From Archangium sp. (GTDB lineage: Bacteria > Myxococcota > Myxococcia > Myxococcales > Myxococcaceae), in the NCBI GenBank assembly GCA_030695565.1, contig JAUYRZ010000084.1:1-64000 (forward strand): 64,000 nucleotides of DNA, in the 5' to 3' direction. Numbering within the stretch: position 1 is the stretch's first letter; each line of letters starts with the position of its first letter. Of this stretch, positions 1-64,000 are shown piece by piece. The translations under genes and the position numbers were made by a program. The notes under the pieces are model-generated. The model was not told the origin of the DNA, searched no databases, and was given only the letters and a program-made list of their open reading frames with translations.

Positions 1-116
1 GCGCGGGGTGGGATGACGACTACCTCGCCTTGGTCCTCACGCGAGGACTCACCGAAGACTCGTGATTCCGATCACCTAAGATGCGCTCGCCCTGCCCGAC
101 GGGAGAGGGGAACCCG

Positions 117-329
117 TCAACCTGGCTCGCCCCGGGCGGACTTTTCAACCGCTTCCCGATTGGCCGCGATGAACTCGTCGACCTCTTTGTCCTCGAGGCC
201 GAGGTCACGCAGCACGCCCGGGTAGACCAGCTTGAACGCAGGCGAGTCGGACGCGTCGCGAAGGAGAAAGCTCACCTTCAGCACCGCCGCTCCATACAAT
301 TTCTGCTCGCGCGTCTTGGCCATGGTCAC
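117..329 (-). CDS. Small conserved-looking protein downstream of jag
   Basis: A 70-residue acidic/basic soluble protein that I do not recognise. It starts with GTG overlapping the stop of the jag-like gene (GTGA), or with the ATG two codons later (MAKTREQK). It has no signal peptide or membrane segment. The C-terminal half is rich in charged residues and looks helical. The tight coupling argues that it is the last visible gene of the rpmH-rnpA-yidD-yidC-jag operon. Function is unknown. The start is uncertain by two codons. The 116 bases beyond its stop, up to the window edge, contain a short GC-rich hairpin-like stretch and no gene that I can support. Confidence 0.6.
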   Translation of the reverse strand: MTMAKTREQKLYGAAVLKVSFLLRDASDSPAFKLVYPGVLRDLGLEDKEVDEFIAANREAVEKSARGEPG

Positions 330-1111
330 TCGTCTTCTTCGTCGTCGTAGTCCGGCATCACCTGCTTCTTGGCGATGACCGCGAGCTTCTCCGGCACCAT
401 CACCAACCGCCGCCAGTGGCCTTCACCTTCGGCCTTACCCGTGACGCCCTTCACCTCGTCAGCGGCCTTCAACATCTGCGCGCGCGCTTCGGGCGTCAGC
501 AACATCACCCCGTACACCCGGCCATGTTTCGCCGACTTCTCCGCCAGCAGCGTGCCGGCCGCGAGCAACGCCGGATCAGCCGCGGGGGTCAGCGTGCGTT
601 CGTCGATCTCCCGGCCCCGGCCGCGCGCAGGCGGCGGCGGCGCGGGGGTGGTGGTCGAACGCGGGGCTTCGGGCTTCTTCTCACCCCGCTCCGGGCGCTC
701 GGGCCGCCTGGGGGCTTCCGCGCGCTTCTGCGGGGCCACGGGAGCCGCGACAGGAGCCGCCATCGGCGCCGCGGGCTCTTTGGGCTCGCGCGGTTCTCTC
801 GGCTGGCCAGGCATGCGCGGCTCGGGGAACGAGTCGACGGCCAGGTTCACCCAGCGGCGCGGCACGTTGGGCCGGTTGACCACCTTGTTCAGCCAGAACT
901 GCACCGAGTCGATGAGGTAGCTGCGTTTGCCCGCGGTGATGCCGGGCAGCTCGCCGCCTTCGAAGTGCACCGACACACCCAGGCTGCCGTCAGGCATGTC
1001 CTTGAAGTCGAGCTTCGCCGGGTAGTCCATCAGGCGAAACACGTCGTTCAACAACGTCTCGACCTGGGGCCGCTTGTCCGGGCCGGTGAGCACTGCAGCC
1101 GCTTCGCTCAT
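326..1111 (-). CDS. jag: Jag-like KH-domain RNA-binding protein
   Basis: 261 residues, immediately downstream of yidC with an ATGA overlap, which is the usual place of jag/khpB. Residues ~10-95 form a KH-type RNA-binding region. Then comes a long Pro/Ala/Glu/Arg-rich linker (~100-165) and a C-terminal domain ending in an acidic tail (DDEEDE). I do not see the R3H motif (RxxxH) expected at the C-terminus of classical Jag, so this may be a KH protein with a different tail domain. Jag/KhpB proteins bind RNA and influence cell envelope processes. The role here is inferred from position and the KH region. An upstream extension of the same frame into yidC is non-coding overlap. Confidence 0.7.
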   Translation of the reverse strand: MSEAAAVLTGPDKRPQVETLLNDVFRLMDYPAKLDFKDMPDGSLGVSVHFEGGELPGITAGKRSYLIDSVQFWLNKVVNRPNVPRRWVNLAVDSFPEPRMPGQPREPREPKEPAAPMAAPVAAPVAPQKRAEAPRRPERPERGEKKPEAPRSTTTPAPPPPARGRGREIDERTLTPAADPALLAAGTLLAEKSAKHGRVYGVMLLTPEARAQMLKAADEVKGVTGKAEGEGHWRRLVMVPEKLAVIAKKQVMPDYDDEEDE

Positions 1112-2922
1112 GCCTTCAAACCTCCTGCGGGGGGCTCGTTGCGCGCCAACCACTTCCTCAACGCGTACTGCTGGATGATGGAGAGCAGGTTGTTGGTGAA
1201 GATGTAGAGGGCCAGGCCCGCCGGGTAGTTCATCATGATGGCGGTGAAGAACACCGGCATGATCCAGGTCATCAAGAACGCCTGGCTCTTGTCCATCATC
1301 TGCGGCTGCAGGCGCTGGGTGATGATCATGGTGATGCCGAGCGCGAGCGGCATCAGGTAGGTCGGATCCTTCGAGGTGAGGTTGCTCCACACGCCGTAGA
1401 AGGGTTCGCCGTAGAGCTCGTAGCTGGTGCGCAGGGTGGTGAAGAGCGCGGCCCAGATGGGCAGCTGCAGCAGCAACGGCAGACAGCCACCGAGCGGGTT
1501 CACCTTGCCCTCGCTGTAGAGCTTCATCGTCTCGACGTTCTGCTTCTCGCGATCGTCGGGGTACTTCTTCTTGATCTCCTCCATCTTGGGCTGGAGCTTC
1601 TTCATCGACTCCGCGCTCACCATCGCGCGGTGAGTCAACGGGAGCAGCAGCAGCTTCACCATCACGGTGAGCAGGATGATGGCGAGGCCCCAGTTGCCCA
1701 CCACGCCGTGGAAGAAGCGCAGCAACGAGATGAGCACCTTGCAGATGACCGCCCACAACCCGAAGTCGACGCTCTTCTCGAGCTCGGGGTCGAAGGTCCC
1801 GGGCGCGGCCGACGAGCCGATGGCCTGGAGCAGGTTGAGCTCCTTGGGGCCGAGGAACACGCCGAAGTTCCGGGTGACCGATTCACCCGGCTGCAGGGTG
1901 ACCGGCATGAACAACGCGGCCTGGCGCTCGGCGGGTTTGGCGGTGATGAGACACCGGCCCTCGACGGCCCCGTCTTTGGGCCAGATGGCGGTGAGGAAGT
2001 ACTGCTGATCGATGCCCACGAACTGCAGCAGGCCCTTCTTCTCCTCGTCGTACACCGCCGCAGAGCCGCAGCTGAACAAGCCACCACCTTCACCGGGCGG
2101 CACCTTGCGGGTCACGTCGTCGGCCGCGCGGCAGAGCACGGAGGCCTGGTTGCCGATGCCTCCGAACATCGAAGGCGCTTCTTCCGCCCCCGGCACGATG
2201 GCGCGAATCGCGTGCACGCCCAGCTCGCCGTTCTGCGCGGTGGTGCTGACGTTCTTCACGCTGACCGCCAGGGTGGAGAGGTAGCCGGCGGGATCCGTGT
2301 CGGAGCGTTCGGCCTGCGTCCAGGTGAAGGTCTTGGTCACTTCCCAGGGGCCGGAGGTGGTGGTGAACACCGCCTTGCCCGGGCTCTCTTCCACCACCGC
2401 GTAGCGCGCCGTCGCGGCGACCGGGGAAGCGCCCAGCAGCGAGACCGCCACGTTGGGCCCCACGCCGGGCACTGCGCGCGCGAGGTTCATGTGCGGCGCC
2501 GGCTCGTATTGGGCGCCGAACATCTTCTTCCAGCCCTCCACGATGCTCAGCGACTTCTCTTCGCGTTCGCGATCACCGGTCAGCTCGGCGCTGACCAACC
2601 CGGCGCCTTCGGTGGTGAAGGTGAGTTTGGTGGTGGGGCGGTCGATGCTCACTTCCCGCATGGGCAACGCCACCGGAGCGGCCGCGATCAACACGATGCC
2701 GCCGTCTTCCAGCAGGCCACCGTCGATCATCACCGGCTCGACGGGAGGCGGGGCGATCTCCACCTGGGCCACTGCGCCCGCGTCGAGGGTCACGCCGGCA
2801 TCCATCGCGGCGATGCGCGCGGCTTCTGCTTCGGCCTCGGGCTTCCAGACGAACTGCGTCCAGATCAAGGTGAGCCCGAACATGAGCGAGATGGCGAGGA
2901 GGAGGCGCTTCTGTTGATCCAT
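1108..2922 (-). CDS. yidC: Membrane protein insertase YidC
   Basis: 604 residues, the length of a Gram-negative YidC. The N-terminus (MDQQKRLLLAISLMFG) is TM1. It is followed by a large periplasmic domain (~30-370). The conserved 60-kDa insertase core lies at ~375-590 with GNWGLAIILLTVMVK, NPLGGCLPLLLQLPIWAALF and a final hydrophobic hairpin. YidC inserts and folds inner-membrane proteins alone or with SecYEG. The gene sits in the canonical order rpmH-rnpA-yidD-yidC-jag, and its stop overlaps the next start. A run of Ala/Val/Pro/Asp-Gly residues (~40-85) in the periplasmic linker is typical of high-GC myxobacterial proteins. Confidence 0.97.
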   Translation of the reverse strand: MDQQKRLLLAISLMFGLTLIWTQFVWKPEAEAEAARIAAMDAGVTLDAGAVAQVEIAPPPVEPVMIDGGLLEDGGIVLIAAAPVALPMREVSIDRPTTKLTFTTEGAGLVSAELTGDREREEKSLSIVEGWKKMFGAQYEPAPHMNLARAVPGVGPNVAVSLLGASPVAATARYAVVEESPGKAVFTTTSGPWEVTKTFTWTQAERSDTDPAGYLSTLAVSVKNVSTTAQNGELGVHAIRAIVPGAEEAPSMFGGIGNQASVLCRAADDVTRKVPPGEGGGLFSCGSAAVYDEEKKGLLQFVGIDQQYFLTAIWPKDGAVEGRCLITAKPAERQAALFMPVTLQPGESVTRNFGVFLGPKELNLLQAIGSSAAPGTFDPELEKSVDFGLWAVICKVLISLLRFFHGVVGNWGLAIILLTVMVKLLLLPLTHRAMVSAESMKKLQPKMEEIKKKYPDDREKQNVETMKLYSEGKVNPLGGCLPLLLQLPIWAALFTTLRTSYELYGEPFYGVWSNLTSKDPTYLMPLALGITMIITQRLQPQMMDKSQAFLMTWIMPVFFTAIMMNYPAGLALYIFTNNLLSIIQQYALRKWLARNEPPAGGLKA

Positions 2923-2925
2923 GAC

Positions 2926-3297
2926 CTATCTGTCTCCCTTGCCCGGTGAAGCAGGGGAAGGGTCTTGGTGAGGGGCCGGCTGCAGGCCCAGCATTGGGTG
3001 AGGCGGAGCGTTCAGACGCGCGGCAATTTCGGGCTCGTCGTGCGCCAGAACGTCGTGCGCGGCAACACCCTTGCGCGGCGGCACGGGGTCAAGACCGCCC
3101 GGGTTGAACGGATGACACCGCGTCAGGCGGCGCGCGGCGAGCCAGGTGCCCTTGAAGGGGCCATGCACCGCCAGCGCGCCCATCGCGTAGACGCTGCACG
3201 ACGGGTGAAAACGGCACATCGGGGGTAGCAGCGGCGAGATCGCCCACTTGTAGAAGCGCAGTGGCAACAGCAGCAGCTGCACCACGAGGGCTCTCAT
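2926..3297 (-). CDS. yidD: Membrane protein insertion efficiency factor YidD
   Basis: 123 residues starting [17 protein letters not shown], overlapping the rnpA stop (ATGA). It has the family signature [20 protein letters not shown] followed by [28 protein letters not shown]. The Cys residues and the RCHPF motif are diagnostic of YidD. YidD is a small amphipathic inner-membrane-associated protein that aids YidC-dependent insertion. The C-terminal ~40 residues, rich in Pro and His, are a lineage-specific extension beyond the usual ~75-85-residue core. A longer upstream reading of this frame lies inside rnpA and is not the start. Confidence 0.93.
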
Positions 3298-3686
3298 ACC
3301 CGTTTGAACTTCTGCCCGAGCTCGCGCTCGATGCGCTCGTAGGCTCGGACCATGCGGGGCCAGTCGGCCTCTCGTGCACTGCTTCTGGCGATGAAGACCA
3401 TGTCGAGCCCCTGAGGAAGGCTGGCTTTGCGCACCCGAAACAGCTCTCGGAGCCGGCGTCGGATGCGGTTGCGAACCACCGATGGCCCCACCTTGGTGGA
3501 GACCGTGAGCCCCAACCGCGTCACCCGGTCTGGTGTTCCATTGGGGAGCACCAGACACAGAAGACAGTCAGCCGTGATCTTGTGCCCCTTGTCCTGCACC
3601 CGCAGGAACTCACTGCGCCGGCGAAGGCGCAGCTCCTTGGGGAAGGAGAAGGGGTGTTGCTTCGGCTGGTCCGCCTCGGCGGGCAC
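3294..3686 (-). CDS. rnpA: Ribonuclease P protein component
   Basis: 130 residues with a GTG start 3 nt after the rpmH stop. It has the RnpA hallmarks: [22 protein letters not shown], the RNR-type basic motif [15 protein letters not shown], and the later IARSSAR segment. RnpA binds the RNase P RNA and helps position the precursor-tRNA 5' leader. It is co-transcribed with rpmH and overlaps yidD. Length and motifs are normal for the family. Confidence 0.96.
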
Positions 3687-3689
3687 GAC

Positions 3690-3848
3690 TTACTTCGAGT
3701 ACGCCTTGCCGGCGAGGCGCTTCCGGCCCTTCGCGCGGCGCTTCTTCAAGATCGCCTGACCGGCCTTGGTCTTGTTGCGCTTGCGGAAACCCACCGCGCG
3801 GGCCTGCTTCACCTTGGACGGCTGGTACGTCGGAATTCGCTTGGCCAC
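3690..3848 (-). CDS. rpmH: 50S ribosomal protein L34
   Basis: 52 codons from a GTG start, preceded by AGGAG at about 3856-3860. The translation runs [18 protein letters not shown], then [20 protein letters not shown], then a basic GRKR...SK end. It has the typical extreme Lys/Arg content and the GFRxRxxTKxGxxILxxRRxKGRKRL core of L34. First gene of the operon with rnpA, yidD, yidC and jag, read away from dnaA. Confidence 0.97.
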
Positions 3849-3920
3849 GGAGTGGCTCCTTCCAGAATCAAATGACGGGAAACGCGGGAACGAGACAACT
3901 GCACCCGAGAGGGGGTGGCC

Positions 3921-3948
3921 CTTATTCCCCCCCCTCGCGGCTCGTCAA
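3921..3948 (-). promoter_or_regulatory. Putative sigma-70 promoter of the rpmH operon
   Basis: Read on the minus strand: TTGACG at 3948-3943 (-35), a 16-nt GC-rich spacer, then AATAAG at 3926-3921 (-10). This is about 75 nt upstream of the rpmH start. It is the best promoter match in the rpmH-dnaA intergenic region. Prediction only. Confidence 0.5.
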
Positions 3949-4000
3949 GAACTGAACGATCAGAGCCCCTCCAGTGAAACGGTGAGTCGCTGCTCGAAAC

Positions 4001-4077
4001 CCCTCCACACAGCCTGTGGAGAACGCTGTGGAGTCTGTGGGAAACCCCGCAATTCACCCTGTGGAGAATGTGGGAAA
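4001..4077 (+). other. DnaA-box-like cluster, candidate oriC or dnaA autoregulatory region
   Basis: Five direct repeats of TGTGGRRAA type (reverse complement of TTYYCCACA): TGTGGAGAA at 4015 and 4060, TGTGGAGTC at 4027, TGTGGGAAA at 4036 and 4069. A weaker inverted copy, CCCTCCACA, is at 4001. The consensus DnaA box is TTATCCACA, so these differ by one to three bases. They lie ~260 bp upstream of dnaA in the 486-bp gap between rpmH and dnaA, which holds no other gene. I see no obvious AT-rich unwinding element, so this could be the full origin or only the dnaA control region. Confidence 0.65.
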
Positions 4078-4334
4078 CGGCCCAGGGCCCGGTCTGCCCC
4101 CCACTTTTGCGGAGCACGTACACCCAGTCACGTCACCGAGGCGTGACGCGACTTTCGGGCAAAGGGGATGCTGATCGGCTTCCACAGGCCGGCTCAGCCT
4201 GCGCAACCCCCCGCGACGCTTTGCCTTTCGAGAAGTTCTTGATCACGAAAAAGGCCCGTGTGTATGAGGCTGCCCCTCCCGCCTCGCTCCGTCGTTCCGC
4301 TGCAAAACTCTTCTTCGTTCCTGGTGTCGTCGAC

Positions 4335-5666
4335 ATGGCCGATTCGACGGTAAGTGCGCGCAACCTCTGGCAGAACGCACTTGAACAGCTGCGCAATGAT
4401 GGGCAGCCCTATGTGGTCTCGCAGCTCCTGCAGCTGCAGCCGATGTCCTACGAGGGCGGCGCCCTCACGTTGGGCGTCGAGGATCTGTTTTTCCGCGATT
4501 GGGTAGACGATCACTACTCAGAGTTGATGGGCGGCGCGTTGACCCGGGTGATCGGCCACGCGGTCAAAGTGCTCTGGCAGAAGGTCGAGAAGGGAGAAGT
4601 CAGCGCCCCTTTGCCTGCCGCACCGCCAGTCTCACAGCTGCGCCGGCCGGCCCGCCTCAACGAGCGGTTCACCTTCGAGACCTACGTGGTCTCCGATTCG
4701 AACCAGCTGCCGGCCGCGGCGGCCTACGCGGTGGCCGAATCGCCGGGCCGGGCCTACAACCCGCTGTTCATCTACGGCGGAACGGGCCTGGGCAAGACGC
4801 ACCTGCTGCACGCCATCGGCAACCGCATCGTCACGCGCACGCCCAGCGCGCGGGTGATGTACCTGTCGAGCGAAGAGTTCACCAACCAGTTCATCGAGTC
4901 GGTGCGCGACCAGCGCATGACCGAGTTCCGCCGCCGCTTCCGCGAGGAGTGCGACGTGCTCCTCATCGACGACATCCAGTTCCTCGGGAAGAAGCAGGAG
5001 ACGCAGAACGAGTTCTTCTACACGTTCAACGCGCTCCACCAGATGAGCAAGGCCGTGGTGATGACCTCTGACACCGTGCCTTCCGAGATCCCCGGGCTGG
5101 AAGATCGCCTGCGCTCGCGGTTCGCGATGGGGCTCATCACCGACGTGCACGAGCCGAACTTCGAAGCGCGCGTGGCCATCTTGAAGAAGAAGGCGGCGGC
5201 CGACGGGGTGAACCTCACCGACAAGGTGACCCACTTCATCGCAAGGCACGTGGCGCGGAACGTTCGGGAGCTCGAAGGCGCGTTGATCAAAGTGACCGCG
5301 GTGCATGCGCTCACCGGGCAGCCGCTGACCGAAGAGCTGTGCGCGCAGGTGCTGGCCGACATGATCCCCGCGCAGAAGGCGCTCGATACCGAGTCGATCC
5401 AGCGGGAAGTGGCGCGCTACTACAAGCTGGCGGTCGACGAGCTGCGGGGCGAACGCCGGGTCAAACACGTGGCGCATGCGCGGCAGGTGGCGATGTACCT
5501 GTGCCGCACGTTGACCGCCGCGTCGTTGCCGGAGATCGGCAAACGTTTCAACAAGGACCACTCGACGGTGCTCACCTCGGTGCGCAAGATCGAGAACCTC
5601 AAAGAGTCCGACGAGCAGCTGCGGCTCGAGCTGGGTGAGCTGAACCAGAAGCTCGCGACGGTCTGA
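4335..5666 (+). CDS. dnaA: Chromosomal replication initiator DnaA
   Basis: 443 residues from the ATG in MADSTVSARNLWQ. The frame is open upstream, but that part lies in the origin region and looks non-coding. Domain I spans ~1-85, a short linker follows, and the AAA+ domain III begins near ~115 with Walker A GGTGLGKTH (~148-156) and Walker B LLIDDIQF. The C-terminal domain IV carries the DnaA-box-binding motif KDHSTVLTSV. DnaA opens oriC and is a transcription factor. dnaN does not follow it here: the next gene is an unrelated ATPase. No strong Shine-Dalgarno precedes the start. Confidence 0.97.
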   Translation: MADSTVSARNLWQNALEQLRNDGQPYVVSQLLQLQPMSYEGGALTLGVEDLFFRDWVDDHYSELMGGALTRVIGHAVKVLWQKVEKGEVSAPLPAAPPVSQLRRPARLNERFTFETYVVSDSNQLPAAAAYAVAESPGRAYNPLFIYGGTGLGKTHLLHAIGNRIVTRTPSARVMYLSSEEFTNQFIESVRDQRMTEFRRRFREECDVLLIDDIQFLGKKQETQNEFFYTFNALHQMSKAVVMTSDTVPSEIPGLEDRLRSRFAMGLITDVHEPNFEARVAILKKKAAADGVNLTDKVTHFIARHVARNVRELEGALIKVTAVHALTGQPLTEELCAQVLADMIPAQKALDTESIQREVARYYKLAVDELRGERRVKHVAHARQVAMYLCRTLTAASLPEIGKRFNKDHSTVLTSVRKIENLKESDEQLRLELGELNQKLATV

Positions 5667-5667
5667 G

Positions 5668-5684
5668 TCCGCCCTTCGGGCGGG
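5668..5684 (+). terminator. Hairpin after dnaA
   Basis: CCGCCC-TTC-GGGCGG stem-loop directly after the dnaA stop, without a clear U-tract. Possible transcription terminator. Confidence 0.4.
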
Positions 5685-5735
5685 CCAATTCGTGACTTTC
5701 AGGCGAGGTGGAGCAGACTCGTCTTTGGCGACGTC

Positions 5736-6845
5736 ATGATCACCAAGCTCTCGGTCAAAGGCTTCAAGACGCTCAAGGACTTCAGCGTTCCGCTGACGCG
5801 GGTCTCGGTGCTCGTCGGGCCGAACAACTGCGGGAAGTCGAACGTGCTCAGAGCGCTCACGTTTCTGAGCACCATCGTGCGTGAGGGCTTTGCGACAGCG
5901 ATTGAGAATGCTGGTGGAACCGCCGAGGTCTTCAGTCGCTCAAGCGATCAGCGACTCGAGATCAGCGTCGAAGCGTTGTTCGGATCAACGACGGTCCACT
6001 ACAGAGTCGGTGGTCCAGGATTTGGCGTCGAAGAACTCTCGAGTCACGGCGAGGTTGAGCTTGGCACTCAACGGACCCCCACGCGCACGTTCGTTCATAT
6101 CCAGGGGTCACCCGTTGCATTCAGTACGGAGGAGCCAGGCGGCGTCCTCCGCTCCATCGTTCAATTGCCGCTCTGCCCAGAGCCGATCCGACAGTTCGGC
6201 CAGCACCTCGCACAGTTGGTGGTCGCCGACTTCTCGATGGACCGCCTTCGCGCCAAGTCCCTTCCCGTTCCTGGGGTACAGCTCAAGCCGAGCGGCGAGA
6301 ACCTGGCGGCCACGCTCGACCGTCTTCACGGTGAACAGCCCGCCGTGCGGAGGCGCATCGAGCAGGAGGTGTCAGCCGTGGTGCCCTCCATCACCGGGAT
6401 CGTCACTCCGACGGTCGATGCAGAAGGAAACAAGGTCGTGGGCATTCTCGAGGGGGATCAGGTCTTCAAGGCCGATGCCGTCTCAGATGGCATTCTTCTG
6501 TTCCTCGCGCTCTCAACCGTCTCTCAAATGAGCGGTGGTCGAGCGTTCGTCTGCCTGGAGGAGCCCGACAGGGGCATCCATCCCCGGCGCATCAAAGAGA
6601 TCCTCGAGCAGATCAACCGGGTGGCTGCGACCGGCTCGCAGTTCCTGCTGACGACCCACTCGCCCGTGCTGCTCAACGAGTTCCGCGACTATCCAGAGTC
6701 CGTGCTCATTCTCGATCGAACTGACGAGCAAGGCACACGAGCCACTCAACTCAGCTCACTCCCCGACGTGCAGCAGCAGCTTCGAGACGTCTCGCTTGGA
6801 GAGCTCTGGTACTCGGGCGTCTTGGGGGGAGTGCCTTCCAAGTGA
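5736..6845 (+). CDS. AAA (ABC/RecF-like) ATPase of a two-gene module
   Basis: 369 residues. Residues 1-25 (MITKLSVKGFKTLKDF) and Walker A GPNNCGKSN (~28-36) mark the AAA_15/AAA_21 class of SMC/ABC-like ATPases. Later come an ABC-signature-like SDGILLFLAL (~250), Walker B VCLEEPDRGIHP and the His-switch TTHSPVLL (~315). The C-terminus (GELWYSGVLGG) resembles ATPases that pair with DUF4276-type partners. The downstream gene overlaps by four bases (ATGA). ATPase + TOPRIM-like pairs of this layout (OLD, Gabija, PARIS) are anti-phage systems, so a defence role is inferred. Base composition is visibly less GC-rich at third positions than dnaA, consistent with acquisition. Confidence 0.85.
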   Translation: MITKLSVKGFKTLKDFSVPLTRVSVLVGPNNCGKSNVLRALTFLSTIVREGFATAIENAGGTAEVFSRSSDQRLEISVEALFGSTTVHYRVGGPGFGVEELSSHGEVELGTQRTPTRTFVHIQGSPVAFSTEEPGGVLRSIVQLPLCPEPIRQFGQHLAQLVVADFSMDRLRAKSLPVPGVQLKPSGENLAATLDRLHGEQPAVRRRIEQEVSAVVPSITGIVTPTVDAEGNKVVGILEGDQVFKADAVSDGILLFLALSTVSQMSGGRAFVCLEEPDRGIHPRRIKEILEQINRVAATGSQFLLTTHSPVLLNEFRDYPESVLILDRTDEQGTRATQLSSLPDVQQQLRDVSLGELWYSGVLGGVPSK

Positions 6846-7483
6846 AGTTCGCCTTTTGCTCCGAGGACCGTTCGGACGACGAGATCCTCCGAGCCTTCGC
6901 GGAGCGAGTTCTGGGCGAAAGCATCGAGGCGCTCCCCACCAACCTGCTGCTGGGACGCTCGGGGGGCTGGCAGGACGCCCTCAAGCTCGCGCCGTTCATC
7001 GCGAAAGCGATCTTCCCAACCGAAGCGCACGGCGCCGTCTTCGTCATCGACAATGATGGAGCGCCGCTTCATGAACCCGGACACGAGCAAGAGCCTTCGG
7101 CCGCCTGCAGACTGTGCGCGCTGCGATTGGCGGCAGCCGTGCGAGAAGTCGCGAGCTGGCCGCGGCCACAGCTCCCACCTCTGCAGTTCGTGTTCGCGGT
7201 TCCCGTTCAGGTTCTCGAAACGTGGCTCCTTCTCGCTGACCGACGCTTCCCTCACAACAAGCAACCGCACGCCTTCGGCACCACTGGGCAGGAGCGACGG
7301 GAGTTGAAAAGAATCCTGTACGGGGACGAGCGCGCGACACGCGATCAGCGCCTCGCGATCGGCCTCCCGATCGCTCGAAGCTTCGATGTTGCGGCGACAT
7401 CCGCTTTGAGTGCGAGCCTTGCCGACTTTGGTCAGCAGCTCCGCGTCGCGAGCGATGCAGTCCGTGGAGCGACAGGTAACTGA
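6842..7483 (+). CDS. TOPRIM-like (DUF4276-type) partner protein
   Basis: 213 residues, overlapping the ATPase gene. It starts MKFAFCSEDRSDDEILRAF, which fits the first acidic strand/helix of TOPRIM-like folds. VFVIDNDGAPLHE supplies a DxD-type acidic motif, and PVQVLETWLLLADRRF matches the E-x-WLLAD segment seen in DUF4276 proteins. These could form a Mg-dependent nuclease site: I see the acidic residues but cannot prove activity. Together with the upstream ATPase it forms a compact bicistron, most likely a nuclease effector plus ATP-dependent sensor. A close alternative is an uncharacterised DUF4276 pair with another function. Confidence 0.7.
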   Translation: MKFAFCSEDRSDDEILRAFAERVLGESIEALPTNLLLGRSGGWQDALKLAPFIAKAIFPTEAHGAVFVIDNDGAPLHEPGHEQEPSAACRLCALRLAAAVREVASWPRPQLPPLQFVFAVPVQVLETWLLLADRRFPHNKQPHAFGTTGQERRELKRILYGDERATRDQRLAIGLPIARSFDVAATSALSASLADFGQQLRVASDAVRGATGN

Positions 7484-7501
7484 ATCATCAAAGGGCTGTC
7501 C

Positions 7502-7524
7502 CATCACTCCACCGTCGAGTGGTG
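7502..7524 (+). terminator. Hairpin in the convergent gap
   Basis: CATCACTC / GAGTGGTG arms with one mismatch lie between the convergent ends of the TOPRIM-like gene and the MORN/SUKH-like gene. A weak terminator candidate. Confidence 0.3.
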
Positions 7525-7574
7525 ATTGCACGACCGTGGTGCCGAGCGCATGTCGTGATGGCGGCTGAGGGTGG

Positions 7575-8759
7575 TCAGTCGTCCGCCACGGCATGGAGCG
7601 CCACGCAGCGGATCGCGCGGTCGACCACCCAGCTGAAGAAACCTTCTACGGTGGTTGCGCGGAGTTGGTGCTCGTAGCCGTCGTCATGCGGCATCTCCCA
7701 CACGCCTTCGGGAGCGGCAGGGCCGGAGGCGCGGTTCACCACGATGAGGCCGACATCGCCGTCCTCATGGTGGTCATCGTCGTCGAACACGTACGAGGTG
7801 AGCGCGAGGCGCGCGAAGTTCTTCTCCACCGTCTTCGCGTTGAACCTGGCCTTGGAGAAACCGTAGAGGTTCGCGTAGTCCGGCGAGTCGTGCACCCGTC
7901 CGACTTCGGTGTCGTAGTCGAGCTCGTCGGGTGACGCGGCGACCCTCAGGCTCAGGTAATTCGACGAGAGGACGAGCGCGCCCGCCTCTTTCAGGGCCCC
8001 CTGGACGCCGGCGGGGAGCGTGACCCCCAGCGCCTTCTTCGCCTTGGCCATGGCGCTCGGCGTCCACGGCTTGGGCCCCGTGAGCTTGGGCAGCTTCGAC
8101 CACCCCGCCGACTTCGCCGCCGCGAGAAACCGCTTCAGCCGCTTGACGGTGGCCGCAGGTTTCTCTTTCCGGGTGCCGACAGTGTGCTTCTCAGCGAGGG
8201 CCTCGAGCTCGCTGCGGGCCACGGGGTCGTGCTTGGCTTCAGCTTCAGCCTCGTCGGAGAACCCGAGCTCGGCCGCTGCGGCCTGCGCCTTCAGCATGCC
8301 CTTCTGCGCAAAAGACGCATTCTCGTACTCGGTCCGAAGCTCGTTGGCGACGACGTCGATCTCGCCGCTCCTCACCACCAACGTCACGCTGTCTTCCAAC
8401 CACGCTTGCCAGAAGTGCCGTGCGCCGCCTTCGGTTCGGGCGTGGCTCACCTCCCCGGAAATGAACGGGGCTCGAGAGAGCTGCCCATCGGAGACGAGGC
8501 GCGAGCCGACGTGCTTCCCATGGTGGTACCGGTCGAGCTGGTGCACGGTCCCATTGGCCTCGAACGTCTCGACATCACCATGCAGCGCGCCCGGGAAGCG
8601 CGGACTGTAGGGAGCGCGGTACAGCGGCGTGCCGTCAGCTCGCCAGGCGGACCAGACTCCGACGTGCGCACCGTTCAGCATCGCGCCCTGGACCCAGGTC
8701 TGCTCCTTCTCCTGCCATTGGGCGTCCCCGGGGACTGTGGGGGGTCTGGTGGGTTGCAT
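7575..8759 (-). CDS. MORN-like repeat protein with SMI1/KNR4-like C-terminus
   Basis: 394 residues with no signal peptide. Residues ~1-100 contain GAHVGVWSAWRADGTPLY-type repeats typical of MORN/YwqK-like antitoxin-type proteins. The middle (~130-230) is Ala/Lys-rich and helical. Residues ~235-390 (LGVTLPAGVQGALKEAGALV, then an acidic DDDDHHEDGD loop) resemble SMI1/KNR4 (SUKH) domains. SUKH proteins often act as immunity proteins, but here there is no adjacent toxin, only an Hsp70 paralogue transcribed from the same strand. The function is not assigned. The domain calls are from sequence pattern and are moderate. Confidence 0.65.
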   Translation of the reverse strand: MQPTRPPTVPGDAQWQEKEQTWVQGAMLNGAHVGVWSAWRADGTPLYRAPYSPRFPGALHGDVETFEANGTVHQLDRYHHGKHVGSRLVSDGQLSRAPFISGEVSHARTEGGARHFWQAWLEDSVTLVVRSGEIDVVANELRTEYENASFAQKGMLKAQAAAAELGFSDEAEAEAKHDPVARSELEALAEKHTVGTRKEKPAATVKRLKRFLAAAKSAGWSKLPKLTGPKPWTPSAMAKAKKALGVTLPAGVQGALKEAGALVLSSNYLSLRVAASPDELDYDTEVGRVHDSPDYANLYGFSKARFNAKTVEKNFARLALTSYVFDDDDHHEDGDVGLIVVNRASGPAAPEGVWEMPHDDGYEHQLRATTVEGFFSWVVDRAIRCVALHAVADD

Positions 8760-8787
8760 GTTCGGATTCCTTCGGTACCGACGCTGA

Positions 8788-10605
8788 TTAGTTGGCGATC
8801 ATCTGAAGCAGACGCTGCGTGGTCGCTTCGACGTCTTCCAGCGTGCCTGACGACTCGGTCACTTCTGCATCGACGATGGCCGTGGCGAGCTGATCAGCCA
8901 GCTGCTTCGCGTCGGTCTGCTCCGGGTCTGCCGCCAACACCTGCATCTCGCGGTGCACCTTGCGCACCGACACCAACGCCCCATGCAGGGCCCGCCGCGC
9001 GTGCCGGTTCTTCCGCCGCTCTTGCGCGTCGACCGACAGCTGCTCCGCCCGGTGTGCTTCTTCCTGCGCGGCCAGGGCGTCGGCTTCTTTCTTCGGCAGA
9101 TCCATGCGGGCATCGACCTTCACCACTTCGCTCTGCCCCGACAGCCGATCCACCGCGCTGACCGAGAGCATGCCTTCGGTGTCCATCGCGAAGGTGACCT
9201 CGATCGCGTGCTCCTTGCGCAAGGTGCCGAGCAGATTGCCCAGCTTCACTTCGCCCAGGCGCGTGTTCTCTTCCGCGCGTTTGCCGTCACCTTGCAGCAC
9301 CGGCACCCGCACCACCGTCTGCCCATCGTGGCCCGGGTAGAACACCTCGGTGGCGTGACAGGGCAGCATGGTGTTGCGCAGCAGCAGCGGCTTGACCAGC
9401 CCGCCGGCGATCTGCACGCCCAACGACGCGCCCACCACGTCGAGCAACAGCGTCTTGCCTTTCTTCTCCACCAGCTCGGCCGCGTGTACCGCCGCACCGA
9501 GCGCGACCGCTTCATCGGGGTCGACGCGTGAATCGGGTTCTTTGCCGAAGTGTTTCGAGACCAACGAGCGCAACAACGGCACCCGGGTCATGCCACCGAC
9601 CAACAGCACGGTGTCGATGTCACTGGCCGAGACGTTGGCTTCCAGCAGCGCCTTCTCCACGATGGCCAGGGCGTGTTCGGTCTTCGGGCGCACCAGCTTC
9701 TCGAAGAACGTGCGGGTGAGCATCGACTCGAGCACGATGCCCCGGCCGCGGGTATCGGGCAGCAACACCGCCGAGATGCGCGACAACTCGGCGGTGGACA
9801 CTTCACGTTTGGCCCGCTCGGCCAGCTGCTTCAAGTGCTGCACCGCCAACCGATCGTGGGTCACCCGCTCGCGGGAAGGCGCGTCTTGCACGTGCGAGAG
9901 CAGCCACTGCACCAACACGTTGTCGAAGTCGTCACCGCCGAAGTACGGATCACCCGCGGTGGCGCGCACCTCGAACACGCCGTCTTTCACCTCGAGCACC
10001 GAGACGTCGAAGGTGCCACCGCCCAGGTCGAACACCACGCAGGTGCCGGCAAACCCGCTGCTCAGCCCGTAGGCCATGGCGGCCGCGGTGGGCTCGTTGA
10101 GCAGGCGCAAGGGCTCGATGCCGGCGATCTCCGCGGCCTCGCGGGTGGCCTGCCGCTGCGCGTCGGTGAAGTTCGCGGGCACGGTGATCACCGCCTTGCG
10201 CACTTCGGTACCGAAGAGATCCTCGGCGTCGGCGCGCAGCTCGGACAACAACATGCCGGCGATCTGCACGATGGGCAGCGTCTGCGCACCCAGCTTCACC
10301 CGCACGTCTTCGCCGGAGCCCGCCACCAGCGTGTACGGGTAGAGCAGGCGTGATCGCGCGGCGAGCTCAGGCGTCCACCGCTGGCCGATGAAGCGTTTGG
10401 TGGCCGAGGCGACCATGTCGGGAGAAATCTGCGAGAGCAGGCGCGCCTCTTCACCCACCACCCGTCGGCCGTCTTCGGTGATGCCCACCAACGAGGGCAA
10501 CAGCCGCTGCCCGGTGGCGCGTTCGATGATGCGCGGCTCACCCAGCGAACAGGTCGCGACCGCGCTGTTCGTAGTGCCGAGATCGATGCCGAGGGATGGC
10601 TTCAC
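8788..10605 (-). CDS. Hsp70-family chaperone (DnaK paralogue)
   Basis: 605 residues with a GTG start. The ATPase domain begins [14 protein letters not shown] (~6-19) and contains [16 protein letters not shown] and [15 protein letters not shown] beta-sandwich substrate domain with [14 protein letters not shown] follows, then a helical lid. All nucleotide-binding motifs are present, so it should be an active ATPase. There is no dnaJ or grpE next to it, so it is probably an accessory Hsp70 rather than the housekeeping dnaK. Myxobacteria carry many such paralogues. It lies divergently from a small AT-hook-like protein gene. Confidence 0.93.
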
Positions 10606-10733
10606 GGAGGAGCTTCAGAGGCTACGCCCGAACGGCCAGCGCGGGAATTTGTCGGCCGCGCTGATCAGCCGGTGAACTTTTCTTGCGCGGAATCGGAGCC
10701 GGGTGGATACTGAACACCCTTTCAGGAGCCACC

Positions 10734-11174
10734 ATGAACGATCTCGAACTTCTCCCGGCTGATCTGCAGCAACTCCTTCAACTCTTCTCGTCGTTGCCCG
10801 ACGTGCGTTTCCCCGAGCTGGATGCCACGGGGTTGCAGGTCGCCGTGGCCCGGGTCAAGGAGCGCCAGCTCGAGCTGCTCCACATCGAAGCGCAGCGTGA
10901 CGCGGTGCGGGTGGCGCTCGACGAAGAGCAGGAGGCGTTGCTGCGCAAGGGCCACCGGCTGCACGCCTACTTGAAGGTGTTCGCCGAGCACGACGAAGCG
11001 CTGGCGGTGAAGGTCAACGCGCTCGCCCTGCCCCGCTTGCGCAAGCAGCCGGTGAGCGTGCCGGTCGAAGGGGCCGAGCTGGCGGCAACGCCCAGGAAGC
11101 GCGGCCGCCCGCGGAAGACCTCGGCGACCGACGCGCTGTTCACCGAAGAGACCGGCGCCTCGGCGAGCCCGTAG
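10734..11174 (+). CDS. Helical protein with C-terminal AT-hook-like motif
   Basis: 146 residues starting MNDLELLPADLQQLL, chosen because CAGGAGCC lies just upstream. Residues ~1-95 are Leu/Glu/Arg-rich and probably form long helices or a coiled coil. Residues ~120-128 are KRGRPRKT, an AT-hook-like minor-groove-binding sequence. This suggests a small DNA-associated protein, but the specific function is unknown. It is followed 14 nt later by a DUF2461 gene on the same strand. Confidence 0.7.
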   Translation: MNDLELLPADLQQLLQLFSSLPDVRFPELDATGLQVAVARVKERQLELLHIEAQRDAVRVALDEEQEALLRKGHRLHAYLKVFAEHDEALAVKVNALALPRLRKQPVSVPVEGAELAATPRKRGRPRKTSATDALFTEETGASASP

Positions 11175-11188
11175 TAGGAGTGGCCGTC

Positions 11189-11896
11189 ATGGCCACGAAG
11201 AAGACGAAGGCGGAGCTGCCCACCGCACCGTTCGCCGGTTTTCCCAAAGCCGGCATCAGCTGGTTTCAGAGCCTGGCGATGGCGCAGAACCGAGAGTGGT
11301 TCCAGGCGCACAAGCTGGCTTACGAGCAGCTGTGGTTGCAGCCGATGCGCTCGTTGCTCGCCGAGCTGCGCGCGCCCCTGGAGAAGATCTACGGGCGGAA
11401 GCTGGGGCCCACCAAGGTCTTCCGCCTGAACCGCGACGTGCGGTTCGCCAAGGACAAGAGCCCCTACAAGACGAACATCGCCGGCATGTTGCCCTTCGAG
11501 GGCTTCAAGCCGATGGAAGGCCCGGCCGCGCTCTACCTGCACCTGGGGTTGGAGGAGGTGGTGGCCTTCGGCTTCTACATGCTGGAGCCGGCGAGTTTGC
11601 AGAAGCTGCGCAAGTTGCTCGTCGAGGAGAAGACTGGCGCGCCGCTGGCGAAGTTGATCGCCGCCGCGGGCAAAGGGGGGCTGGTGCCGGATTCGATGGA
11701 GCGGCTCAAGCGGCCGCCTCCGGGCGTCAGCGCTGATCACCCGCGGGTGGAGTTGCTCAAGAACAAGGCGCTCGCGCTCAGCTGCCAGAAGGTGCCCAGG
11801 AGCGTGCGCTTCGGGGCGGAGTTCAAGGGCTGGGTGCTGGAGCAGGCGAAGGCTGCGGCGCCGGTGGTGAAGTGGGGCCTCGCGCAGAAGTTGTGA
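11189..11896 (+). CDS. DUF2461 (TIGR02453-type) protein
   Basis: 235 residues. The ATG at 11189 is chosen over an upstream GTG because AGGAG (11176-11180) would overlap the GTG and sits 8 nt before the ATG. Family signatures include FPKAGISWFQSLAMAQNREW, FRLNRDVRFAKDKSPYKTN and ALYLHLG in the expected order. DUF2461 proteins are widespread and uncharacterised. No catalytic role is known. It is likely co-transcribed with the preceding small gene and ends at a palindromic intergenic repeat. Confidence 0.88.
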   Translation: MATKKTKAELPTAPFAGFPKAGISWFQSLAMAQNREWFQAHKLAYEQLWLQPMRSLLAELRAPLEKIYGRKLGPTKVFRLNRDVRFAKDKSPYKTNIAGMLPFEGFKPMEGPAALYLHLGLEEVVAFGFYMLEPASLQKLRKLLVEEKTGAPLAKLIAAAGKGGLVPDSMERLKRPPPGVSADHPRVELLKNKALALSCQKVPRSVRFGAEFKGWVLEQAKAAAPVVKWGLAQKL

Positions 11897-11903
11897 CGAC
11901 GTG

Positions 11904-11990
11904 CTCCCTCTCCCTGCGAAGCGGGGAGAGGGTCGGGGTGAGGGGCGTTCAGGGCAACGGAGCCGGGCCCCTCACCCGGCCGATGGCCGA
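11904..11990 (+). repeat. Intergenic palindromic repeat, long form, copy 1
   Basis: CTCCCTCTCCC...GGGGAGAGGGTCGGGGTGAGGGG at 11904-11945, plus part of an inverted right arm (CCCCTCACCCGGCC) to 11990. It lies between convergent genes. Member of the dispersed family described in the findings. Confidence 0.8.
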
Positions 11991-11994
11991 AGCT

Positions 11995-12624
11995 TCAGCG
12001 CTTCAACACCACGTGCACCACCAGCTCGACCTCGTCCTTGTTCCTGATCAACCCCAGCGCCGCGCTGTAGGGCTTCACGCCGAAGTCGCTGGTCTTGAAC
12101 TTCACCTGTGCATCACCTTCGACCTGCCGATCGCCCGTCTTCACCTTGATGGGAAACCTCAGCTCCTTCGTCACCCCGTGCAGGGTCAACTTGCCCGCGC
12201 ACTGCAGCGCGCCGCTCTCGTCGCGGGTCACCTTCGAGACCACGAAGCCGATGGTGGGAAACTTCGCCGCGTCGAGCTGCTCGTCGCTGAGCATGTTCTC
12301 CAGCACCTTCTGGCGATCCTTCTCGGGTACCGGGGTGTTCGGCAGGTAGTACTTCCGGCGCGCCTCGGGCTCGTCGGGAATGAGCCCGGCCACGTCCACC
12401 GTCAGCTCGAGCTGGAGCGACTCGGGGTTGCCCGAATCATTGAGCGAGGCCTTTCCGGAAAACTTCGTCGCGCGCGCCACGTGGTCGTGCGCCAACGACG
12501 CGCCCGCCCCGGTCTTCCACGTCTTCACCGCCAGCTCGGTGGAAGGAACATCGAGGCTCCACCCAGCAGGTTGAGCCTGGGCGGAGAGGGCAACGAGCGC
12601 GAGAGCGAGCGGCAGACGGGTCAT
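11995..12624 (-). CDS. YceI-family periplasmic protein
   Basis: 209 residues from MTRLPLALALVALSAQAQ, a cleavable signal peptide (cut after AQA or so). The mature part has the YceI lipocalin-like pattern: WSLDVPSTELAV, AHDHVARATKFSG, a central TIGFVVSKVTRDES strand, KLTLHGVTKELRFPIKV, and a C-terminal VELVVHVVLKR. YceI proteins bind isoprenoid-type amphiphiles in the periplasm. The ligand here is unknown. It is divergent from the VWA lipoprotein gene. Confidence 0.9.
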   Translation of the reverse strand: MTRLPLALALVALSAQAQPAGWSLDVPSTELAVKTWKTGAGASLAHDHVARATKFSGKASLNDSGNPESLQLELTVDVAGLIPDEPEARRKYYLPNTPVPEKDRQKVLENMLSDEQLDAAKFPTIGFVVSKVTRDESGALQCAGKLTLHGVTKELRFPIKVKTGDRQVEGDAQVKFKTSDFGVKPYSAALGLIRNKDEVELVVHVVLKR

Positions 12625-12770
12625 GTGCGTGAGGTATAGCCGGGGCCTCTTCTGTGCCGCCATTCCTGACATGTGGCACGCGAGGAATAGGCGGGCAAGG
12701 GACCGCGTGCGAGAGTGCGCTCGCGTCTCGCGGCTGGCGAGACGGTTCGACGCTTCAAGGGGGCCCGACC

Positions 12771-14402
12771 ATGGAGCACGACATGCTGCACACCTCCCGG
12801 TGGTTCTCTGTTCTCGCTTTCGCCGCGGCGCTCACCCTGGCCGGCTGTACCTGCGCGGGGGCCATCGGCGCTCCTTGTCAATCAGGCGTCGATTGTTCAC
12901 CCACGCTGACCTGTCTGGACACCCAGACCTGCGCCACCAGGTGCGCGGACGACTCGAACTGCGCCAGCGACGAAAAGTGCTCCGCGTCGAAAGGCTGCGT
13001 GCCCCGGACCGGGTGTGGAGCGGACACCGACTGTCTCTCCGGCCAGGCCTGCACCAGCGCGGGCACCTGTGCGCAAAGCTGCCAGGGCCCGGGCAGCTGC
13101 GGCAGCACCGCGGTCTGCCTGCAGAGCGGCACCTGCACCGCGAAGTGCACCACCCCCGCCGATTGTGCGGCCGGGGAACGATGTTCGACCACGGGCGGCT
13201 GCGTACCGGGCACCGGCTGCGGCGCGAAAGAAGACTGCGCGGGCGCTCAGCTGTGTGACTCGTTGGGCCGCTGCGTGAACGACTGCCGCACCTCGGGCTG
13301 CAACCCCGGGGCGAGCTGCGGCGCCAACGGCCAGTGCCTGCCGGCCAGCCCCGACGGCGGCGCGAGCACCTGTGGTGGTGAGCTGTTCCAGGCCCAGAAG
13401 GTGAACTCGAACATGTACATCGCGTTCGACAAGTCGGGCTCGATGAACGACCCCATCGTGAACAACGGCCCCTCGAAGTGGGACATCGCCACCGCGGCCA
13501 TCAAGCAGGTCACCCAGCAGTACGACGCGCAGATTCAGTTCGGGCTGGGGCTCTTCCCCGCGGGCGGCACCACGGCGCTGCGCTGCGAGGCGGCGCCCAC
13601 GGCGGTGACGGTGGGTGACCGGCGGGGCGCGCAGATCGCCACCGCGCTCGACGCCGTGGCGCCCGGGGGAAGCACGCCCATCGGCGCGGTGTTGATCTCT
13701 GCCGGCAACGTGCCCGAGCTGGTCGACGCCACCCGCGCGAACTACGTGATGCTGGTCACCGACGGCACCGAGACCTGCAACGGCAACGGCGTGCAGGCCG
13801 CCACCAACAACCTCGCCATGAAGGGCATCAAGACCTTCGTCATCGGCTTCGGTGGACAGGTCGATCGAACGAACCTGGCCGACATCGCCACCGCGGGTGG
13901 CACGCCGCGCGCAGGCACGCCGAAGTACTACCAGGCCGATGATGCGCCGGGCCTGCTGGCCGCCTTCAACCTCATCGCGCAGGGTGCGTTGGGCTGTGAG
14001 TACCGGCTCGCGTCGGCGCCGCCTGATCCGTCGAAGGTGTTCGTGTACGTCAACGGCGTGCTGCAGAACCGCGACGTGTCGCACGCGAACGGGTGGGACT
14101 ATTCGCCGGCGACGGTGCGCATCACGTTCTACGGCGGGTTGTGCAATCTGGTGGCGACCGATGCGAGCGCGAAGGTGAGCATCGTGTACGGCTGCCGCGA
14201 TGATTCGCTGACCGAGGTCGACCGGCGCGATGGTGGTGCGCGGTTGCCCAATGGCTCGGCGTGCACCGTCAATGGCGATTGCGCGAACAACCTGTGCTCG
14301 GTGGGCGCGTGTGGTCTGCCGGTCGGCTCGAACTGCACCAACAACGACGTGTGCTCGACGGGCGTTTGTACGAACGGCAAGTGTGAGGCGGGGATCAACT
14401 GA
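12771..14402 (+). CDS. VWA-domain lipoprotein with Cys-rich N-terminus
   Basis: About 543 residues. The signal peptide ends in LTLAGC, a lipobox. Residues ~30-200 are Cys-rich repeats (C-x-S/D-x-C, EB-module-like) common in myxobacterial surface lipoproteins. A von Willebrand A domain follows, with MIDAS DKSGS (Asp ~220) and LVTDGTETC (~330). The C-terminus returns to Cys-rich modules. An extracytoplasmic, metal-dependent adhesive or binding role is inferred. The start could also be the Met four codons downstream. Confidence 0.88.
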   Translation: MEHDMLHTSRWFSVLAFAAALTLAGCTCAGAIGAPCQSGVDCSPTLTCLDTQTCATRCADDSNCASDEKCSASKGCVPRTGCGADTDCLSGQACTSAGTCAQSCQGPGSCGSTAVCLQSGTCTAKCTTPADCAAGERCSTTGGCVPGTGCGAKEDCAGAQLCDSLGRCVNDCRTSGCNPGASCGANGQCLPASPDGGASTCGGELFQAQKVNSNMYIAFDKSGSMNDPIVNNGPSKWDIATAAIKQVTQQYDAQIQFGLGLFPAGGTTALRCEAAPTAVTVGDRRGAQIATALDAVAPGGSTPIGAVLISAGNVPELVDATRANYVMLVTDGTETCNGNGVQAATNNLAMKGIKTFVIGFGGQVDRTNLADIATAGGTPRAGTPKYYQADDAPGLLAAFNLIAQGALGCEYRLASAPPDPSKVFVYVNGVLQNRDVSHANGWDYSPATVRITFYGGLCNLVATDASAKVSIVYGCRDDSLTEVDRRDGGARLPNGSACTVNGDCANNLCSVGACGLPVGSNCTNNDVCSTGVCTNGKCEAGIN

Positions 14403-14406
14403 GTTG

Positions 14407-14440
14407 TCTCCCTCTCCCTTTGGGCCCTTTGGGAGAGGGG
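14407..14440. repeat. Intergenic palindromic repeat, copy 2
   Basis: CTCCCTCTCCCTTT...GGGAGAGGGG between two convergent genes. Likely a bidirectional terminator. Confidence 0.75.
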
Positions 14441-14442
14441 AT

Positions 14443-16902
14443 TTACGCCTTCACCTTCTTCATCTCGGGATCGTAGAGCGGCTTGATCGACGGCATGCAG
14501 GGGTAGCGTTTGCCGTTGATCTCCGCTTCCCAGGTACCTGCGTCGAGGTACTTCTGATCGACCACCTCGCTGCCGCCTTCGATCATCGCCAGGCCCACCG
14601 CACCACCGACCGTGTGGCCGTACGAGGCGGCGCGCACGTAGCCCGCGCGCGTGCCGTTTCGCCAGATGGGCTCGGCGTGGAACATGAGCGGCTCGGGATC
14701 CTTCACCAGCACCTGCAGGATGCGGCGCTTGAGGGGCCCTTCGGCCTTCTTCTTGAGCACCGCGTCTTTGCCGATGAAGCCGTCGGGCTTCTTCAGGTCG
14801 ACCGCGAAGCCCAGGCCCGCCTCGAGCACCGAGTCGGTGTTGTCGATGTCGTGGCCGTAGTCGCGGTAGCCCTTCTCCATGCGCAGTGACGCGAGCGCCT
14901 TGAGGCCGGCGTGCTGCAGCCCCAGGGGAGCGCCCGCTTCCAGCAGGCGGTCGTACACGTGCACGGCCTGCTCCGCGGGGATGTAGAGCTCGTAGCCCAG
15001 CTCGCCCAGGTAGGTGATGCGCACGCAGAGCACGCGGGCAAACCCGATGTCGAGCTCGGTCACCGCGCGGAAGGGAAAGGCCTCGTTCGAGAGATTGGCC
15101 GAGGTGATCGACTGCATCAGCTCGCGCGAACGCGGGCCCTGGATGTTGATCTGCGCGTAGGCCGAGGTCACGTCGGAGCAGAACGCGTGACCGGTGTCGA
15201 ACAACCGCTTCATCTTCGTCTCGACGTGGCGGTGCGCCGTGTCGGAGGCGACCACGAAGAAGTGCCGGTCGTCGAACCGGGTCACCGTGAGGTCGGCCTC
15301 CAGCGTGCCGCCTTCGTTGAGCCACTGGGTGTAGGTGATGCGGCCGTTCTCCGCGTCGACGTTGTTCGCCGAGAGCTGGTTGAGCAGCCGGCCCGCGTCG
15401 CGGCCCTCCACCCGGAACTTCGACATGAACGACATGTCCATCAAGATGACGCCTTCGCGGGCGGCGCGGTGTTCGGCTTCCCAGTTCTTCCACCAGGTGG
15501 GCCGGGTGAAACCGAGCGGCCCGGCATCGGGCGTCTTGCCCGCCCCGGCGTACCAATCAGCGCCTTCCCAGCCGCTGACGTCCTTGAAGTACGCGCCTTG
15601 CGCCGCGAGCCGGTCGTGAATCGCCGAGCGCTTCGCGTCACGCGCGGTGGTGAGCGACTTGAAGGGGTAGTGGCAGGCGTAGACCATGCCCAGTGACTCG
15701 ACGGTGCGCTTGCGGCGGTACTCGGGGTTGCTCTGGTAGGTGTGCAGGCGATCGATGTTCATGCCCGTGATGTCGACGTCGGGCTGGCCGTTGATGATCC
15801 AGTGCGCCATCACCCGGCCCAGGCCACCGCCGGTGAGAATACCGATGGAGTTGAGGCCCGCGGCGACGAAGTAGTTCTTCACCTCGGGTGCTTCGCCGAC
15901 CACGGGGCGCAAGTCAGGCGTGAAGCTCTCCGGGCCGCAGAAGAACTTCTTGAGGCCGGCTTCTTGAGAGACGGGCACCCGCGCCATCGCCTTCTCGAGG
16001 TACGGCGTCATGCGATCCCAGTCGGGGGGAATCTCACCGAAGCTGAAGTCTTCGGGCACGCCGCCGATCTTCCACGGCGCACAGACCGGCTCGAACATGC
16101 CCACCATCAGCCCGCCGCCCTCTTCGCGGAAGTAGCCGTAGGAGCCCGGGTCTTCCAGCACCGGCCAGTTGCGGTCGATGCCGGGGATCTTCTCGGTGAT
16201 CAGGTAGTAGTGCTCGGCGGACTGCAGGGGAATGTTCACCCCGTTCTTCGCGCCCAGCTGGCGGGCCCACATGCCGGCGCAGTTCACGACGAACTCGCAG
16301 TGGATGGTACCCAGCGGCGTGTCGACGCCAGTGACCGCGCCGTTCTTCGTCACCACGCCGAGTGCGGGCACGCCTTCGAGCAACGTGGCGCCCTGCATGC
16401 GCGCGCCCTTCGCCAGCGCCATGGTGACGTCGACCGGATCGACGCGGCCGTCTTCCTTCACGTAGAAGCCGGCGAGGAGGTCGTCGACTTTGGCGATGGG
16501 GAAGAGCTCCTTCACCTGGCCGGGGGAGATCTCCTGCACGTCGATGCCGCAGTAGCGGTTGAAGGCGGAGACGCGGCGGTACTCTTCGAGGCGATCCACG
16601 TCGGCGGCGACCTCGATGAAGCCACACCCGCGGAAGCCGGTGGCCTGGCCCGTCTCCTTTTCGAGGCGGGCGTAGAGATCGCGCGTGTACTTGCGCATCT
16701 CGGTGGAGGTCTCCGAGGTCGAGCCGAAGGTGACCATCAAGCCGGCCGCGTGCCAGGTGGTGCCGGAGGTCAGCTTGTCGCGCTCGAGCAGCACCACGTC
16801 TTTCCAGCCCATGTGGGCCAGGTGGTAGGCGACGGAGGTACCAATCACGCCGCCGCCGATGACGACGACGCGGGCATGCTTCGGAAGGACGGGCTGAGAC
16901 AT
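14443..16902 (-). CDS. FAD-dependent dimethylglycine/sarcosine dehydrogenase-type oxidoreductase
   Basis: 819 residues. The N-terminus (VVVIGGGVIGTSVAYHLA, ~12-29) is a Rossmann FAD site of the DAO fold. SGTTWHAAGLMVTFG covers the region that covalently binds FAD in mammalian DMGDH/SARDH (WHAAG). Residues ~430-800 form the GcvT/folate-binding and C-terminal barrel domains (MDMSFMSKFRVEG; RSRELMQSITS; LRMEKGYRDYGHDID). The reaction expected is oxidative demethylation of dimethylglycine or sarcosine with transfer of C1 to tetrahydrofolate. Other four-domain family members act on related N-methyl amines, so the substrate is not fixed. A monocistronic gene. Confidence 0.9.
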   Translation of the reverse strand: MSQPVLPKHARVVVIGGGVIGTSVAYHLAHMGWKDVVLLERDKLTSGTTWHAAGLMVTFGSTSETSTEMRKYTRDLYARLEKETGQATGFRGCGFIEVAADVDRLEEYRRVSAFNRYCGIDVQEISPGQVKELFPIAKVDDLLAGFYVKEDGRVDPVDVTMALAKGARMQGATLLEGVPALGVVTKNGAVTGVDTPLGTIHCEFVVNCAGMWARQLGAKNGVNIPLQSAEHYYLITEKIPGIDRNWPVLEDPGSYGYFREEGGGLMVGMFEPVCAPWKIGGVPEDFSFGEIPPDWDRMTPYLEKAMARVPVSQEAGLKKFFCGPESFTPDLRPVVGEAPEVKNYFVAAGLNSIGILTGGGLGRVMAHWIINGQPDVDITGMNIDRLHTYQSNPEYRRKRTVESLGMVYACHYPFKSLTTARDAKRSAIHDRLAAQGAYFKDVSGWEGADWYAGAGKTPDAGPLGFTRPTWWKNWEAEHRAAREGVILMDMSFMSKFRVEGRDAGRLLNQLSANNVDAENGRITYTQWLNEGGTLEADLTVTRFDDRHFFVVASDTAHRHVETKMKRLFDTGHAFCSDVTSAYAQINIQGPRSRELMQSITSANLSNEAFPFRAVTELDIGFARVLCVRITYLGELGYELYIPAEQAVHVYDRLLEAGAPLGLQHAGLKALASLRMEKGYRDYGHDIDNTDSVLEAGLGFAVDLKKPDGFIGKDAVLKKKAEGPLKRRILQVLVKDPEPLMFHAEPIWRNGTRAGYVRAASYGHTVGGAVGLAMIEGGSEVVDQKYLDAGTWEAEINGKRYPCMPSIKPLYDPEMKKVKA

Positions 16903-17042
16903 GGCGCGTGCTTACCACGTCACGACGAGCTCCCTGATCGTGACGCGCTTGTTCGGAAGAACAGCGAGAACGCCGAAGCCCAGCCTCGCCGCCGGTGCTT
17001 TCGTCAACGGTTTCTCCCCGGAAGAAGTGCGGAGGAGGCGCG

Positions 17043-17086
17043 GCCCCTCCCCCCAACCCTCTCCCCGCGTTCGCAGGGAGAGGGAG
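17043..17086. repeat. Intergenic palindromic repeat, copy 3
   Basis: CCCCTCCCCCCAACCCTCTCCCC...GGGAGAGGGAG at the 3' end of the 17090-17731 lipoprotein gene. Confidence 0.75.
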
Positions 17087-17089
17087 CGA

Positions 17090-17731
17090 CTATTTTGAAT
17101 TCACGACGGACACCGCGTCGAGATCGAAGCCGCCACCCGGAGGCCCGTAGAACCGATTCGCACCGCTGTCAGAGATGCGCACGAACCGCGCGCTGCTCAG
17201 CCCCACGTCGGCCAGATCAAACCCATCTCCCCCCGCGACTGACGGATCCGTTCCCGAGATGCCCTGATCAGGGTTCGCGAACACCGGCTTCGTCCCCGCA
17301 CAACCCGCAACGCCGCCATCCAGCTGCGCCGCGCAGGGAAACTTCCGCCACTCCACCCCGTCTTCGCTGACCTCGACCACGCCCGTTTCCAAGAACCCCG
17401 TGAAGGGGTTCTCGAAGACGAGCAGGTCGACGCCCGGCCCATCGATGGCGATGAGGTCGACGAACTCCAGCTCGATGACGCCGTCCTTTCCGAGCGACAA
17501 CACGTTCAATGACCCGGTGGTCTCCCCCTGCCCCGACGGAGCACCCAGCACCACGCCGGGAAACAGGTCTTGCCCGAAGCCCGCGCCCGGGCCCGGAGCA
17601 AATCGCACCACGCGATCGGCCCACGGGTCGCCCGCGTCGGCCTCGAGACCCGCGTCGACGTCGACGCCGGCATCGATCTCCGGCGGAGCGACGCCACAAC
17701 CCGCAAGCAGGAGGGGGAGAATCAACCTCAC
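17090..17731 (-). CDS. Lipoprotein of cell-surface-protein type, second gene of riboswitch operon
   Basis: 213 residues. Signal peptide MRLILPLLLAGC ends in a lipobox, followed by a DAG linker (IDAGVDVDAGLEADAGD). The mature domain contains VVRFAPGPGAGFGQDLFPG, VDLLVFENPFTGF and VVEVSEDGVEWRKFPC. This pattern belongs to extracellular 'cell surface protein' families whose function is not established. It overlaps the upstream lipoprotein gene (ATGA) and so should share its cobalamin riboswitch. I infer a role in B12 capture or B12-dependent physiology at the cell surface. The family function itself is unknown. Confidence 0.8.
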   Translation of the reverse strand: MRLILPLLLAGCGVAPPEIDAGVDVDAGLEADAGDPWADRVVRFAPGPGAGFGQDLFPGVVLGAPSGQGETTGSLNVLSLGKDGVIELEFVDLIAIDGPGVDLLVFENPFTGFLETGVVEVSEDGVEWRKFPCAAQLDGGVAGCAGTKPVFANPDQGISGTDPSVAGGDGFDLADVGLSSARFVRISDSGANRFYGPPGGGFDLDAVSVVNSK

Positions 17732-18909
17732 GGCTGGATGTCGAGCAGCCGGCGGCCGTTCTTGTCTTCGATGCCGACCAGCAGCCGCGGGCCGTTGCTC
17801 TGAATGAAGAGCACGTTGCTGCAGGTGCTGCTCGTGCTGAGCAGGGGCACCTTCGTGCCCACGGTGATGGTCTGCACGCCCGAGCCGCTCAAGGTCAGGG
17901 GAACGCGATCGACGTGACGGATCCGCGCGGTGAAGTTCATGTCGAACGAGCCCATCGCCACGAAGGCGTCGTTGCCCGCGGCAGCGAGATCCATCACGTC
18001 ATCGGTGGTGTCGGGCGAGGCGACGAGCACCTCGGGGGCCAGCGCGAAGGGCACCGTGCCGAGGTACGTCGACGGAGCCACGCCGCGCACGTAGTTCCCC
18101 TGCATCGGCATGCCCTTGTAGTAGCCGATGAGCGCGACGCCGTTGGTGGTCGCCGCGGCGAAGCTCGAGCCGAGCCAGGCAGCGTCGAAGGTCGCGAACG
18201 CGGTGCCAGCCTGCGTGCTCGCGTTCAACGCGTACGCCCCTGCGCCCGTGGCGGTGCCCAGCGCAATGCCATTGACGAGGAATCCAAGCGAGGACGCACC
18301 GGTCGCGTCGTAGTTGCCCGGTGCATTGATGAACGAGACGCCCGCATCGGTGGTCTCGATGAGCGCCACATTCGCTGAGACGCCGGTCGTCGTGTAGCCG
18401 GCGAGCAGCTTGTCGCCGCTGGCCGCGAGGAACGCACCGGCGAAGATGGTGGCGGTCGCATCACCCGGGGCGCGGATGCTGGAGACCGTCGTCCCCGCGG
18501 TGAGCATGGGGAAGGTGCCGAGCCGCTTCACGGTGTCGTCGGACGAGAGCCCGAAGACCGTGTCGCCGATGGCCGCGACCTGCGTGATGCCCGCCGGCAG
18601 CGTCGCGGTCTGCTGCACGACGGCGCCCGCGGCCAGCACGTACGTTCCCAGGCGGACATCGTGCGCGATGGCGTCGCACGGATTGCCAGCGTCGACACCC
18701 GCGTCGGTCCCTGCGTCCATGCCTGCATCTGCGAGACCACCACCCGTGCCGCCGCCCATCGCACCGCCGCCACTCCCGCCACCCGTCACCGCGCCGCCTC
18801 CGGTTCCACCACCAGCGCCGCCGTCCACTTCAGGACCGGGGCCCGGGCAACCGAGGAGCACCACTGCGCACACCACTGCCAACGACACTTGAATGGTCTT
18901 CACGTTCAT
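17728..18909 (-). CDS. Gly/DAG-linker lipoprotein under cobalamin riboswitch
   Basis: 393 residues from ATG 18909. A TTG two codons upstream, 5 nt after GAGGGGA, is an alternative. Signal peptide with VVLLGC lipobox, then a long flexible linker of GGGTGGG and DAGxDAG repeats to ~75. Residues ~80-393 are beta-rich with repeated 'AAIGDTVFGLSSDDTV'-like blades, suggesting a beta-propeller, and end VGIEDKNGRRLLDIQP. The only recognisable regulator is the cobalamin riboswitch at 19030-19205, so expression should fall when B12 is plentiful. I propose a B12-related surface protein. No catalytic motif seen. Confidence 0.82.
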   Translation of the reverse strand: MNVKTIQVSLAVVCAVVLLGCPGPGPEVDGGAGGGTGGGAVTGGGSGGGAMGGGTGGGLADAGMDAGTDAGVDAGNPCDAIAHDVRLGTYVLAAGAVVQQTATLPAGITQVAAIGDTVFGLSSDDTVKRLGTFPMLTAGTTVSSIRAPGDATATIFAGAFLAASGDKLLAGYTTTGVSANVALIETTDAGVSFINAPGNYDATGASSLGFLVNGIALGTATGAGAYALNASTQAGTAFATFDAAWLGSSFAAATTNGVALIGYYKGMPMQGNYVRGVAPSTYLGTVPFALAPEVLVASPDTTDDVMDLAAAGNDAFVAMGSFDMNFTARIRHVDRVPLTLSGSGVQTITVGTKVPLLSTSSTCSNVLFIQSNGPRLLVGIEDKNGRRLLDIQP

Positions 18910-18911
18910 CT

Positions 18912-19015
18912 CCAACGCGATCCCCTCGGATCACGTCTCTGGCCGAACGAGCAAACGCGTGGACGGAGCAATGCCGAAAAGACGCAGCCTGACCCGCCAA
19001 CGCGCTCCCCTCGGA
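18912..19015 (-). repeat. Direct 19-nt repeat in riboswitch leader
   Basis: CCAACGCGATCCCCTCGGA at 18912-18930 and CCAACGCGCTCCCCTCGGA at 18997-19015 (plus strand) differ at one base and lie 85 nt apart. On the transcript the proximal copy contains the GAGGGGA ribosome-binding region and lies next to the start. The distal copy lies just below the riboswitch. Possible alternative-pairing elements of the expression platform. Confidence 0.6.
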
Positions 19016-19029
19016 GCCGGTGGACACTT

Positions 19030-19205
19030 CATCGCTGGCAGGTTTTCGGACTTGCAGGCGCGCGCTTCGAAAACTCCGAAGTGCTCCTACTCGCCGTCGC
19101 TTCCCAGGAGCCCCCATGGCGCCCAGTGCTTCGAGTTGACGGCTTTCGTTCCTGCTTACCGCTGCGGGGCAGTCCCGGAGTTACACCGGTGTTCCCTTAC
19201 CGACG
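19030..19205 (-). promoter_or_regulatory. Cobalamin riboswitch
   Basis: Read on the minus strand it has the class-I cobalamin aptamer landmarks in order: AAGGGAACACCGGTGTAACT, CCGGGACTGCCCCGCAGCGG, TAAGCAGGAACGAAAGCC, a GCACTGGG junction, a variable P6-type arm, GGAAGCGACGG, and the B12 box AAGTCCGAAAACCTGCC. It precedes two overlapping lipoprotein genes (17090-18909), with ~120 nt of expression platform between aptamer and start. Confidence 0.93.
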
Positions 19206-19339
19206 ACGCGGCGCGTGTACGGCGCGGCCGGGGAAGGGTCAATGATTTCAGTCGACGATGAAGAGCTTCGCGCCCTTCTCCGTGGTGGAGGAGCGGTGCG
19301 CCGCGTCGCCGTCGTCAGAGACCGCGGGGAGAGGGGGAC

Positions 19340-21466
19340 ATGGGTATAGTGCGGCTGGTGCGGGCACTCTTCGCGGCGGGCCTTCTCGTCTTCCTGGGCT
19401 GCCCGCTGCCCAGCAATGTCCTCTACCGATGCGAGTCGAACGGCTCGTGCACGCAACCCGGGCTCGTCTGCGCGCTCGATGGCTTCTGCCGTGAACCGGT
19501 GGATGCCGGGCCTTTCGACGCAGGGCTTTGCGTTCCGCGTGATCGCGCCGCGGCGTGTCTCTCGGTGGAGTGCGGCTTCGTCAGTGACGGCTGCGACGCA
19601 GAGCTCGAGTGTGAGCGCCCGTGCCCCGCCCCTCAGGAGTGCGGCGCCGCGCAGCCCAACCGGTGTTCGATGCCTTCTCTGTGCACGGGTGAAGGCTGGT
19701 GCTGGGAAAATCCGTTTCCGCAAGGCCTCACCCTGAACGCGTCGGCGCGCATCGATGCGCGGCACACCTGGTTCGTCGGCGAGAACCGGGTGATCGTCTT
19801 CTTCGACGGTGAACGTTCGCGGCTGCAAGACGCGCCTGCTCCCCCGGGTGTGGAGCTGCTCGGTATTCACGGCACCGCTGGCAATGACGTCTTCGCGGTG
19901 GGCAACAGCGGCGTGACGTTGCACTTCGATGGAACCCGCTGGGAACGCGAAGGCACGTTGTCTGGCTTCAACAACCCGCTGCGCACCGTGTGGAGCTTCG
20001 GTGATGGCGGCGCGATGGCCGCGGGTCCGGGGGGCCGCTTGCTCACCCGCGCAGCCCTGGTGGATCCGTTCTCGCGGTGGACGCTGGAGTCCTTCCCCTC
20101 GACTGAAGAGATCAGTGAAGTGTTCGCAGACTCCGCGGGCGATGCGTACGCGGTCACCCGGCGCAACGAGCTGTTCATCAGGCCCGCAGGCACCAGCACC
20201 TGGACACGCCTCGACACCGTGCCGTTGAACGAGACGCTCTGTGCCATCGCGCGCAATGACGGCCTCACCTTCGGCGGCACCAACCCCAACCGCGCGAACC
20301 TGATGCACCGCGACTTCGACGGCGGCTGGCGGCAGCTCACCGATGCGGGCTTCGCCACCAGCGGCTTCTCGCGGGGTGACGGCGGCGTGTTCGTGCTCGG
20401 CACGGGCAGCGAGTTTGCCTGGCTCGATGACGCTGATCAGCTCACCCGTTTCCAGGTGCAGCCCGGCGCGTGGAACACCGGGGTCGCGTTGCCCGGCCCG
20501 AAGCTGCTGCTCGCTGGCCTCGGTGGATCGACCGCGGTGGTGGAGCTCGATGGCGGCCTCACCTGGCGCAGCACGCCCCGGGTGACCCGCGGGCTCTCGC
20601 TCAACGCCGTCTGTGGGTACGCGCCCGGGGCGATGTTCGCGGTGGGCGGTACGGACACCAATGCGGGCCCGGTGCGCTGGCTCGAGCGGCAGCTCACCAC
20701 CAGCGGCGCGCAGTGGGTCGCGCAGACGCTCTCGCTGGGCAACACCACACAGCTGCTCGCCTGCTACGCGGAAGGGCCCGACCGGGTGTGGCTCACCGGA
20801 GATGATTCGAAGTTCGTCCACCAGTCAGCGGGTGCGCCCACGCCCGGCGACTTCGGGGGCTCGGTGGCGGGCCGGTACTCGGGCGCGTGGGGCAGCGCGG
20901 ATGCGGGGTATTTCTTCGCTCGGCGGCAGAGCTCGGAGCTGACCTCGTCGGCGGATGGGGTCAGTGGGTTCGGGACCCTCAACGTGAGCGCGCCTTCGAG
21001 CTTGTTGTCGGTCTGGGGTCTGAACCGCGACGACATGCTGGTGGTCGGACTCAATGGATCGATCAGCCACTTCGATGGCACGTCGTGGATCTCCGCGAGC
21101 GGGATCGCGCAGACCGAGTTCGCGGGCGTGCATGGTGCGCGGCTGGCGGATGGGGGTCAGCGGTACGTGGCGGCCGGGAGCTCGGGCGTTTTGTATTCGC
21201 TGGAGGGTGATGCGGGGATGGTGACGCAGATCAGTCCCGCGGTGGATTTCAAGGCCGCGTGGGTGTCACGGCGCGGCACCGCGTGGGCCGGCGGCAGTGC
21301 AGCGGATGGAGGCGCGTTCGTGATGCGCGGTGGGGCGGCGTGGAGCGTGTTGCCGCTCACGTCGCCGCGCCCGGTGACCGGCGTGTTCGGGTTGGATTTG
21401 ATTGATGGTGGCGTGGAGATCTGGGTGAGCGGCCCACTGGGCATGGTGTTGCGGCGCTCGGAGTAG
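19340..21466 (+). CDS. Large beta-propeller-like lipoprotein
   Basis: 708 residues. Signal peptide ends LVFLGC (lipobox) followed by Cys-rich ~25-110 and a short DAG element. From ~120 on there are at least eight repeats of the type 'IHGTAGNDVFAVGNSGVTLHFDGTRWE', characteristic of myxobacterial lipoproteins with WxxG-containing propeller blades. The predicted location is the outer surface or periplasm. No enzyme motif is visible. It is divergent from the cobalamin riboswitch leader, so it probably has its own promoter in 19215-19330. Function unknown. Confidence 0.85.
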   Translation: MGIVRLVRALFAAGLLVFLGCPLPSNVLYRCESNGSCTQPGLVCALDGFCREPVDAGPFDAGLCVPRDRAAACLSVECGFVSDGCDAELECERPCPAPQECGAAQPNRCSMPSLCTGEGWCWENPFPQGLTLNASARIDARHTWFVGENRVIVFFDGERSRLQDAPAPPGVELLGIHGTAGNDVFAVGNSGVTLHFDGTRWEREGTLSGFNNPLRTVWSFGDGGAMAAGPGGRLLTRAALVDPFSRWTLESFPSTEEISEVFADSAGDAYAVTRRNELFIRPAGTSTWTRLDTVPLNETLCAIARNDGLTFGGTNPNRANLMHRDFDGGWRQLTDAGFATSGFSRGDGGVFVLGTGSEFAWLDDADQLTRFQVQPGAWNTGVALPGPKLLLAGLGGSTAVVELDGGLTWRSTPRVTRGLSLNAVCGYAPGAMFAVGGTDTNAGPVRWLERQLTTSGAQWVAQTLSLGNTTQLLACYAEGPDRVWLTGDDSKFVHQSAGAPTPGDFGGSVAGRYSGAWGSADAGYFFARRQSSELTSSADGVSGFGTLNVSAPSSLLSVWGLNRDDMLVVGLNGSISHFDGTSWISASGIAQTEFAGVHGARLADGGQRYVAAGSSGVLYSLEGDAGMVTQISPAVDFKAAWVSRRGTAWAGGSAADGGAFVMRGGAAWSVLPLTSPRPVTGVFGLDLIDGGVEIWVSGPLGMVLRRSE

Positions 21467-21476
21467 GTCAGCGACA

Positions 21477-21513
21477 GCCCTCTCCCCGACCCTCTCCCCC
21501 TCGGGGAGAGGGA
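21477..21513. repeat. Intergenic palindromic repeat, copy 4
   Basis: CCCTCTCCCCGACCCTCTCCCC...GGGGAGAGGGA between convergent genes. Confidence 0.75.
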
Positions 21514-21536
21514 GCCACGGGAGCCACGTTTCAGTG

Positions 21537-22055
21537 TCAGTTGGTTTCGATCTTCTGCTTCTTCTTCTTCGACTCGTCTGCGTGGCAGATCATGTCGATC
21601 ACCACCGTGCTCGCGAGGATCAACACGGGGTCTTCGCCCGGTTCGATGTCCACGCCGTACGTGTCGGTGAACGAGAACCACCGCTTCGAGACCGTGGCCA
21701 CCGTGCGGCTGCCGCGCGTGAAGGTGTACTCGTGGTCGAGCAGGCTGCCTTGCGCTTCGAGATCATCCGGTCCCGGTACGTCGACGGTGAACCCGCAGCG
21801 GAAGAGGTTGATCAGATCCTTCTTCACCACCGCCGCCACTTCCCCGTTGCGCAGAATCTCGTACGACGGCGTCAACGCGATGATTCGCTCACGAATGAAG
21901 GCGAGCTCCTGGCCCTGCATGTCTTCGAACGCCAGCTTCTCCCGCACCAGCGTGAAGGCCTTGCCGTCGACCTGAAAGACGGGCTCACCCGCTTCATTCT
22001 TGATGGTGAAGTCGTCACCGAAAGAGAGGAGGTCCTGCCGAAGCAAGTAGCGCAT
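21537..22055 (-). CDS. LURP-one/Tubby-C-like family protein
   Basis: 172 residues with no signal peptide. MRYLLRQDLLSFGDDFTIKN, then EPVFQVDGKAFTLVREKLAF, and later VATVSKRWFSFTDTYGVDIE match the LURP1-related/YxjI beta-barrel fold (Tubby-like C-terminal superfamily). Members bind or scramble membrane lipids in eukaryotes. Bacterial roles are unknown. It has a Lys-rich C-terminal tail (SKKKKQK). Confidence 0.82.
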   Translation of the reverse strand: MRYLLRQDLLSFGDDFTIKNEAGEPVFQVDGKAFTLVREKLAFEDMQGQELAFIRERIIALTPSYEILRNGEVAAVVKKDLINLFRCGFTVDVPGPDDLEAQGSLLDHEYTFTRGSRTVATVSKRWFSFTDTYGVDIEPGEDPVLILASTVVIDMICHADESKKKKQKIETN

Positions 22056-22102
22056 GCCCCCCTTCTAGCTCGACTCCACTCGCTCCCCACGGGCAGAGGG
22101 GC

Positions 22103-22813
22103 TCAGGCGCGCACGCAGGCCTCCAGCTTCGGGAATGCTCCGTAGAGCTGCTCCACCGAATCGAGCAGGAACAAGCGCGGCTGCAGCTGGTCGATCCTGA
22201 ACTCCTGCGCGCAGATGTGCTCCACGTCGAAGCGGAGCACCTCAGGCTTTTCCGACAGGGCGTAGACGCACTCCCCCACGCTCGAGGCGATGCCAGCCCC
22301 GAAGATGCGCCGGCCGTCGGGCGTCTGCACCAGGCCGAACTCGTTGGTGAACCAGAAGTAGCGCTCCAGCCGGCGCAGGCGCACCGGGTCGCCCAGGAAC
22401 CCGCACGCGAGCGCGCCGAACCGTTGGCAGTAGTCCGCGTACTCCTCGTCGGCGTGGAACGGCAGGTGGCCGTAGAGGTCGTGCAGCACATCGGGCGCGG
22501 GCGTGTAGTCGAGGTCGCGGCGGTCGCGCATGAAGTTGCCGATGGGAAAGCAGCGGTCGCGAAGCAGGCGATAGAAACCCGCGCTGTCTTCCAGCCCTTT
22601 GACGAACACGCCGCGCCAGCCGGTGAGGAACTCGAGCCTTCCGTTCACCTCGTCGAGCAGCGGGATGAAGTCGGTGTCGAGCCCCAGGGTGTGCAACCCG
22701 CGCAGGAACATCGGCACCATCTGAGCGCCCCGGTTCTCCCGGTGAATCGCGGCGATGGCGCCCCACGTCGCGTGGGCTTCGTCGCTGAACTGACCGCGCT
22801 GGGGCTGGAGCAT
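22103..22813 (-). CDS. phhA: Phenylalanine-4-hydroxylase-type aromatic amino acid hydroxylase
   Basis: 236 residues, close to bacterial PhhA. PDVLHDLYGHLPFH carries the two iron-ligand histidines (His111, His116) and WFTNEFGL supplies the Glu ligand (Glu158). It uses tetrahydrobiopterin-type cofactor and O2 to hydroxylate phenylalanine to tyrosine. It lacks a regulatory ACT domain, as is normal for bacteria. The matching cofactor-recycling enzyme (pterin-4a-carbinolamine dehydratase) is at 60748-61050, not adjacent. A perfect 8-bp inverted repeat lies 40-60 bp upstream. Confidence 0.92.
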   Translation of the reverse strand: MLQPQRGQFSDEAHATWGAIAAIHRENRGAQMVPMFLRGLHTLGLDTDFIPLLDEVNGRLEFLTGWRGVFVKGLEDSAGFYRLLRDRCFPIGNFMRDRRDLDYTPAPDVLHDLYGHLPFHADEEYADYCQRFGALACGFLGDPVRLRRLERYFWFTNEFGLVQTPDGRRIFGAGIASSVGECVYALSEKPEVLRFDVEHICAQEFRIDQLQPRLFLLDSVEQLYGAFPKLEACVRA

Positions 22814-22851
22814 GCAACGAGGCTACGAGCCGCCCGCTTCACGCAGATAGT

Positions 22852-22875
22852 GACAAAGATGATTCAGTCTTTGTC
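22852..22875 (-). promoter_or_regulatory. Inverted repeat between the glutamine amidotransferase gene and phhA
   Basis: GACAAAGA-N8-TCTTTGTC, perfect arms. Either an operator for phhA or the terminator of the upstream amidotransferase gene. Confidence 0.45.
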
Positions 22876-22889
22876 GAAACGCCTGACAC

Positions 22890-23582
22890 TCACGCCACCC
22901 GGGCGAAGTGGTGCGCGAGGCGCTCGAGCAGCAGGGCGTTCTCTGCCTCCGCCGCTTTCAACTTCGGCAGGCCCGCCCGCAGCTCGGCCGGATCTTTTTC
23001 GTAGAGCTCGAGCAGCTCTGCGTCGCGGCTGAGCCACTCGCCGTACGCCTCCGCGGTCAGCTCGGGGTGGAACTGCAGGCCGAAGCTGTTGCCCAGCCGG
23101 AACGCCTGCTGGGTGTAACGATCCGTCGAAGCGAGCAACGTGGCGTTGGGCACCGCCGTCCAGGTGTCTTCGTGCCAGTGGGCCACCACCGACTTCGCCC
23201 CCACGCCCTTGATGACCGGGTCTTCCAGCGCCGCTTTGGTCCACCGCACCGGGTGTACGCCGAGCTCCAGGCCGTTCTTGCCCGCACTCACTTGCGCGCC
23301 CGCGGCCTGGGCGAGCAGCTGCGCCCCGAGGCAGAGCCCCAGCACGGGCTTGCCACTGGCCAGCCGCTCCACCAGCAGGCCCAGCTCGTCACGCAAGAAT
23401 GGGTGTTGGTCGGTGGCCCACACGCTCATCGACCCGCCCAGAATGACCAGCAGCTCGGCGTCGAGGTCTTTGTGCTCCACCCCTCGGAAACGTTTCGTCA
23501 AAGTGAAGCCGGCGTCGAGGAGCGGCCGCTCCAGCAGCCCCAGCCCCTCGTGGGTCTCGTGTTGAAGCACCACTGCGCGCAT
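22890..23582 (-). CDS. Class-I glutamine amidotransferase-like protein
   Basis: 230 residues from MRAVVLQHETHEGLG, preceded by a strong GGAGGAG ribosome site. The catalytic nucleophile is Cys84 in GLCLGAQLL. The His172/Glu174 pair is in LQFHPELTAEAYGEWL. ILGGSMSVWATDQHPFL gives the oxyanion region. It resembles the stand-alone GATase class (GuaA-like/gamma-glutamyl hydrolase-like) and has no synthetase partner here. The substrate cannot be told from sequence. A longer frame extends upstream but has no ribosome site and crosses the divergent promoter region. Confidence 0.9.
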   Translation of the reverse strand: MRAVVLQHETHEGLGLLERPLLDAGFTLTKRFRGVEHKDLDAELLVILGGSMSVWATDQHPFLRDELGLLVERLASGKPVLGLCLGAQLLAQAAGAQVSAGKNGLELGVHPVRWTKAALEDPVIKGVGAKSVVAHWHEDTWTAVPNATLLASTDRYTQQAFRLGNSFGLQFHPELTAEAYGEWLSRDAELLELYEKDPAELRAGLPKLKAAEAENALLLERLAHHFARVA

Positions 23583-23684
23583 GAAAACTCCTCCGGAAAT
23601 GGGGCCCGAAAAGAGGGCCAAAACGTCAACGCCGCTGGCACTTCTCTCACGAAAGGAGATGTCGCCTTCGCGTGACAATCCGAC

Positions 23685-24227
23685 ATGTCGCCTCTCAACG
23701 CTCTCTCTACCGTCTGGCGTCAGTACCGCCCCCGGCCGAGCCCGCACACCGGGAGCCGCCAGCTCGTCGCCGCGCTGCAAGACGGCGCTTCCCTGGGTGA
23801 AGCGCTCCAGCACACCGCGGCCATGCTCGCCAGGGTCTCGGTGCACGAAGCCGCGTCGCGTTTCGAAGGCGGCGTGCTCGCGCTGTTCATCGTCGAAGTC
23901 AGAGACTCCCTCCGCCGCCAGTTGCTCGAGGCGTGCGCGGGCGTGAAAGACGCGGCCATGGCCTCGGCGCTTCGTTCGGCGGCCAACGCGGTGCACGACG
24001 ACACCTTCGTGCAGCACTTGATCAACTCGCTGCTCACCGCCACCGACCTCTACGTGGAGTCGATGCCGGTGGTGTCTTTGAACGAGTCGCGCTGCAGCCG
24101 GGAAGTGACGGCGTTGTTCCAGCGCTCGTTGTGCGTGCTCATCTCGCGCAGCGATGCCGCGCGCCGCTGTGGCGAACGCACCCGCCGGGTGGAGTTCGTG
24201 CCCATGCCGCAGCCTTCGCGGCCCTGA
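23685..24227 (+). CDS. Hypothetical helical protein
   Basis: 180 residues, MSPLNALSTVWRQYRPRPS. It is Ala/Leu-rich and probably all-helical (~25-150), with no signal peptide, membrane segment or known motif. It is divergent from the glutamine amidotransferase gene. Third-position GC is high in this frame, supporting coding. Function unknown. Confidence 0.6.
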   Translation: MSPLNALSTVWRQYRPRPSPHTGSRQLVAALQDGASLGEALQHTAAMLARVSVHEAASRFEGGVLALFIVEVRDSLRRQLLEACAGVKDAAMASALRSAANAVHDDTFVQHLINSLLTATDLYVESMPVVSLNESRCSREVTALFQRSLCVLISRSDAARRCGERTRRVEFVPMPQPSRP

Positions 24228-24287
24228 ACCCAGGGGAACACACCGGTCAGCTCGGGGTGAACGGGGTTGGTAATCCTCGAGTGACCG

Positions 24288-24731
24288 GTGATCATCTGCC
24301 GGGTGACCAGCAGAACTCCCGGTGATGGAAAGAACGGCGCCGTCGAGGCCACCCTCGATGATCTGCCCACCGTCGATACCCGCCCCATTCTCAAGCCGGT
24401 CGGCGCCACCATCACGCTCGACGAAGAGCCTCTGCCTGTCTCCGCGACGCAGTTGCTCGAGCCCGTCGCTGAGCATCAGGCGCCTGCTGCGCCCGGTCAG
24501 GTGATCGGCGTCTCCGAGGCGATGACCACCCGCCGCAAGGGGCCGCTCAAGGCCGATGCGTTCGAGTCGGCGCCTTCACTGCCCCCCGCCCGAAAAGAAG
24601 AGGGTCCCGTGCGGCGGGGTGCTCCGGCGCCGTGGGAGAAGGCCCGGGTGTGGACGCCGGGGCTCATCGTGCTCACCGTGGTCGGCGTGGGGATGTTGCT
24701 CCTCGGCTTGTACGTGTTGCTGCAAGGGTGA
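24288..24731 (+). CDS. Proline-rich protein with C-terminal membrane anchor
   Basis: 147 residues from GTG 24288 (GTG 24303 is equally possible). The N-terminal ~115 residues are low-complexity Pro/Thr/Glu-rich. Residues ~122-146 (TPGLIVLTVVGVGMLLLGLY) form one membrane helix at the very C-terminus, a tail-anchored layout. It is 2 nt upstream of a SecD-P1-like lipoprotein gene and presumably co-transcribed. Function unknown. Confidence 0.6.
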   Translation: MIICRVTSRTPGDGKNGAVEATLDDLPTVDTRPILKPVGATITLDEEPLPVSATQLLEPVAEHQAPAAPGQVIGVSEAMTTRRKGPLKADAFESAPSLPPARKEEGPVRRGAPAPWEKARVWTPGLIVLTVVGVGMLLLGLYVLLQG

Positions 24732-24733
24732 CC

Positions 24734-25507
24734 ATGAAGTGGCTTCCGCTCGCGCTGCTGTTGATCGGTTGTCCCGAACGCCGCGAACCTGAACGCGGGT
24801 TGCAGCTCGTCTACAAGAAGCCCAACGCGGTGCCCTTGCGCGCCGCCGTCGACCGCCGCCTCGCGCAGTTGAAGCTGAGGGCGAACCTGAGCGAAGACGA
24901 CCACACGCTCACCGTGCGCGTGCCCGAAGGTGGTGACCTCAGCCGCATCAAGGCGCTCTTCGCGCAGCGCGGGCATCTCGAGTTCTGCCCCGAGAACGCC
25001 ACCGTCGCAGGCAAGTGGTGTGACGAGCAGTGGCCCGCGGGTGTGGTGGTCGATTCGGTGGGCAAGACGTGTTCGTTGCTCGCGGCCGATCGCTCGGCGC
25101 TCGAGGCCGCGTTGCCGGACGCGGGCGCTGAGTTCGCCTGGGGCACGTCAGGTGGTCAGGCTTCGGCGTTCTCCATCACCAGCTGCTTGTCGCCTCGCAT
25201 CGTCGCGGCAGAGGTGGCGAAGGGCCAGCCGGGGTTGATGCTCGACTTCGACCGTGCGGGCGCTCGCGATTTTGCGGCGCTCACCAGCACCACGGTGGGT
25301 CGGCGGTTGATCGTCCGGTTGGATGGCGTGGTGGCATCAGCTCCCGTGGTGATGGAGGCGATTACCGGCGGCCGCGCGGTGCTCACCACCGGGGAGCAAC
25401 AGAGGGAGGATTGGGAGGTGTTGGCGGCGGCGCTCGTCGGCGGTGCGCTGCCTGAGCTGGAGCTGCTGCGGGAGGAGCGGTGGGGGCCTCCTTCACTCAG
25501 GAAGTGA
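24734..25507 (+). CDS. Stand-alone SecD P1-head-like lipoprotein
   Basis: 257 residues. The signal peptide ends LLLIGC, a lipobox. Residues ~20-75 resemble the SecD N-terminal P1 base (RAAVDRRLAQLKLRAN, HTLTVRVPEGGDLSRIKALF). Residues ~165-225 match the SecDF P1 head (LDFDRAGARDFAALTSTTVG; RLIVRLDGVVASAPVVMEAI; TGGRAVLTTG). None of the SecD membrane helices are present. In SecDF this domain works periplasmically in protein export. Here it is lipid-anchored and alone, which is unusual. It forms a unit with the preceding tail-anchored protein gene. Confidence 0.8.
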   Translation: MKWLPLALLLIGCPERREPERGLQLVYKKPNAVPLRAAVDRRLAQLKLRANLSEDDHTLTVRVPEGGDLSRIKALFAQRGHLEFCPENATVAGKWCDEQWPAGVVVDSVGKTCSLLAADRSALEAALPDAGAEFAWGTSGGQASAFSITSCLSPRIVAAEVAKGQPGLMLDFDRAGARDFAALTSTTVGRRLIVRLDGVVASAPVVMEAITGGRAVLTTGEQQREDWEVLAAALVGGALPELELLREERWGPPSLRK

Positions 25508-25510
25508 CGG

Positions 25511-25547
25511 CCCCTCACCCTGACCCTCTCCCCGGAGGGGAGAGGGG
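25511..25547. repeat. Intergenic palindromic repeat, copy 5
   Basis: CCCCTCACCCTGACCCTCTC...GGGGAGAGGGG between convergent genes. Confidence 0.75.
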
Positions 25548-25562
25548 AACAGCTGATTCGAC

Positions 25563-26666
25563 TCAGGCGACGTCGACGAAACCGTCTGCCAGCTGCTCGT
25601 TGATCATCGTCTGCACTTCCTGCTCAGCGCGTGACGCGGTGGCCAGCTGGCGGGTGCGGGTGATGCTGGTGCCGTCTTCGAGCACGATCTCGATCTCGAT
25701 CGATGCGCCGCTGGTGCGCACGCGCCACTTGCGGCCGTCTTCGCGGTGCTGCAGCTCGCGGAAGAGCGGGTCGAACAGCTGCGGCGCCGACTCGATGAGC
25801 GTCGCGAACGACTCGAACAGGTCACCCGAGAGGCTGAAGTACGACTTGTCGAGCACCGGCAACAACCGCGGCGCCTCGGTGGCCGTCAACACGGGCTCGG
25901 TGGTGAGCGCAGGCGCCAGCAGGTGGCGGTGGTGTTCACGCGCGGTGCCCAACGACTCCTCGAGCAACGCGGCGAGATCGCCACGGCCCATCGCCTTGAG
26001 CGCGGTGATGGCCAGGGGCACTTCGACGCCGCCGCTGTTCTTGTAGTACTGCGCGAAGCCGCCGTTACGGACCTCGGAGTCGACCCAGCCGGCCGCGTGA
26101 ATGAAGCCGTGACCCGGAGGAAGCTGCGAGAGCGCCTCGAGCCACGACTTGTTGCTGCGGTGACCGTGCAGGCACGCCTCGATGCGCTCCTTGGCGCGCG
26201 CGACCAGGGCGGCCCGCTTGGAGCGCGAGAGATCGCGGCCCGCGAACAGCTGGAGCAGACGCGGCTCGTCACCGTGCTGCGGCACCCACTCCGGGCGCGC
26301 TTCGAGCTCGGCCACCACGGCGGCCCACACTTCTTCGGCCGCCGCGCGCTGGTCGGGATCGAAGATGAGCATCCACACCGAGAACCCCGAAGCGAGCGCC
26401 GACTGCGCGTCTTCCGGGCTCACCTGGCCGATGCCGCGGGGAAAATCACGCAGGAGCACCCGCACGAGCAACGCCCGCGCGAGCGCCGGGAAGGTGCCGC
26501 GCTCACGCGCTTCCTTCACCATCGCCTGCTGCAACGAGATCGGCGCGATGCGACCCGAGAGCTGCTTCGCGAGCTCGACCACCGAGAGGCGGGGGAACTG
26601 CGAGGCCCACTCGAGGACACTGGACTGATTCAAACCACTGAGGGCTTCTTGAATGGGAGGGTGCAC
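25563..26666 (-). CDS. DMP19 (DUF4375)-like protein with WGR-like C-terminus
   Basis: 367 residues, soluble. The middle segment WVDSEVRNGGFAQYYKNSGG (~190-210) is the conserved core of DMP19/DUF4375 proteins, a fold that mimics DNA in Neisseria DMP19. The last ~60 residues (KWRVRTSGASIEIEIVLEDG, then QTMINEQLADGFVDV) look like a divergent WGR domain, which binds nucleic acid or poly-ADP-ribose polymerase partners in other proteins. The N-terminal ~170 residues are helical and unassigned. Function unknown. Confidence 0.75.
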   Translation of the reverse strand: MHPPIQEALSGLNQSSVLEWASQFPRLSVVELAKQLSGRIAPISLQQAMVKEARERGTFPALARALLVRVLLRDFPRGIGQVSPEDAQSALASGFSVWMLIFDPDQRAAAEEVWAAVVAELEARPEWVPQHGDEPRLLQLFAGRDLSRSKRAALVARAKERIEACLHGHRSNKSWLEALSQLPPGHGFIHAAGWVDSEVRNGGFAQYYKNSGGVEVPLAITALKAMGRGDLAALLEESLGTAREHHRHLLAPALTTEPVLTATEAPRLLPVLDKSYFSLSGDLFESFATLIESAPQLFDPLFRELQHREDGRKWRVRTSGASIEIEIVLEDGTSITRTRQLATASRAEQEVQTMINEQLADGFVDVA

Positions 26667-26815
26667 ATCATGCCCATACCTCGAATGACCTCTTCTGGTC
26701 GAGGTGGGTCACTGCCCAGACGACTTGAACGTCCTTCCGCCGCCATCGCGCCGCAGGTATTTCACCTCATGACTGAACGAGCGGGGCCCTGGCAGGCGGG
26801 TTAGAGGGTCGCGCC

Positions 26816-27652
26816 ATGAAGACCATTCTCGTCACCGGCGCCACCAGCGGTATCGGCCTCGAAGCGTCCGTCACGTTGGCCCGCGAAGGCCACAAGGTGG
26901 TGCTGGTCGGCCGCGATGAAGCGAAGACGCGCAGGACGGTCGATGAAGTCAAGCAGCGCTCGGGTTCTTCCAACGTGGAGTCGATGTTGTGTGACTTCTC
27001 TTCGCAGGCCTCGATTCGCGCCTTCGCCGAGGGGTATCGCGCGAAGTACGACCGGCTCGACGTGCTGGTGAACAACGCGGGCACCGTGAACGAACACCGC
27101 ACGCTGACCAAAGACGGCATCGAGAGCACCTTCGCGGTCAATCACCTGGGGTACTTCCTGCTCACCAACCTGCTGCTCGACTTGATCGTCAAGAGCGCGC
27201 CCGCACGCATCGTGGTGGTGTCGTCGGCCGGGCACTACCGCGGCACGATGGACCTCGACGACCTCGGCTTCGAGAAGGGCGGCTACGGCATCATGAAGGC
27301 GTACACGCGCTCGAAGCTGGCCAACGTGATGATGACCCGCTCGCTCGCCAAACGGCTCGAGGGCAAGGGCGTGACGGTCAACGCGCTGCATCCCGGCGGC
27401 GTGGCGACGAGCATCTGGGATGGTGCGCCGAAGTGGTCGCAGCCGATTCTCTCGGTGGTGAAGAAGCTCGTGCTGATCACGCCGGAACAAGGCGGCAAGA
27501 CGTTGAGCTATCTCGCCACCTCACCCGAGGTCGAAGGCACCACCGGGAAGTACTTCGAGAAGAACAAGCAGAAGGGCTGCGCTCCGCTGGCGCGTGATGA
27601 GGCGCTCGCGGAGAAGGTGTGGGTGAAGAGCGCTGAGCTGGTGAAGCTCTGA
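26816..27652 (+). CDS. Short-chain dehydrogenase/reductase
   Basis: 278 residues. NAD(P)-binding TGATSGIG (7-14), NNAGTVNEH, the active-site Ser in VVVSSAGHY (~136-137) and the Tyr163-x-x-x-Lys167 pair in YTRSK are all present, so it should be catalytically competent. The overall pattern resembles retinol-dehydrogenase/WWOX-like SDRs (HLGYFLLTNLLLDL). The substrate is unknown. The gene stands alone, with the convergent selenoprotein operon after it. Confidence 0.93.
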   Translation: MKTILVTGATSGIGLEASVTLAREGHKVVLVGRDEAKTRRTVDEVKQRSGSSNVESMLCDFSSQASIRAFAEGYRAKYDRLDVLVNNAGTVNEHRTLTKDGIESTFAVNHLGYFLLTNLLLDLIVKSAPARIVVVSSAGHYRGTMDLDDLGFEKGGYGIMKAYTRSKLANVMMTRSLAKRLEGKGVTVNALHPGGVATSIWDGAPKWSQPILSVVKKLVLITPEQGGKTLSYLATSPEVEGTTGKYFEKNKQKGCAPLARDEALAEKVWVKSAELVKL

Positions 27653-27726
27653 GCGCTCTCTTTGCTTCGTTCGGGGCGAGGGGTCGACCGAACCCAGGTG
27701 CATGAGGCCTGGCCGCCCCGCACGCG

Positions 27727-28353
27727 TCAGGGGGGCAGGCTGCGCACCGCCGCTGCGATGTCAGCCCGCCAGGTGCCGAGCCCGGCAGACGCGCGGCGGT
27801 AGAGCACCACCTGCCCCTGCGCGTTGAACACCACCGTGTCGTGTTTCACCGCGGCCGGGTCGAGCGCCTTCCACGCAACACGTTGCGCCGATGCATCTTT
27901 CAAGATGGGCGCAGACAACCGCCCCACGAAGTCACTCGCGTTCGAATCACTCAACGCCACGAACTGCACAGCGCGGTTTTCTGCTTTCAGCTCCGTCCAC
28001 AACGACTCGGCGGTCCCAGCCTGGGACCGGCAGACGGTTCAAAAACCTTCTAACAACACCACCACGAGGGGTCGGCCGGCGAACGCCGACAGCCCATAGG
28101 TCTGCGAGAACCGCGGCGACTGCGGCTGCACATCTTCCAACTGCCAGGTCGGGTACATCGCCATCGCGCCGACGCCCGCATCGTCATTCGCTCCCGCGTC
28201 AGTGCCCGCGTCAACGTCGCGAGTGCCGGCGTCGCTTCGGGTGAAGCCGGCGCCTGCGTCGAGTTCACCTGCGCTGGGTACGCCGCAAGCAGCCACCAGC
28301 GCCACCGCGGCGGTCAACACCACGCGGTGGGTCCAACCCATCTGGTTCTTCAT
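27727..28353 (-). CDS. Predicted selenoprotein: redoxin-like lipoprotein with UxxC
   Basis: 208 codons read through one in-frame TGA (28039-28041). Strong GAGGAG precedes the ATG. The signal peptide ends ALVAAC (lipobox), followed by a DAG linker to ~65. The thioredoxin-like domain starts YPTWQLEDV, and the first beta-strand GRPLVVVLLEGF runs straight into TGA-Thr-Val-Cys (U105xxC108), the position of a CxxC in AhpC/TSA and TlpA-like proteins. The frame then continues uninterrupted for 103 codons through VQFVALSDSNASDF and VVFNAQGQVVLYRR. A perfect hairpin follows the TGA. It overlaps the upstream gene by four bases. The alternative is a nonsense-mutated pseudogene. Confidence 0.8.
28011..28029 (-). 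promoter_or_regulatory. Candidate bacterial SECIS hairpin
   Basis: On the transcript CGGTCCCA-GGC-TGGGACCG, a perfect 8-bp stem with a 3-nt loop starting GG. Seventeen nt separate the UGA from the loop, as in E. coli fdhF (about 18). It lies within the coding frame, as bacterial SECIS elements do. Confidence 0.75.
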
Positions 28354-29603
28354 CGGAGCTCCTCTGTGAGTACGTCGTTGAACTTGAACACGTCTTCACC
28401 GACCAGCCGGACCAGCTTGCTGCCGTCGGCGCGGAAAATTTCCACCACCGGCAGACCCGCGGCGCCCGGCAACGCGGCTTCCATCGCCTCGGCGCTCCAG
28501 TCAGACGCGTCGATCCGTTTGATGAGCACCCGTCGCTCCGCGCGTTCGAACTCGGCGAGCAGCGGTTCCAGCTTCTGGCAGGGCGCGCACCAGCTCGCGC
28601 CGTATTCCACCAGCGTGAGCTGACCCGCAGCGCCAGCGGTGGCCCGCGGCGCAGGCGGCGCGATGACCTCGAACGCGCCACCGATGCCGACGAAGAGACC
28701 CGGCCCGGGGATGAACTGGTAGCCCGAAAGCGCCTGGGTCAGCGGCAGCCTGGCCGCGACGAAAGCCCGCACCGGCCCGGCGATCTGCACCTGCGCGGTG
28801 GGCGTCAGGGTGAGCCACACGCCGCCGGTGTTGGTGCTGTCGAGCCGGCCACCCGAGAGCGGGTCCACCTCCGAGCTCTGCGCGCGCCACTGCGTTTCCA
28901 GACCCAACGAGAATGACAAACGCCCCGACACCACCGGGCCGAACGCGAGCCCGCCGGTGCCACGCAGCTCCGGGCCCCAGCGGAAACCGTCGGCTGTGTC
29001 GTTGAGGCCCACCCGCAAGGTGCCCGAGGCGAACAACGAGAACAAGGCAGGCAACGTCAGGCGCACGTCGAGATCGGCCAGGCCCCAGAACACCCCGCGG
29101 CCGAGCGTGAGGTAGCGCGCCGTCTCGAGCACCGCGGCCTCACCGCTGCGCGCGATGGACGGGCCCGTGGGAAACGCGCTGCCCAACGCGCCCGAGAGCC
29201 GCACCTTGCCGAAACGCCACGCATACCGGGCCCGCGCTTCCAGGTCGCCCAGCCCCACTTCACCGCGGCTGCCGGCCACCACGTCGGTGACGGTGATGGC
29301 CCCGAAGGGCAACTGGAGATCCACCCCGAAGCCGCGGCCCTGCCCAAAACCCACCTGCAGCGTCGAGAGAATGAGATCCAACCGGGCGCCGGTGGGGTCG
29401 ACCACCTGCTGTCCATCAGCCAAGCGCGACGGGAAAGGCACGTAGCCGCCCAACACCTGCGCAGACACCAGCCAGGCCGCGTCGCGACCGCTGTCCAACC
29501 CGGTCTCCACCGCTCCCGACGGGAGCGCGGGGTTGACTCAGGTCGTGCACTGGGCGCTGGCGCGGGTCGCCGCCAACACCCCGAGGAGCAGGAAGGTTCG
29601 CAT
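28350..29603 (-). CDS. Predicted selenoprotein: beta-barrel/thioredoxin fusion with CxxU
   Basis: 417 codons with one in-frame TGA at 29538-29540. Signal peptide MRTFLLLGVLAATRASA is followed by Gln-Cys-Thr-Thr-TGA (C19xxU22) at the mature N-terminus. A beta-strand-rich region ~50-325 (VLGGYVPFPSRL, GVDLQLPFGAITVTD) looks like an outer-membrane barrel of transporter type. A C-terminal thioredoxin domain carries WCAPC (338-342). A GTG five codons upstream may be the real start. A GTG at 29510 would give a protein without signal peptide, which fits poorly. Its stop overlaps the next selenoprotein gene. Fusion of barrel, CxxU and thioredoxin is unusual. Confidence 0.75.
29511..29527 (-). promoter_or_regulatory. 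Candidate bacterial SECIS hairpin
   Basis: On the transcript CGCTCCC-GTC-GGGAGCG, a perfect 7-bp stem with a G-first loop, again exactly 17 nt after the UGA. Confidence 0.72.
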
Positions 29604-29793
29604 GCGCGTCTTACGCACCGGGCCCGGGCGGCGTTACCGAGCCCGAATTCATTTCCAGTGACGCGCTCTTCCGCGAGCTGCCGTGCGGGAAAACGATGCA
29701 CACGCGGCGAGTGCGTCGGCACCCTGCCCGCTTTCCAGCGCTGACGTCTGCTCGATCAACAACATCGGCGAACGAGATGTCGCTGCCGGAAAA

Positions 29794-29829
29794 CCCTCTC
29801 CCCGACCCTCTCCCCCGCGGGGAGAGGGA
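29794..29829. repeat. Intergenic palindromic repeat, copy 6
   Basis: CCCTCTCCCCGACCCTCTCC...GGGGAGAGGGAG at the 3' end of the kinase gene. The remaining ~175 bp to the selenoprotein operon (29619-29793) should hold its promoter, but I see no strong match. Confidence 0.75.
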
Positions 29830-29831
29830 GC

Positions 29832-31277
29832 TCAGCGGAGGGCGAGCCAGACGCCCAGGAACCCCAGGCCGGTCGCGAAGAGGAAGATGCCCGACAGCAG
29901 CACCACCAGCTTCCACTTCCCCTCCTGGTAATTCGCGCGCGTGTCGGCTTCGGGATCCGACTGCTCCTCGATGAAGTCTTCCGACGCCTCGATCTCCTGA
30001 ATGAGCGAGTGCTCGACGACCGGCTCTTCCGCTTCCGCGAACGTCACCCCGAAACCCGTGCGCCGCGAGGTGCCGTGAACGATCGGCTGCGCGAAGCGCG
30101 GATCTTTCACGGGTGACGGCGTGCCGTCTTCGTTCACCACCGGCGGTCCATCCTCCCGGCCCGGATCAGTGATGTCCTGATCATCCCTCGGCACGTAGTC
30201 GCTCGAAGCGAGCACCGCGGTGTGCTCGAAGGCCAACGCGGTGGGCGGCACGAACTGAATGCGGCGCGTCTTCTCGGACGCCGGCAGGTTCACTGTCTGC
30301 CCGTACACCGCCTCGTGCAGCACCGCGTCTTCGCCCGTCTTCTCCTTGGCGAACACCCTCGCGAGCAGCTCACCCACGTCGGCGTCACGAACGTCGGGCG
30401 CGTACTTCGTGCGCAGTTTCTTGAGCGCCTCGCCGAACTCCGTCGCAGTGCCGTAGCGATCCTTCGGCTCCTTGCGCAGCGCCTTCAAGATGACGTCGTC
30501 CACATCCTTCGGGATCGAAGGCATGGTGGCCGAGGGCGCTTCCCACACGGGGTTGGCGGCCTTGCGCCAGCGCTCGATGGGGTCACCCTTCTGCGGCAGC
30601 GCGTGCCACGAGAGCAGCTCCCAGAGCATCACGCCGCACGAGTAGATGTCGGCGCGGCCGTCGACGATCTGCTTCTTGGCCTGCTCCGGCGCCATGTACG
30701 TGAGGTTGCCGATCACCACGCGCGGCGCGGTCTGCTCTTCCTTCAGCGTCGACTGCGCAGCGCCGAAGTCGATGATCTTGATGTCGCCGCGATAGCTGAT
30801 GCACACGTTCGCCGGAGAGAGATCGCGATGCACCAGGTGCAGCGGGTTGCCGTTCTCGTCCTTCGAGTCGTGCGCGTACTGCAGGCCCTGGCACACCCGC
30901 TCACCGATGAGCAGCGCGATGCCCAGCGGCATGTCGACCTTGCGATCGCGCAGGCGCTTGGTCATGCGGCTGACCGTCTTGCCCTGCACGTACTCCATCG
31001 AGAGGAAGTACTCCCCGTCGACGTCGCCCATCGCGTACACGCGCGCGATGTTGTGGTGACTCAGGCGCACCACCACCTTCGCCTCGTCGAGGAACCGCCC
31101 GACGAACGCGCGGTTGGCCACCAGGTTGGGCAACACCTTCTTCACCACCACCGCGCGCGGAGCAGCGCCGCCTTCACGCGCGAGGAAGACTTCGCCCATG
31201 CCCCCGGCACCGATGCGGCGGATCAGCTGGTAGCGGCCAAAAGGCAGCGGCGCTTCCGGCGTGGGATCCTGCAACAT
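29832..31277 (-). CDS. Membrane-anchored Ser/Thr protein kinase
   Basis: 481 residues from MLQDPTPEAPLPFGRYQLIR. The frame is open for 31 more codons upstream, but these have AT-rich third positions, so I reject the longer start. The kinase domain spans ~14-290: glycine loop RIGAGGMGEVFLA, catalytic loop HRDLSPANV, Mg motif DFGAA and APE-type MAPEQAKK. A low-complexity acidic juxtamembrane region and a C-terminal helix (LVVLLSGIFLFATGLGFLGV) follow. All catalytic residues are present. It belongs to the Hanks-type kinases common in myxobacteria. The substrate is unknown. Confidence 0.93.
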   Translation of the reverse strand: MLQDPTPEAPLPFGRYQLIRRIGAGGMGEVFLAREGGAAPRAVVVKKVLPNLVANRAFVGRFLDEAKVVVRLSHHNIARVYAMGDVDGEYFLSMEYVQGKTVSRMTKRLRDRKVDMPLGIALLIGERVCQGLQYAHDSKDENGNPLHLVHRDLSPANVCISYRGDIKIIDFGAAQSTLKEEQTAPRVVIGNLTYMAPEQAKKQIVDGRADIYSCGVMLWELLSWHALPQKGDPIERWRKAANPVWEAPSATMPSIPKDVDDVILKALRKEPKDRYGTATEFGEALKKLRTKYAPDVRDADVGELLARVFAKEKTGEDAVLHEAVYGQTVNLPASEKTRRIQFVPPTALAFEHTAVLASSDYVPRDDQDITDPGREDGPPVVNEDGTPSPVKDPRFAQPIVHGTSRRTGFGVTFAEAEEPVVEHSLIQEIEASEDFIEEQSDPEADTRANYQEGKWKLVVLLSGIFLFATGLGFLGVWLALR

Positions 31278-31462
31278 GAGGGCGGAAGTGTGGGGGCGGC
31301 GCTCAGAAGGAGCAAGCGATTGACCGGGTTGTCGGCGCGTCGAGTCCGAGCTGTCCGGTCGTGAAGCCATGCGCCCACCAGGTAAGCCGAAAGGTACGAC
31401 TGGTTATCGACACGATGCGTCAGGGGTTGCGGATTCTGTCAATCCCCATTGTTTGCAGCTGG

Positions 31463-32704
31463 TTACTTGCGCACGACCCGCACAAATCCCGGTCCTTCAT
31501 CGGTGAGCAGCACGTGTTCCCGCCCCACCCGCAGCACCTCGGAGCGCCGCCACCCGGTGAAGTGAAGGCCGGCGTCGGTGACCGAGACCAGCACGCTGCG
31601 GTCATCAGACTGGGTGCGCAGCCACAGCGGGAGCCGCTCGAAGGCCGCCGGTGGCGAGCTCAAAGCCTCGGGGGTGTGCGCCAGTTGAAGCGGCGGTTCC
31701 TGAAAGCTCGTGGTCCGCGAGGCGCCCGTGAGGCCTGTCAGCGGCGAGTGCCGCCACACGAACTGCGCATCAACAGCCGCGAGGTCTTCGATGTTCGAGC
31801 AGGGGAAGGGGCACTCTTCCAGGCTCCAGCGCGTCACCGAACCGTTGGGGGTACCGAAGTACGCGAGGGGTGGATCGACCGGCGCGTAGAACGAATGATC
31901 ATTCACCCGGAAGCCCCCGTCGGCCCAGATGCTCACCGTCGAAAGCTGGCCACTGGTGCGATAGCGCAGCGCGAAGTCTTCGTCGTGCAGCGCGGGCGTG
32001 GGGAGCGCTGGAAAGTCGGGGAACGAATGCGTCAGGCGAACGCCGCCGTCTTCGAACACCCGCCGCTCGAGCATGTGGGTGAGCGGATCGATCGACCAGA
32101 GCACCTGGCCCGCCACCACCAGCTGGGCGCCGCGAAAGTGGGTGAGCATGCCCGCGGGCGAGCTGATGGTGATGTCGTCGACGCTGCGCAGCTCGCTGGC
32201 CACCGTGTCGTCGGTGAGGGGCCAGAGGCCCGCCGAGGCGGTGGCCCCCGCGGGAATCGGCACTCGAATCACCTGGCCGCTCAGCCCATCGGCGGCGACC
32301 TCCACGAACCGCGAACGCGCGCCCAACGAAGGCTCGAAGGCGACCTTGAGGGTGTGCAGCCCGGGCCGGGTGGGCGTGAAGGTGACGTTCGCTTTGACCG
32401 CCGAGAAGACGGTCTGCTCCAGCGCGCCGACTTGCATCGCCGGGGTGCTGCGCCCATCGGGGTCGATGGCCACCGCATCGATGCGCAGGGTGTCAGACAC
32501 GCAGCTGGTCAACGGGGCGAAGAACGTGAGGGTGATCGGCGCGCCCACGGCCGCGAGCACCGCACCGTGGCCCGTGCCGCCCCCCGTCCCGCCCCCGACG
32601 CCGCGGTTGAGGCTGCCGTTCACGTCGGCCAGTTGGCGCACGCAGTCGTCCTGGGGCGGTGAACACCCGCAGAGCACCGCGAGCAGCAGGCTCAGCCGTC
32701 TCAT
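31463..32704 (-). CDS. Tandem lipoprotein paralogue 3
   Basis: 413 residues. Signal MRRLSLLLAVLCGC has a lipobox, followed by DDCVRQLADVNGSLN and a GGGTGGGTG linker. The family pattern is PITLTFFAPLTSC, then FEPSLGARSRFVEVAADGL, VIRVPIP, LWPLTDDTV and a C-terminal EVLRVGREHVLLTDEGPGF. It is one of three consecutive, same-strand paralogues, joined to its neighbour by an ATGA overlap. Predicted beta-rich and surface or periplasmic. Function unknown. Confidence 0.85.
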   Translation of the reverse strand: MRRLSLLLAVLCGCSPPQDDCVRQLADVNGSLNRGVGGGTGGGTGHGAVLAAVGAPITLTFFAPLTSCVSDTLRIDAVAIDPDGRSTPAMQVGALEQTVFSAVKANVTFTPTRPGLHTLKVAFEPSLGARSRFVEVAADGLSGQVIRVPIPAGATASAGLWPLTDDTVASELRSVDDITISSPAGMLTHFRGAQLVVAGQVLWSIDPLTHMLERRVFEDGGVRLTHSFPDFPALPTPALHDEDFALRYRTSGQLSTVSIWADGGFRVNDHSFYAPVDPPLAYFGTPNGSVTRWSLEECPFPCSNIEDLAAVDAQFVWRHSPLTGLTGASRTTSFQEPPLQLAHTPEALSSPPAAFERLPLWLRTQSDDRSVLVSVTDAGLHFTGWRRSEVLRVGREHVLLTDEGPGFVRVVRK

Positions 32705-34002
32705 CGTTTGCTCACCCGCACGGTGAGCGGGTCGCGGTCGGCGAGCACCACGTGATGCCGCCCCACCCGCAACACCTCGGCGCGCGGCCAGGCGGTCAGC
32801 ACGAGGTCCGCATCGGTGATCGACACCAACACCTTCTGCGCGCCCGGGCCCGGCTCGAGCCACAGCGGCAGTTGCTCGAAAGGGGCTTCCGGCGAGACCA
32901 GCGCTTCAGGTTCGTACTCGAGACCGAAACGCGGGTTGGCAGGCGGCTCACTGAGCGGGCGGGCGAGGGCCCGCAGAGGCCCGAGCCCGAAGACGTTCTC
33001 TCTCGGAGCGTTGTGCCAGACATGACCCGCTTCGAGCGCCACCAGGTTCTTCATCTCGAAGCAGGCCCCGGCGGAACAGCTCGAGCGGCTCCAGCGCCAG
33101 GGCACGCCGCCGTCTTCTTCAACGAAATAGACCAGCGGCGAAGGCGCCTGGCTCAGGGCGTACTGCAGGAAGTCGGCGCCCCCATCGGGCCAGACGCGCA
33201 CCCGGCTCAACCTGCCGTTGGTGCGGTAGCGCAGGGCCACGTCGAGGTCGTGCATGCCCGGCGTGGGTGCGGGTGGAAAGTCGGGGAAGCTGTGGGTCAG
33301 CAGGAGGCCACCGCCGGCCCACTCGCGGCGCTCCAGCCGCTCGGTCGCGTTGACCGACCAGAGCACGTTGTCCACCACCACCAGCGTCGCGCCCGGGAAG
33401 CTCGTGCTGCCGCCATCCGCCGAGGTGACGGTGACGACGGCACCCGCTTCACAGGCGACGGTGTCGTCGGCCAGCGGCCAGACCCGGTTGAGAGAACACC
33501 CGCTGCCATTGGGAATCGGCACCCGCGTGACGGGGTGGTCGAGCCCCTGCTCGGCGACTTCGATGATGAGCTCGCGCGCACCCAGGGACGGCTCGAAGGC
33601 GACGCGCAGGGTGTATCGCCCAGGCGCCGTGGGCAGCACGCTCACGGTGGAGCTGATCGCCCCGACGCCGACCCCGACGAACGGCACGCTGCTCGTGGGG
33701 GTGGGACCCAGCTGGTTGCGAGCGTCGACCAGGGTGGCGTTGACCACCGGCTGTTCACCCTGGCACCCGGAGACGGGCGCGAACACCGTGAGGGTCAACG
33801 TGGTGTTCACGATGCCCAGCGGAGAAACGGTGCCGGCCAGGCCGGTGCCACCCCCACTGCCCCCGGCAAAACTCCCCGCCAGATTGCCTCTGGGGTCGAT
33901 GGGGAGCCGCCGGCAGGTGGTTCCCGGAGGTGGCGAGCAGCCCTCGAGCGCAGCGAACACGGCGATGAGGCAGCACAGGAAGTTTCGCATCGCGGCAGTC
34001 AT
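32701..34002 (-). CDS. Tandem lipoprotein paralogue 2
   Basis: 433 residues starting at the ATG that overlaps the preceding stop. MRNFLCCLIAVFAALEGC, four codons downstream, is the signal peptide. It shares with its neighbours CSPPPG...CRRLPIDPRGN, TLTVFAPVSGCQG, FEPSLGARELIIEVAEQGL, RVPIPNGSGC, LWSVNATERLERREW and EVLRVGRHHVVLADRD. The middle copy of the array. Divergence among copies is substantial, so the duplication is old or the copies are under diversifying pressure. Confidence 0.85.
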   Translation of the reverse strand: MTAAMRNFLCCLIAVFAALEGCSPPPGTTCRRLPIDPRGNLAGSFAGGSGGGTGLAGTVSPLGIVNTTLTLTVFAPVSGCQGEQPVVNATLVDARNQLGPTPTSSVPFVGVGVGAISSTVSVLPTAPGRYTLRVAFEPSLGARELIIEVAEQGLDHPVTRVPIPNGSGCSLNRVWPLADDTVACEAGAVVTVTSADGGSTSFPGATLVVVDNVLWSVNATERLERREWAGGGLLLTHSFPDFPPAPTPGMHDLDVALRYRTNGRLSRVRVWPDGGADFLQYALSQAPSPLVYFVEEDGGVPWRWSRSSCSAGACFEMKNLVALEAGHVWHNAPRENVFGLGPLRALARPLSEPPANPRFGLEYEPEALVSPEAPFEQLPLWLEPGPGAQKVLVSITDADLVLTAWPRAEVLRVGRHHVVLADRDPLTVRVSKR

Positions 34003-35285
34003 CTCCGGATGACGCGCACGAAATCGGCCTGCGCATCGGTGAGTACCAGGTGATGCCGCCCCACCCGCAAGACCTCCGAACGGGGCCACGCGGAGAGCTC
34101 GAAACCACCATCGCGGGCAGTGACCAGCAGGCGCCGGTTGCCCACGCCCTGCTCGAGCCACAGCGGCACGCGCTCGAAACTTTCGGTCACGAAGCGGGGC
34201 GCCTCGGGCCGGTGCGTCAGGGTCATCACGAACGTCGAGGCCGCCGGGGAGGTGGGGCGGGCCGAGGCGGTGACGCGCGAGGCGAGGCCATCGAACGCGA
34301 GCTCGGCTCGCCAGACCAGGCCCGGCTCGACGGCCACCAGGTCGCTGAAGGCATTGCTGCAGTTGAAGCTGTCGAAACACGGCCCCTCGCTCCAGCGAAA
34401 GAGCTCGTCACCGGGCTCGACGAAGAACGCTTCGGGCGGGTTCCCCAACGCATCGGCCCTGAACTCCTCCACGCTGAAGCCGCCGTCGCGCTGCACCTTC
34501 ACGCGCGCCAGCTCGCCCGCTGGCCGGTAGCGCAACGCCACGTCGACGTCGTGCATGCCCGGGGTCAGGGTGGCCGCGAAGTTGGCGAAGACGTGCGTGA
34601 CCCGAACGCCGCCGTCTTCCCACACCCGCCGCTCGAGCTGCCGCAGGGCCGGGTGAATCGACCAGAGCACCGTGTCGGCCACCACCAGGTGGGAGCCAGG
34701 AAAGGTCTGCACCCCGCCGTCGGCCGAGCTGATGCTCACCGTGCCGGGGCCGCGCGCTTCACACGCGACGGTGTCGTCGGAGAGTGGCCAGAGCGCGTTG
34801 GTGTAGCAGTTGGCCCCGTTGGGAATCGGCACCCGCACCACCGGCGCCTCGCGCAGCGGGTCGGCGGCGACGTCGATGAAGAGGGAGCGCACACCCAGGG
34901 AAGGCTCGAAAGAAACCCTCAGGGCGTACAGCCCTGTTTTCCCGGGCGTGAAGTTCACCGTCGTGCCCACCCCGCTGCTGATGTTCAGCCGCGGCGCGGT
35001 GACGGTGAGGTCCGTCACCGGGAGGTTGTCGGGGTCGATCAACGTGACGTCGGTGCGCAAGCTGTCGCCCTGGCAACCCGAGAGCGGCGCGAAGAGGGTC
35101 ACCGAGACCGGCAAACCCACCACCGCCAGCGGGGCGCTCGCGCCACCGGAACCGCCCACGCCGCCCGCGAAACCGCCGTTGGGTGCGCCGGTGACGTCGA
35201 TCAACTGACGGGGACAGCCGGGCGGCGGTGGCGAACACGCGGGGAGCAACGCGAGGACGATGAAGAGCCAGGGGGCGCGACGCAT
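33999..35285 (-). CDS. Tandem lipoprotein paralogue 1
   Basis: 428 residues, MRRAPWLFIVLALLPAC with lipobox. First gene of the three-gene array. Conserved points: CPRQLIDVTGAPNGGF, SVTLFAPLSGCQGDSLRTD, FEPSLGVRSLFIDVAADPL, PIPNGANCYTNALWPLSDD and the ending EVLRVGRHHLVLTDAQADF. Internal cysteines are shared with paralogue 2 but mostly lost in paralogue 3. No known domain recognised. Confidence 0.85.
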   Translation of the reverse strand: MRRAPWLFIVLALLPACSPPPPGCPRQLIDVTGAPNGGFAGGVGGSGGASAPLAVVGLPVSVTLFAPLSGCQGDSLRTDVTLIDPDNLPVTDLTVTAPRLNISSGVGTTVNFTPGKTGLYALRVSFEPSLGVRSLFIDVAADPLREAPVVRVPIPNGANCYTNALWPLSDDTVACEARGPGTVSISSADGGVQTFPGSHLVVADTVLWSIHPALRQLERRVWEDGGVRVTHVFANFAATLTPGMHDVDVALRYRPAGELARVKVQRDGGFSVEEFRADALGNPPEAFFVEPGDELFRWSEGPCFDSFNCSNAFSDLVAVEPGLVWRAELAFDGLASRVTASARPTSPAASTFVMTLTHRPEAPRFVTESFERVPLWLEQGVGNRRLLVTARDGGFELSAWPRSEVLRVGRHHLVLTDAQADFVRVIRR

Positions 35286-35319
35286 CGGGCGACACCATAG
35301 GCACAAGGTGTGGCGGGGA

Positions 35320-36018
35320 TCAGCTCAGCGTGGCGCTCACCGCACGCAGCGCCGCGGCCGCGTCGCCTTCGATGATCGTTCCGTGAGACGGGATGATCCG
35401 CGTCACCCCGTCGAGGGAGGCCAGCTGGTTCATCAACGCGGCGACGGCCTTCAGATCGCGACCCACCCGCATCCGCACCGGTCCCGGCAACTTCGGTGAA
35501 GGCCCGCTGAAGCCCACCGCACGCATGATCAGGCCGGCCAGCCCACCGGCGTGCGGGGCGTTGGTGAGCAGATCAGCCACCAGGAGCGTCGCGCCGAAGA
35601 CCAGCACCACCTCGTGCGTGCTGAAGCCTTCGACGGCGAACACCCGGAGCGAAGCGTCGAGCGGCAACGTGGTGATGGGCTGACAGGTGAGGCGCTCGGC
35701 CAACACGGGCAGCGCGACCAGCGGCGCGTGGGCGGTGAGCCCCAGCCGATGCGCGAAAGCGGCGGCGTCGAGCGCGTGGAATTGATTGGGCACGATCAAC
35801 TGAGCGGGGGTGCCCAGCGCACGCAGTTGGTCGAGCGTGGCGTCGTCGACGGGGATGGCGTTGTAGAAGAGCAGGCTGCCGTCGAGCCGCTTCATCACGG
35901 TCATGCGGCGGGTGGCGCCGGGCAAGCCAGGCACGAGGTCGTCGACGGTCCACAACCGGTCGTCTCGCTGCGTGAGCGGGCCGGGCTTGTGCAGGGTCCA
36001 CGGGCGAGTGCGTGCCAT
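35320..36018 (-). CDS. DUF4336-like metallo-beta-lactamase-fold protein
   Basis: 232 residues from ATG 36018, 8 nt after AGGA. A TTG one codon earlier is unlikely. MKRLDGSLLFYNAIPVDD, then LGTPAQLIVPNQFHALDAAAF, FSTHEVVLVFGATLLVADLL and RIIPSHGTIIEGD follow the DUF4336 pattern, a metallo-hydrolase-like fold in which several of the zinc-binding histidines are missing. Enzymatic activity is therefore doubtful. It is divergent from a small unknown gene. Confidence 0.8.
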   Translation of the reverse strand: MARTRPWTLHKPGPLTQRDDRLWTVDDLVPGLPGATRRMTVMKRLDGSLLFYNAIPVDDATLDQLRALGTPAQLIVPNQFHALDAAAFAHRLGLTAHAPLVALPVLAERLTCQPITTLPLDASLRVFAVEGFSTHEVVLVFGATLLVADLLTNAPHAGGLAGLIMRAVGFSGPSPKLPGPVRMRVGRDLKAVAALMNQLASLDGVTRIIPSHGTIIEGDAAAALRAVSATLS

Positions 36019-36075
36019 CAAGAATTCCTAACCGAATCGGGTCGCGGGCGCGTGCGACTTCTGAGACCGTCCGAC

Positions 36076-36552
36076 ATGGCCATCAGCATTCTCGAAGAGT
36101 GCCCGGAGTTCAGGTTGGGGCACTCGGGTTCGGTCTACGTGACCGTCTGGTTCAGCGAGCTCAACGACAAGGCGCTCGATTCGTTGGCCAAACACCATCA
36201 GGCGCTGGTGACGAAGTACGGGAAGATCACGCTGGTGTCGGTGATCGTCAGCGCGACCACGGCGCCAGGGTCGGAGCTGAGAGAACGGCTGCGCGCGCAG
36301 AGCGTGGAGCTGGCCCAGCACCGGCACGGCAACGTCATCGTGGTGCTGGCGCGCGGCATGTCGGCGATCATCGCGCGGACGTTTCTGGCGATGTTGAGCT
36401 TGATCAGCAGCGAGAACATGAAGGTGCCGGCGTCGCTCGAGGCCGCGGCGGATGAGGTGCGGCAGATCGTGGGGCAGGATGCGATGACGGTCGCGAATGC
36501 GTCGCTGGGGGATGACCTGGTCGCGTTTGCGGCTCTGCCCCGCCCGAAGTGA
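36076..36552 (+). CDS. Hypothetical soluble protein
   Basis: 158 residues, MAISILEECPEFRLGHSG. It alternates beta strands and helices (VYVTVWFSELNDKALDSL; ITLVSVIVSATTAPG; NVIVVLARGMSAIIARTFL), suggesting a STAS-like or similar alpha/beta fold. No known motif. Convergent with btuF across a palindromic repeat. Confidence 0.65.
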   Translation: MAISILEECPEFRLGHSGSVYVTVWFSELNDKALDSLAKHHQALVTKYGKITLVSVIVSATTAPGSELRERLRAQSVELAQHRHGNVIVVLARGMSAIIARTFLAMLSLISSENMKVPASLEAAADEVRQIVGQDAMTVANASLGDDLVAFAALPRPK

Positions 36553-36578
36553 GGGTGAGGTTGAGAGGCGTCACACCG

Positions 36579-36621
36579 CCCTCACCCTGACCCTCTCCCA
36601 GAGGGCCCAGAGGGAGAGGGG
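36579..36621. repeat. Intergenic palindromic repeat, copy 7
   Basis: CCCTCACCCTGACCCTCTCC...AGAGGGAGAGGGG between convergent genes at the end of the B12 operon. Confidence 0.75.
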
Positions 36622-36628
36622 AACAAGC

Positions 36629-37423
36629 TCACCTGACTACTTCACACAAACTCGGCAACGCCTTCGCCAACGCCGGGCCGGGATGCAGCAAGGCCTTGGT
36701 GGGCACCGTCACCCACTTCGCCTTCTTCATCGCGCCCAGCTTCTCCACGGCGTCGCGCCCGTCCTTCACATCCGACGCGTCGATCACCACATCAGGCGCG
36801 AGCGTGACGGCCTTCTCCATCGAGTACAGGGGGAACGCGGTGGGCGCCTTCTCCGCCGCGTTCTTCGCCCCACAATCCTCCAGCAGCTCGTGCGCAAAGC
36901 TGCCCGGCCCGGCCACCACCAGGGGCGCAAACCCCACCACGAACAACACCCGCTTCGGCTGCTTCACCACCACCGAACGCGCCTTGAGCCGCGCGGCGGC
37001 GAGCTCCTCCACCATCACCTTCGCCGCGGCATCTTTGCCCAGCGCCCGGCCCAGCTCGGTCATCGAGGTGGCCACGTCTTCCACCGTGGTGAGCGGCAAC
37101 GCGAGCACCGGAATGCCCAGGCGGGCGATGGTCTCCACAGCTTTCTGATTGCCCGGTGACTTCGCCACCACCAGCAGCTGCGGCTTCAAGGCGACGATGG
37201 TCTCCACCGAGATGTCGTTGAACCCGCCCGCCTTCGGCAGCTTCGCCACCTCGGGAAATTCGCAGAACCGCGACACGCCGATGAGCGCGTCTTTCGCACC
37301 GAGCGCGAGCACCGTCTCGGTGATGCTGGGCGCCAGCGAGATGACCCGCGTGGCCGGCACCGGCGGGGGCGGGCCCAGCCACTGGGCCGGCGAAGCCGCC
37401 AGGATGACGAGGAGGAGACTCAC
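36629..37423 (-). CDS. btuF: Cobalamin ABC transporter substrate-binding protein BtuF
   Basis: 264 residues from a GTG that overlaps the previous stop (GTGA). The first ~22 residues (MSLLLVILAASPAQWLG) are a signal peptide. TRVISLAPSITETVLALGA and IGVSRFCEFPEVAKLPKAGG are typical of the BtuF/class-III binding-protein fold. ETIVALKPQLLVVAKSPG and FPLYSMEKAVTLAPDVVIDA complete the two-lobe pattern. It delivers B12 in the periplasm to BtuCD. Last gene of the riboswitch-controlled btuB operon. The BtuC/BtuD genes are not in this operon. Confidence 0.88.
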   Translation of the reverse strand: MSLLLVILAASPAQWLGPPPPVPATRVISLAPSITETVLALGAKDALIGVSRFCEFPEVAKLPKAGGFNDISVETIVALKPQLLVVAKSPGNQKAVETIARLGIPVLALPLTTVEDVATSMTELGRALGKDAAAKVMVEELAAARLKARSVVVKQPKRVLFVVGFAPLVVAGPGSFAHELLEDCGAKNAAEKAPTAFPLYSMEKAVTLAPDVVIDASDVKDGRDAVEKLGAMKKAKWVTVPTKALLHPGPALAKALPSLCEVVR

Positions 37424-39018
37424 CGCGAAAGAATGTCCGCGACGTTCGCCACGCCGGTGGTCGCGCTGACCGGGCACACGGCGAGCGCCGAAGCCCCGCC
37501 CCGCACCTCGACCACGCCTGCGTCGGTCACCTCGAGCACCACCACCCGGCCGCCGTTCTGATCAGCCAGCAGCACCTGCTGGCCCGACACGGCGAAGCGG
37601 CCCGGCATCATCAGCAGGCACGCACCCGCATCGGCCCCGCATGACCCCCCTGAGCTCCACACCGTGGGCAGCCGTGCGTCGAGCGCATCGAGCACCACCA
37701 CGCCGGCCGCGCTCACCGACTCCACCGCGAAGGTGGGTGAATACGTGATGCGGCCACCACACGAGACGGCGAGCGACGTGCCCACCGCACCGAGCCACTG
37801 GGGATTCAGACAATCCGCCGCGCCGAGATCGATCACCGTCACCACGCCGGAGACCGCGTCGACCCGCGCCACCAGGCCCGGACCTTCGGGCGCGTAGGTG
37901 TCGGGGTTCAGGTTGTTGAGCGCGACGTACACCGCGCCATTGCGCGCCACCGCGGCCCACGGGCGCGCCACCGGAGTGCCGCCATCGAAGGCCTTCAGGT
38001 CGAGGTCCTTGAACGAGATGCGGCCCGCGAGCGTGGGCGCGGCGGGGTTGGTGACGTCGATCTGCGCCAGCGCCTGGCCGGCGTCGGCGGCTTCTGCGCC
38101 GTACCCACCGTAGAGCGGCACGAAGAGCTTCGAGCCGACCTTCACCACGCCCTGCGGGAAGGTGTTCATGCCCAGGGGAAGCTCGGCCACCGCGCCCAGC
38201 ACCAGGGTGCCCTCCACGCCGGCGTCGAGCTGCAGCAGGCCGGCATCGCTGCCTTCACGCAGCACGGTGAGCGTGCCCGAGCCCGCGTTGACCACGTAGA
38301 CGAAGGGGCGATCGACCAGCACCTGGTTGGGCACGGCGCCGGTCTGCGAGGCGACGTTGGTCTTCGCGTAGGTGCCGCTCGCGGTGGGCAGCGCCGAGTA
38401 CAACCGGCGATCGGTGCCATCGGCGGCGAGCACCGTGGTGCCGAGGCGCGCGAGGGCGGCGGGGTTGCTGCCGAGATCCGACAGGGGGCCCTTCACGCCG
38501 GTGGTGGGATCGAAGCCGACGATCTGTCCGCTCCAGTAGCAGGCGGCCACGGCGGCGTAGTCACACACCCCGGCGACACACTGCTGGCCCTGCGCGCAGG
38601 CCACGTCGCAGCCGCCGCAGTTCGCTTCGTCACTGGCCGAGTCGACGCACGAAGAGCCGCAGCGCAGCAGGCCGAGCGTGCAGCTCTCCTTGCACGTGCT
38701 GGCCTCGCACACCTGGCCGGTCGCGCACGCGTTGCCGCAGCCGCCGCAGTTCTTCGCGTCGAACTCGGTGGCCGAGCAGGTGCCGGCGCACAACGAGGTG
38801 CCCGCGCGGCAGGCACAGGCCGAGCCCTCACCCGACGCAGTGCAATCCTGCTGCGGCCCGCAGATGTTTCCGCAGGTGCCGCAGTTGCGGCGATCCGACG
38901 CGGGGTCGACGCAGCCGGTGCCGCAGGGCACCGTGCCCGGCTTGCACACCACGCCGGTGGGAGGACAGGCCATCAACGACAGGGCTGCGCACACAGACAT
39001 CAGGCTGAGCTGCTTCAT
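37420..39018 (-). CDS. Cys-rich beta-propeller lipoprotein in B12 uptake operon
   Basis: 532 residues. Signal MKQLSLMSVCAALSLMAC (lipobox). Residues ~25-150 hold three Cys-rich repeats (CGTGCVDPASDRRNCGTCG-like). Residues ~160-525 are a YVTN/YncE-like beta-propeller (RPFVYVVNAGSGTLTVLREG; GQQVLLADQNGGRVVVLEV). It lies between btuB and btuF in one operon, 28 nt after btuB, under a cobalamin riboswitch. Bacteroides BtuG is a surface lipoprotein with a YncE-like propeller that captures B12 for BtuB. The same job is inferred here, though homology beyond the fold is not shown. Confidence 0.85.
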   Translation of the reverse strand: MKQLSLMSVCAALSLMACPPTGVVCKPGTVPCGTGCVDPASDRRNCGTCGNICGPQQDCTASGEGSACACRAGTSLCAGTCSATEFDAKNCGGCGNACATGQVCEASTCKESCTLGLLRCGSSCVDSASDEANCGGCDVACAQGQQCVAGVCDYAAVAACYWSGQIVGFDPTTGVKGPLSDLGSNPAALARLGTTVLAADGTDRRLYSALPTASGTYAKTNVASQTGAVPNQVLVDRPFVYVVNAGSGTLTVLREGSDAGLLQLDAGVEGTLVLGAVAELPLGMNTFPQGVVKVGSKLFVPLYGGYGAEAADAGQALAQIDVTNPAAPTLAGRISFKDLDLKAFDGGTPVARPWAAVARNGAVYVALNNLNPDTYAPEGPGLVARVDAVSGVVTVIDLGAADCLNPQWLGAVGTSLAVSCGGRITYSPTFAVESVSAAGVVVLDALDARLPTVWSSGGSCGADAGACLLMMPGRFAVSGQQVLLADQNGGRVVVLEVTDAGVVEVRGGASALAVCPVSATTGVANVADILSR

Positions 39019-39046
39019 GGGTCTGCTCCTACACGGGTCATCGAGA

Positions 39047-40978
39047 TCATCGAACTGCCAAAGTATTTTGCGGAGCCGTGACCCGCGCATCCCAGGCCAC
39101 GCCGACGGTCACGAACACCGCGCGCGGAGGCAGCGGGTAGCCGTCGAGATCCTGCGTCTGCACGTCGAGCAGGTTCTTCAGCTCGACGCTCACCGTCACC
39201 AGCGGGTCTTTCCACGGGCGGGCGGTGAGCCCCACGTTCACGAACGCGCGCGCAGGTAACGAGAGCGTCTCGGTGCGGTTGGTGAACTGCGCGGTCTGAA
39301 AGAGCACCTCGACGCGGCCCTTGAGCCAGTCGGGCCCGCCCGAGACCCGCGCGTGCAGGCGGTGCGCAGGGCGGAAAGGCAACGCCTTCAAGTAGTAGCG
39401 CGGGTCGTCTTTCTGATTCTGCGTGTCGAGGAAGGTGTAGCTGGCGGTCAGCTCCAACCAGCGCCACGGAGTCGCTGCCGCTTCGAGCTCGAGCCCCGCG
39501 ACCCGCGCCGCCTGGAAGTTGTACGGGCGGGCGAGGTTGGGTGGGTAGTACTCGTAGCTGATCAGATCTTCGTACAACGAGAGGAAGCCGGTGGCCGACA
39601 CGTGCCCCCGCTCGTGTTTCCACGCAGCGCCGACGTCGCCGGTGAGCGCACGTTCGGGGCGCAGGTCGGGGTTGGGCAACAGGGTGCCCTGCATCACGTA
39701 GAGCTCGGTGAAGGCGGGCGGGCGGCTGGCCTGGCCTGCGTTCGCGCGCACTGAAAAGCCCCTGGGCAGCTCGGCCACCACGCCCACCTTGGGGGAGAAG
39801 ACGACGAAGCGGCCGGCCACGTCGACGCGCGCGCTGGCACTGAGGGACAGTGCGCCGTCGAAGAACAACTCTTCGTCGCCCAGCATCGCGGCGAAGCGGC
39901 CCCAGGAAGGATTGACGCCGTTGGCCGCGGTGAGCCAATCGCCGCCGCCTGAGATCAACGCGGTGACGCCGTGCCGCCCCGCGAAGAGCCGCGAGTACAC
40001 CGCCTCGGCGCCGAGGGAGGTCTCGCGCTGGTGATACGTGCCCGCGCCGAAGAAGGTGCCGTTGAGCGTGGTGTCGTCGAGCCGGCCCCAGCCGAGGGTG
40101 GACAACGAGCCGCCCGCTTCGAAGCGGGTGGTGGTGCGCGCCGAGAACGTGCCGCGGCCCGTGAGTTGGCTTGCCGAGTCGGAAGGGTTCTGCACCGGCC
40201 CCGCGAGGCCCCGTGATTCCACGCTGCCTTCTCCGAGGAGATCGACCTGCGTCGCGCCGATGCGCCGGCGAAACCGGATCAGCCCGCCGCCTTGCAGCGC
40301 GCCGTTGTTCGTTCGGGTCAGGGTGGTGAGCGGATTGCCGGGCAACGAGGGCAGCTCGTCGTAGCTGAACGCATACGTGCCTTCGCTGCGCAGGCCGTGC
40401 AGCAGCACGAGGCCATCACCGCCGAGCAGACTCGTGGCGCCGCCCGCGGAGAGTTGCGTGGTGACGAAGCTGCCCTGGGTCACGTCGGCGAAGAGCCGGG
40501 TGCTGCCGTCGGGTGAGCGGGTGACCAGGTTCACCACGCCGCCCATCGCGCCGGGGCCGTAGCGGGCCGAGCCGCCACCGCGCAGCACTTCGATGCGCTC
40601 GAGCGCGGAGACGGGAATGCGGGAGAGATCCATCGCGGCGCCGGGGCCTGCCAGGGGCACGCCGTCGAGCAGCACCAGCACCGCGTTGGGCGCCGCGCCT
40701 CGCAACGAGAGCGTCTTGCGTTGGCCTGCGCCGCCCGAGTCCTGCACCACGGCGCCGGGGGTGGTGGTGAGCAACTCCGAGGCGTCTTTGGCTTCGGCGC
40801 GCGCGTTCGTCGCGTCGCGGATGGTGAGGGTGGCCGAGGGGTCTCTGACGACGGGTGAGGTGGGCAGCGGCTCGTTCACCACCGGTGGCAGCGCGACGTC
40901 GACCGGTGGGAGCGCGAGTACACCGCCGTCCACGGGGGTCGTTGCGAGCGCGATGAGACACACCACGGACGTGAACAC
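39047..40978 (-). CDS. btuB: TonB-dependent outer-membrane cobalamin receptor BtuB
   Basis: 643 residues from GTG 40978, chosen because GAGGG lies 6 nt upstream and a signal peptide follows (MFTSVVCLIALATTPVDGG). The frame is open a little further upstream into the leader. The plug domain contains SELLTTTPGAVVQDSGGAGQ, LRGAAPNAVLVLLDGVPLA and IEVLRGGGSARYGPGAMGGV. A beta-barrel follows with AGQASRPPAFTELYV and a C-terminal strand. It imports B12 using TonB energy. The upstream cobalamin riboswitch supports the substrate assignment, which sequence alone would not fix. Confidence 0.93.
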   Translation of the reverse strand: MFTSVVCLIALATTPVDGGVLALPPVDVALPPVVNEPLPTSPVVRDPSATLTIRDATNARAEAKDASELLTTTPGAVVQDSGGAGQRKTLSLRGAAPNAVLVLLDGVPLAGPGAAMDLSRIPVSALERIEVLRGGGSARYGPGAMGGVVNLVTRSPDGSTRLFADVTQGSFVTTQLSAGGATSLLGGDGLVLLHGLRSEGTYAFSYDELPSLPGNPLTTLTRTNNGALQGGGLIRFRRRIGATQVDLLGEGSVESRGLAGPVQNPSDSASQLTGRGTFSARTTTRFEAGGSLSTLGWGRLDDTTLNGTFFGAGTYHQRETSLGAEAVYSRLFAGRHGVTALISGGGDWLTAANGVNPSWGRFAAMLGDEELFFDGALSLSASARVDVAGRFVVFSPKVGVVAELPRGFSVRANAGQASRPPAFTELYVMQGTLLPNPDLRPERALTGDVGAAWKHERGHVSATGFLSLYEDLISYEYYPPNLARPYNFQAARVAGLELEAAATPWRWLELTASYTFLDTQNQKDDPRYYLKALPFRPAHRLHARVSGGPDWLKGRVEVLFQTAQFTNRTETLSLPARAFVNVGLTARPWKDPLVTVSVELKNLLDVQTQDLDGYPLPPRAVFVTVGVAWDARVTAPQNTLAVR

Positions 40979-42021
40979 GTCAGGCCCTCGTCTCTCTTTT
41001 CGCGAAGAGAGAGGACTGGCGGAGTTTTCACCCCGCACCGACGAGCAGGTCTCTGGCTTCCGGTCTCCCGGTTACAGTGGCGCGACCGCGCCGGATTTTC
41101 ACCGGCTTCCCTCAGTGCTGCACTCGAAGGCGTTTCGCTTCTACGCCAATCCGAGTTCAGCACAAGCCTCCCTCTCCCTTTGAGAGAGGGTCGAGGTGAG
41201 GGCCGAATCCGAGCGGCCTGTGCCGGATTGAGCATGGACAACCAGGCCAGCCGCCCGGTGAGAGATGCCTTCTGCTCGAGCGTCGACCCCTTCGTCTTCT
41301 CGCGATGCGCCTCGGCCCGCAATTTCCGCCGCTGCTCGCGCGAAAGCCCCACCACCGAATTCACCGTCACCCCGGCGATGCGCTGCGCCCCACCCTTCCG
41401 CATCACGCGCGTCTTCTCGCCGTTCACCACGAACCCCTCGGTGGCGATCACCCGGCGAGCGCGCTGAATCAGCACGTCGATCTGCTTCACGTCATCGCCG
41501 GAGAACGCGAGGTCATCGGCGTACCGCGAGTAGGTGAAGCCCAGCTTCTTCGCGAGACCGGTGAGGCGAGCATCCATCCGTCGGACCATCGCGTTGCACA
41601 GACCCGGGCTGGTCGGAGCACCCTGCACGCACACCCGCGGCCCCACCGGTACATGGAAGATGGTTCCCTCGATGTCCACCCGCTGACGCTCTGACTCGGT
41701 CACCAGCGCCGCCAACGTCGCTGCGACCGGATACCCGTGCCCGAGCGCGATGAGCATTCCCCGCACGCGCGCGAAGGTCACGGTGGGAAAATAGTCTTTC
41801 AGGTCGAGCTTCACCACCACCGCGCGGCCGACATGCAACTCAGCGTTGGTCTTCACGCTGCGGCCTTTCACGAAGCCGTGCGCCGCTGGATGAAGGGGCA
41901 GCTTGTTGATCAGCAGTGCGTTGAGCGAACGAAGCACGCGCTTGAGCCGCTTCTTGGGCGCGTGAATGATCCGCTCGCCGCCGCTGCGCTTGGGAATGGC
42001 GAAGGCGAGGTAATGCGGCAC
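40876..42021 (-). CDS. Retron-type reverse transcriptase, probably damaged at both ends
   Basis: The frame opens at GTG 42021. RT motifs are intact: HYLAFAIPKRSGGERIIHAP, AAHGFVKGRSV, VVVKLDLKDYFPTVTF, the retron signature VQGAPTSPGLCNAMV, SRYADDLAFSGDD with the YADD catalytic pair, and GFVVNGEKTRVM. Homology continues upstream to ~42165 (LARYGLPLWRSEEELATALG) with no ATG/GTG/TTG before a TAA. Downstream, the natural end (MLNPAQAARIR, ~41205) runs into a palindromic repeat, the btuB riboswitch and an out-of-frame part of btuB. So the true gene is ~41205-42165 and may be a remnant. No msr-msd RNA was recognised. Confidence 0.7.
   Translation of the reverse strand: MPHYLAFAIPKRSGGERIIHAPKKRLKRVLRSLNALLINKLPLHPAAHGFVKGRSVKTNAELHVGRAVVVKLDLKDYFPTVTFARVRGMLIALGHGYPVAATLAALVTESERQRVDIEGTIFHVPVGPRVCVQGAPTSPGLCNAMVRRMDARLTGLAKKLGFTYSRYADDLAFSGDDVKQIDVLIQRARRVIATEGFVVNGEKTRVMRKGGAQRIAGVTVNSVVGLSREQRRKLRAEAHREKTKGSTLEQKASLTGRLAWLSMLNPAQAARIRPSPRPSLKGRGRLVLNSDWRRSETPSSAALREAGENPARSRHCNRETGSQRPARRCGVKTPPVLSLREKRDEGLTCSRPWCVSSRSQRPPWTAVYSRSHRSTSRCHRW
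40991..41012 (-). promoter_or_regulatory. Hairpin between cobalamin riboswitch and btuB start
   Basis: Perfect 8-bp inverted repeat TCTCTCTT/AAGAGAGA with a 6-nt loop, ending just before the GAGGG ribosome site. Probable part of the expression platform, controlling initiation or termination. Confidence 0.55.
41036..41130 (-). promoter_or_regulatory. Cobalamin riboswitch upstream of btuB
   Basis: Minus-strand landmarks in order: GAGGGAAGCCGGTGAAAAT, CCGGCGCGGTCGCGCCACTG, TAACCGGGAGACCGGAAGCC and the B12 box AGCCAGAGACCTGC. A compact form without the extra P6 arm seen in the 19-kb copy. It controls btuB, the propeller lipoprotein and btuF. Confidence 0.95.
41168..41202. repeat. Intergenic palindromic repeat, copy 8
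   Basis: CTCCCTCTCCCTTTGAGAGAGGGTCGAGGTGAGGG. It interrupts the 3' end of the RT reading frame. Confidence 0.75.
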
Positions 42022-42283
42022 CTTTTCGCGCAGCCGGTGCGTGGAGAGGTGGCGCAGTTGATTGACGGTGAGGCCGAGGGCGGTGGCGAGTTCTTCTTCG
42101 CTTCGCCAGAGCGGCAGGCCGTAGCGCGCGAGCTGATCAGCATCGAAGGAGAGCGTGCGCAGTTCGCGGTTTCGCGGGCGCAGGGCAAGGCTGCGCGAGT
42201 GGTGCTGTTACAGAACTCACAATCAGCGTCGTTTTTCTGCACGCTCCGTTTCCGTTCTCGAGGAGCTCTGACGGCGCCCCCAA
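42022..42283 (-). other. 5' region of the RT gene; expected retron ncRNA site
   Basis: Between hipA and the RT. The proximal ~145 bp encode in-frame RT N-terminal homology without a start codon (a CTG start is possible). The distal ~80 bp are too short for a typical msr-msd of the Mx162 type, and I see no convincing a1/a2 inverted repeat. Confidence 0.4.
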
Positions 42284-43486
42284 TCAGAGGTCCGCGAGAC
42301 GCTTCTTCATCAGCTCTTCGAGTTGCTTCGTGAGCCGCTCCTCGTAGCCGATCTCCTTGAGCCGCGGGATGAACGGTGCAGCGCGCATCGTGAGGTGATC
42401 GAGCCGCTTCTCGACAGCGCGCGCGGCCACACCGAAACGTCGCCCGAACTCCACGAAGTCGACGCGCGTGAGGTTGTCGTCGCGGCCTTCGAACTTCAGC
42501 GCGAGCTTCAAGTCCTTGTAGGGCCTCGTGGAGAGTTGGTCGTACGCCGGGCTCAACTGCAGTGAGCCCCGCTGGCTGCTCAGGCTGATGTTCTTGCCGT
42601 GCAGATCGCCGTTGCCGATGAGGTAGCTGAAGGCGACGAGCTCGATCAACCGCGCGCACTCGACCACCGGCGAATCGCACCAACTGCCGAAGCCGCGCGC
42701 GATGTCGGAGATGCCCAGCCGGTATTTGTCCGCCGGAAAAGTGTTGAGGAGCTGACAGGCATCCTCCTGGTGCACGCCTCGCCAGCGGCGGCCTTCTCGT
42801 CGGCGATCGAAACGCTCCACCAGCAACCCCGCTGCACCGTCGCGATCGTGCACCAGCCGCGTGGGGGCTGCGTCGAGGCCGCAGGCGCGCGCCATGGTCA
42901 TGAAGAAGTGCTCGTTCTCCACCAGCAGCTCACGCTCGGGCGGGTTGAGCTTGAGGATCCACCGCTTGCCGGCGCTCGCGAAGGGGAAGGAAATGGTCGA
43001 AGGCGAGAGCTTCTCCTGCACTCCGGCCACCGCCGGCTCGAACTCTGACTCGAGGCTCTTCTTCAGTTGATCAGCGAACGAGATGCGATCGAGCTCGGCT
43101 AGCGCTTCGGGCCGAGGTTCGAGCGGCGGGACCTTCGAGCCAGGCAGCATGGGGAACAGATCACCCACGCAGTCCGCACCCGCGGCGACGAGCAGCGTGA
43201 AGTGATCATCTTCTGAGGTCTTGGCGCGCGTCACCAGCGCACGAAGTCGAAGCCCCTCGGGGATCAGGCCGGCGAAGTAGGGGTGAAGGTTGCCTTCCCG
43301 CGCGGCGATGGTTCGTTGCGCGTAGGGCAGATGAACCGCGATGCCACCGGGCAACGCCTTGTGGGCTTCGTAGAAGTCAGCCGCGTACTCGAACACCGCG
43401 CCGCCTTCAGGCGTGCGACGCAGTTCACCCACGCGCACCGTGTTGCGGAAGACGTCGAGCGTCTCCACGCTGCGCGCGTCGGTCAC
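42284..43486 (-). CDS. hipA: HipA-family Ser/Thr kinase toxin
   Basis: 400 residues from GTG, overlapping the hipB stop (GTGA). The N-subdomain has VFRNTVRVGELRRTPEGGAV and HLPYAQRT. The kinase part has AGVQEKLSPS (P-loop-like), LLVENEHFFMTMARACGLDA, LLVERFDRR, HQEDACQLL, the catalytic NGDLHGKNISL and SPAYDQL as metal-binding motif. All catalytic positions are present. HipA toxins phosphorylate glutamyl-tRNA synthetase in E. coli and other tRNA synthetases elsewhere, causing growth arrest. Target here unknown. Neutralised by the upstream HTH antitoxin. Confidence 0.93.
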   Translation of the reverse strand: MTDARSVETLDVFRNTVRVGELRRTPEGGAVFEYAADFYEAHKALPGGIAVHLPYAQRTIAAREGNLHPYFAGLIPEGLRLRALVTRAKTSEDDHFTLLVAAGADCVGDLFPMLPGSKVPPLEPRPEALAELDRISFADQLKKSLESEFEPAVAGVQEKLSPSTISFPFASAGKRWILKLNPPERELLVENEHFFMTMARACGLDAAPTRLVHDRDGAAGLLVERFDRRREGRRWRGVHQEDACQLLNTFPADKYRLGISDIARGFGSWCDSPVVECARLIELVAFSYLIGNGDLHGKNISLSSQRGSLQLSPAYDQLSTRPYKDLKLALKFEGRDDNLTRVDFVEFGRRFGVAARAVEKRLDHLTMRAAPFIPRLKEIGYEERLTKQLEELMKKRLADL

Positions 43487-43749
43487 TGCGCCTCCACGTC
43501 GATCGCCGCCGGATTTCTCGCCTCGAGCTTGAGCCGGAGCCCCAGCACCTCGAGCACCGGCATCAGCTTGTCGAGACGGATGCTGGGTTTGCCGCGCTCG
43601 AGGTCGTAGAGAAAGTCGGGCCCACACTGCGCGAGGTCGGCCAGTTGAGCCTGGGTGAGGCCGAGCAGCTTCCTCTTCTGGCGCACCCCGGCGCCGAGTT
43701 CACGCGCCCACTCTGGAGATCCCGGCGATAGGCTGGATTTCGGCGCCAT
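43483..43749 (-). CDS. hipB: HipB-like helix-turn-helix antitoxin
   Basis: 88 residues. The XRE-type HTH spans ~14-70: GAGVRQKRKLLGLTQAQLAD, LAQCGPDFLYDLERGKPSI. The Cro/CI signature and 'LDKLMPVLEVLGLRL' end are typical of HipB antitoxins. It should bind its own promoter and the HipA toxin. It overlaps hipA. Imperfect palindromic AT-richer sequence upstream (~43780-43805) is a plausible operator. Confidence 0.92.
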   Translation of the reverse strand: MAPKSSLSPGSPEWARELGAGVRQKRKLLGLTQAQLADLAQCGPDFLYDLERGKPSIRLDKLMPVLEVLGLRLKLEARNPAAIDVEAQ

Positions 43750-43871
43750 GGCGGTGATCTAGAGGCTCAGAGCGGCCAGAATCAAGGCGGTAGGCCTGAT
43801 TTTTCGTTTTAGGCCGTTCGCATTGAATCCGTCTTCTAATTCCGACCGGACGGTATGAATCGGGGGTAGCA

Positions 43872-43883
43872 ATGCGATCGCAT
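43872..43883. other. 12-bp perfect palindrome
   Basis: ATGCGATCGCAT in the 292-bp gap between hipB and the amidase gene. No partner site seen nearby. Confidence 0.35.
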
Positions 43884-43892
43884 GGATTCTGA

Positions 43893-44003
43893 CAGGCTGC
43901 GGCCCCTCGCAGCGCTGAATTGGAGCGCTACTTCAAGCTGTGGCACTCGCGGCTGGGGCTCAGTCAGGCTCGGGTGACTGAGTTGATCAAAGGCCTCAGC
44001 TAA
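43893..44003 (+). pseudogene. Short coding remnant
   Basis: Thirty-six codons after a stop, ending LERYFKLWHSRLGLSQARV then TELIKGLS and TAA. The text looks protein-like (helical, HTH-like), but there is no start or ribosome site. Possibly the tail of a decayed gene. The rest of the gap holds nothing I can assign. Confidence 0.25.
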
Positions 44004-44037
44004 CCTCGCCCTGCGAAGCGGGGTTCGCAGGGCGAGG
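44004..44037. terminator. Strong hairpin, intergenic repeat copy 9
   Basis: Perfect 14-bp stem CCTCGCCCTGCGAA/TTCGCAGGGCGAGG with a GCGGGG loop, at the 3' end of the amidase gene. Variant member of the palindromic repeat family. Confidence 0.7.
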
Positions 44038-44041
44038 GAGA

Positions 44042-45567
44042 TCAGTGGGCGAAGTAGCGCGGCGGTTTGCGCGCGTGTGTTGCTTCTTCGTAGGCGTGGC
44101 CCAGGGCAAGCACGCGGCCGTCACTCCACGCAGCGCCCACGAAGCTCAGGCCGACCGGCAGCTCGCCCACGAAGCCCATCGGCACGGTCAAGTGTGGACA
44201 CCCTGCCACCGCCGCCGGCGTCGAGAACGACATGGTGAAGTGATCACCCAGCGCGAAGTCGGTGTGCCACGCCGGTGCATCGGTCGGCGCGACCAGCGCT
44301 TCGAGCTTGTTCTTCTCGAGCACCGCGTGCAGTGAAGTCCTCGCCTGCGCGCACACCGCCAACGCCTTCTTGTACGCCGGGCTCGAGAGCGGACCCTTCT
44401 TCGCCGCCGCCAGGAAGTGCTGCTGACCGAAGAACGCCAGCTCGCTGCCCGCGTGCGCCTCGTTGAACGCGATGAGGTCGGTCAGCTGCTTCATCGGCCC
44501 ACCCCGCGCCGCAAGGTACGCCTCGAGATCCGCCTTCATTTCGAAGAGCAACACCTCGAGCTCCGCCTCCTCGTAGGCCGACGGTGACAGCTCCACGTCG
44601 ACCAGCACCGCACCGGCTGCGGTGAGCGCCGCGAGCGCTTCTTTCGCCACCACCGCGACGTTCCAGCTCGCGTCGACCATGCGCCGCACCACCCCGAGCC
44701 GCACACCTTGGAGCGACGCACCGTTCAGCCCGGCAGCGAACCCGCGGGCCGATTTCGGAATCTTCGAAGTGGCCGCATCCCGAACATCCACACCCGAAAT
44801 CGCATCGAGCATCACCGCGGCGTCGAACACCGAACGCGTCATCGGCCCCGCGGTGTCCTGGCTGTGCGCCAGCGGCAAGATGCCCGCGCGCGACACGAGG
44901 CCCAACGTCGGCTTGAAGCCCACCACCCCGCAGACCGAAGCCGGCGAGACGATCGATCCATCCGTCTCGGTGCCGATGGCCGCCGCGCACAAACTCGCTG
45001 CCACCGCCGCCGCCGAACCCGAAGACGAGCCCGAGGTGTTGCGGTTCAGCACGTAGGGATTCTTGGTCAGCCCACCGCGTGCACTCCAACCCGACGTCGA
45101 GGCGTGGCCCCGCAGGTTCGCCCACTCCGACAGGTTGGTCTTGCCCAACAACACCGCGCCCGCGTCTCGGAGCTTCTGCACCACGAACGCATCACGAACC
45201 GGCGTGGGCGCGTCGAGCAACGCCAACGAGCCCGCCGTGGTCTTCATCGTGTCGGCCGAATCGAGGTTGTCCTTCACCAGCACCGGCAGCCCATGCAGCG
45301 GGCCGCGCGGGCCTTTGCGGGCACGCTCTTCATCGAGCGCATCGGCGATGCGCAGTGCCTCGGAGTTGAGCTCGAGCACGCTGCGCAGCCCCGGGCCCTT
45401 CACGTCGACCGCGTCGATGCGCGCCAGAAATCGCTCCACCAACACCCGGCTGCTCGGCGCTTCGGCCAGCTGACGCAGCGACTTCTCTTCGATCTCGAAC
45501 GGGCCTGAAGGCAGCGCCGCGAAGGCCGCGCTCGCAGCGCCCCCCAGCAGCAGCGTGCGCCGGTGAA

Positions 45568-45571
<4 letters not shown>
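44042..45571 (-). CDS. Amidase-signature enzyme with Tat-like signal
   Basis: 509 residues from a TTG overlapping the kinase stop (TTGA). The N-terminus HRRTLLLGGAASAAFAA has a twin-arginine-like signal, so export is likely. The amidase triad is visible: Lys100 in VLVKDNLD, cis-Ser in NTSGSSSGSAAAVAA, Ser206 in GTETDGSIVSP. Full family length. It resembles secreted peptide-amidase/GatA-like hydrolases. The rest of GatCAB is absent, so a tRNA role is unlikely. Substrate unknown. Confidence 0.92.
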
Positions 45572-47481
<1,910 letters not shown>

Positions 47482-47535
47482 CGGGTAGACCCGGGGACGG
47501 AGTGTACCCCTTTGGGGAGGAACGTCGCTCTTTGT

Positions 47536-48201
47536 TCAAGCTGGAAAATTCTGGTGCAACCGCTCGAAGCCCTCCAGCAGCAGCTCCAGCCCGAACTCCA
47601 GGTGCTGAATGCCGTCGTGCCGCCCGGCGATCACCTCTTGCGACATGCCGTTGAGCCCGGGGAACTGCTCCGGCGGAATCAGGTGAATGAACTGCTTGGC
47701 CGCTGAAGCGTATTCGCCGGGCACCAGGGGGAAGTTCCGCTTCTGCAGGGTGAAGCCGTAGATGAACGCGTCGAGGGTGTTCCACACGTGGTCGGCCTGG
47801 GGGAACGAGAAGCCCTCGGCGTGCAGGCAGGCGATGGTCGCGTCGACGTAGCGCAGCATGTTCGGCCCGATGTTCAGGCGCGAGACGAACAGCATGGTGG
47901 CCCAGGGGTGTTTCGTGAGCACCCGATGCGCCGAGTGCGCGCGGCGGCGCAGCTCTTCTTTCCAGTTGCCGCCCACCACCGGCACGTCGATCTCCCCTGC
48001 CACCATCTCCACCAGGCCCGAGAGCAGCTCTTCTTTGCTGGCCACGTGGTTGTAGAGCGACATCGCCTCGACCTTGAGCACCTGGGCGAGGTTGCGCATC
48101 GAGAGCGCCTCCAACCCCTTCTCATCGGCCAGCTGCAGCGCTGCCGACAGCACCTTCTCCGGCGTGAGGGGCTGCCTGACCTTCTTCCTCGTCTTCTTCA
48201 T
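47536..48201 (-). CDS. TetR-family transcriptional regulator
   Basis: 221 residues from MKKTRKKVRQPLTPEKVL. The HTH is ~10-58: AALQLADEKGLEALSMRNLA, then KVEAMSLYNHVASKEELL, which is the TetR/TetR_C_1-type pattern. The C-terminal ligand domain is helical (NTLDAFIYGFTLQKRNFPL). It is divergent from a zinc-independent alcohol-dehydrogenase-like gene with an operator in the shared promoter, so it probably represses that gene and itself. Ligand unknown. Confidence 0.93.
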   Translation of the reverse strand: MKKTRKKVRQPLTPEKVLSAALQLADEKGLEALSMRNLAQVLKVEAMSLYNHVASKEELLSGLVEMVAGEIDVPVVGGNWKEELRRRAHSAHRVLTKHPWATMLFVSRLNIGPNMLRYVDATIACLHAEGFSFPQADHVWNTLDAFIYGFTLQKRNFPLVPGEYASAAKQFIHLIPPEQFPGLNGMSQEVIAGRHDGIQHLEFGLELLLEGFERLHQNFPA

Positions 48202-48206
48202 CTCGA

Positions 48207-48264
48207 CATACAGCGTAAGCCCGGCTTGACAAACACGCAATCGACTACTACCTTACGGCGTAAG
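48207..48264 (+). promoter_or_regulatory. Promoter with two TetR-type operators
   Basis: Plus-strand TTGACA (48226-48231), 17-nt spacer, TACCTT (48249-48254). The palindrome CTTACGGCGTAAG (48252-48264) overlaps the -10. A second site, CTTACGCTGTATG on the minus strand (48219-48207), abuts the tetR start. AGGAG at 48273-48277 is the ribosome site of the oxidoreductase. Confidence 0.8.
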
Positions 48265-48283
48265 CCAATCACAGGAGCCGTCC

Positions 48284-49312
48284 ATGAACGCAATGATGAG
48301 CGCAGTGGCAACCCCCTCGAAGGTCGTCAGCCAGGTCATGCAGGCCGCGGTGTTCCGCGCGTACGGAGAGCCTGAAGTGCTGGTGGTGGAAGAGCGCGCT
48401 CGGCCGGTTCCGGCGGCGGGTGAAGTCTTGGTGCGGGTGCACGCGGCGCTGGCCAGCATCGGCGATCACCACGTCATCACCGGAAAGCCGTATGCCATTC
48501 GACTTACGCCGTATGGCGGGCTCCCGGGGCCGAAGAACGTGGTGCCGGGCCAGTGCTTTTCGGGCGTGGTGGAGGCACTGGGCGCCAAGGTGAACACGGT
48601 GAAGGTGGGTGAGGCGGTGTTCGGCCAGAAAAGCCACGGGGCCTTCGCGGAGTACGTGGTGATTCGTGCGGAGCTGGTGGTCGAGAAGCCGAAGAACGCC
48701 TCGTTCGAAGAGGCGGCGGCGTTGCCCTGGGGCGCGACGGCGTTGGATGGCTTTCGGGTGGCGGGGCTCAAGCCCGGTCAGCGCGTGTTGGTCAACGGCG
48801 CGTCGGGAGCCGTGGGCACCTGGGCCGTGCAGGTCGCCAAAGCGAAGGGCGCGCACGTCACGGCGGTGTGCAGCGCTCGCAACCAGGCGCTGGTGCGCTC
48901 CTTGGGCGCGGATGAGGTGCTCGACTACGCGGTCGAGGACTTCGTGAAAGGCGGCGCGCGCTTCGACGTGGTGTTCGACCTCGTCGGTAATCGCACGAAC
49001 GCGGAGTGCAAGAGTGTGTTGCTGCCCAAGGGCACCTGGATTCCCTGCTTCGGTGGCGGGAATGACTGGGTGGGCCCGATGGGGCGGATCATCGGGGCGT
49101 TCATCTCGTTCATGTTCAGCGGGAAGAAGGTCGGGCAGTTCGTCACCAGTCCCAATCGGGAGAACTTCGTGCAGCTGAAGGAACTGGTGGAAGCGGGCAA
49201 GGCGAAGCCGGTGATTGAGCGGGTGTATTCGCTCGGTGAAGTGGTGCAGGCGCTCACTCACGTGGGTGAAGGGCACGTGCGCGGTCAGCAGGTGGTGCGG
49301 ATCGCAGGGTAA
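48284..49312 (+). CDS. Medium-chain dehydrogenase/reductase (quinone-oxidoreductase type)
   Basis: 342 residues, MNAMMSAVATPSKVVSQVMQ. The GroES-like part contains VLVRVHAALASIGDHHVITG and PGQCFSGVVEALGAKV. The NADP-binding Rossmann part has VLVNGASGAVGTWAVQVAKA and LGADEVLDY. It lacks the zinc-ligand cysteines and so belongs to the zinc-independent QOR-like MDR group, acting on quinones or enones. Controlled by the divergent TetR protein. A third operator copy lies inside the gene. Confidence 0.9.
   Translation: MNAMMSAVATPSKVVSQVMQAAVFRAYGEPEVLVVEERARPVPAAGEVLVRVHAALASIGDHHVITGKPYAIRLTPYGGLPGPKNVVPGQCFSGVVEALGAKVNTVKVGEAVFGQKSHGAFAEYVVIRAELVVEKPKNASFEEAAALPWGATALDGFRVAGLKPGQRVLVNGASGAVGTWAVQVAKAKGAHVTAVCSARNQALVRSLGADEVLDYAVEDFVKGGARFDVVFDLVGNRTNAECKSVLLPKGTWIPCFGGGNDWVGPMGRIIGAFISFMFSGKKVGQFVTSPNRENFVQLKELVEAGKAKPVIERVYSLGEVVQALTHVGEGHVRGQQVVRIAG
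48503..48515 (+). promoter_or_regulatory. Intragenic operator-like site
   Basis: CTTACGCCGTATG, 11-12 of 13 bases matching the two promoter operators, 220 bp inside the oxidoreductase gene. Possible auxiliary operator for looping. Confidence 0.5.
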
Positions 49313-49349
49313 GCCCTCTCCCCGACCCTCTCCCCCTCGGGGAGAGGGA
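49313..49349. repeat. Intergenic palindromic repeat, copy 10
   Basis: GCCCTCTCCCCGACCCTCTC...GGGGAGAGGGAG, two bases after the oxidoreductase stop. Confidence 0.75.
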
Positions 49350-49385
49350 GAGTTTGGGTTGATTGAATTGGAGTAGAGGAAGCGG

Positions 49386-51701
49386 GTGAGTAGCGCTCGT
49401 CAGGTCGCAGGCTTCCTCCTGGCGGTGGAATGGAGAGACGCCCCTCGCGGCCTCGAGCTCACCTTGTGGGCGGCCTCTGCTTCCGACGGTCCCCTTCGCG
49501 CCACCATCACCGGCCAGGAAGCGGTGATGTTCGTGCCCCGCTACGCCGAGACGAAGTCGGGCCGCCGGGTGCCGCGTGCGCTCAAGTCACGCGAAGGCGC
49601 CGACGTCGACGCGGTGTACTTCACCTCGCAACGTGCCCTCGTGCAGGAGCGTGAGCGCATTCAAGCCGCCGGCGGCCTCACCCTCGAGTCCGACCTCAAG
49701 GCGACCAACCGCTTCCTGATGGAGCGCTTCATCAACGGCGGCCTCACCCTCACCGGCAAGGCGGCGCCGGAGAACGGCGTGCTCCACTTCCACAACCCGC
49801 AGGTGCACGCGGCCGATGTGACGCCGAAGCTGCGCACGCTCTCGCTCGACATCGAGACCGATGGTTGGGAAGGGCCCGTGCTCTCGATTGCGCTGGCCGG
49901 CTGCGGGCTCGAGCACGTGTTCATGGTGCGCGACGGAGCGGACACGCAGGGCCTCACCTTCCACCCGGATGAACGCGCGGCCTTCGAGGCGGCGTTCGAG
50001 GCCATTCGCACGACCGACCCCGACGCGATCCTCGGGTGGAACGTGGTCGACTTCGACTTACGCGTGCTCGATGCGCGCTGCCTGGCGCTGGGCATTCCGT
50101 TCGCCATCGGCCGCGCGGGTGAGAAGGCGCGCGTGCTGCTGGGAGAAACGGCGCAGAGCGTCTCCATCGCGCGGGTGCCCGGCCGGGTGGTGCTCGACGG
50201 CGTGGCGACGTTGCGAAACGCGTCGTGGGCCTTCGAGCGCTACACCCTGGAGCACGTCGCCCGGCAGTTGCTGGGCCGCGGCAAGAAACGCGACGAAGGG
50301 CTCGATGCGCTCGCCGAGATTCGCCGCATGTACCGCGATGATCCGGCTGCGCTCGCTGCGTACAACCTCGAAGACGCACGCCTGGCGCTGGAGATCTTCG
50401 AGAGGGCCGAGTTGGTGGAGTTCACCATCGCGCGCGCGAAGCTCACCGGCCTTCCGCTCGATCGCCAGGGCGGTTCGGTGGCCGCCTTCGATTATCTCTA
50501 CCTGCCGAGGCTCCATCGCCGCGGCTACGTCGCGCCCGACGTGGGGAGCAACTCGCCCGTCGCTTCACCCGGCGGACACGTGCTCGACAGCGTGCCCGGG
50601 CTCTACACCCACGTTGCGTCGTTCGATTATCGCTCGCTGTATCCGAGCATCATCCGCACGTTTCAGATCGACCCGCTGGGGTTGTGGTTCCCAGGCCAGG
50701 CGCCGGTGCAGGGACCGCCCGAGGTCGGCGCTCAGTTCATGCGGGTGGGCGCGATTCTCCCCGAGCTCATTTCGCACCTGCACGAGGAACGCACCAAGGC
50801 GCGTGACGCGGGCAATGAGACGCTCTCGCGGGCCATCAAGATCTTGATGAACTCGTTCTACGGCGTGCTGGGGACGCCGGGGTGCCGCTTCTTCGACCCC
50901 CGCCTCGCGTCTTCCATCACCTTGCGCGGTCGGGAGATCATCGAACGTTCACAGGCCTTCCTCGAGGCGCGCGGGCAGCAGGTCATCTACGGCGACACCG
51001 ACTCGTTGTTCGTGAAGCTCGACCCGAAGCTCGATGAAGCGGGGGCGCAGGCGGAAGGTCAGCGGCTGACCGAGAGTCTCAACACCTTCTGGCGCGAGCG
51101 CGTGCAGGAGGAACACGGCCTGACCAGCTTCCTCGAGCTGCGTTTCGATGCGCTGTTCTTGAAGTTCTTGATGCCCACCATGCGGGGCTCGGAGAAGGGC
51201 TCGAAGAAACGCTACGCGGGCACCACGCGCGCGAAAGATGGCTCGACCCAGCTGATCATTCGGGGGCTCGAGGCGATTCGCACGGACTGGACTCCACTCG
51301 CCCGTGAGGCGCAGCGGGAGTTGCTCGAGAAGGTCTTCGCGGGACTTCCGTGGGAGGCGTGGTTGCTCTCGCTGCGCGAACGGCTCATGCGCGGTGAGCT
51401 CGATCAGCAGTTGATCTACCGGAAGCGGCTGCGGCGGGGCGTGAACGACTACGCCTCGGTACCGCCTCATGTGAAGGCCGCGCGGTTGATGGAGTCGGAC
51501 GCGGCCGACGACGCGCCGGCCAGTGACGTGGAATATGTGATCAGCACGCGCGGGCCAGAGCCGATGTCGATGCGGAGCGCGCCGATTGACTATTCGCACT
51601 ACCTCGAGAAGCAGCTCGCGCCCGCGGTGGACGTGGTGCTCGGGCTCCTTGGCACTTCGTTCGAGCGCGTCGCGGGGACGCAGCTCTCCCTCTTCGACTG
51701 A
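49386..51701 (+). CDS. polB: DNA polymerase II (family B)
   Basis: 771 residues from GTG with AGAGGAAG upstream. The proofreading exonuclease motif SLDIETDG has Asp155 and Glu157. Polymerase motif A is FDYRSLYPSII (~413-423). Motif B region is KILMNSFYGVLG. Motif C YGDTDS is at ~535-540. The C-terminus QLSLFD is a textbook beta-clamp-binding motif. All catalytic acids are present. Bacterial Pol II works in replication restart and translesion synthesis. A LexA box is not obvious upstream. Normal length for the family. Confidence 0.95.
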   Translation: MSSARQVAGFLLAVEWRDAPRGLELTLWAASASDGPLRATITGQEAVMFVPRYAETKSGRRVPRALKSREGADVDAVYFTSQRALVQERERIQAAGGLTLESDLKATNRFLMERFINGGLTLTGKAAPENGVLHFHNPQVHAADVTPKLRTLSLDIETDGWEGPVLSIALAGCGLEHVFMVRDGADTQGLTFHPDERAAFEAAFEAIRTTDPDAILGWNVVDFDLRVLDARCLALGIPFAIGRAGEKARVLLGETAQSVSIARVPGRVVLDGVATLRNASWAFERYTLEHVARQLLGRGKKRDEGLDALAEIRRMYRDDPAALAAYNLEDARLALEIFERAELVEFTIARAKLTGLPLDRQGGSVAAFDYLYLPRLHRRGYVAPDVGSNSPVASPGGHVLDSVPGLYTHVASFDYRSLYPSIIRTFQIDPLGLWFPGQAPVQGPPEVGAQFMRVGAILPELISHLHEERTKARDAGNETLSRAIKILMNSFYGVLGTPGCRFFDPRLASSITLRGREIIERSQAFLEARGQQVIYGDTDSLFVKLDPKLDEAGAQAEGQRLTESLNTFWRERVQEEHGLTSFLELRFDALFLKFLMPTMRGSEKGSKKRYAGTTRAKDGSTQLIIRGLEAIRTDWTPLAREAQRELLEKVFAGLPWEAWLLSLRERLMRGELDQQLIYRKRLRRGVNDYASVPPHVKAARLMESDAADDAPASDVEYVISTRGPEPMSMRSAPIDYSHYLEKQLAPAVDVVLGLLGTSFERVAGTQLSLFD

Positions 51702-51705
51702 GAGG

Positions 51706-51742
51706 TCTCCCTCTCCCTTCGGGAGAGGGTCGGGGTGAGGGG
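51706..51742. repeat. Intergenic palindromic repeat, copy 11
   Basis: TCTCCCTCTCCCTTCGGGAG, then AGGGTCGGGGTGAGGGGC, just after polB. A compact hairpin with TTC(G) loop. Confidence 0.75.
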
Positions 51743-51752
51743 CCCACGTGCT

Positions 51753-52595
51753 ATGGCACCGCACGTGCGCGCCTTGATCTCGACCCTCGCCGTGCTGCTC
51801 ACCCTCACCAACTGCGCGAAGAAGGCCGCCCCGCGCGCGTGCTTCGACGTCACCACGAGGACCACGAGTCAGACCACGCGCGAAGTCTTCACCCGCCGCG
51901 GCTGTCAGGGCGGCGGCGTGACCTGGGCTGGGATTCTGAGAGTGCTGGTGAACCGAGAAGGCTCACCTCAGCCCGCGATGGAGTCCGGATGGACCGGCGA
52001 TGTGAAGGCCATGAACGGCGGCCTGCTGTCCATCGACGAAGAAGGCGACGGCGCACGCTTCTGCACCACCCTTCCCGCGCTGCTCGACCGCGTGCGAGGA
52101 GAGGTCGATCGACTCAACGCCGACCCCAAAGCGCTCGAGAAGGCGATGGGCGAGACGACCGCGCTCGAGCTCGAATGCGAAGGGGCCGACGATGAAGCGC
52201 TCGCCCAGCTCAATCAGCCGAACCCAGTGCCGACGCCAGGCGACGAGGAGCTCGCGTATCGCGCCCTCCAACAGCAGCGTTTCGAGGCAGCGCTGCGCGG
52301 TCAACCCGCATGGTGCTGGCCAACCCCGTCACGCGAGGGCTCGTCAGGCATGCTGCGCTTCGAGCCCGACGGTGGCCTGACGCACCGCGAGTTCGATGGG
52401 GGCGCCTCGAACGGACGCTGGCGTCTCGCGACGGACGGCAGGGTCGAGGCGATGCTGCCCCGCTCACTTCATCACTTCGACGTCGAAGCCTCGGGCGCTC
52501 TCAGCACGCACTTCATCCCCGCCATGGGAGCGGATGGCACCGTGAAGGTCATCGTCGAAGAGCTCGTGCCGGGCGACCGCTGCCTCCGCAAATAA
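51753..52595 (+). CDS. Hypothetical lipoprotein
   Basis: 280 residues from MAPHVRALISTLAVLL. Lipobox-like LTLTNC, with Asn at -1, which is atypical but tolerated. A central AxxALEKAMGETTALELECE helix region follows, then a C-terminal beta-rich half (MLRFEPDGGLTHREFDGG). Several cysteines (at least six) suggest disulfides. No known family. Transcribed after polB with a palindromic repeat between them. Confidence 0.7.
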   Translation: MAPHVRALISTLAVLLTLTNCAKKAAPRACFDVTTRTTSQTTREVFTRRGCQGGGVTWAGILRVLVNREGSPQPAMESGWTGDVKAMNGGLLSIDEEGDGARFCTTLPALLDRVRGEVDRLNADPKALEKAMGETTALELECEGADDEALAQLNQPNPVPTPGDEELAYRALQQQRFEAALRGQPAWCWPTPSREGSSGMLRFEPDGGLTHREFDGGASNGRWRLATDGRVEAMLPRSLHHFDVEASGALSTHFIPAMGADGTVKVIVEELVPGDRCLRK

Positions 52596-52638
52596 CCTCG
52601 CTGCGAAGCGGGGAGAGGTCGGCCCGCAGGACCGGGCC
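52595..52638. repeat. Intergenic palindromic repeat, right-arm type, copy 12
   Basis: CCTCGCTGCGAAGCGGGGAG then AGGTCGGCCCGCAGGACCGG, matching the right arm of the long form at 59707-59732. Confidence 0.65.
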
Positions 52639-52673
52639 AATCGAGCAACGCAGTGGGCCCTTAGACCCTGACT

Positions 52674-54905
52674 TCATGACGACTTGAGTTGTTTCACGAG
52701 CCACGCGCCGGTCGCGGCATCGATGCCCAGGTGCAGGAACGCTTGGTCGAGCCGGTGCTTTTGCGAGGACAAGATCGTCTCGAGCGCATCGATGCGCACC
52801 GCGACCGGGCCCACCCACTCGTACGCCCAGGCCACGGAGTCACGCACCTTCATCACGTCGCGGCGAATGACGGCCGCGCCCGGAGCCCCCGCGGGGCGTG
52901 CCCGCTCTTCGAACAACGCCGTCAGCATCGCGCGCCGCTCGAGGGCACTCGCAGTCGCTGCCTTGTCGACGATGAAGAACCGCGCGCCTTGCCGCACCCC
53001 CAGCTCATCGAGCCTGCGGTGCGAGTCGCGATCGAGCAGGCGCACCTGCTCGAGCAACGCCGCGTCGCTGCGCACGATGCCCAGCCCCCGCGCGAAGCGC
53101 CACGCGATGGCCCGCAACGGCGGCGCACGTCCCGCCGCGGTCAGCGCCTGCGCCGGGAAACCACCCATCGCCTCGGCCACCACGTCGCGCGCACACGCCG
53201 CCAGCCGGCGCTCCAGCTGCACACGCTGGCCACCGTTCCACGCATCAGCGTCGACCAGCGCCACGCCGGGGGTCAGCAGGTCGCTGCCCCGCACCAGCTT
53301 GCCCAGCACTTCACCTTCGAACGAGATGCTGCCCCACCCGTCGATGACGAGCTCATCGCCCCGTGCGCGCACGAGCCGCTGCACGAAGTCTTCCTGGCTC
53401 GGCCCGGTGTCCATCAGCCGCGCGAGCTGTGCGAACGGGCCACCGACCGCCGAAGCCGTCGCCGCGACACGCCGGCGTCGCACCACCAGCGCCGACTTCT
53501 GCACGAAGCGTTCGACCAGCCGCTGATGGAGCGCGTCACCCAGCGCGTCTTCGATGGCCCGCGTCGTCTGCTGCCAGGACGCCGCGTCGTTCACCCAACC
53601 CGACCGATGCGAGATGTACGTCCACGTTCGGATCGCTTCCAGCCGCGCGGTGAGCGTGTGCAGATCGCCCTTCAGGTCGTCGAGCGGAGCCACCTGCCAG
53701 CGCAGCCAGTCGTCGCGCAGCCGCCCGTTGCCTTTCCCCAACTGCAGGAAGAGCTCTTTGATCAAGCGCGGGTGCTCGCCCAACATGCCCTTGCGAAAGT
53801 CTGGAATGCGGCAGACGTCCCAGAGCAGCTCGACGACCGCGGGGTCGGTGGTGAGCCCGAGCACTTCAGGATCCTGCGCGACCGCTTTGAGCGCATCGAA
53901 GTCATCGGCGCGCTCGACGCGGTTGAACAGCTCGCGCGAAGGCGCCACCGAGAGCGAGTCGAGCAGGGCGCGCGGGCTCTCGAAGTCGAGCTCGACGCTG
54001 CGCCACACCAACCGCTGCACCGCGGGGAAACGGTGCCCTTCAATGGCGGAGACCACCCGTGGGGCGAGCTCGGGCGCCACGGTGAGCGTGCCGAACTCAC
54101 CATCTTGCACGTGCCGGCCCGCGCGGCCGGCGACTTGCCCGAGCTCGTCGAGCGTGAGGTCGCGTTGTTCGAAGCCGTCGAACTTGGAGAGCCCCGCGAA
54201 GGCGACGCGCTCGAGGTCGAGGTTCAGCCCCATGCCGATGGCGTCGGTGGCCACCAGGTACTGCACCTCGCCCGACTGGTACATCGCGACCTGCGCGTTG
54301 CGCGTGCGGGGCGAGAGCGCGCCGAGCACCACGGCGACGCCACCGCGCAGCTGCCGCAGCGACTGGGCGAGTTCGTAGACACGCTCGGTGGAAAACGCGA
54401 CCACGGCCGAACGCGGCGGGAGGCTCTTGAGCGACTTGGTGCCGAAGCTCGTGAGCGACGAGAGCCGCTCGCTGCGACGAAACGTCACCCCGGGGAGCAG
54501 CTCGCGCAGCAGCGGCCGCATCGCTTCGGCGCCGAGGAACCAGGTCTCGCGCCGCCCCCGCGCGTGCAGCAGGCGATCGGTGAAGACGTGGCCTCGCTCC
54601 CGGTGCGCGCAGAGCTGGATTTCATCGACCGCGAGGAAGTCGACCGGCTCGTCCACCGGCATCGCCTCGACGGTGCAGATCCAATACGACGGGTAAGCCG
54701 GTACGCGTTTCTCTTCGCCGGTGACCAGGGCCACTCGCGCTTCGCCGACACGAGCCGTGACCCGGTCGTAGACCTCTCGCGCGAGGAGTCGCAGCGGCAG
54801 ACCCATCATGCCGGTGTCGTGCTCCAGCATGCGTTCGATCGCGCGCCACGTCTTGCCCGTGTTCGTGGGGCCGAGCTCTGCGACGAGAAGTGAGGGGGGC
54901 TCCAT
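52674..54905 (-). CDS. SUV3-like ATP-dependent helicase
   Basis: 743 residues from MEPPSLLVAELGPTNTGKTW. Walker A GPTNTGKT (12-19), Walker B DEIQ in FLAVDEIQLCAHRERG, and motif VI QVAGRAGRH are present, with ATDAIGMGLNLDLERVAF, which is SUV3-like. Mitochondrial SUV3 and its bacterial relatives unwind RNA and DNA duplexes in RNA turnover. The C-terminal ~300 residues are a family-specific extension. Alternative in-frame upstream codons lie in a repeat, so this start is preferred. Confidence 0.9.
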   Translation of the reverse strand: MEPPSLLVAELGPTNTGKTWRAIERMLEHDTGMMGLPLRLLAREVYDRVTARVGEARVALVTGEEKRVPAYPSYWICTVEAMPVDEPVDFLAVDEIQLCAHRERGHVFTDRLLHARGRRETWFLGAEAMRPLLRELLPGVTFRRSERLSSLTSFGTKSLKSLPPRSAVVAFSTERVYELAQSLRQLRGGVAVVLGALSPRTRNAQVAMYQSGEVQYLVATDAIGMGLNLDLERVAFAGLSKFDGFEQRDLTLDELGQVAGRAGRHVQDGEFGTLTVAPELAPRVVSAIEGHRFPAVQRLVWRSVELDFESPRALLDSLSVAPSRELFNRVERADDFDALKAVAQDPEVLGLTTDPAVVELLWDVCRIPDFRKGMLGEHPRLIKELFLQLGKGNGRLRDDWLRWQVAPLDDLKGDLHTLTARLEAIRTWTYISHRSGWVNDAASWQQTTRAIEDALGDALHQRLVERFVQKSALVVRRRRVAATASAVGGPFAQLARLMDTGPSQEDFVQRLVRARGDELVIDGWGSISFEGEVLGKLVRGSDLLTPGVALVDADAWNGGQRVQLERRLAACARDVVAEAMGGFPAQALTAAGRAPPLRAIAWRFARGLGIVRSDAALLEQVRLLDRDSHRRLDELGVRQGARFFIVDKAATASALERRAMLTALFEERARPAGAPGAAVIRRDVMKVRDSVAWAYEWVGPVAVRIDALETILSSQKHRLDQAFLHLGIDAATGAWLVKQLKSS

Positions 54906-54940
54906 GACGCCGCGTGGAGATAACACCGGCGGGCATATTT

Positions 54941-54977
54941 GCCCCTCACCCTGACCCTCTCCCACAAGGGAGAGGGG
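54941..54977. repeat. Intergenic palindromic repeat, copy 13
   Basis: GCCCCTCACCCTGACCCTCT...AAGGGAGAGGGGA between two same-strand genes. Confidence 0.75.
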
Positions 54978-54986
54978 ACACCTTGA

Positions 54987-55247
54987 TTACTGGTGGAACG
55001 CTCGAATCTCTTCGGGCGTGTACGGCGCCACCTCGATCACCTTCGCTTTTTCCCGCAGGAACTCGGGCACCATCAAACGCGCTTCCCGCTCGGTCTCGAC
55101 ACTCACCAGCGCGTAGCCCGTGTGATCGCCCTTGGTGCAGCCGAACTCGTATTTGGCCAACACCCCAGGCCCTGCGGCCAGGGTCTCATCCAACGCGTGC
55201 AGGCATTCTTCCTTCGTATGCGGCGACTCGATCATGAAGTCACTCAT
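54987..55247 (-). CDS. Small soluble conserved-type protein
   Basis: 86 residues from MSDFMIESPHTKEECLHALD, preceded by GGAGGAGAA. The pattern (ETLAAGPGVLAKYEFGCTKG, DHTGYALVSVETEREARLM) suggests a ferredoxin-like alpha/beta fold such as those of small DUF-type proteins. One Cys in each half. No function assigned. It starts 41 nt downstream of the TIGR02996-type gene, on the same strand. Confidence 0.75.
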   Translation of the reverse strand: MSDFMIESPHTKEECLHALDETLAAGPGVLAKYEFGCTKGDHTGYALVSVETEREARLMVPEFLREKAKVIEVAPYTPEEIRAFHQ

Positions 55248-55288
55248 GGGGTTCTCCTCCAGCAGATCACTAACGGGAGGAACGGCCC

Positions 55289-56836
55289 TCACCACGCCAG
55301 TTCGGCCGGCACGTCTTCCAACTCGGCCGTCGTCACGGGCTGCTTGAAACGCCGCGCGAGCTGCTCGAGCTCCTTCACGCCAGAGTCATCGACCTCGCAA
55401 CGCACCGAGAGCCGCACGCTGGCCGGCTGCAGCCACGTCAGCTCCAGCAGGATCTCTTTCCAGCGGTGAGCCACGGGACCGTTCGTGTCGAGCTCCACCA
55501 GCTCGAGCCGCCACTGCTTGCGTTCCCGTTCCAGGATGACCAGCCGTTCATCGTCACGCAGCTCCACCCGCGTCAGGTGGGATGGCAACCAGCTCAGGCC
55601 CATCTGACCGAGCAGCGCGGGCATCACCGTCTCCGACTCGGCGCTGAAACGGAGCCGCTCCAAGCCTGGCAGATCTGCCAGCCGCGGGAGGGAATCGCGC
55701 AGCTCCCGGGTCGGCTCGAACTGACCGAAGTGCAGCCCGAGCCATTTCGGCGGTGCGGCGAGTCGTTCCAGCACGTCGACGGCCTGATCAGGCAACGCGG
55801 CCACCACCACCGAGCGGAGCGTGAGGGGCAGTGCTTCACGCGCGGCTGCCTTGAGGGCCTCCAGCTTCACCAACCCCGCATCTTCCAGGCCCGTCATGGT
55901 CTTGCTGAAACGTTGCAGTCCACGGCGCACCCGGCGCACGGTGGCCCACTCCGGCGCTTCGCTCGCGAGGAGGAACTGCGCCGATTTCACCGCGCGCACC
56001 GAGACCTCGGCCACGAAGCCTTGCTGGAAAAGGGGCGGTTGATCCTTGAGATCGATCACCTCGGCCAGCGTTCCCAACCACTGCCGCCCGTGCGCCTTGA
56101 GCAACGCGCGTTGCCGCTTGAGTGACGCGCCCGCGAGTTGGAGCGCGATGAACTCGCCGCGGGGATCGCCCTGCTCCAATAAGCGATCGGCCAGCACCTG
56201 CCGCAACGAAAGGTCGCGCGGGGCAGCCCAGATGGGGGCGTAGAGCGACTCGGTGGCAGGGGGGAGCGCGGTGGGGACCTCCCAGGTCGTTTCCGCGAGC
56301 CGTTTTCGTTCGGCCTGGGGCAACTCGGGGCCCACGGGCCGTTGAGCCAGGCCCCGTTGCAGCATGCGCACGGTGCGCGCGGCGAGGCCGTCTTCCAGCA
56401 GGTTCAAGGGGAAGCCCAGCTCGAGCACGCGGTGGTGCGAGTCGTCGCCGTGCGTCTCCACGCAGTCGAGCAGGCGGCGGGTGAGCTTCGAGGTGAGCGG
56501 CACGTCGACGTCGCCCACCAGCAGCCGGGTGGCCAGGGTGGCGATACGGGGATCGGCCGGGAGTTTGGCCAACGCTTCGAAGAGCGGCCAGGCGAGGGAA
56601 GCCGTGGTGGTGCGGGTGAAGGCTTCGAGCTGTTTGAGCCGGGCGGAGAGCAGCACGGCGGGTTCGCTCTTCACGCCCGCCAGCAACATCTTCGCCGCGT
56701 CCGTCTTCTTGGCCGGGAGGCGGGGCAGCTCGACCTGGAGGCCGTCTCCGAGGTGCTGGATGAGCTCGGAGGTGGAAGGGTGGCGAGCGGTCCGCCAATG
56801 GGCCAACAAGGTGTCGAGCGGGACTTCGGTGCTCAC
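55289..56836 (-). CDS. TIGR02996-type leucine-rich protein
   Basis: 515 residues from GTG 56836 (VSTEVPLDTLLAHW). The frame is open further upstream, but there it runs through a palindromic repeat. Residues ~220-250, LRQVLADRLLEQGDPRGEFI, are the TIGR02996 signature found in myxobacterial proteins. The C-terminal half has LRR-like spacing (LPRLADLPGLERLRFSAESE). The N-terminal half is helical HEAT-like. Soluble and cytoplasmic. The role of the family is unknown, with protein-protein interaction likely. Confidence 0.82.
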   Translation of the reverse strand: MSTEVPLDTLLAHWRTARHPSTSELIQHLGDGLQVELPRLPAKKTDAAKMLLAGVKSEPAVLLSARLKQLEAFTRTTTASLAWPLFEALAKLPADPRIATLATRLLVGDVDVPLTSKLTRRLLDCVETHGDDSHHRVLELGFPLNLLEDGLAARTVRMLQRGLAQRPVGPELPQAERKRLAETTWEVPTALPPATESLYAPIWAAPRDLSLRQVLADRLLEQGDPRGEFIALQLAGASLKRQRALLKAHGRQWLGTLAEVIDLKDQPPLFQQGFVAEVSVRAVKSAQFLLASEAPEWATVRRVRRGLQRFSKTMTGLEDAGLVKLEALKAAAREALPLTLRSVVVAALPDQAVDVLERLAAPPKWLGLHFGQFEPTRELRDSLPRLADLPGLERLRFSAESETVMPALLGQMGLSWLPSHLTRVELRDDERLVILERERKQWRLELVELDTNGPVAHRWKEILLELTWLQPASVRLSVRCEVDDSGVKELEQLARRFKQPVTTAELEDVPAELAW

Positions 56837-56857
56837 GCTCGCTTCCGTAGCATGTCC

Positions 56858-56893
56858 TCCCTCTCCCCAACCCTCTCCCCCTCGGGGAGAGGG
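56858..56893. repeat. Intergenic palindromic repeat, copy 14
   Basis: CTCCCTCTCCCCAACCCTCT...CGGGGAGAGGGA in the divergent promoter gap. Here it lies at 5' ends, which argues against a pure terminator role. Confidence 0.75.
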
Positions 56894-56913
56894 AGATGGT
56901 GTAGAGCGTCGCG

Positions 56914-57963
56914 ATGCAGCTCGATCTTCATCGACACCTCGAGGGCTCTCACAGTCCACGCGCTTTGCTCGAGGTCGCGCAGACGTTCGATCTCCGTCAT
57001 CCGCTCTTCTTCGATGCTGCGGCGAAGACGTTTCGCACACCCGAAGCCCTCAGCACCCAACTGACCATGGCCGCGCCCTCGGATGACGCGACCCTCTTCT
57101 ACCAGTGCATCGTGAAGGCCCGCGCCGCCTACGTCAGCGTGGAGGCCATTCGTGCGCTCTCCGTGCTCGCCTTCCGGGAAGCGGCCAACGACACCGATGG
57201 TTTCGAGATGCGGCTCTCGCTCTTCTCGATGGCCCGCACGCTGCTCGAGAACCAGCAGCGGCCCTGGCGCGAGGTGAAGCCCGTCGACTTTGCCGAGCAG
57301 TACGCCCGGCCGATCCTCCTCTCCGTCATCTCCGCGCGCGACGAGGTGCAGAAGGCCACCGGCAAGCCGATGCTGCTGCGCCTGGGGCTCTCGCGCACCT
57401 TCGAGAGTGAGCCGCACTACCGCGCGCTGGCCGCCATGGTGGTGGAGCACGCCCGCGCGTTGGTCGGGCTCGACGTGCTGGGCATCGTCACCGGCGTCGA
57501 CAAGGAGCCGCTCCCCGCCCCGCTGGTCGACATCCTGGAAAAGCTGCGCCCTCACCTGCCCGACCTCACCATTCACGCAGGCGAGTTCGAAGGGCACGCG
57601 TCGGTCGATCGCACCCTCGAGCTCTCTCCCCGCGGCATCGGTCACGGCGTGCACTCGTTGCAGAGCCCCGCCACCCTGGAGCGCCTCGCCAGAGAGGGCG
57701 TCACCCTCGAGGTGTGCCCCACCAGCAACCGCCTGCTCATCCCCACCGCGCTCGAGCAGCTCCAGCGCGCGCACGGCGGCGCCACGCCGCTCAAGGCGCT
57801 GCAACACGCGCAGGTGCACTGCGTGCTGGGCAGCGATGACCCCACGCCCATGGGCACTTCCTTCCGTCGCGAAATTGAAGTGGCAGGAGAACTCGGGGTC
57901 GATCTGAAACGCCTCGAGGCCGACACGCTCCGGCGATGGCAGCAGCTGACGGGTTCGTATTAG
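56914..57963 (+). CDS. add: Adenosine deaminase-type purine hydrolase
   Basis: 349 residues. MQLDLHRHLEGSH gives the first zinc His pair (His6, His8). IHAGEF, GHGVHSLQSP (His), CPTSNRLL and the LGSDDPTPM motif with the catalytic Asp follow in order. All zinc and catalytic residues of the adenosine/AMP deaminase family are present. Expected reaction: adenosine to inosine in purine salvage. Adenine or other 6-aminopurine substrates are possible, so the name is tentative. Confidence 0.9.
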   Translation: MQLDLHRHLEGSHSPRALLEVAQTFDLRHPLFFDAAAKTFRTPEALSTQLTMAAPSDDATLFYQCIVKARAAYVSVEAIRALSVLAFREAANDTDGFEMRLSLFSMARTLLENQQRPWREVKPVDFAEQYARPILLSVISARDEVQKATGKPMLLRLGLSRTFESEPHYRALAAMVVEHARALVGLDVLGIVTGVDKEPLPAPLVDILEKLRPHLPDLTIHAGEFEGHASVDRTLELSPRGIGHGVHSLQSPATLERLAREGVTLEVCPTSNRLLIPTALEQLQRAHGGATPLKALQHAQVHCVLGSDDPTPMGTSFRREIEVAGELGVDLKRLEADTLRRWQQLTGSY

Positions 57964-58110
57964 CCAGCCGCGGGTGCGAGCCCTCATCGCTGCGTTCTTC
58001 GGTGCACTCGACCATGTGGACTCACGCCGCGCTGAGTCGTGAACTTCCGCTGGCGGGGCTGAGATCGATTGACGTAGGAGGCCGCTCTCACTCGGTTGGG
58101 GGCCTTCACC

Positions 58111-59610
58111 ATGCGCGCGATCTCTTGTCTGGTCTTCCTTGCACTCGTTTCCTGCGCTCGCGAGAGCATCTCCACCACCGAGCCGAACATCGAAGTGCAG
58201 CCGCTCGCGCTCGACTTCGGGCCGATCCCCGTGGGCCTCCAGGTGAGCTTGCCGGTGCAGGTGCGAAACCTCGGCAAGAGCGCGCTCGTGCTCTCGCCGG
58301 TGACCGTGGAAGGTGCTGACTTCGCCGGGCCCACCACCGAGACCACCATCGGCGCGGGTGAACGTCAGACCATCGAGCTGTCGTTTCTCCCCACGGCCGA
58401 AGGCCTGCGCAACGGCGTGGTGCATTTGATCAACAACTCGGTGAACGACACCGACGTGGCCCTCGTGGTGACCGGCCAGGGCATTCCCCGCCTGGTGTGC
58501 GCCGAGTGCAACGCGCCTCCGGCCGCGTACTGCGCGTCGGGTTCGGTGCTGATCAACTACCAGCCGCACGGCAGCTGCGTGAACAACCGCTGCGAGTACC
58601 AGGCGAACACCACCATCTGCGGAGGCATGTGCGTCGCGGCCACCATGTCGTGCAGCGCGCCGATGGTGATGGATGCGGGCGTCGATGCAGGGAGCGACGC
58701 AGGCTTCGATGCGGGTGTGGACGCTGGGGTCGATGCGGGCCTCGTCGATGCCGGGATGCCGGGCGGCGAGTTCACCGTGCCGGGCGTGATGATGTGGACG
58801 GTGCCCGCGGGCGTCACCTCGGTCACCATCAACGCGTGGGGTGGTGGTGGGGCGGGCGGCGTGCAGCTCGGGTCGACCGGCGGTGGTGGGGCGTTCGCGC
58901 GGGCGACGTTCGGGGTGACTCCGGGCGAGCTGCTGGAGGTGCAGGTCGCGGAAGGCGGCGTGGCGCCCGGCAATGGCGCGGGGGCGAGCGCGGTGCTGCG
59001 GGGCACCACTCCGTTGATCATCGTTGCGGGTGGTGGTGGTGGCGGCAGCGATGGCAACAGCGGCAACTCGGGGCAGAACGGCCGCGGTGGTGCCGGTGGT
59101 GCGCTCACGGGTCAAGATGGGCAGAACCTGGTGGGCCAGATTGCGCCGTACTGCACGGGCGCGACGGGCGGGCGTGGTGGCACCGCGACGGCCGGCGGCC
59201 TGGGTGGCAGCGCCAGTGGAACGGCCTTCAAGTGTCTGGGTCAGCCGGGTGCGATGGGCGCCGGCGGGCGGGCCTCGGGCGTGAACAGCATGTGCGACAT
59301 GGGCGTGGGCGCGGTGGCCTGGCAGCAGGGTGGCGGCCAGGGGAACGGCGGCGGTGGTGCGGGTGGCTCGGGTCTGTTCGGTGGTGGTGGCGCCGGGTTC
59401 ATCTGGACGTACTGCGCGGGTGGTGGTGGAGGTGGCTCGAGCTTCGTCGCTCCGGGCGCGACGATGGCCAGCATGATCGGCGGCATGGATCAGGCGCAGG
59501 GCAACGCGGCGGCCAGCATGGGCGCGGGTGCCGGCGGAACGGACGACGTCGGTGGCCGAAGCAACCCCAACAGCAACGGCAAGCATGGGCGGGTGGTGAT
59601 CACCTACTGA
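58111..59610 (+). CDS. Gly-rich lipoprotein with HYDIN/ASH-like domain
   Basis: 499 residues from MRAISCLVFLALVSC (lipobox). Residues ~25-125 (IEVQPLALDFGPIPVGLQVS) are an ASH/choice-of-anchor-D beta-sandwich. A Cys-containing section follows, then a DAG linker (~185-212). The remaining ~280 residues are extremely Gly-rich with WGGGGAGGVQLGSTGGGGAF and AGGGGGGSD tracts, like the glycine-rich receptor domain of ALK-type proteins. Likely an extended surface protein. Function unknown. Confidence 0.85.
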   Translation: MRAISCLVFLALVSCARESISTTEPNIEVQPLALDFGPIPVGLQVSLPVQVRNLGKSALVLSPVTVEGADFAGPTTETTIGAGERQTIELSFLPTAEGLRNGVVHLINNSVNDTDVALVVTGQGIPRLVCAECNAPPAAYCASGSVLINYQPHGSCVNNRCEYQANTTICGGMCVAATMSCSAPMVMDAGVDAGSDAGFDAGVDAGVDAGLVDAGMPGGEFTVPGVMMWTVPAGVTSVTINAWGGGGAGGVQLGSTGGGGAFARATFGVTPGELLEVQVAEGGVAPGNGAGASAVLRGTTPLIIVAGGGGGGSDGNSGNSGQNGRGGAGGALTGQDGQNLVGQIAPYCTGATGGRGGTATAGGLGGSASGTAFKCLGQPGAMGAGGRASGVNSMCDMGVGAVAWQQGGGQGNGGGGAGGSGLFGGGGAGFIWTYCAGGGGGGSSFVAPGATMASMIGGMDQAQGNAAASMGAGAGGTDDVGGRSNPNSNGKHGRVVITY

Positions 59611-59619
59611 TCCCCTTGT

Positions 59620-59732
59620 CTCCCTCTCCCTGCGAAGCGGGGAGAGGGTCGGGGTGAGGGGCCTTTCGGAGTGCGGAGCCGAGCCCCTCACCCGGCCTGC
59701 GGCCGACCTCTCCCCGCGTCGCAGGGAGAGGT
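59620..59732. repeat. Intergenic palindromic repeat, complete long form, copy 15
   Basis: Left arm CCCTCTCCCTGCGAAGCGGG plus AGAGGGTCGGGGTGAGGGGC, and right arm GCCCCTCACCCGGCCTGCGG to CAGGGAGAGG. The two arms are near-perfect inverted repeats over ~112 bp. Between convergent genes. Confidence 0.8.
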
Positions 59733-59735
59733 TTT

Positions 59736-60656
59736 TCAGTCGAGAAACTTCACCACCTCGGCCACCGTCGCAGCTGGATCCTCTTCCTGAGGAACGTGGC
59801 CCAGCGCCTCGAACATGATCAACGTGCTGTGCGGCAGGTCTGCATGAAACCGCTGCGCATTCTCGGGTGGGATCAGCCGATCCTGGCCGCCCCAGAGAAT
59901 CAGCGTCGGAGTGCTCAACGCCTCGAGCTTCGCGGTCTCTCCCTCCCGCTGCTGCGCGATGCGCCGGCCCAGGGCCGCACGATTGCCCGCGCGTAAAGTC
60001 AGCTCGAAGTAACGATCCACCAGACCGGGAGTCACCTTCGAAGGATCTCCGTACACGTTCTGCACGCTGCGCTCGATCAACGCGCGGGGCAGCAACACCT
60101 CAGCCAACCGGCGAAGCCCCGGGGTCGCTGCGATGCGAAACCCGAGCGGAACTGAGGTCGAGTTGCGCGGATACCCGGCGGCATCCACCAGCACCAACCG
60201 GTGCACCAGCTCGGGCCGCGCCACGGCGAGCTCCCACGCGAGGCGGCCCCCGTAGGAATTGCCCGCAAGCACGCACCGCTCGACCTTCAACTGCGCGAGC
60301 AACGAGGTCAGCAACTGCAACGTACGCTGGATGCTCTCGTCGCCGTCAGCGAAGGGCCCGGTCAGGCCGAAGCCCGGCAGGTCGAGCGAGATGACCCGGT
60401 GTTTTGATTCCAGCGCGGCCACCCAGCCTTCCCAGGTGTGAAGGCTGGCCGAGGTGCCGTGCAGCAACACGATGGGCAGCGCGTCGTCACGTGGGCCGAC
60501 GTCACGCAAGTGCACGCGCAGGCCGTTCACTTCGACGAACTGCGAAGGCGGTGGCGCCCAACGGGCGGTGAGAGACTCGACGGGACGATCCGGCTCCCAG
60601 ACCAACGCGATGAGGGCGATCAACAGCACGAACGTCACCAACGCGACACGCTTCAT
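59736..60656 (-). CDS. Alpha/beta hydrolase with N-terminal membrane anchor
   Basis: 306 residues. Residues 3-20 (RVALVTFVLLIALIALVW) are a signal anchor or signal peptide. The hydrolase core has oxyanion LLHGTSASLHTWEGW, nucleophile Ser in LAGNSYGGRL, Asp in LILWGGQDRLIPP, and His in ALGHVPQEED, a complete triad. It resembles epoxide hydrolase/MhpC-type enzymes acting at the membrane or periplasm. Substrate unknown. Divergent from the pterin dehydratase gene. Confidence 0.9.
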   Translation of the reverse strand: MKRVALVTFVLLIALIALVWEPDRPVESLTARWAPPPSQFVEVNGLRVHLRDVGPRDDALPIVLLHGTSASLHTWEGWVAALESKHRVISLDLPGFGLTGPFADGDESIQRTLQLLTSLLAQLKVERCVLAGNSYGGRLAWELAVARPELVHRLVLVDAAGYPRNSTSVPLGFRIAATPGLRRLAEVLLPRALIERSVQNVYGDPSKVTPGLVDRYFELTLRAGNRAALGRRIAQQREGETAKLEALSTPTLILWGGQDRLIPPENAQRFHADLPHSTLIMFEALGHVPQEEDPAATVAEVVKFLD

Positions 60657-60689
60657 GGGCGTCAGCGTGCCACATCCTCAAATCCAGAG

Positions 60690-60724
60690 GCCCTCACCCC
60701 GACCCTCTCCCAGAGGGAGAGGGA
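60690..60724. repeat. Intergenic palindromic repeat, copy 16
   Basis: GCCCTCACCCCGACCCTCTC...AGAGGGAGAGGGAG in a divergent 5' gap. Confidence 0.75.
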
Positions 60725-60747
60725 GCCTCTTGGTGTACGTTGTGCCC

Positions 60748-61050
60748 ATGGCGAACCCGGTTCCACTGAGCGATGACGACGTGAAGAAGTTCCTCGCTGC
60801 GCACCCCCTGTGGGCGGTCGATCATGACGCGTTGGTGCGCACCTATGAAGCGCCGCGGTTCCTGCGCGGCATCGACTTCGTGGAGCGCGTGGCCAAGGTC
60901 GCCGACGTTGCCGACCACCATCCCGACATCGACATCCGCTGGAAGAAGGTGACGCTGCGTTTCGTCACCCACGACGCCGGCAACAAGATCACCGCCCTCG
61001 ATACCCGCCTCGCCGCGGAGTGCGACCTGATCTTCGCAGCGCTCGGATGA
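60748..61050 (+). CDS. Pterin-4a-carbinolamine dehydratase
   Basis: 100 residues, MANPVPLSDDDVKKFLAAHP. It has the PCD/DCoH pattern VERVAKVADVADHHPDIDIR with catalytic HHPD and the second His in FVTHDAGNKITALD. It dehydrates the 4a-carbinolamine pterin formed by aromatic amino acid hydroxylases, so it should serve the PhhA enzyme at 22103-22813 although unlinked. Overlaps the next gene by four bases. Confidence 0.94.
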   Translation: MANPVPLSDDDVKKFLAAHPLWAVDHDALVRTYEAPRFLRGIDFVERVAKVADVADHHPDIDIRWKKVTLRFVTHDAGNKITALDTRLAAECDLIFAALG

Positions 61051-61829
61051 ACACGGTTCCTCCCGAGACGCGCACCTTCCCCGTCACGCTCCAGCGCAAC
61101 GCCTTCAGCCCTCGGCTGGTCGCGCGCGCCGGCGACGTGTGGCGCGCGATGCAAGACGTGGTGGTGGATCAATCGTCCTCCGCAGGGTGGACCCCCGAGC
61201 GGTACGTGCAGGAGAACTGCATGTTCGTGGTGCGCACCATGACCGTGCGCCATCACCGCGAGTTGAAGATCGCCGAGCCCATACACGGTCGCACGTGGCC
61301 TTCGCGCGCTCGCAGGGAGATGTTGTTCACCCGGCAGGTGCGACTGTTCTCGGGAGAAGACCTGGTGGCGGGCGCCTCGCAGGAGTGGGCGTTCCTCACC
61401 CGCGATCTCCAGCCCACCCGCGCGGGGAAGAACATCTTCGACGCGTTTCAGTTGATCGAGGGCTACCCCGAGGTCGAGCTGCCTTCGTTCGTCTCGCAGG
61501 CTGATCAGCCCACTCACGTGTTCGACTTCACCGTGTGGCACGGGTGGATGGATCCCCAAGGCCACGCGAACCACGCGGCGTACGTCGACTATTGCGACGA
61601 AGGCGTGGCCCGGCTGGTGGCGGAAGAAGGCGGCGACCCTCAGCGCATCGTGCCGGTGGCCGAGTCGGTGCACTTTCGCGCGGCGATCGGCGCGGGTGAG
61701 CTGATTACCGTCGAGACCGCGGTGGCCGGGCACTCCCAAGGGGCGCGAGTGTTCAAACACCGGGTGCTCTCGGGCGACCGGGTGTGTGCGACGGCCACCA
61801 CTGTGCGGGCTTTGGTTGAGGGGAAGTAG
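61047..61829 (+). CDS. Acyl-ACP/CoA thioesterase-like double-hotdog protein
   Basis: 260 residues from the ATG overlapping the dehydratase stop (ATGA). The first hotdog is ~10-120 (ENCMFVVRTMTVRHHRELKI; QEWAFLTRDLQPTR). The second is ~155-255 (VWHGWMDPQGHANHAAYVDY, with the His-containing D-x-x-GHxNHxxY pattern of 4-HBT thioesterases). Catalytic Asp/His residues are in the second domain. Likely hydrolyses acyl thioesters. A link with pterin metabolism is not evident. Confidence 0.85.
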   Translation: MNTVPPETRTFPVTLQRNAFSPRLVARAGDVWRAMQDVVVDQSSSAGWTPERYVQENCMFVVRTMTVRHHRELKIAEPIHGRTWPSRARREMLFTRQVRLFSGEDLVAGASQEWAFLTRDLQPTRAGKNIFDAFQLIEGYPEVELPSFVSQADQPTHVFDFTVWHGWMDPQGHANHAAYVDYCDEGVARLVAEEGGDPQRIVPVAESVHFRAAIGAGELITVETAVAGHSQGARVFKHRVLSGDRVCATATTVRALVEGK

Positions 61830-61864
61830 GGCCCTCACCCTGACCCCTCCCAGAGGGAGAGGGG
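61830..61864. repeat. Intergenic palindromic repeat, copy 17
   Basis: GGCCCTCACCCTGACCCCTC...AGAGGGAGAGGGGA between two same-strand genes. Confidence 0.75.
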
Positions 61865-61907
61865 ACTTTCTTCGCTGTTGAAGAAATCTGGGCCAGTCTC
61901 AGGGCCC

Positions 61908-63224
61908 ATGCGCCGCTCCAGTGAAGACTTCCGCCGCCCGCCAGTCGAGGGACCCCGGACCCCCGAAGCGCGCCGCACGATGTCGTTGCACTTCAAGATC
62001 CTCGTCGGCTACGTCGCCCTCGCCGCCGCCATCGTGGGCGTCTTCTACGTCGGCCAGGCGTGGGACTGGTCGCTCAAGGTCTCCGCCGCGTTCGGCGTCA
62101 CCCTGGTGCTGGCCATCGTGCTGCCCACCGTGTTGCTGCGCGTCGAGCGCGTGAAGGTGCTCTCGCGCACCGCCCTGGAAATCTCCGGCGGCGATATCAG
62201 CCGCGGCGTGGCCATCGCCGACTCTTCCGTGCGCGACGACCTCGATGAGCTCGCCGTGGCCATCGCCATGATGCAGGACAACCTGCGCGAGCTGGTCTCT
62301 TCCATCCAGCACACCGCCGAGTCGGTGGCCGACTCCGCCACCGCGCTCGAAGGCAACGCCGCCGGGGTCGACACCCGCGCCGCGCAGGTGGGCGAATCGA
62401 TGAAGCGCATCGCCCAGGGCGCCGAGGTGCAGAGCGCGTTGGTGACCCGGGCTTCGCGTTCCATCACCGACATGGCCGCCGCGCTCCAGCGCACCACCGC
62501 CTCGGCCGAGGAGTCGACCAAGGCCACCGCCGCCACCTCGGCTGCCGCGCTCGAAGGCAGCACGGCTGCGAAGCTCGCTTCCGAGAAGCTGCGGAAGGTC
62601 TTCAGCCGCGTCGAAGCCGCCAGCCACGAGGTGTTCAAGTTCGGCGAGAAGACGCAGGAGATCAGCAAGATCGTCGATGCCATCACCTCCGTCGCTGCGC
62701 AGACCAACCTGCTCGCGCTCAACGCCACCATCGAAGCGGCCCGCGCCGGTGAATACGGCCGCGGCTTCGCGGTGGTCGCCGATGAAGTGCGCAAGCTGGC
62801 CGAGTCGGCGGGCAAGTCGGCCGAGGCCATCTCGCGCCTGGCCCGCGACATCTCTCAGCAGTCGACCCACGTGCTCGGCGCGATGAAGGAGGGCATCGAA
62901 GAGCTCGCCCAGTCGCGCGAAGACGTCACCACCATCGTGCGCAGCATGGGTCACATCAGCGACTCGGTGCGCAGCGGGGTGGAGAAGGTCTCTCAGATTC
63001 ACGCGTCGGCGCGCGAGCAGCAGCAGGGCAGCGAGGCGATGGTGCAGGCGGTCAATGAGATCTCGGAGGTGGCTCGCACCAACCTGCAGGCGACCGAGGC
63101 GGTGAAGCGGGTGATCGAGGAGCAGACCACTGCGGTGCGCCAGATGAAGAACGCCACCGAGGAGCTGACCAATTTGTCGCTGCAACTGCAGTCGGTGATT
63201 CGCCGGTTCCGCGTTGGAACGTGA
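61908..63224 (+). CDS. Methyl-accepting chemotaxis protein without periplasmic domain
   Basis: 438 residues from ATG 61908. Two N-terminal helices ([20 protein letters not shown] and [18 protein letters not shown]) are joined by only ~10 residues, so no ligand-binding periplasmic domain exists. A HAMP-like part ([16 protein letters not shown]) is followed by the coiled-coil signalling domain with the tip [39 protein letters not shown]. It should signal to CheA/CheW from the cytoplasmic or membrane side. No che genes nearby. Confidence 0.93.
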
Positions 63225-63483
63225 TGATTCAAGCGCCCTCCATGAGAGGCAGTCCGGCGGTTGATCAGTACGACGCTCATCCCCAGCAAGCCTCTTGGCA
63301 CGGCGCGAAGACGCGAAGCTCGTCTGAAGTCGACGCAAGTCACCTTCGTACAGCCCTGTACGCCCGTCGCGCCCGTCGCCGTCACGATGAGCGCGTGCAC
63401 CCGCCGAGGTCGAAGTGAGGGCCTGATCAGCCGAGCACCGCAGCCAGACCGGCATTCACGCCGCTTCCTCAAAGCCGACTTGA
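63225..63483. other. Intergenic gap without a supported gene
   Basis: 259 bp between the chemotaxis receptor and the convergent membrane-protein gene. Several short frames exist on both strands but none has a ribosome site or protein-like composition. Contains no copy of the palindromic repeat. Confidence 0.4.
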
Positions 63484-63918
63484 TCAATATCGCCGCAGCG
63501 CAGCGGCAGTCCTTCGCGCTCGGGCAATGAAGCGCCACTCCGAGGAGACCAGATGTGCCACCAGTCGACGGGCTGGGGCGAGCAGGGTGCCGGTGATCAG
63601 GAGCACTCCGAGCGCCAGCATGCCCACCGCTGCTTCCGCCTGGTGCCGGAAGAACTTGGAGGCCGACACGCCGATCATCGCCACCATCGGCGTGACGAAC
63701 AGCAGCGCGAAGCCGAAGGTCATCAAACGTGCTGCAGGGCCCGTCGACTCGCGAGCGAGGGCGCGACGTTCACCTCGCGTCAGCACCTGCTCGTAGGTGT
63801 CGGCTTCCTTCTCCAGGGACACCGCGAGGAGGAGCAGTTGATCATCCGTCACCGAGGTCGACTCGAGCTGCTTGAGCCTGCCTTGCGCGGTCTCCAGCGC
63901 GTCGCGTTCTTCGCTCAT
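63484..63918 (-). CDS. Hypothetical membrane protein with N-terminal coiled coil
   Basis: 144 residues, MSEERDALETAQGRLKQLES. Residues ~1-45 are a charged coiled coil. Two membrane helices follow (LMTFGFALLFVTPMVAMIGV and AAVGMLALGVLLITGTLL), then a basic C-terminus. Starts by ATGA overlap with the gene entering from the window edge. Function unknown. Confidence 0.75.
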   Translation of the reverse strand: MSEERDALETAQGRLKQLESTSVTDDQLLLLAVSLEKEADTYEQVLTRGERRALARESTGPAARLMTFGFALLFVTPMVAMIGVSASKFFRHQAEAAVGMLALGVLLITGTLLAPARRLVAHLVSSEWRFIARARRTAAALRRY

Positions 63919-64000
63919 CGCATGCCCTCGAGCACCAACAGGCCCAGCGAGGTGACGATCGCCACGCCGCCGAGGGTTTCGTCGAGCGCGGTGGCTCCGG
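63915..64000 (-). CDS. C-terminal end of a gene cut by the window edge
   Basis: The last 28 codons are visible (ALDETLGGVAIVTSLGLLVL, then EGMR and stop). A hydrophobic stretch suggests a membrane protein. Overlaps the next gene by four bases, implying an operon. Confidence 0.6.
   Translation of the reverse strand, partial: GATALDETLGGVAIVTSLGLLVLEGMR

What the first reader, a model, noticed from the sequence alone, without database searches (positions are those of the whole stretch)
27727..28353. In-frame TGA in a thioredoxin-fold lipoprotein: likely selenocysteine (UxxC)
The frame 27727-28353 is open on both sides of one TGA (28039-28041). The TGA sits where a redox Cys is expected: beta-strand VVVLLEGF, then TGA-Thr-Val-Cys, then RSQAGTAESL. 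A perfect 8-bp hairpin with a GGC loop lies 17 nt after the UGA, fitting the known bacterial SECIS geometry (loop about 16-37 nt downstream, a G among the first two loop bases). A random nonsense mutation would rarely fall exactly on the catalytic Cys codon and also be followed by such a hairpin.
Basis: partly seen in the sequence, partly recalled or inferred. Interest (0 to 1): 0.9.

Follow-up and report, generated by a model that had tools for sequence, protein, structure and literature searches.

The report
Two-gene selenoprotein operon in myxobacterium
The in-frame stop codon really does look like a codon for the rare amino acid selenocysteine in a membrane-anchored redox protein, and the gene just before it, an outer-membrane channel fused to a thioredoxin, turns out to carry a second one, revealing a selenoprotein family that we found in none of the catalogues we could check.

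Summary
The genome has tRNA-Sec, SelA, SelB and SelD. Six homologues in other genomes keep TGA at the same codon, two close homologues have Cys there (and have lost the hairpin), and the hairpin shows compensatory changes across 16 sequences. The protein is a ResA/TlpA-like redoxin lipoprotein (UTVC), a sister of NCBIfam redoxin_TUGYCR.

The gene directly upstream, overlapping by ATGA (29603-28350, minus), is also a selenoprotein: signal peptide, then QCTT-U, a predicted 12-strand outer-membrane barrel (COG4313/FapF-like) and a C-terminal thioredoxin domain (WCAPC). Its SECIS loop also lies 17 nt after the UGA. Only these two of 1785 TGAs in the window have that geometry with at least 7 Watson-Crick pairs. 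The barrel family is widespread in Myxococcota: 17 loci of one scan read as CxxU with the hairpin; Cys versions lack it. It matched no NCBIfam selenoprotein model and none of 119 families in a 2026 review. Most likely the pair forms a selenol/thiol relay at the outer membrane; substrate unknown. Translation through the UGA has not been shown experimentally.

The parts
27727..28353 (-). Redoxin lipoprotein selenoprotein gene, 208 aa, ATG at 28353-28351, stop TGA at 27729-27727; UxxC motif UTVC
   Evidence: Pfam Redoxin 27.8 bits, cut-off 26.6; ResA-like fold
28039..28041 (-). UGA codon read as selenocysteine (residue 105)
   Evidence: TGA in six homologues at the same column, TGC in two
28011..28029 (-). 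bSECIS hairpin CGGTCCCA-GGC-TGGGACCG; apical loop 17 nt after the UGA
   Evidence: covariation
28285..28287 (-). Lipobox cysteine (LVAAC), followed by a low-complexity linker of about 45 aa
   Evidence: sequence; linkers vary among homologues
28350..29603 (-). Upstream partner gene, 417 aa: signal peptide, QCTTU, predicted outer-membrane beta-barrel, C-terminal thioredoxin domain. Also a selenoprotein
   Evidence: (Pfam Thioredoxin 32.4 bits, cut-off 23.5)
29538..29540 (-). UGA codon read as selenocysteine in the CxxU motif (CTTU) at the predicted mature N-terminus of the barrel protein
   Evidence: TGA in 10 further redoxin-paired loci and in the wider family; Cys in L058, L061, L115, L116, L135, L136
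29511..29527 (-). bSECIS hairpin CGCTCCC-GTC-GGGAGCG; apical loop 17 nt after the UGA
   Evidence: covariation
28578..28589 (-). CAPC active site of the C-terminal thioredoxin domain of the barrel protein (invariant W-C-x-x-C)
28350..28353 (-). ATGA overlap: stop of the barrel gene and start of the redoxin gene share bases, as expected for a coupled operon
   Evidence: the same overlap in L054, L055, L056 and L058

Best explanation
This is a two-gene operon in which both products are selenoproteins. SelB with Sec-tRNA reads UGA as selenocysteine at two places, each directed by a hairpin whose loop lies 17 nt downstream. The first product is exported, has a CxxU pair at its mature N-terminus, is predicted to form a COG4313/FapF-like outer-membrane channel and ends in a periplasmic thioredoxin domain (CxxC). 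The second is a lipoprotein with a ResA/TlpA-like redoxin domain (UxxC). Most likely they work together as a selenol/thiol-disulfide relay on the periplasmic side of the outer membrane: electrons pass between the lipoprotein redoxin, the thioredoxin domain and the CxxU at the channel mouth, and reduce an oxidised small molecule or the channel itself. Shown by sequence: the conserved UGAs, the hairpins, the machinery, the gene pairing and the domains. Inferred: actual Sec insertion (very likely), location, and partnership in the relay (about as likely as not). Unknown: the substrate and the direction of electron flow. The confidence given is for both UGAs encoding selenocysteine in a functional operon; for the relay itself it is about 0.5.
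For: Machinery: tRNA-Sec, SelB, SelA, SelD in the same genome. Redoxin: six homologues with TGA at the same codon, and coding conservation continues after the TGA (window against the others 46-62% aa identity with many synonymous changes). Two homologues have TGC and no hairpin. Hairpin: 112 of 112 stem cells paired in 16 sequences of this family plus the TUGYCR sister family, covariation score 0.451 against 0.155 in shuffles (0 of 500 as high), falling away when partners are slid. Barrel: TGA in CTTU in every TGA-type cassette read, then in 17 loci of a scan of 377 genomes as CTTU, CATU, CSTU, CSAU or CVVU with the hairpin 17 nt downstream, while CATC members lack it; compensatory G-C to U-A change at one pair, covariation 0.153 against 0.074. 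Pairing: 11 loci have both genes with U, two have both with C; in a sister branch a U barrel is followed by a Cys redoxin lipoprotein (L128/L140, L129, L124/L139). Folds: redoxin to ResA (E 1.2e-8), barrel to FapF and COG4313 channel (E 5e-14, 8e-12).
Against: No expression or mass-spectrometry data; Sec insertion is inferred. The AlphaFold model has low confidence over residues 1-31 of the barrel, which hold the CxxU. No tRNA-Sec was found in the genome of L059 (G195, a MAG of unstated completeness), although its cassette has both TGAs. The hairpin bases also code for conserved residues (R-S-Q-A-G; N-P-A-L-P), so part of the hairpin conservation could be protein constraint. The Rfam scan of the region found no SECIS family, but no bacterial SECIS model was shown to be able to detect it. 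Direct interaction of the two proteins is inferred from gene order alone.
Confidence: 0.9

Rival explanations
1. The TGA is an ordinary nonsense mutation or a sequencing error, and the gene is a pseudogene or split in two.
For: A stop codon inside an otherwise open frame is most often that; many of the relatives are draft MAGs.
Against: The same codon is TGA in six homologues in other genomes at 46-62% identity, and coding conservation continues downstream. The only other residue seen at the column in close homologues is Cys. The neighbouring gene shows the same pattern independently.
Confidence: 0.02
2. UGA is read through as a standard amino acid (a general stop-codon reassignment or leaky readthrough), not as selenocysteine.
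For: The frame stays open after the TGA.
Against: TGA also serves as the normal stop of both genes, so there is no general reassignment. The two TGAs fall exactly on Cys columns of redox motifs, each followed by a hairpin at the same spacing, and the complete Sec machinery is present.
Confidence: 0.03
3. Both genes encode selenoproteins, but they do not form one relay: the barrel is a channel with its own CxxU/Trx redox switch, and the redoxin is an independent periplasmic reductase or peroxidase that merely shares the operon.
For: Some barrel genes stand next to genes without a redoxin domain (L146), and in G169 the Cys redoxin and the barrel lie on different contigs. TUGYCR redoxins have no barrel next to them.
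Against: Adjacency and order are kept in 11 U/U, 2 C/C and 3 U/C loci, often with an ATGA overlap.
Confidence: 0.3
4. The CxxU and UxxC groups bind or detoxify a metal or metalloid (for example mercury, arsenic, selenium), with the channel moving the product, instead of running a thiol-disulfide relay.
For: The barrel relative in G163 has a UPGU motif and a His-rich linker before its thioredoxin domain. Known metal-handling selenoproteins exist (MerT-like, MbdU in PMC13188914 Table 1).
Against: The window protein has no His-rich stretch, and both partners have standard thioredoxin-fold motifs; no metal-resistance gene was recognised beside it, though neighbours were only read as ORFs.
Confidence: 0.15

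Closest known systems
NCBIfam NF053656 redoxin_TUGYCR (TUGYCR motif thioredoxin fold (seleno)protein)
   Same: Redoxin-fold lipoprotein, UxxCR motif at the same position, SECIS with loop at +17, found in the same bacterial family
   Different: The window protein scores 36.6 bits against a cut-off of 100, has UTVCRSQ in place of UGYCR, lies outside the TUGYCR branch (100/99 support), and sits beside the barrel gene, which the four TUGYCR loci examined do not
Redoxin family protein (PF08534, UxxC) and Prx-like 3 of the GOS survey (PMC13188914 Table 1; PMC2398784)
   Same: Redoxin domain with UxxC
   Different: Representative sequence HEU0032618.1 could not be fetched, so identity or distance is untested; no barrel partner is described in the passages read
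ResA / TlpA / DsbE thiol-disulfide oxidoreductases
   Same: Fold (Foldseek E 1.2e-8 to ResA 2h1b) and periplasmic CxxC-type site
   Different: Sec in place of the first Cys; 17% identity; long low-complexity linker after the lipobox
COG4313 / Phenol_MetA_deg channel and FapF outer-membrane barrels
   Same: Predicted barrel fold (FapF 5o67 E 5e-14, COG4313 4rl8 E 8e-12)
   Different: N-terminal CxxU and C-terminal thioredoxin domain; about 13-16% identity; no Pfam barrel family reaches its cut-off
Known barrel selenoproteins: TonB-dependent receptor FCYXU type (NF049945) and GSU2204-type MtrB/PioB barrel (NF041027)
   Same: Outer-membrane barrel with Sec
   Different: No match to either model in the NCBIfam scans; different motif and domain architecture

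Membership tests
Bacterial selenoprotein | In-frame UGA at a redox Cys column, with UGA and Cys homologues | tested here: met
Bacterial selenoprotein | bSECIS: 4-16 bp stem, 3-9 nt loop with G in the first two bases, loop 16-37 nt after UGA, MFE at most -7.5 kcal/mol (PMC13188914) | tested here: met
   8 bp, GGC, 17 nt, -17.0 kcal/mol; barrel 7 bp, GTC, 17 nt, -17.7 kcal/mol over the 39 nt folded
Bacterial selenoprotein | selA, selB, selC, selD in the genome | tested here: met
Bacterial selenoprotein | Selenium present at the UGA position of the protein | not testable with these tools
   needs 75Se labelling or mass spectrometry
Pfam Redoxin PF08534 | Score over the gathering cut-off | tested here: met
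   27.8 bits against 26.6
NCBIfam NF053656 redoxin_TUGYCR | Score over the curated cut-off of 100 bits | tested here: not met
   36.6 bits
Pfam Thioredoxin PF00085 (C-terminal domain of the barrel protein) | Score over the gathering cut-off with WCxxC | tested here: met
   32.4 bits against 23.5; WCAPC
Phenol_MetA_deg / COG4313 channel | Sequence match over the Pfam cut-off | tested here: not met
   No match for the window protein; 13.5 bits against 22 for L058. Fold similarity only
Any of the 119 catalogued prokaryotic selenoprotein families (barrel partner) | Listed family with N-terminal CxxU, barrel and C-terminal thioredoxin | tested here: not met
   Table 1 of PMC13188914 read; NCBIfam scans give thioredoxin-domain fragments only

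The most novel reading that the evidence does not exclude
A widespread, uncatalogued selenoprotein family in Myxococcota: an outer-membrane channel fused to thioredoxin, with a CxxU (or UxxU) at the channel's periplasmic N-terminus, that forms with an adjacent seleno-redoxin lipoprotein a dedicated outer-membrane redox system, in which selenium chemistry acts directly on what enters or leaves the cell.
Probability: 0.5. Interest if true: 0.8.

Novelty: new variant of a known kind. Interest (0 to 1): 0.68.

Why it matters
Standard gene callers end these genes at the UGA or start after it, so the CxxU end of the barrel and the catalytic half of the redoxin would be missing from annotation. The pair points to a selenium-dependent redox process at the outer membrane of myxobacteria, whereas the selenoprotein-rich bacteria described in the review PMC9312934 were mostly anaerobes. 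The natural U/U, U/C and C/C versions give a ready set for asking what selenium adds, and for testing whether two partners switch together between Sec and Cys.

Tried and rejected
Reading the frame on the plus strand: meaningless, the gene is on the minus strand. Folding energy as proof of SECIS: not significant on its own. Rfam scan of the region: no SECIS family, only sub-threshold chance hits. PDB sequence search with the redoxin alignment: nothing at E 0.01. Plasmid search with the barrel protein: nothing. Promoter and terminator scan: nothing useful. Barrel gene beside TUGYCR redoxins: absent. Paper searches for TUGYCR and for selenoproteins of myxobacteria: nothing relevant. Haft and Tolstoy 2025 (PMC12013261), the paper on novel selenoprotein neighbourhoods, is not held, so prior description there could be checked only through the 2026 review. 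One fetched region (L147) was a mistyped placeholder and was not used.

Full report
Observation. The frame lies on the minus strand from ATG 28353 to the stop at 27729-27727 and holds one internal TGA at 28041-28039. The predicted protein is a lipoprotein (LVAAC) with a low-complexity linker and a redoxin domain (Pfam PF08534, 27.8 bits). The motif is EGF-U-TVCRSQAG. The hairpin CGGTCCCA-GGC-TGGGACCG has its loop 17 nt after the UGA. Folding energy alone does not single it out, and loose hairpins near TGAs are common in this DNA. The exact geometry occurs at only two of the 1785 TGAs on both strands of the window.

Machinery. The same genome has tRNA-Sec, SelB, SelA and SelD. tRNA-Sec is found in 87 of 96 genomes of the family, so the machinery is general there; the redoxin and barrel genes are not.

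Homologues of the redoxin. In the bacterial family, four genomes have a close homologue with TGA at the same codon (L018, L019, L020, L021); two loci have TGC (L022, L029). Two more TGA forms come from the GTDB collection: L059 (Deltaproteobacteria MAG) and L060 (Kofleriaceae MAG). Records for the family matches are titled Myxococcaceae, Myxococcus or Myxococcales. Coding conservation continues past the TGA. More distant Cys relatives occur in G187 and G169. A tree separates this group from the sister family TUGYCR with 100/99 support.

Hairpin evidence. In the redoxin and TUGYCR sequences together the stem pairs in all 112 cells, with pair types GC/UA/UG/AU at one position and GC/CG at another; no shuffle reaches the covariation score, and slid partners lose it. 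The counts include related sequences and the region also codes, so the numbers are not probabilities. The two Cys homologues cannot form the stem.

The second selenoprotein. Reading the loci around the gene showed that the upstream gene ends in the ATGA overlap and begins with a signal peptide followed by QCTT, an in-frame TGA and VNPALP. In the window this TGA is at 29540-29538, with the hairpin CGCTCCC-GTC-GGGAGCG, loop again at +17. Its protein has a barrel-like middle and a C-terminal thioredoxin domain with WCAPC. In the two Cys cassettes this gene has CASC (L058, L061), so in these cassettes both genes carry the same residue type.

Wider distribution. A profile of the barrel protein finds, outside the cassettes, Cys forms in G168 and G169 (CATC) and a UPGU form in G163. 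G163 has tRNA-Sec; G168 and G169 show none, though they are incomplete. In 377 genomes of the phylum of the Kofleriaceae MAG, 44 genomes have a match, many of them to the thioredoxin part only. Of the 20 best loci, 17 were read as CxxU with the hairpin, two as CATC without it, and one was not resolved by the script. Four of these (L120-L123) have a downstream U redoxin, in addition to the Kofleriaceae MAG itself (L119, the same genome as L060). L128 (= L140), L129 and L124 (= L139) have a downstream redoxin with Cys; for L139 and L140 it was read in full as a lipoprotein. In all, 11 loci are U/U, 2 are C/C and 3 are U/C.

Barrel hairpin. Over 24 sequences 91.7% of stem cells pair, with eight compensatory cells at the outermost pair counted; no shuffle reaches the covariation score. 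Seven rows do not pair at the position next to the loop, so their loop is wider than 3 nt (for example GCGCTCC-CGGGT-GGAGCGC in L059).

Structure. AlphaFold gives the redoxin domain with blocks mostly above 90 pLDDT and a ResA-like fold. The partner is a barrel with a thioredoxin domain (mean pLDDT 78.7); its closest solved folds are FapF and the COG4313 channel. Residues 1-26 and 29-31, which include CTTU, are below 50, so the position of the CxxU is inferred. For a barrel with an even number of strands both ends face the periplasm (general knowledge), which would put the CxxU, the thioredoxin domain and the lipoprotein in one compartment, if the lipoprotein stays on the inner side.

Novelty. 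The redoxin is a new subfamily next to NF053656 and perhaps the same kind as the catalogued 'Redoxin family protein' UxxC (PMC13188914; its reference sequence could not be fetched). The barrel-thioredoxin CxxU protein matches no NCBIfam model beyond thioredoxin fragments and is not among the 119 families tabulated in PMC13188914. Two barrel selenoproteins are listed there (NF049945, NF041027), so Sec in a barrel protein is not new in itself. Operons with several selenoprotein genes are also known.

Mechanism. The best reading is a periplasmic selenol/thiol relay between lipoprotein redoxin, thioredoxin domain and CxxU. Gene pairing and domain content support it; interaction, direction and substrate are untested.

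Noticed in passing
L110 (G163:C1), barrel gene on the minus strand, 8016-6487: Barrel relative with two in-frame TGAs, U-P-G-U (TUPGUVNPNLP), one hairpin at +17 after the second, a His-rich linker before the thioredoxin domain; genome has tRNA-Sec.
   Followed up: partly
L019/L054 and L029/L061 (genome G094): One genome holds both a Sec/Sec cassette and a separate Cys/Cys cassette, so Sec and Cys versions coexist as paralogues.
   Followed up: partly
L030-L034, L041-L050: TUGYCR selenoproteins with conserved TGA and SECIS in 10 of 96 genomes of the family, none over cut-off in the window's own genome.
   Followed up: partly
G420, G314, G348: Three full-length barrel copies each with one TGA in a single genome, suggesting expansion of the family.
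   Followed up: no
L115 603-953 and L116 2134-2487: A small conserved lipoprotein gene (CGxWDSxKxLxALDDQELEALC) lies directly upstream of the Cys-type barrel in two related genomes.
   Followed up: no
window 31463-35306, minus strand: Three consecutive similar lipoprotein genes of about 430 aa, apparently tandem duplicates.
   Followed up: no
G196:C163 3030-3125 and 10027-10122: Two tRNA-Sec genes with equal scores about 7 kb apart in the Kofleriaceae MAG.
   Followed up: no
genome G195 (source of L059): Both TGAs and hairpins present but no tRNA-Sec found; most likely an incomplete MAG.
   Followed up: no

Follow-up and report, generated by a model that had tools for sequence, protein, structure and literature searches.

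Two overlapping genes, here called A and B, occupy positions 29603 to 27727 on the minus strand of the window, the whole 64,000-nucleotide stretch of an Archangium sp. contig that was analysed; all coordinates of the two genes and their features refer to that strand. Gene A (28350..29603) encodes, in order, a signal peptide, the sequence AQ-CTTU, a long Cys-free region predicted to form an outer-membrane beta-barrel, and a C-terminal thioredoxin domain with a WCAPC motif. It is open over 417 codons when an internal TGA is read as selenocysteine (Sec, U), and it has full-length homologues. The TGA is codon 22 (29538..29540) and supplies the second redox residue of CTTU, which lies at the mature N-terminus; 395 further codons lead to the TGA stop at 28352-28350. 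Gene B (27727..28353) encodes a lipoprotein signal (LVAAC), a low-complexity linker rich in Asp, Ala and Gly, and a redoxin domain (PF08534) with a UTVC motif. Its 208 codons are likewise open with TGA as Sec; the TGA is codon 105 (28039..28041), the first position of UTVC, and is followed by 103 codons before the TGA stop at 27729-27727. The stop of A and the start of B share a 4-nt ATGA (28350..28353), as read directly from the sequence. The tandem of overlapping genes, each with a TGA in a redox motif, that a first-pass annotation had described is thus present in these frames. A sigma-70-like promoter was looked for and none was found.

Conservation of the pair and decoding of its TGA codons

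A was searched for in 99 relatives, and a second scan covered 84,980 species genomes. Among the relatives, full-length A was found in the window genome and in G006, G009, G051 (two copies) and G057, each copy with B adjoining. The second scan returned 10 loci, with B directly after A in all 10. Six of these are the same records as genomes numbered separately (L070-L073 and L075 belong to G057, G051, G006, G009 and the second copy of G051, and L076 to G162) and are therefore counted once. With the window, the pair stands at 11 loci in Myxococcota, and the neighbourhood survey of this phylum that had been proposed finds A and B together at every one of them. The A homologues are full length, share 35-57% identity, and carry TGA or a Cys codon at the Sec site. 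The ATGA overlap is kept at nine of the 11 loci; the genes are separated by 27 nt in L077 and by 18 nt in L079. No flanking gene other than A and B is conserved across the loci, the exceptions being protein-kinase-like matches and the near-identical flanks of two sister species.

The two redox sites vary together. TGA occurs in both genes at eight loci (the window, L070-L073, L077 from Deltaproteobacteria, and L078-L079 from Kofleriaceae) and Cys in both at the remaining three, L074 from Labilithrix with CTTC in A and CPFC in B, and L075 and L076 with CASC in A and CTFC in B. None of the 11 loci has a mixed pair. The column of A is invariantly Cys or Sec, with TGA eight times and TGC or TGT three times, and that of B has TGA eight times and TGC three times, so the expectation that the TGA positions would be kept as Cys or Sec is borne out. 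Trees of A and of B have two clades in common, one made up of the Cys copies and one of L077-L079, which includes the Kofleriaceae. Since the Cys/Cys copies form one branch, the joint switch between Sec and Cys may have been a single event. Genome G051 carries both a Sec/Sec copy (L071) and a Cys/Cys copy (L075), so the Cys form cannot be put down to a loss of the Sec machinery. Sequence and comparison support A and B as products of overlapping genes that are passed on as a unit.

Each TGA in the window is followed by a SECIS-like hairpin. The hairpin of A, GCTCCC-GTC-GGGAGC (29526-29512), has a 6-bp stem and a 3-nt loop; that of B, GGTCCCA-GGC-TGGGACC (28028-28012), has a 7-bp stem and the loop GGC. 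In both, the loop starts 17 nt past the TGA and its first base is G. The first-pass annotation had called the hairpins matching and identically spaced, which is correct for spacing and geometry but not for their sequences, which differ. The predicted minimum free energies (MFE) are -12.9 and -13.5 kcal/mol for A and B, respectively. The published bacterial SECIS model asks for a stem of 4-16 bp, a loop of 3-9 nt with G in its first two places, a distance of 16-37 nt from the TGA and an MFE of -7.5 or lower (PMC13188914), and both window hairpins fall within these bounds. A generic hairpin alone is no evidence, since 1058 of the 4675 TGA triplets on both strands of the window and the ten other fetched loci pass a looser SECIS definition. 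The strict arrangement, a stem of at least 6 bp with a 3-nt loop at exactly 17 nt, follows only 22 of the 4675, many of them the TGA codons of the A and B genes themselves; it is thus a rare arrangement that is found here twice in adjacent genes.

The informative comparison is that between TGA and Cys genes; hairpin z-scores from compositional shuffles of long, 49-nt pieces were uninformative. At the 11 loci, all 16 TGA genes have the 20-nt hairpin (-10.0 to -13.5 kcal/mol) and all six Cys genes are without it (-1.3 to -3.0 kcal/mol), that is, eight of eight TGA copies and none of three Cys copies for each gene. The Cys versions of B read RSN where the Sec versions read RSQ, and the RSQ codons build the stem. 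Covariation taken alone is weak evidence for the hairpins: that of B shows one compensatory pair change and several one-sided ones (95.8% of cells are paired, against 27-52% when the alignment is slid), and that of A shows no compensatory pair across its homologues. The genome also encodes tRNA-Sec (69 bits), SelB (701 aa), SelA (548 bits) and SelD (375 bits), each above its curated cut-off.

TGA is normally a stop, and the assembly is a draft in 134 contigs, so true stops or sequencing errors followed by pseudogene remains might be considered. This reading is highly improbable, as the same TGA sites recur in eight separate assemblies, Cys stands there in the remaining copies, hairpins occur in the TGA copies only, and the Sec machinery is complete. 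Conservation of the protein on both sides of the TGA at eight loci likewise led to the rejection of a stop codon, a frameshift or a pseudogene. Decoding of both TGA codons as selenocysteine is thus well supported by comparative sequence evidence.

Predicted structures of the two proteins

For A, AlphaFold2 predicts (mean pLDDT 79) a beta-barrel at residues 44-314 (28662..29474) and a thioredoxin domain at residues 329-417 (28353..28619) with WCAPC at 338-342, in agreement with the barrel-thioredoxin fusion with CxxU and WCAPC that had been proposed and was to be checked by structure prediction. The top Foldseek matches are FapF (5o67, E 1e-12) and the COG4313 channel (4rl8, E 7e-12), with target TM scores of 0.73-0.80. 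PF13557 is matched by two of the 11 A homologues (best E 3.4e-5) and not by the A of the window. The thioredoxin domain matches PF00085 in all 11; in the window the score is 32.4 bits (E 9.5e-8) against a cut-off of 23.5. Residues W338, C339, C342, L384 and P385 are invariant in the 11 copies, the Pro being at the usual thioredoxin position. Every mature A has exactly four Cys or Sec residues, which make two redox pairs; the CTTU-type pair is at the mature N-terminus of every copy, and the barrel wall is free of Cys in all 11. Residues 1-27, which cover the surroundings of CTTU, have a pLDDT below 50, and the model does not place CTTU relative to the barrel. These results support A as an outer-membrane barrel of the 12-stranded type that has a thioredoxin tethered to it and a Cys-Sec pair at its mature N-terminus. 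In the model, the thioredoxin domain comes after the final strand of the barrel and should be periplasmic.

The annotation of B as a lipoprotein redoxin with UxxC is also upheld. The lipobox Cys (Cys23 of LVAAC, 28285..28287) is invariant in all 11 homologues, and each copy has, apart from this lipid Cys, one redox pair and no other Cys or Sec. The window B scores 27.8 bits with the Redoxin model PF08534 (cut-off 26.6), and AhpC-TSA is matched as well. The redoxin domain is modelled with a pLDDT of about 95; it matches ResA (E 1.5e-8) and the DsbE-like protein 3gl3 (Z 17.5), and ResA, DsbE-like proteins and peroxiredoxin Q/Bcp are about equally close in fold. By profile alignment, the UxxC of B falls on the CxxC of TlpA (1jfu). 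A conserved cis-proline is absent from the usual site opposite the redox pair and KHDT is conserved instead, as judged by inspecting the alignment; the redox chemistry may therefore differ from that of TlpA. The redoxin_TUGYCR model (NF053656) is matched weakly by all 11 B proteins, the window B scoring 36.6 bits, below the cut-off of 100. The N-terminal domain of selenoprotein P (PF04592) is matched weakly by three of the 11 (best E 0.0055); its absence from the top structural matches of B carries no weight either way. By such weak matches, selenoprotein P and redoxin_TUGYCR would be the nearest named relatives. The evidence supports B as a predicted lipid-anchored redoxin of the TlpA/ResA type with a Sec-Cys pair. 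An envelope peroxidase or peroxide sensor, in which Sec attacks and A supplies the reductant, would suit the Redoxin and AhpC-TSA matches and a fold roughly equidistant from ResA and peroxiredoxin Q/Bcp, but UxxC at the CxxC site of TlpA is the pattern of a disulfide oxidoreductase, and the peroxidase is considered unlikely.

A possible relay at the outer membrane

The preferred reading is that the two genes form a self-contained envelope selenoprotein cassette acting as a thiol-selenol relay, to which a probability of roughly 0.55 is given. The first-pass annotation had also proposed an envelope redox relay, with four redox motifs; the count is three (CxxU, WCAPC and UxxC). The operon, the fusion and the lipoprotein redoxin of that proposal stand, and the relay itself is an interpretation of these parts. 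We infer electron transfer in the periplasm and at the outer membrane, as well as the partners and substrate of the relay, as follows. The three redox pairs would form a chain of thiol-selenol exchange on the periplasmic side of the outer membrane. Its electrons would be supplied from the inner membrane via a membrane protein of the DsbD/CcdA type; the genome has a DsbD_TM match of 183 bits. Electrons would pass between B and the thioredoxin domain of A, whose WCAPC would in turn serve the Cys-Sec pair at the barrel mouth or plug. This pair could then reduce or oxidise something in transit through the barrel, or reset the plug. The order B, thioredoxin of A, CTTU would be the simplest arrangement.

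The crystal structure of the COG4313 channel shows its first ~14 residues reaching into the barrel from the periplasmic side (PMC4493636), and an N-terminal segment that enters from the same side likewise plugs FapF (PMC5557850). The Cys-Sec pair of A lies within about the first five mature residues and, by analogy with these plugs, probably sits where the barrel opens to the periplasm or inside its lumen. The same plugs, together with the N-terminal position of the pair in every copy, are consistent with a redox-gated outer-membrane channel, in which the state of the plug Cys-Sec pair, set by the thioredoxin and B, opens or closes the pore. Against this, the plug segment of A is of low confidence in the AlphaFold2 model, and the barrel wall has no second Cys able to form a gating bond; the gate is a tentative alternative. 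Equally tentative is a broader selenium-dependent redox circuit across the outer membrane, with the plug pair switched by the tethered thioredoxin and the lipoprotein partner so that pore opening or chemistry would follow the redox state of the periplasm.

Selenol-thiol pairs bind soft metals, and a cassette for the detoxification or import of soft metals, metalloids or organic electrophiles would use CxxU for binding or reduction and the thioredoxin and redoxin for regeneration. The SAO selenoprotein operon handles organometals (cited in PMC13188914). This reading is quite unlikely, however, since there is no metal-resistance gene or regulator among the conserved neighbours, and metal-site residues beyond the Cys-Sec pair are not obvious.

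The pair puts selenium into a predicted outer-membrane barrel with a thioredoxin of its own, in Myxococcota. Work on thiol redox chemistry usually concerns the periplasm and the inner membrane, and the locus raises the question of how an outer-membrane protein would be supplied with reducing power. The unit is small, with two genes, and occurs naturally in Sec and Cys forms, in one case within a single genome, which makes testing why Sec is used practical.

Related barrels and redoxins, and known systems

A search of the phylum with a profile of A found additional barrel-thioredoxin fusions beyond the 11 loci. In a second branch, the mature N-terminus bears either UxxU, with two TGA codons spaced by three residues, or CxxU: UAGU with two TGA in G011 and G028, CAGU in G023 and UPGU in G163. 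These fusions are at L105 2382 and L106 4276 on the plus strand, and at L107 5099 and L108 6067 on the minus strand, counted on the reverse complement. They have a hairpin of -11.8 to -13 kcal/mol with its loop 17 nt past the second TGA. A distant Myxococcota family in G168 and G169 has only Cys (CATC); the G168 copy (L103, 980-2515) is a barrel-thioredoxin fusion that ends in the thioredoxin, and the G169 contig (L104, 2585) ends before the thioredoxin region. No recognisable B was found beside any of these six barrels; A thus need not depend on B, which counts against the relay. Lipoproteins related to B that have only Cys, in turn, stand alone in G187 and G169 with no adjoining A (L121, 6191-6997, minus strand; L122, 5339-6418); their KDDFYIY or KDEFYIY motif is one that we take to resemble selenoprotein P. 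From these fusions without B and lone relatives of B, the N-terminal pair in barrel-thioredoxin fusions is probably the older theme, and the pairing with B the feature of one clade.

Two further observations concern more distant proteins. Barrels without a thioredoxin that are weak relatives of A (L017 and L020) have CSICGCGDPLL or CSVCACGDPLL after the signal peptide, and an N-terminal CxxC may be widespread in barrels of this type. Selenoprotein genes of the redoxin_TUGYCR type with TGA occur in nine relatives (L093-L101); a barrel motif was not seen beside them in the three loci searched.

A review from 2026 catalogues 119 families or subfamilies of prokaryotic selenoproteins (PMC13188914). 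Redoxins and outer-membrane barrels are among them, the barrel-thioredoxin architecture is not, and Myxococcota are absent from the text of that catalogue. Neither A nor B of the window passes any NCBIfam model, and among their homologues the matches are confined to TUGYCR and general models of the thioredoxin type. A literature search did not find a paper on the A-B pair, which does not fully exclude a prior mention. A and B thus apparently represent two unnamed selenoprotein families in a selenoprotein operon of a known kind, and add two families missing from the current catalogue (PMC13188914) and the NCBIfam models.

Each part has known counterparts. The barrel of A resembles the channels of COG4313/PF13557 (Pput2725, FapF) in its predicted 12-stranded-type fold, but shares 13-16% identity with them and adds the C-terminal thioredoxin and the N-terminal Cys-Sec pair. 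Sec in an outer-membrane barrel is known from the TonB-dependent receptor FCYXU (NF049945) and the MtrB/PioB-like barrel GSU2204 (NF041027) (PMC13188914); A belongs to another barrel family, without a match to either model at E <= 1, and no thioredoxin is named in theirs. B shares the fold and the position of the redox pair with the TlpA/ResA/CcmG oxidoreductases, but has Sec for the first Cys, KHDT, no conserved cis-proline and a partner barrel gene. With redoxin_TUGYCR (NF053656), found in several of the same genomes, it shares a Sec redoxin domain, UxxCR and a lipoprotein-like start, and differs in its motif (UTVCRS rather than UGYCR) and in having a barrel partner. It resembles the N-terminal domain of selenoprotein P (PF04592), by a weak match, as a Sec-containing thioredoxin-like domain, but is a bacterial lipoprotein with a single Sec. 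Adjacent selenoprotein genes that probably serve one pathway are also found in the grd, prd, SAO and Tso operons (PMC13188914). Unlike the operons listed there, the A-B unit joins a predicted outer-membrane barrel-thioredoxin to a lipoprotein redoxin, and its conservation suggests that the two proteins are redox partners at the outer membrane, in a combination not described before.
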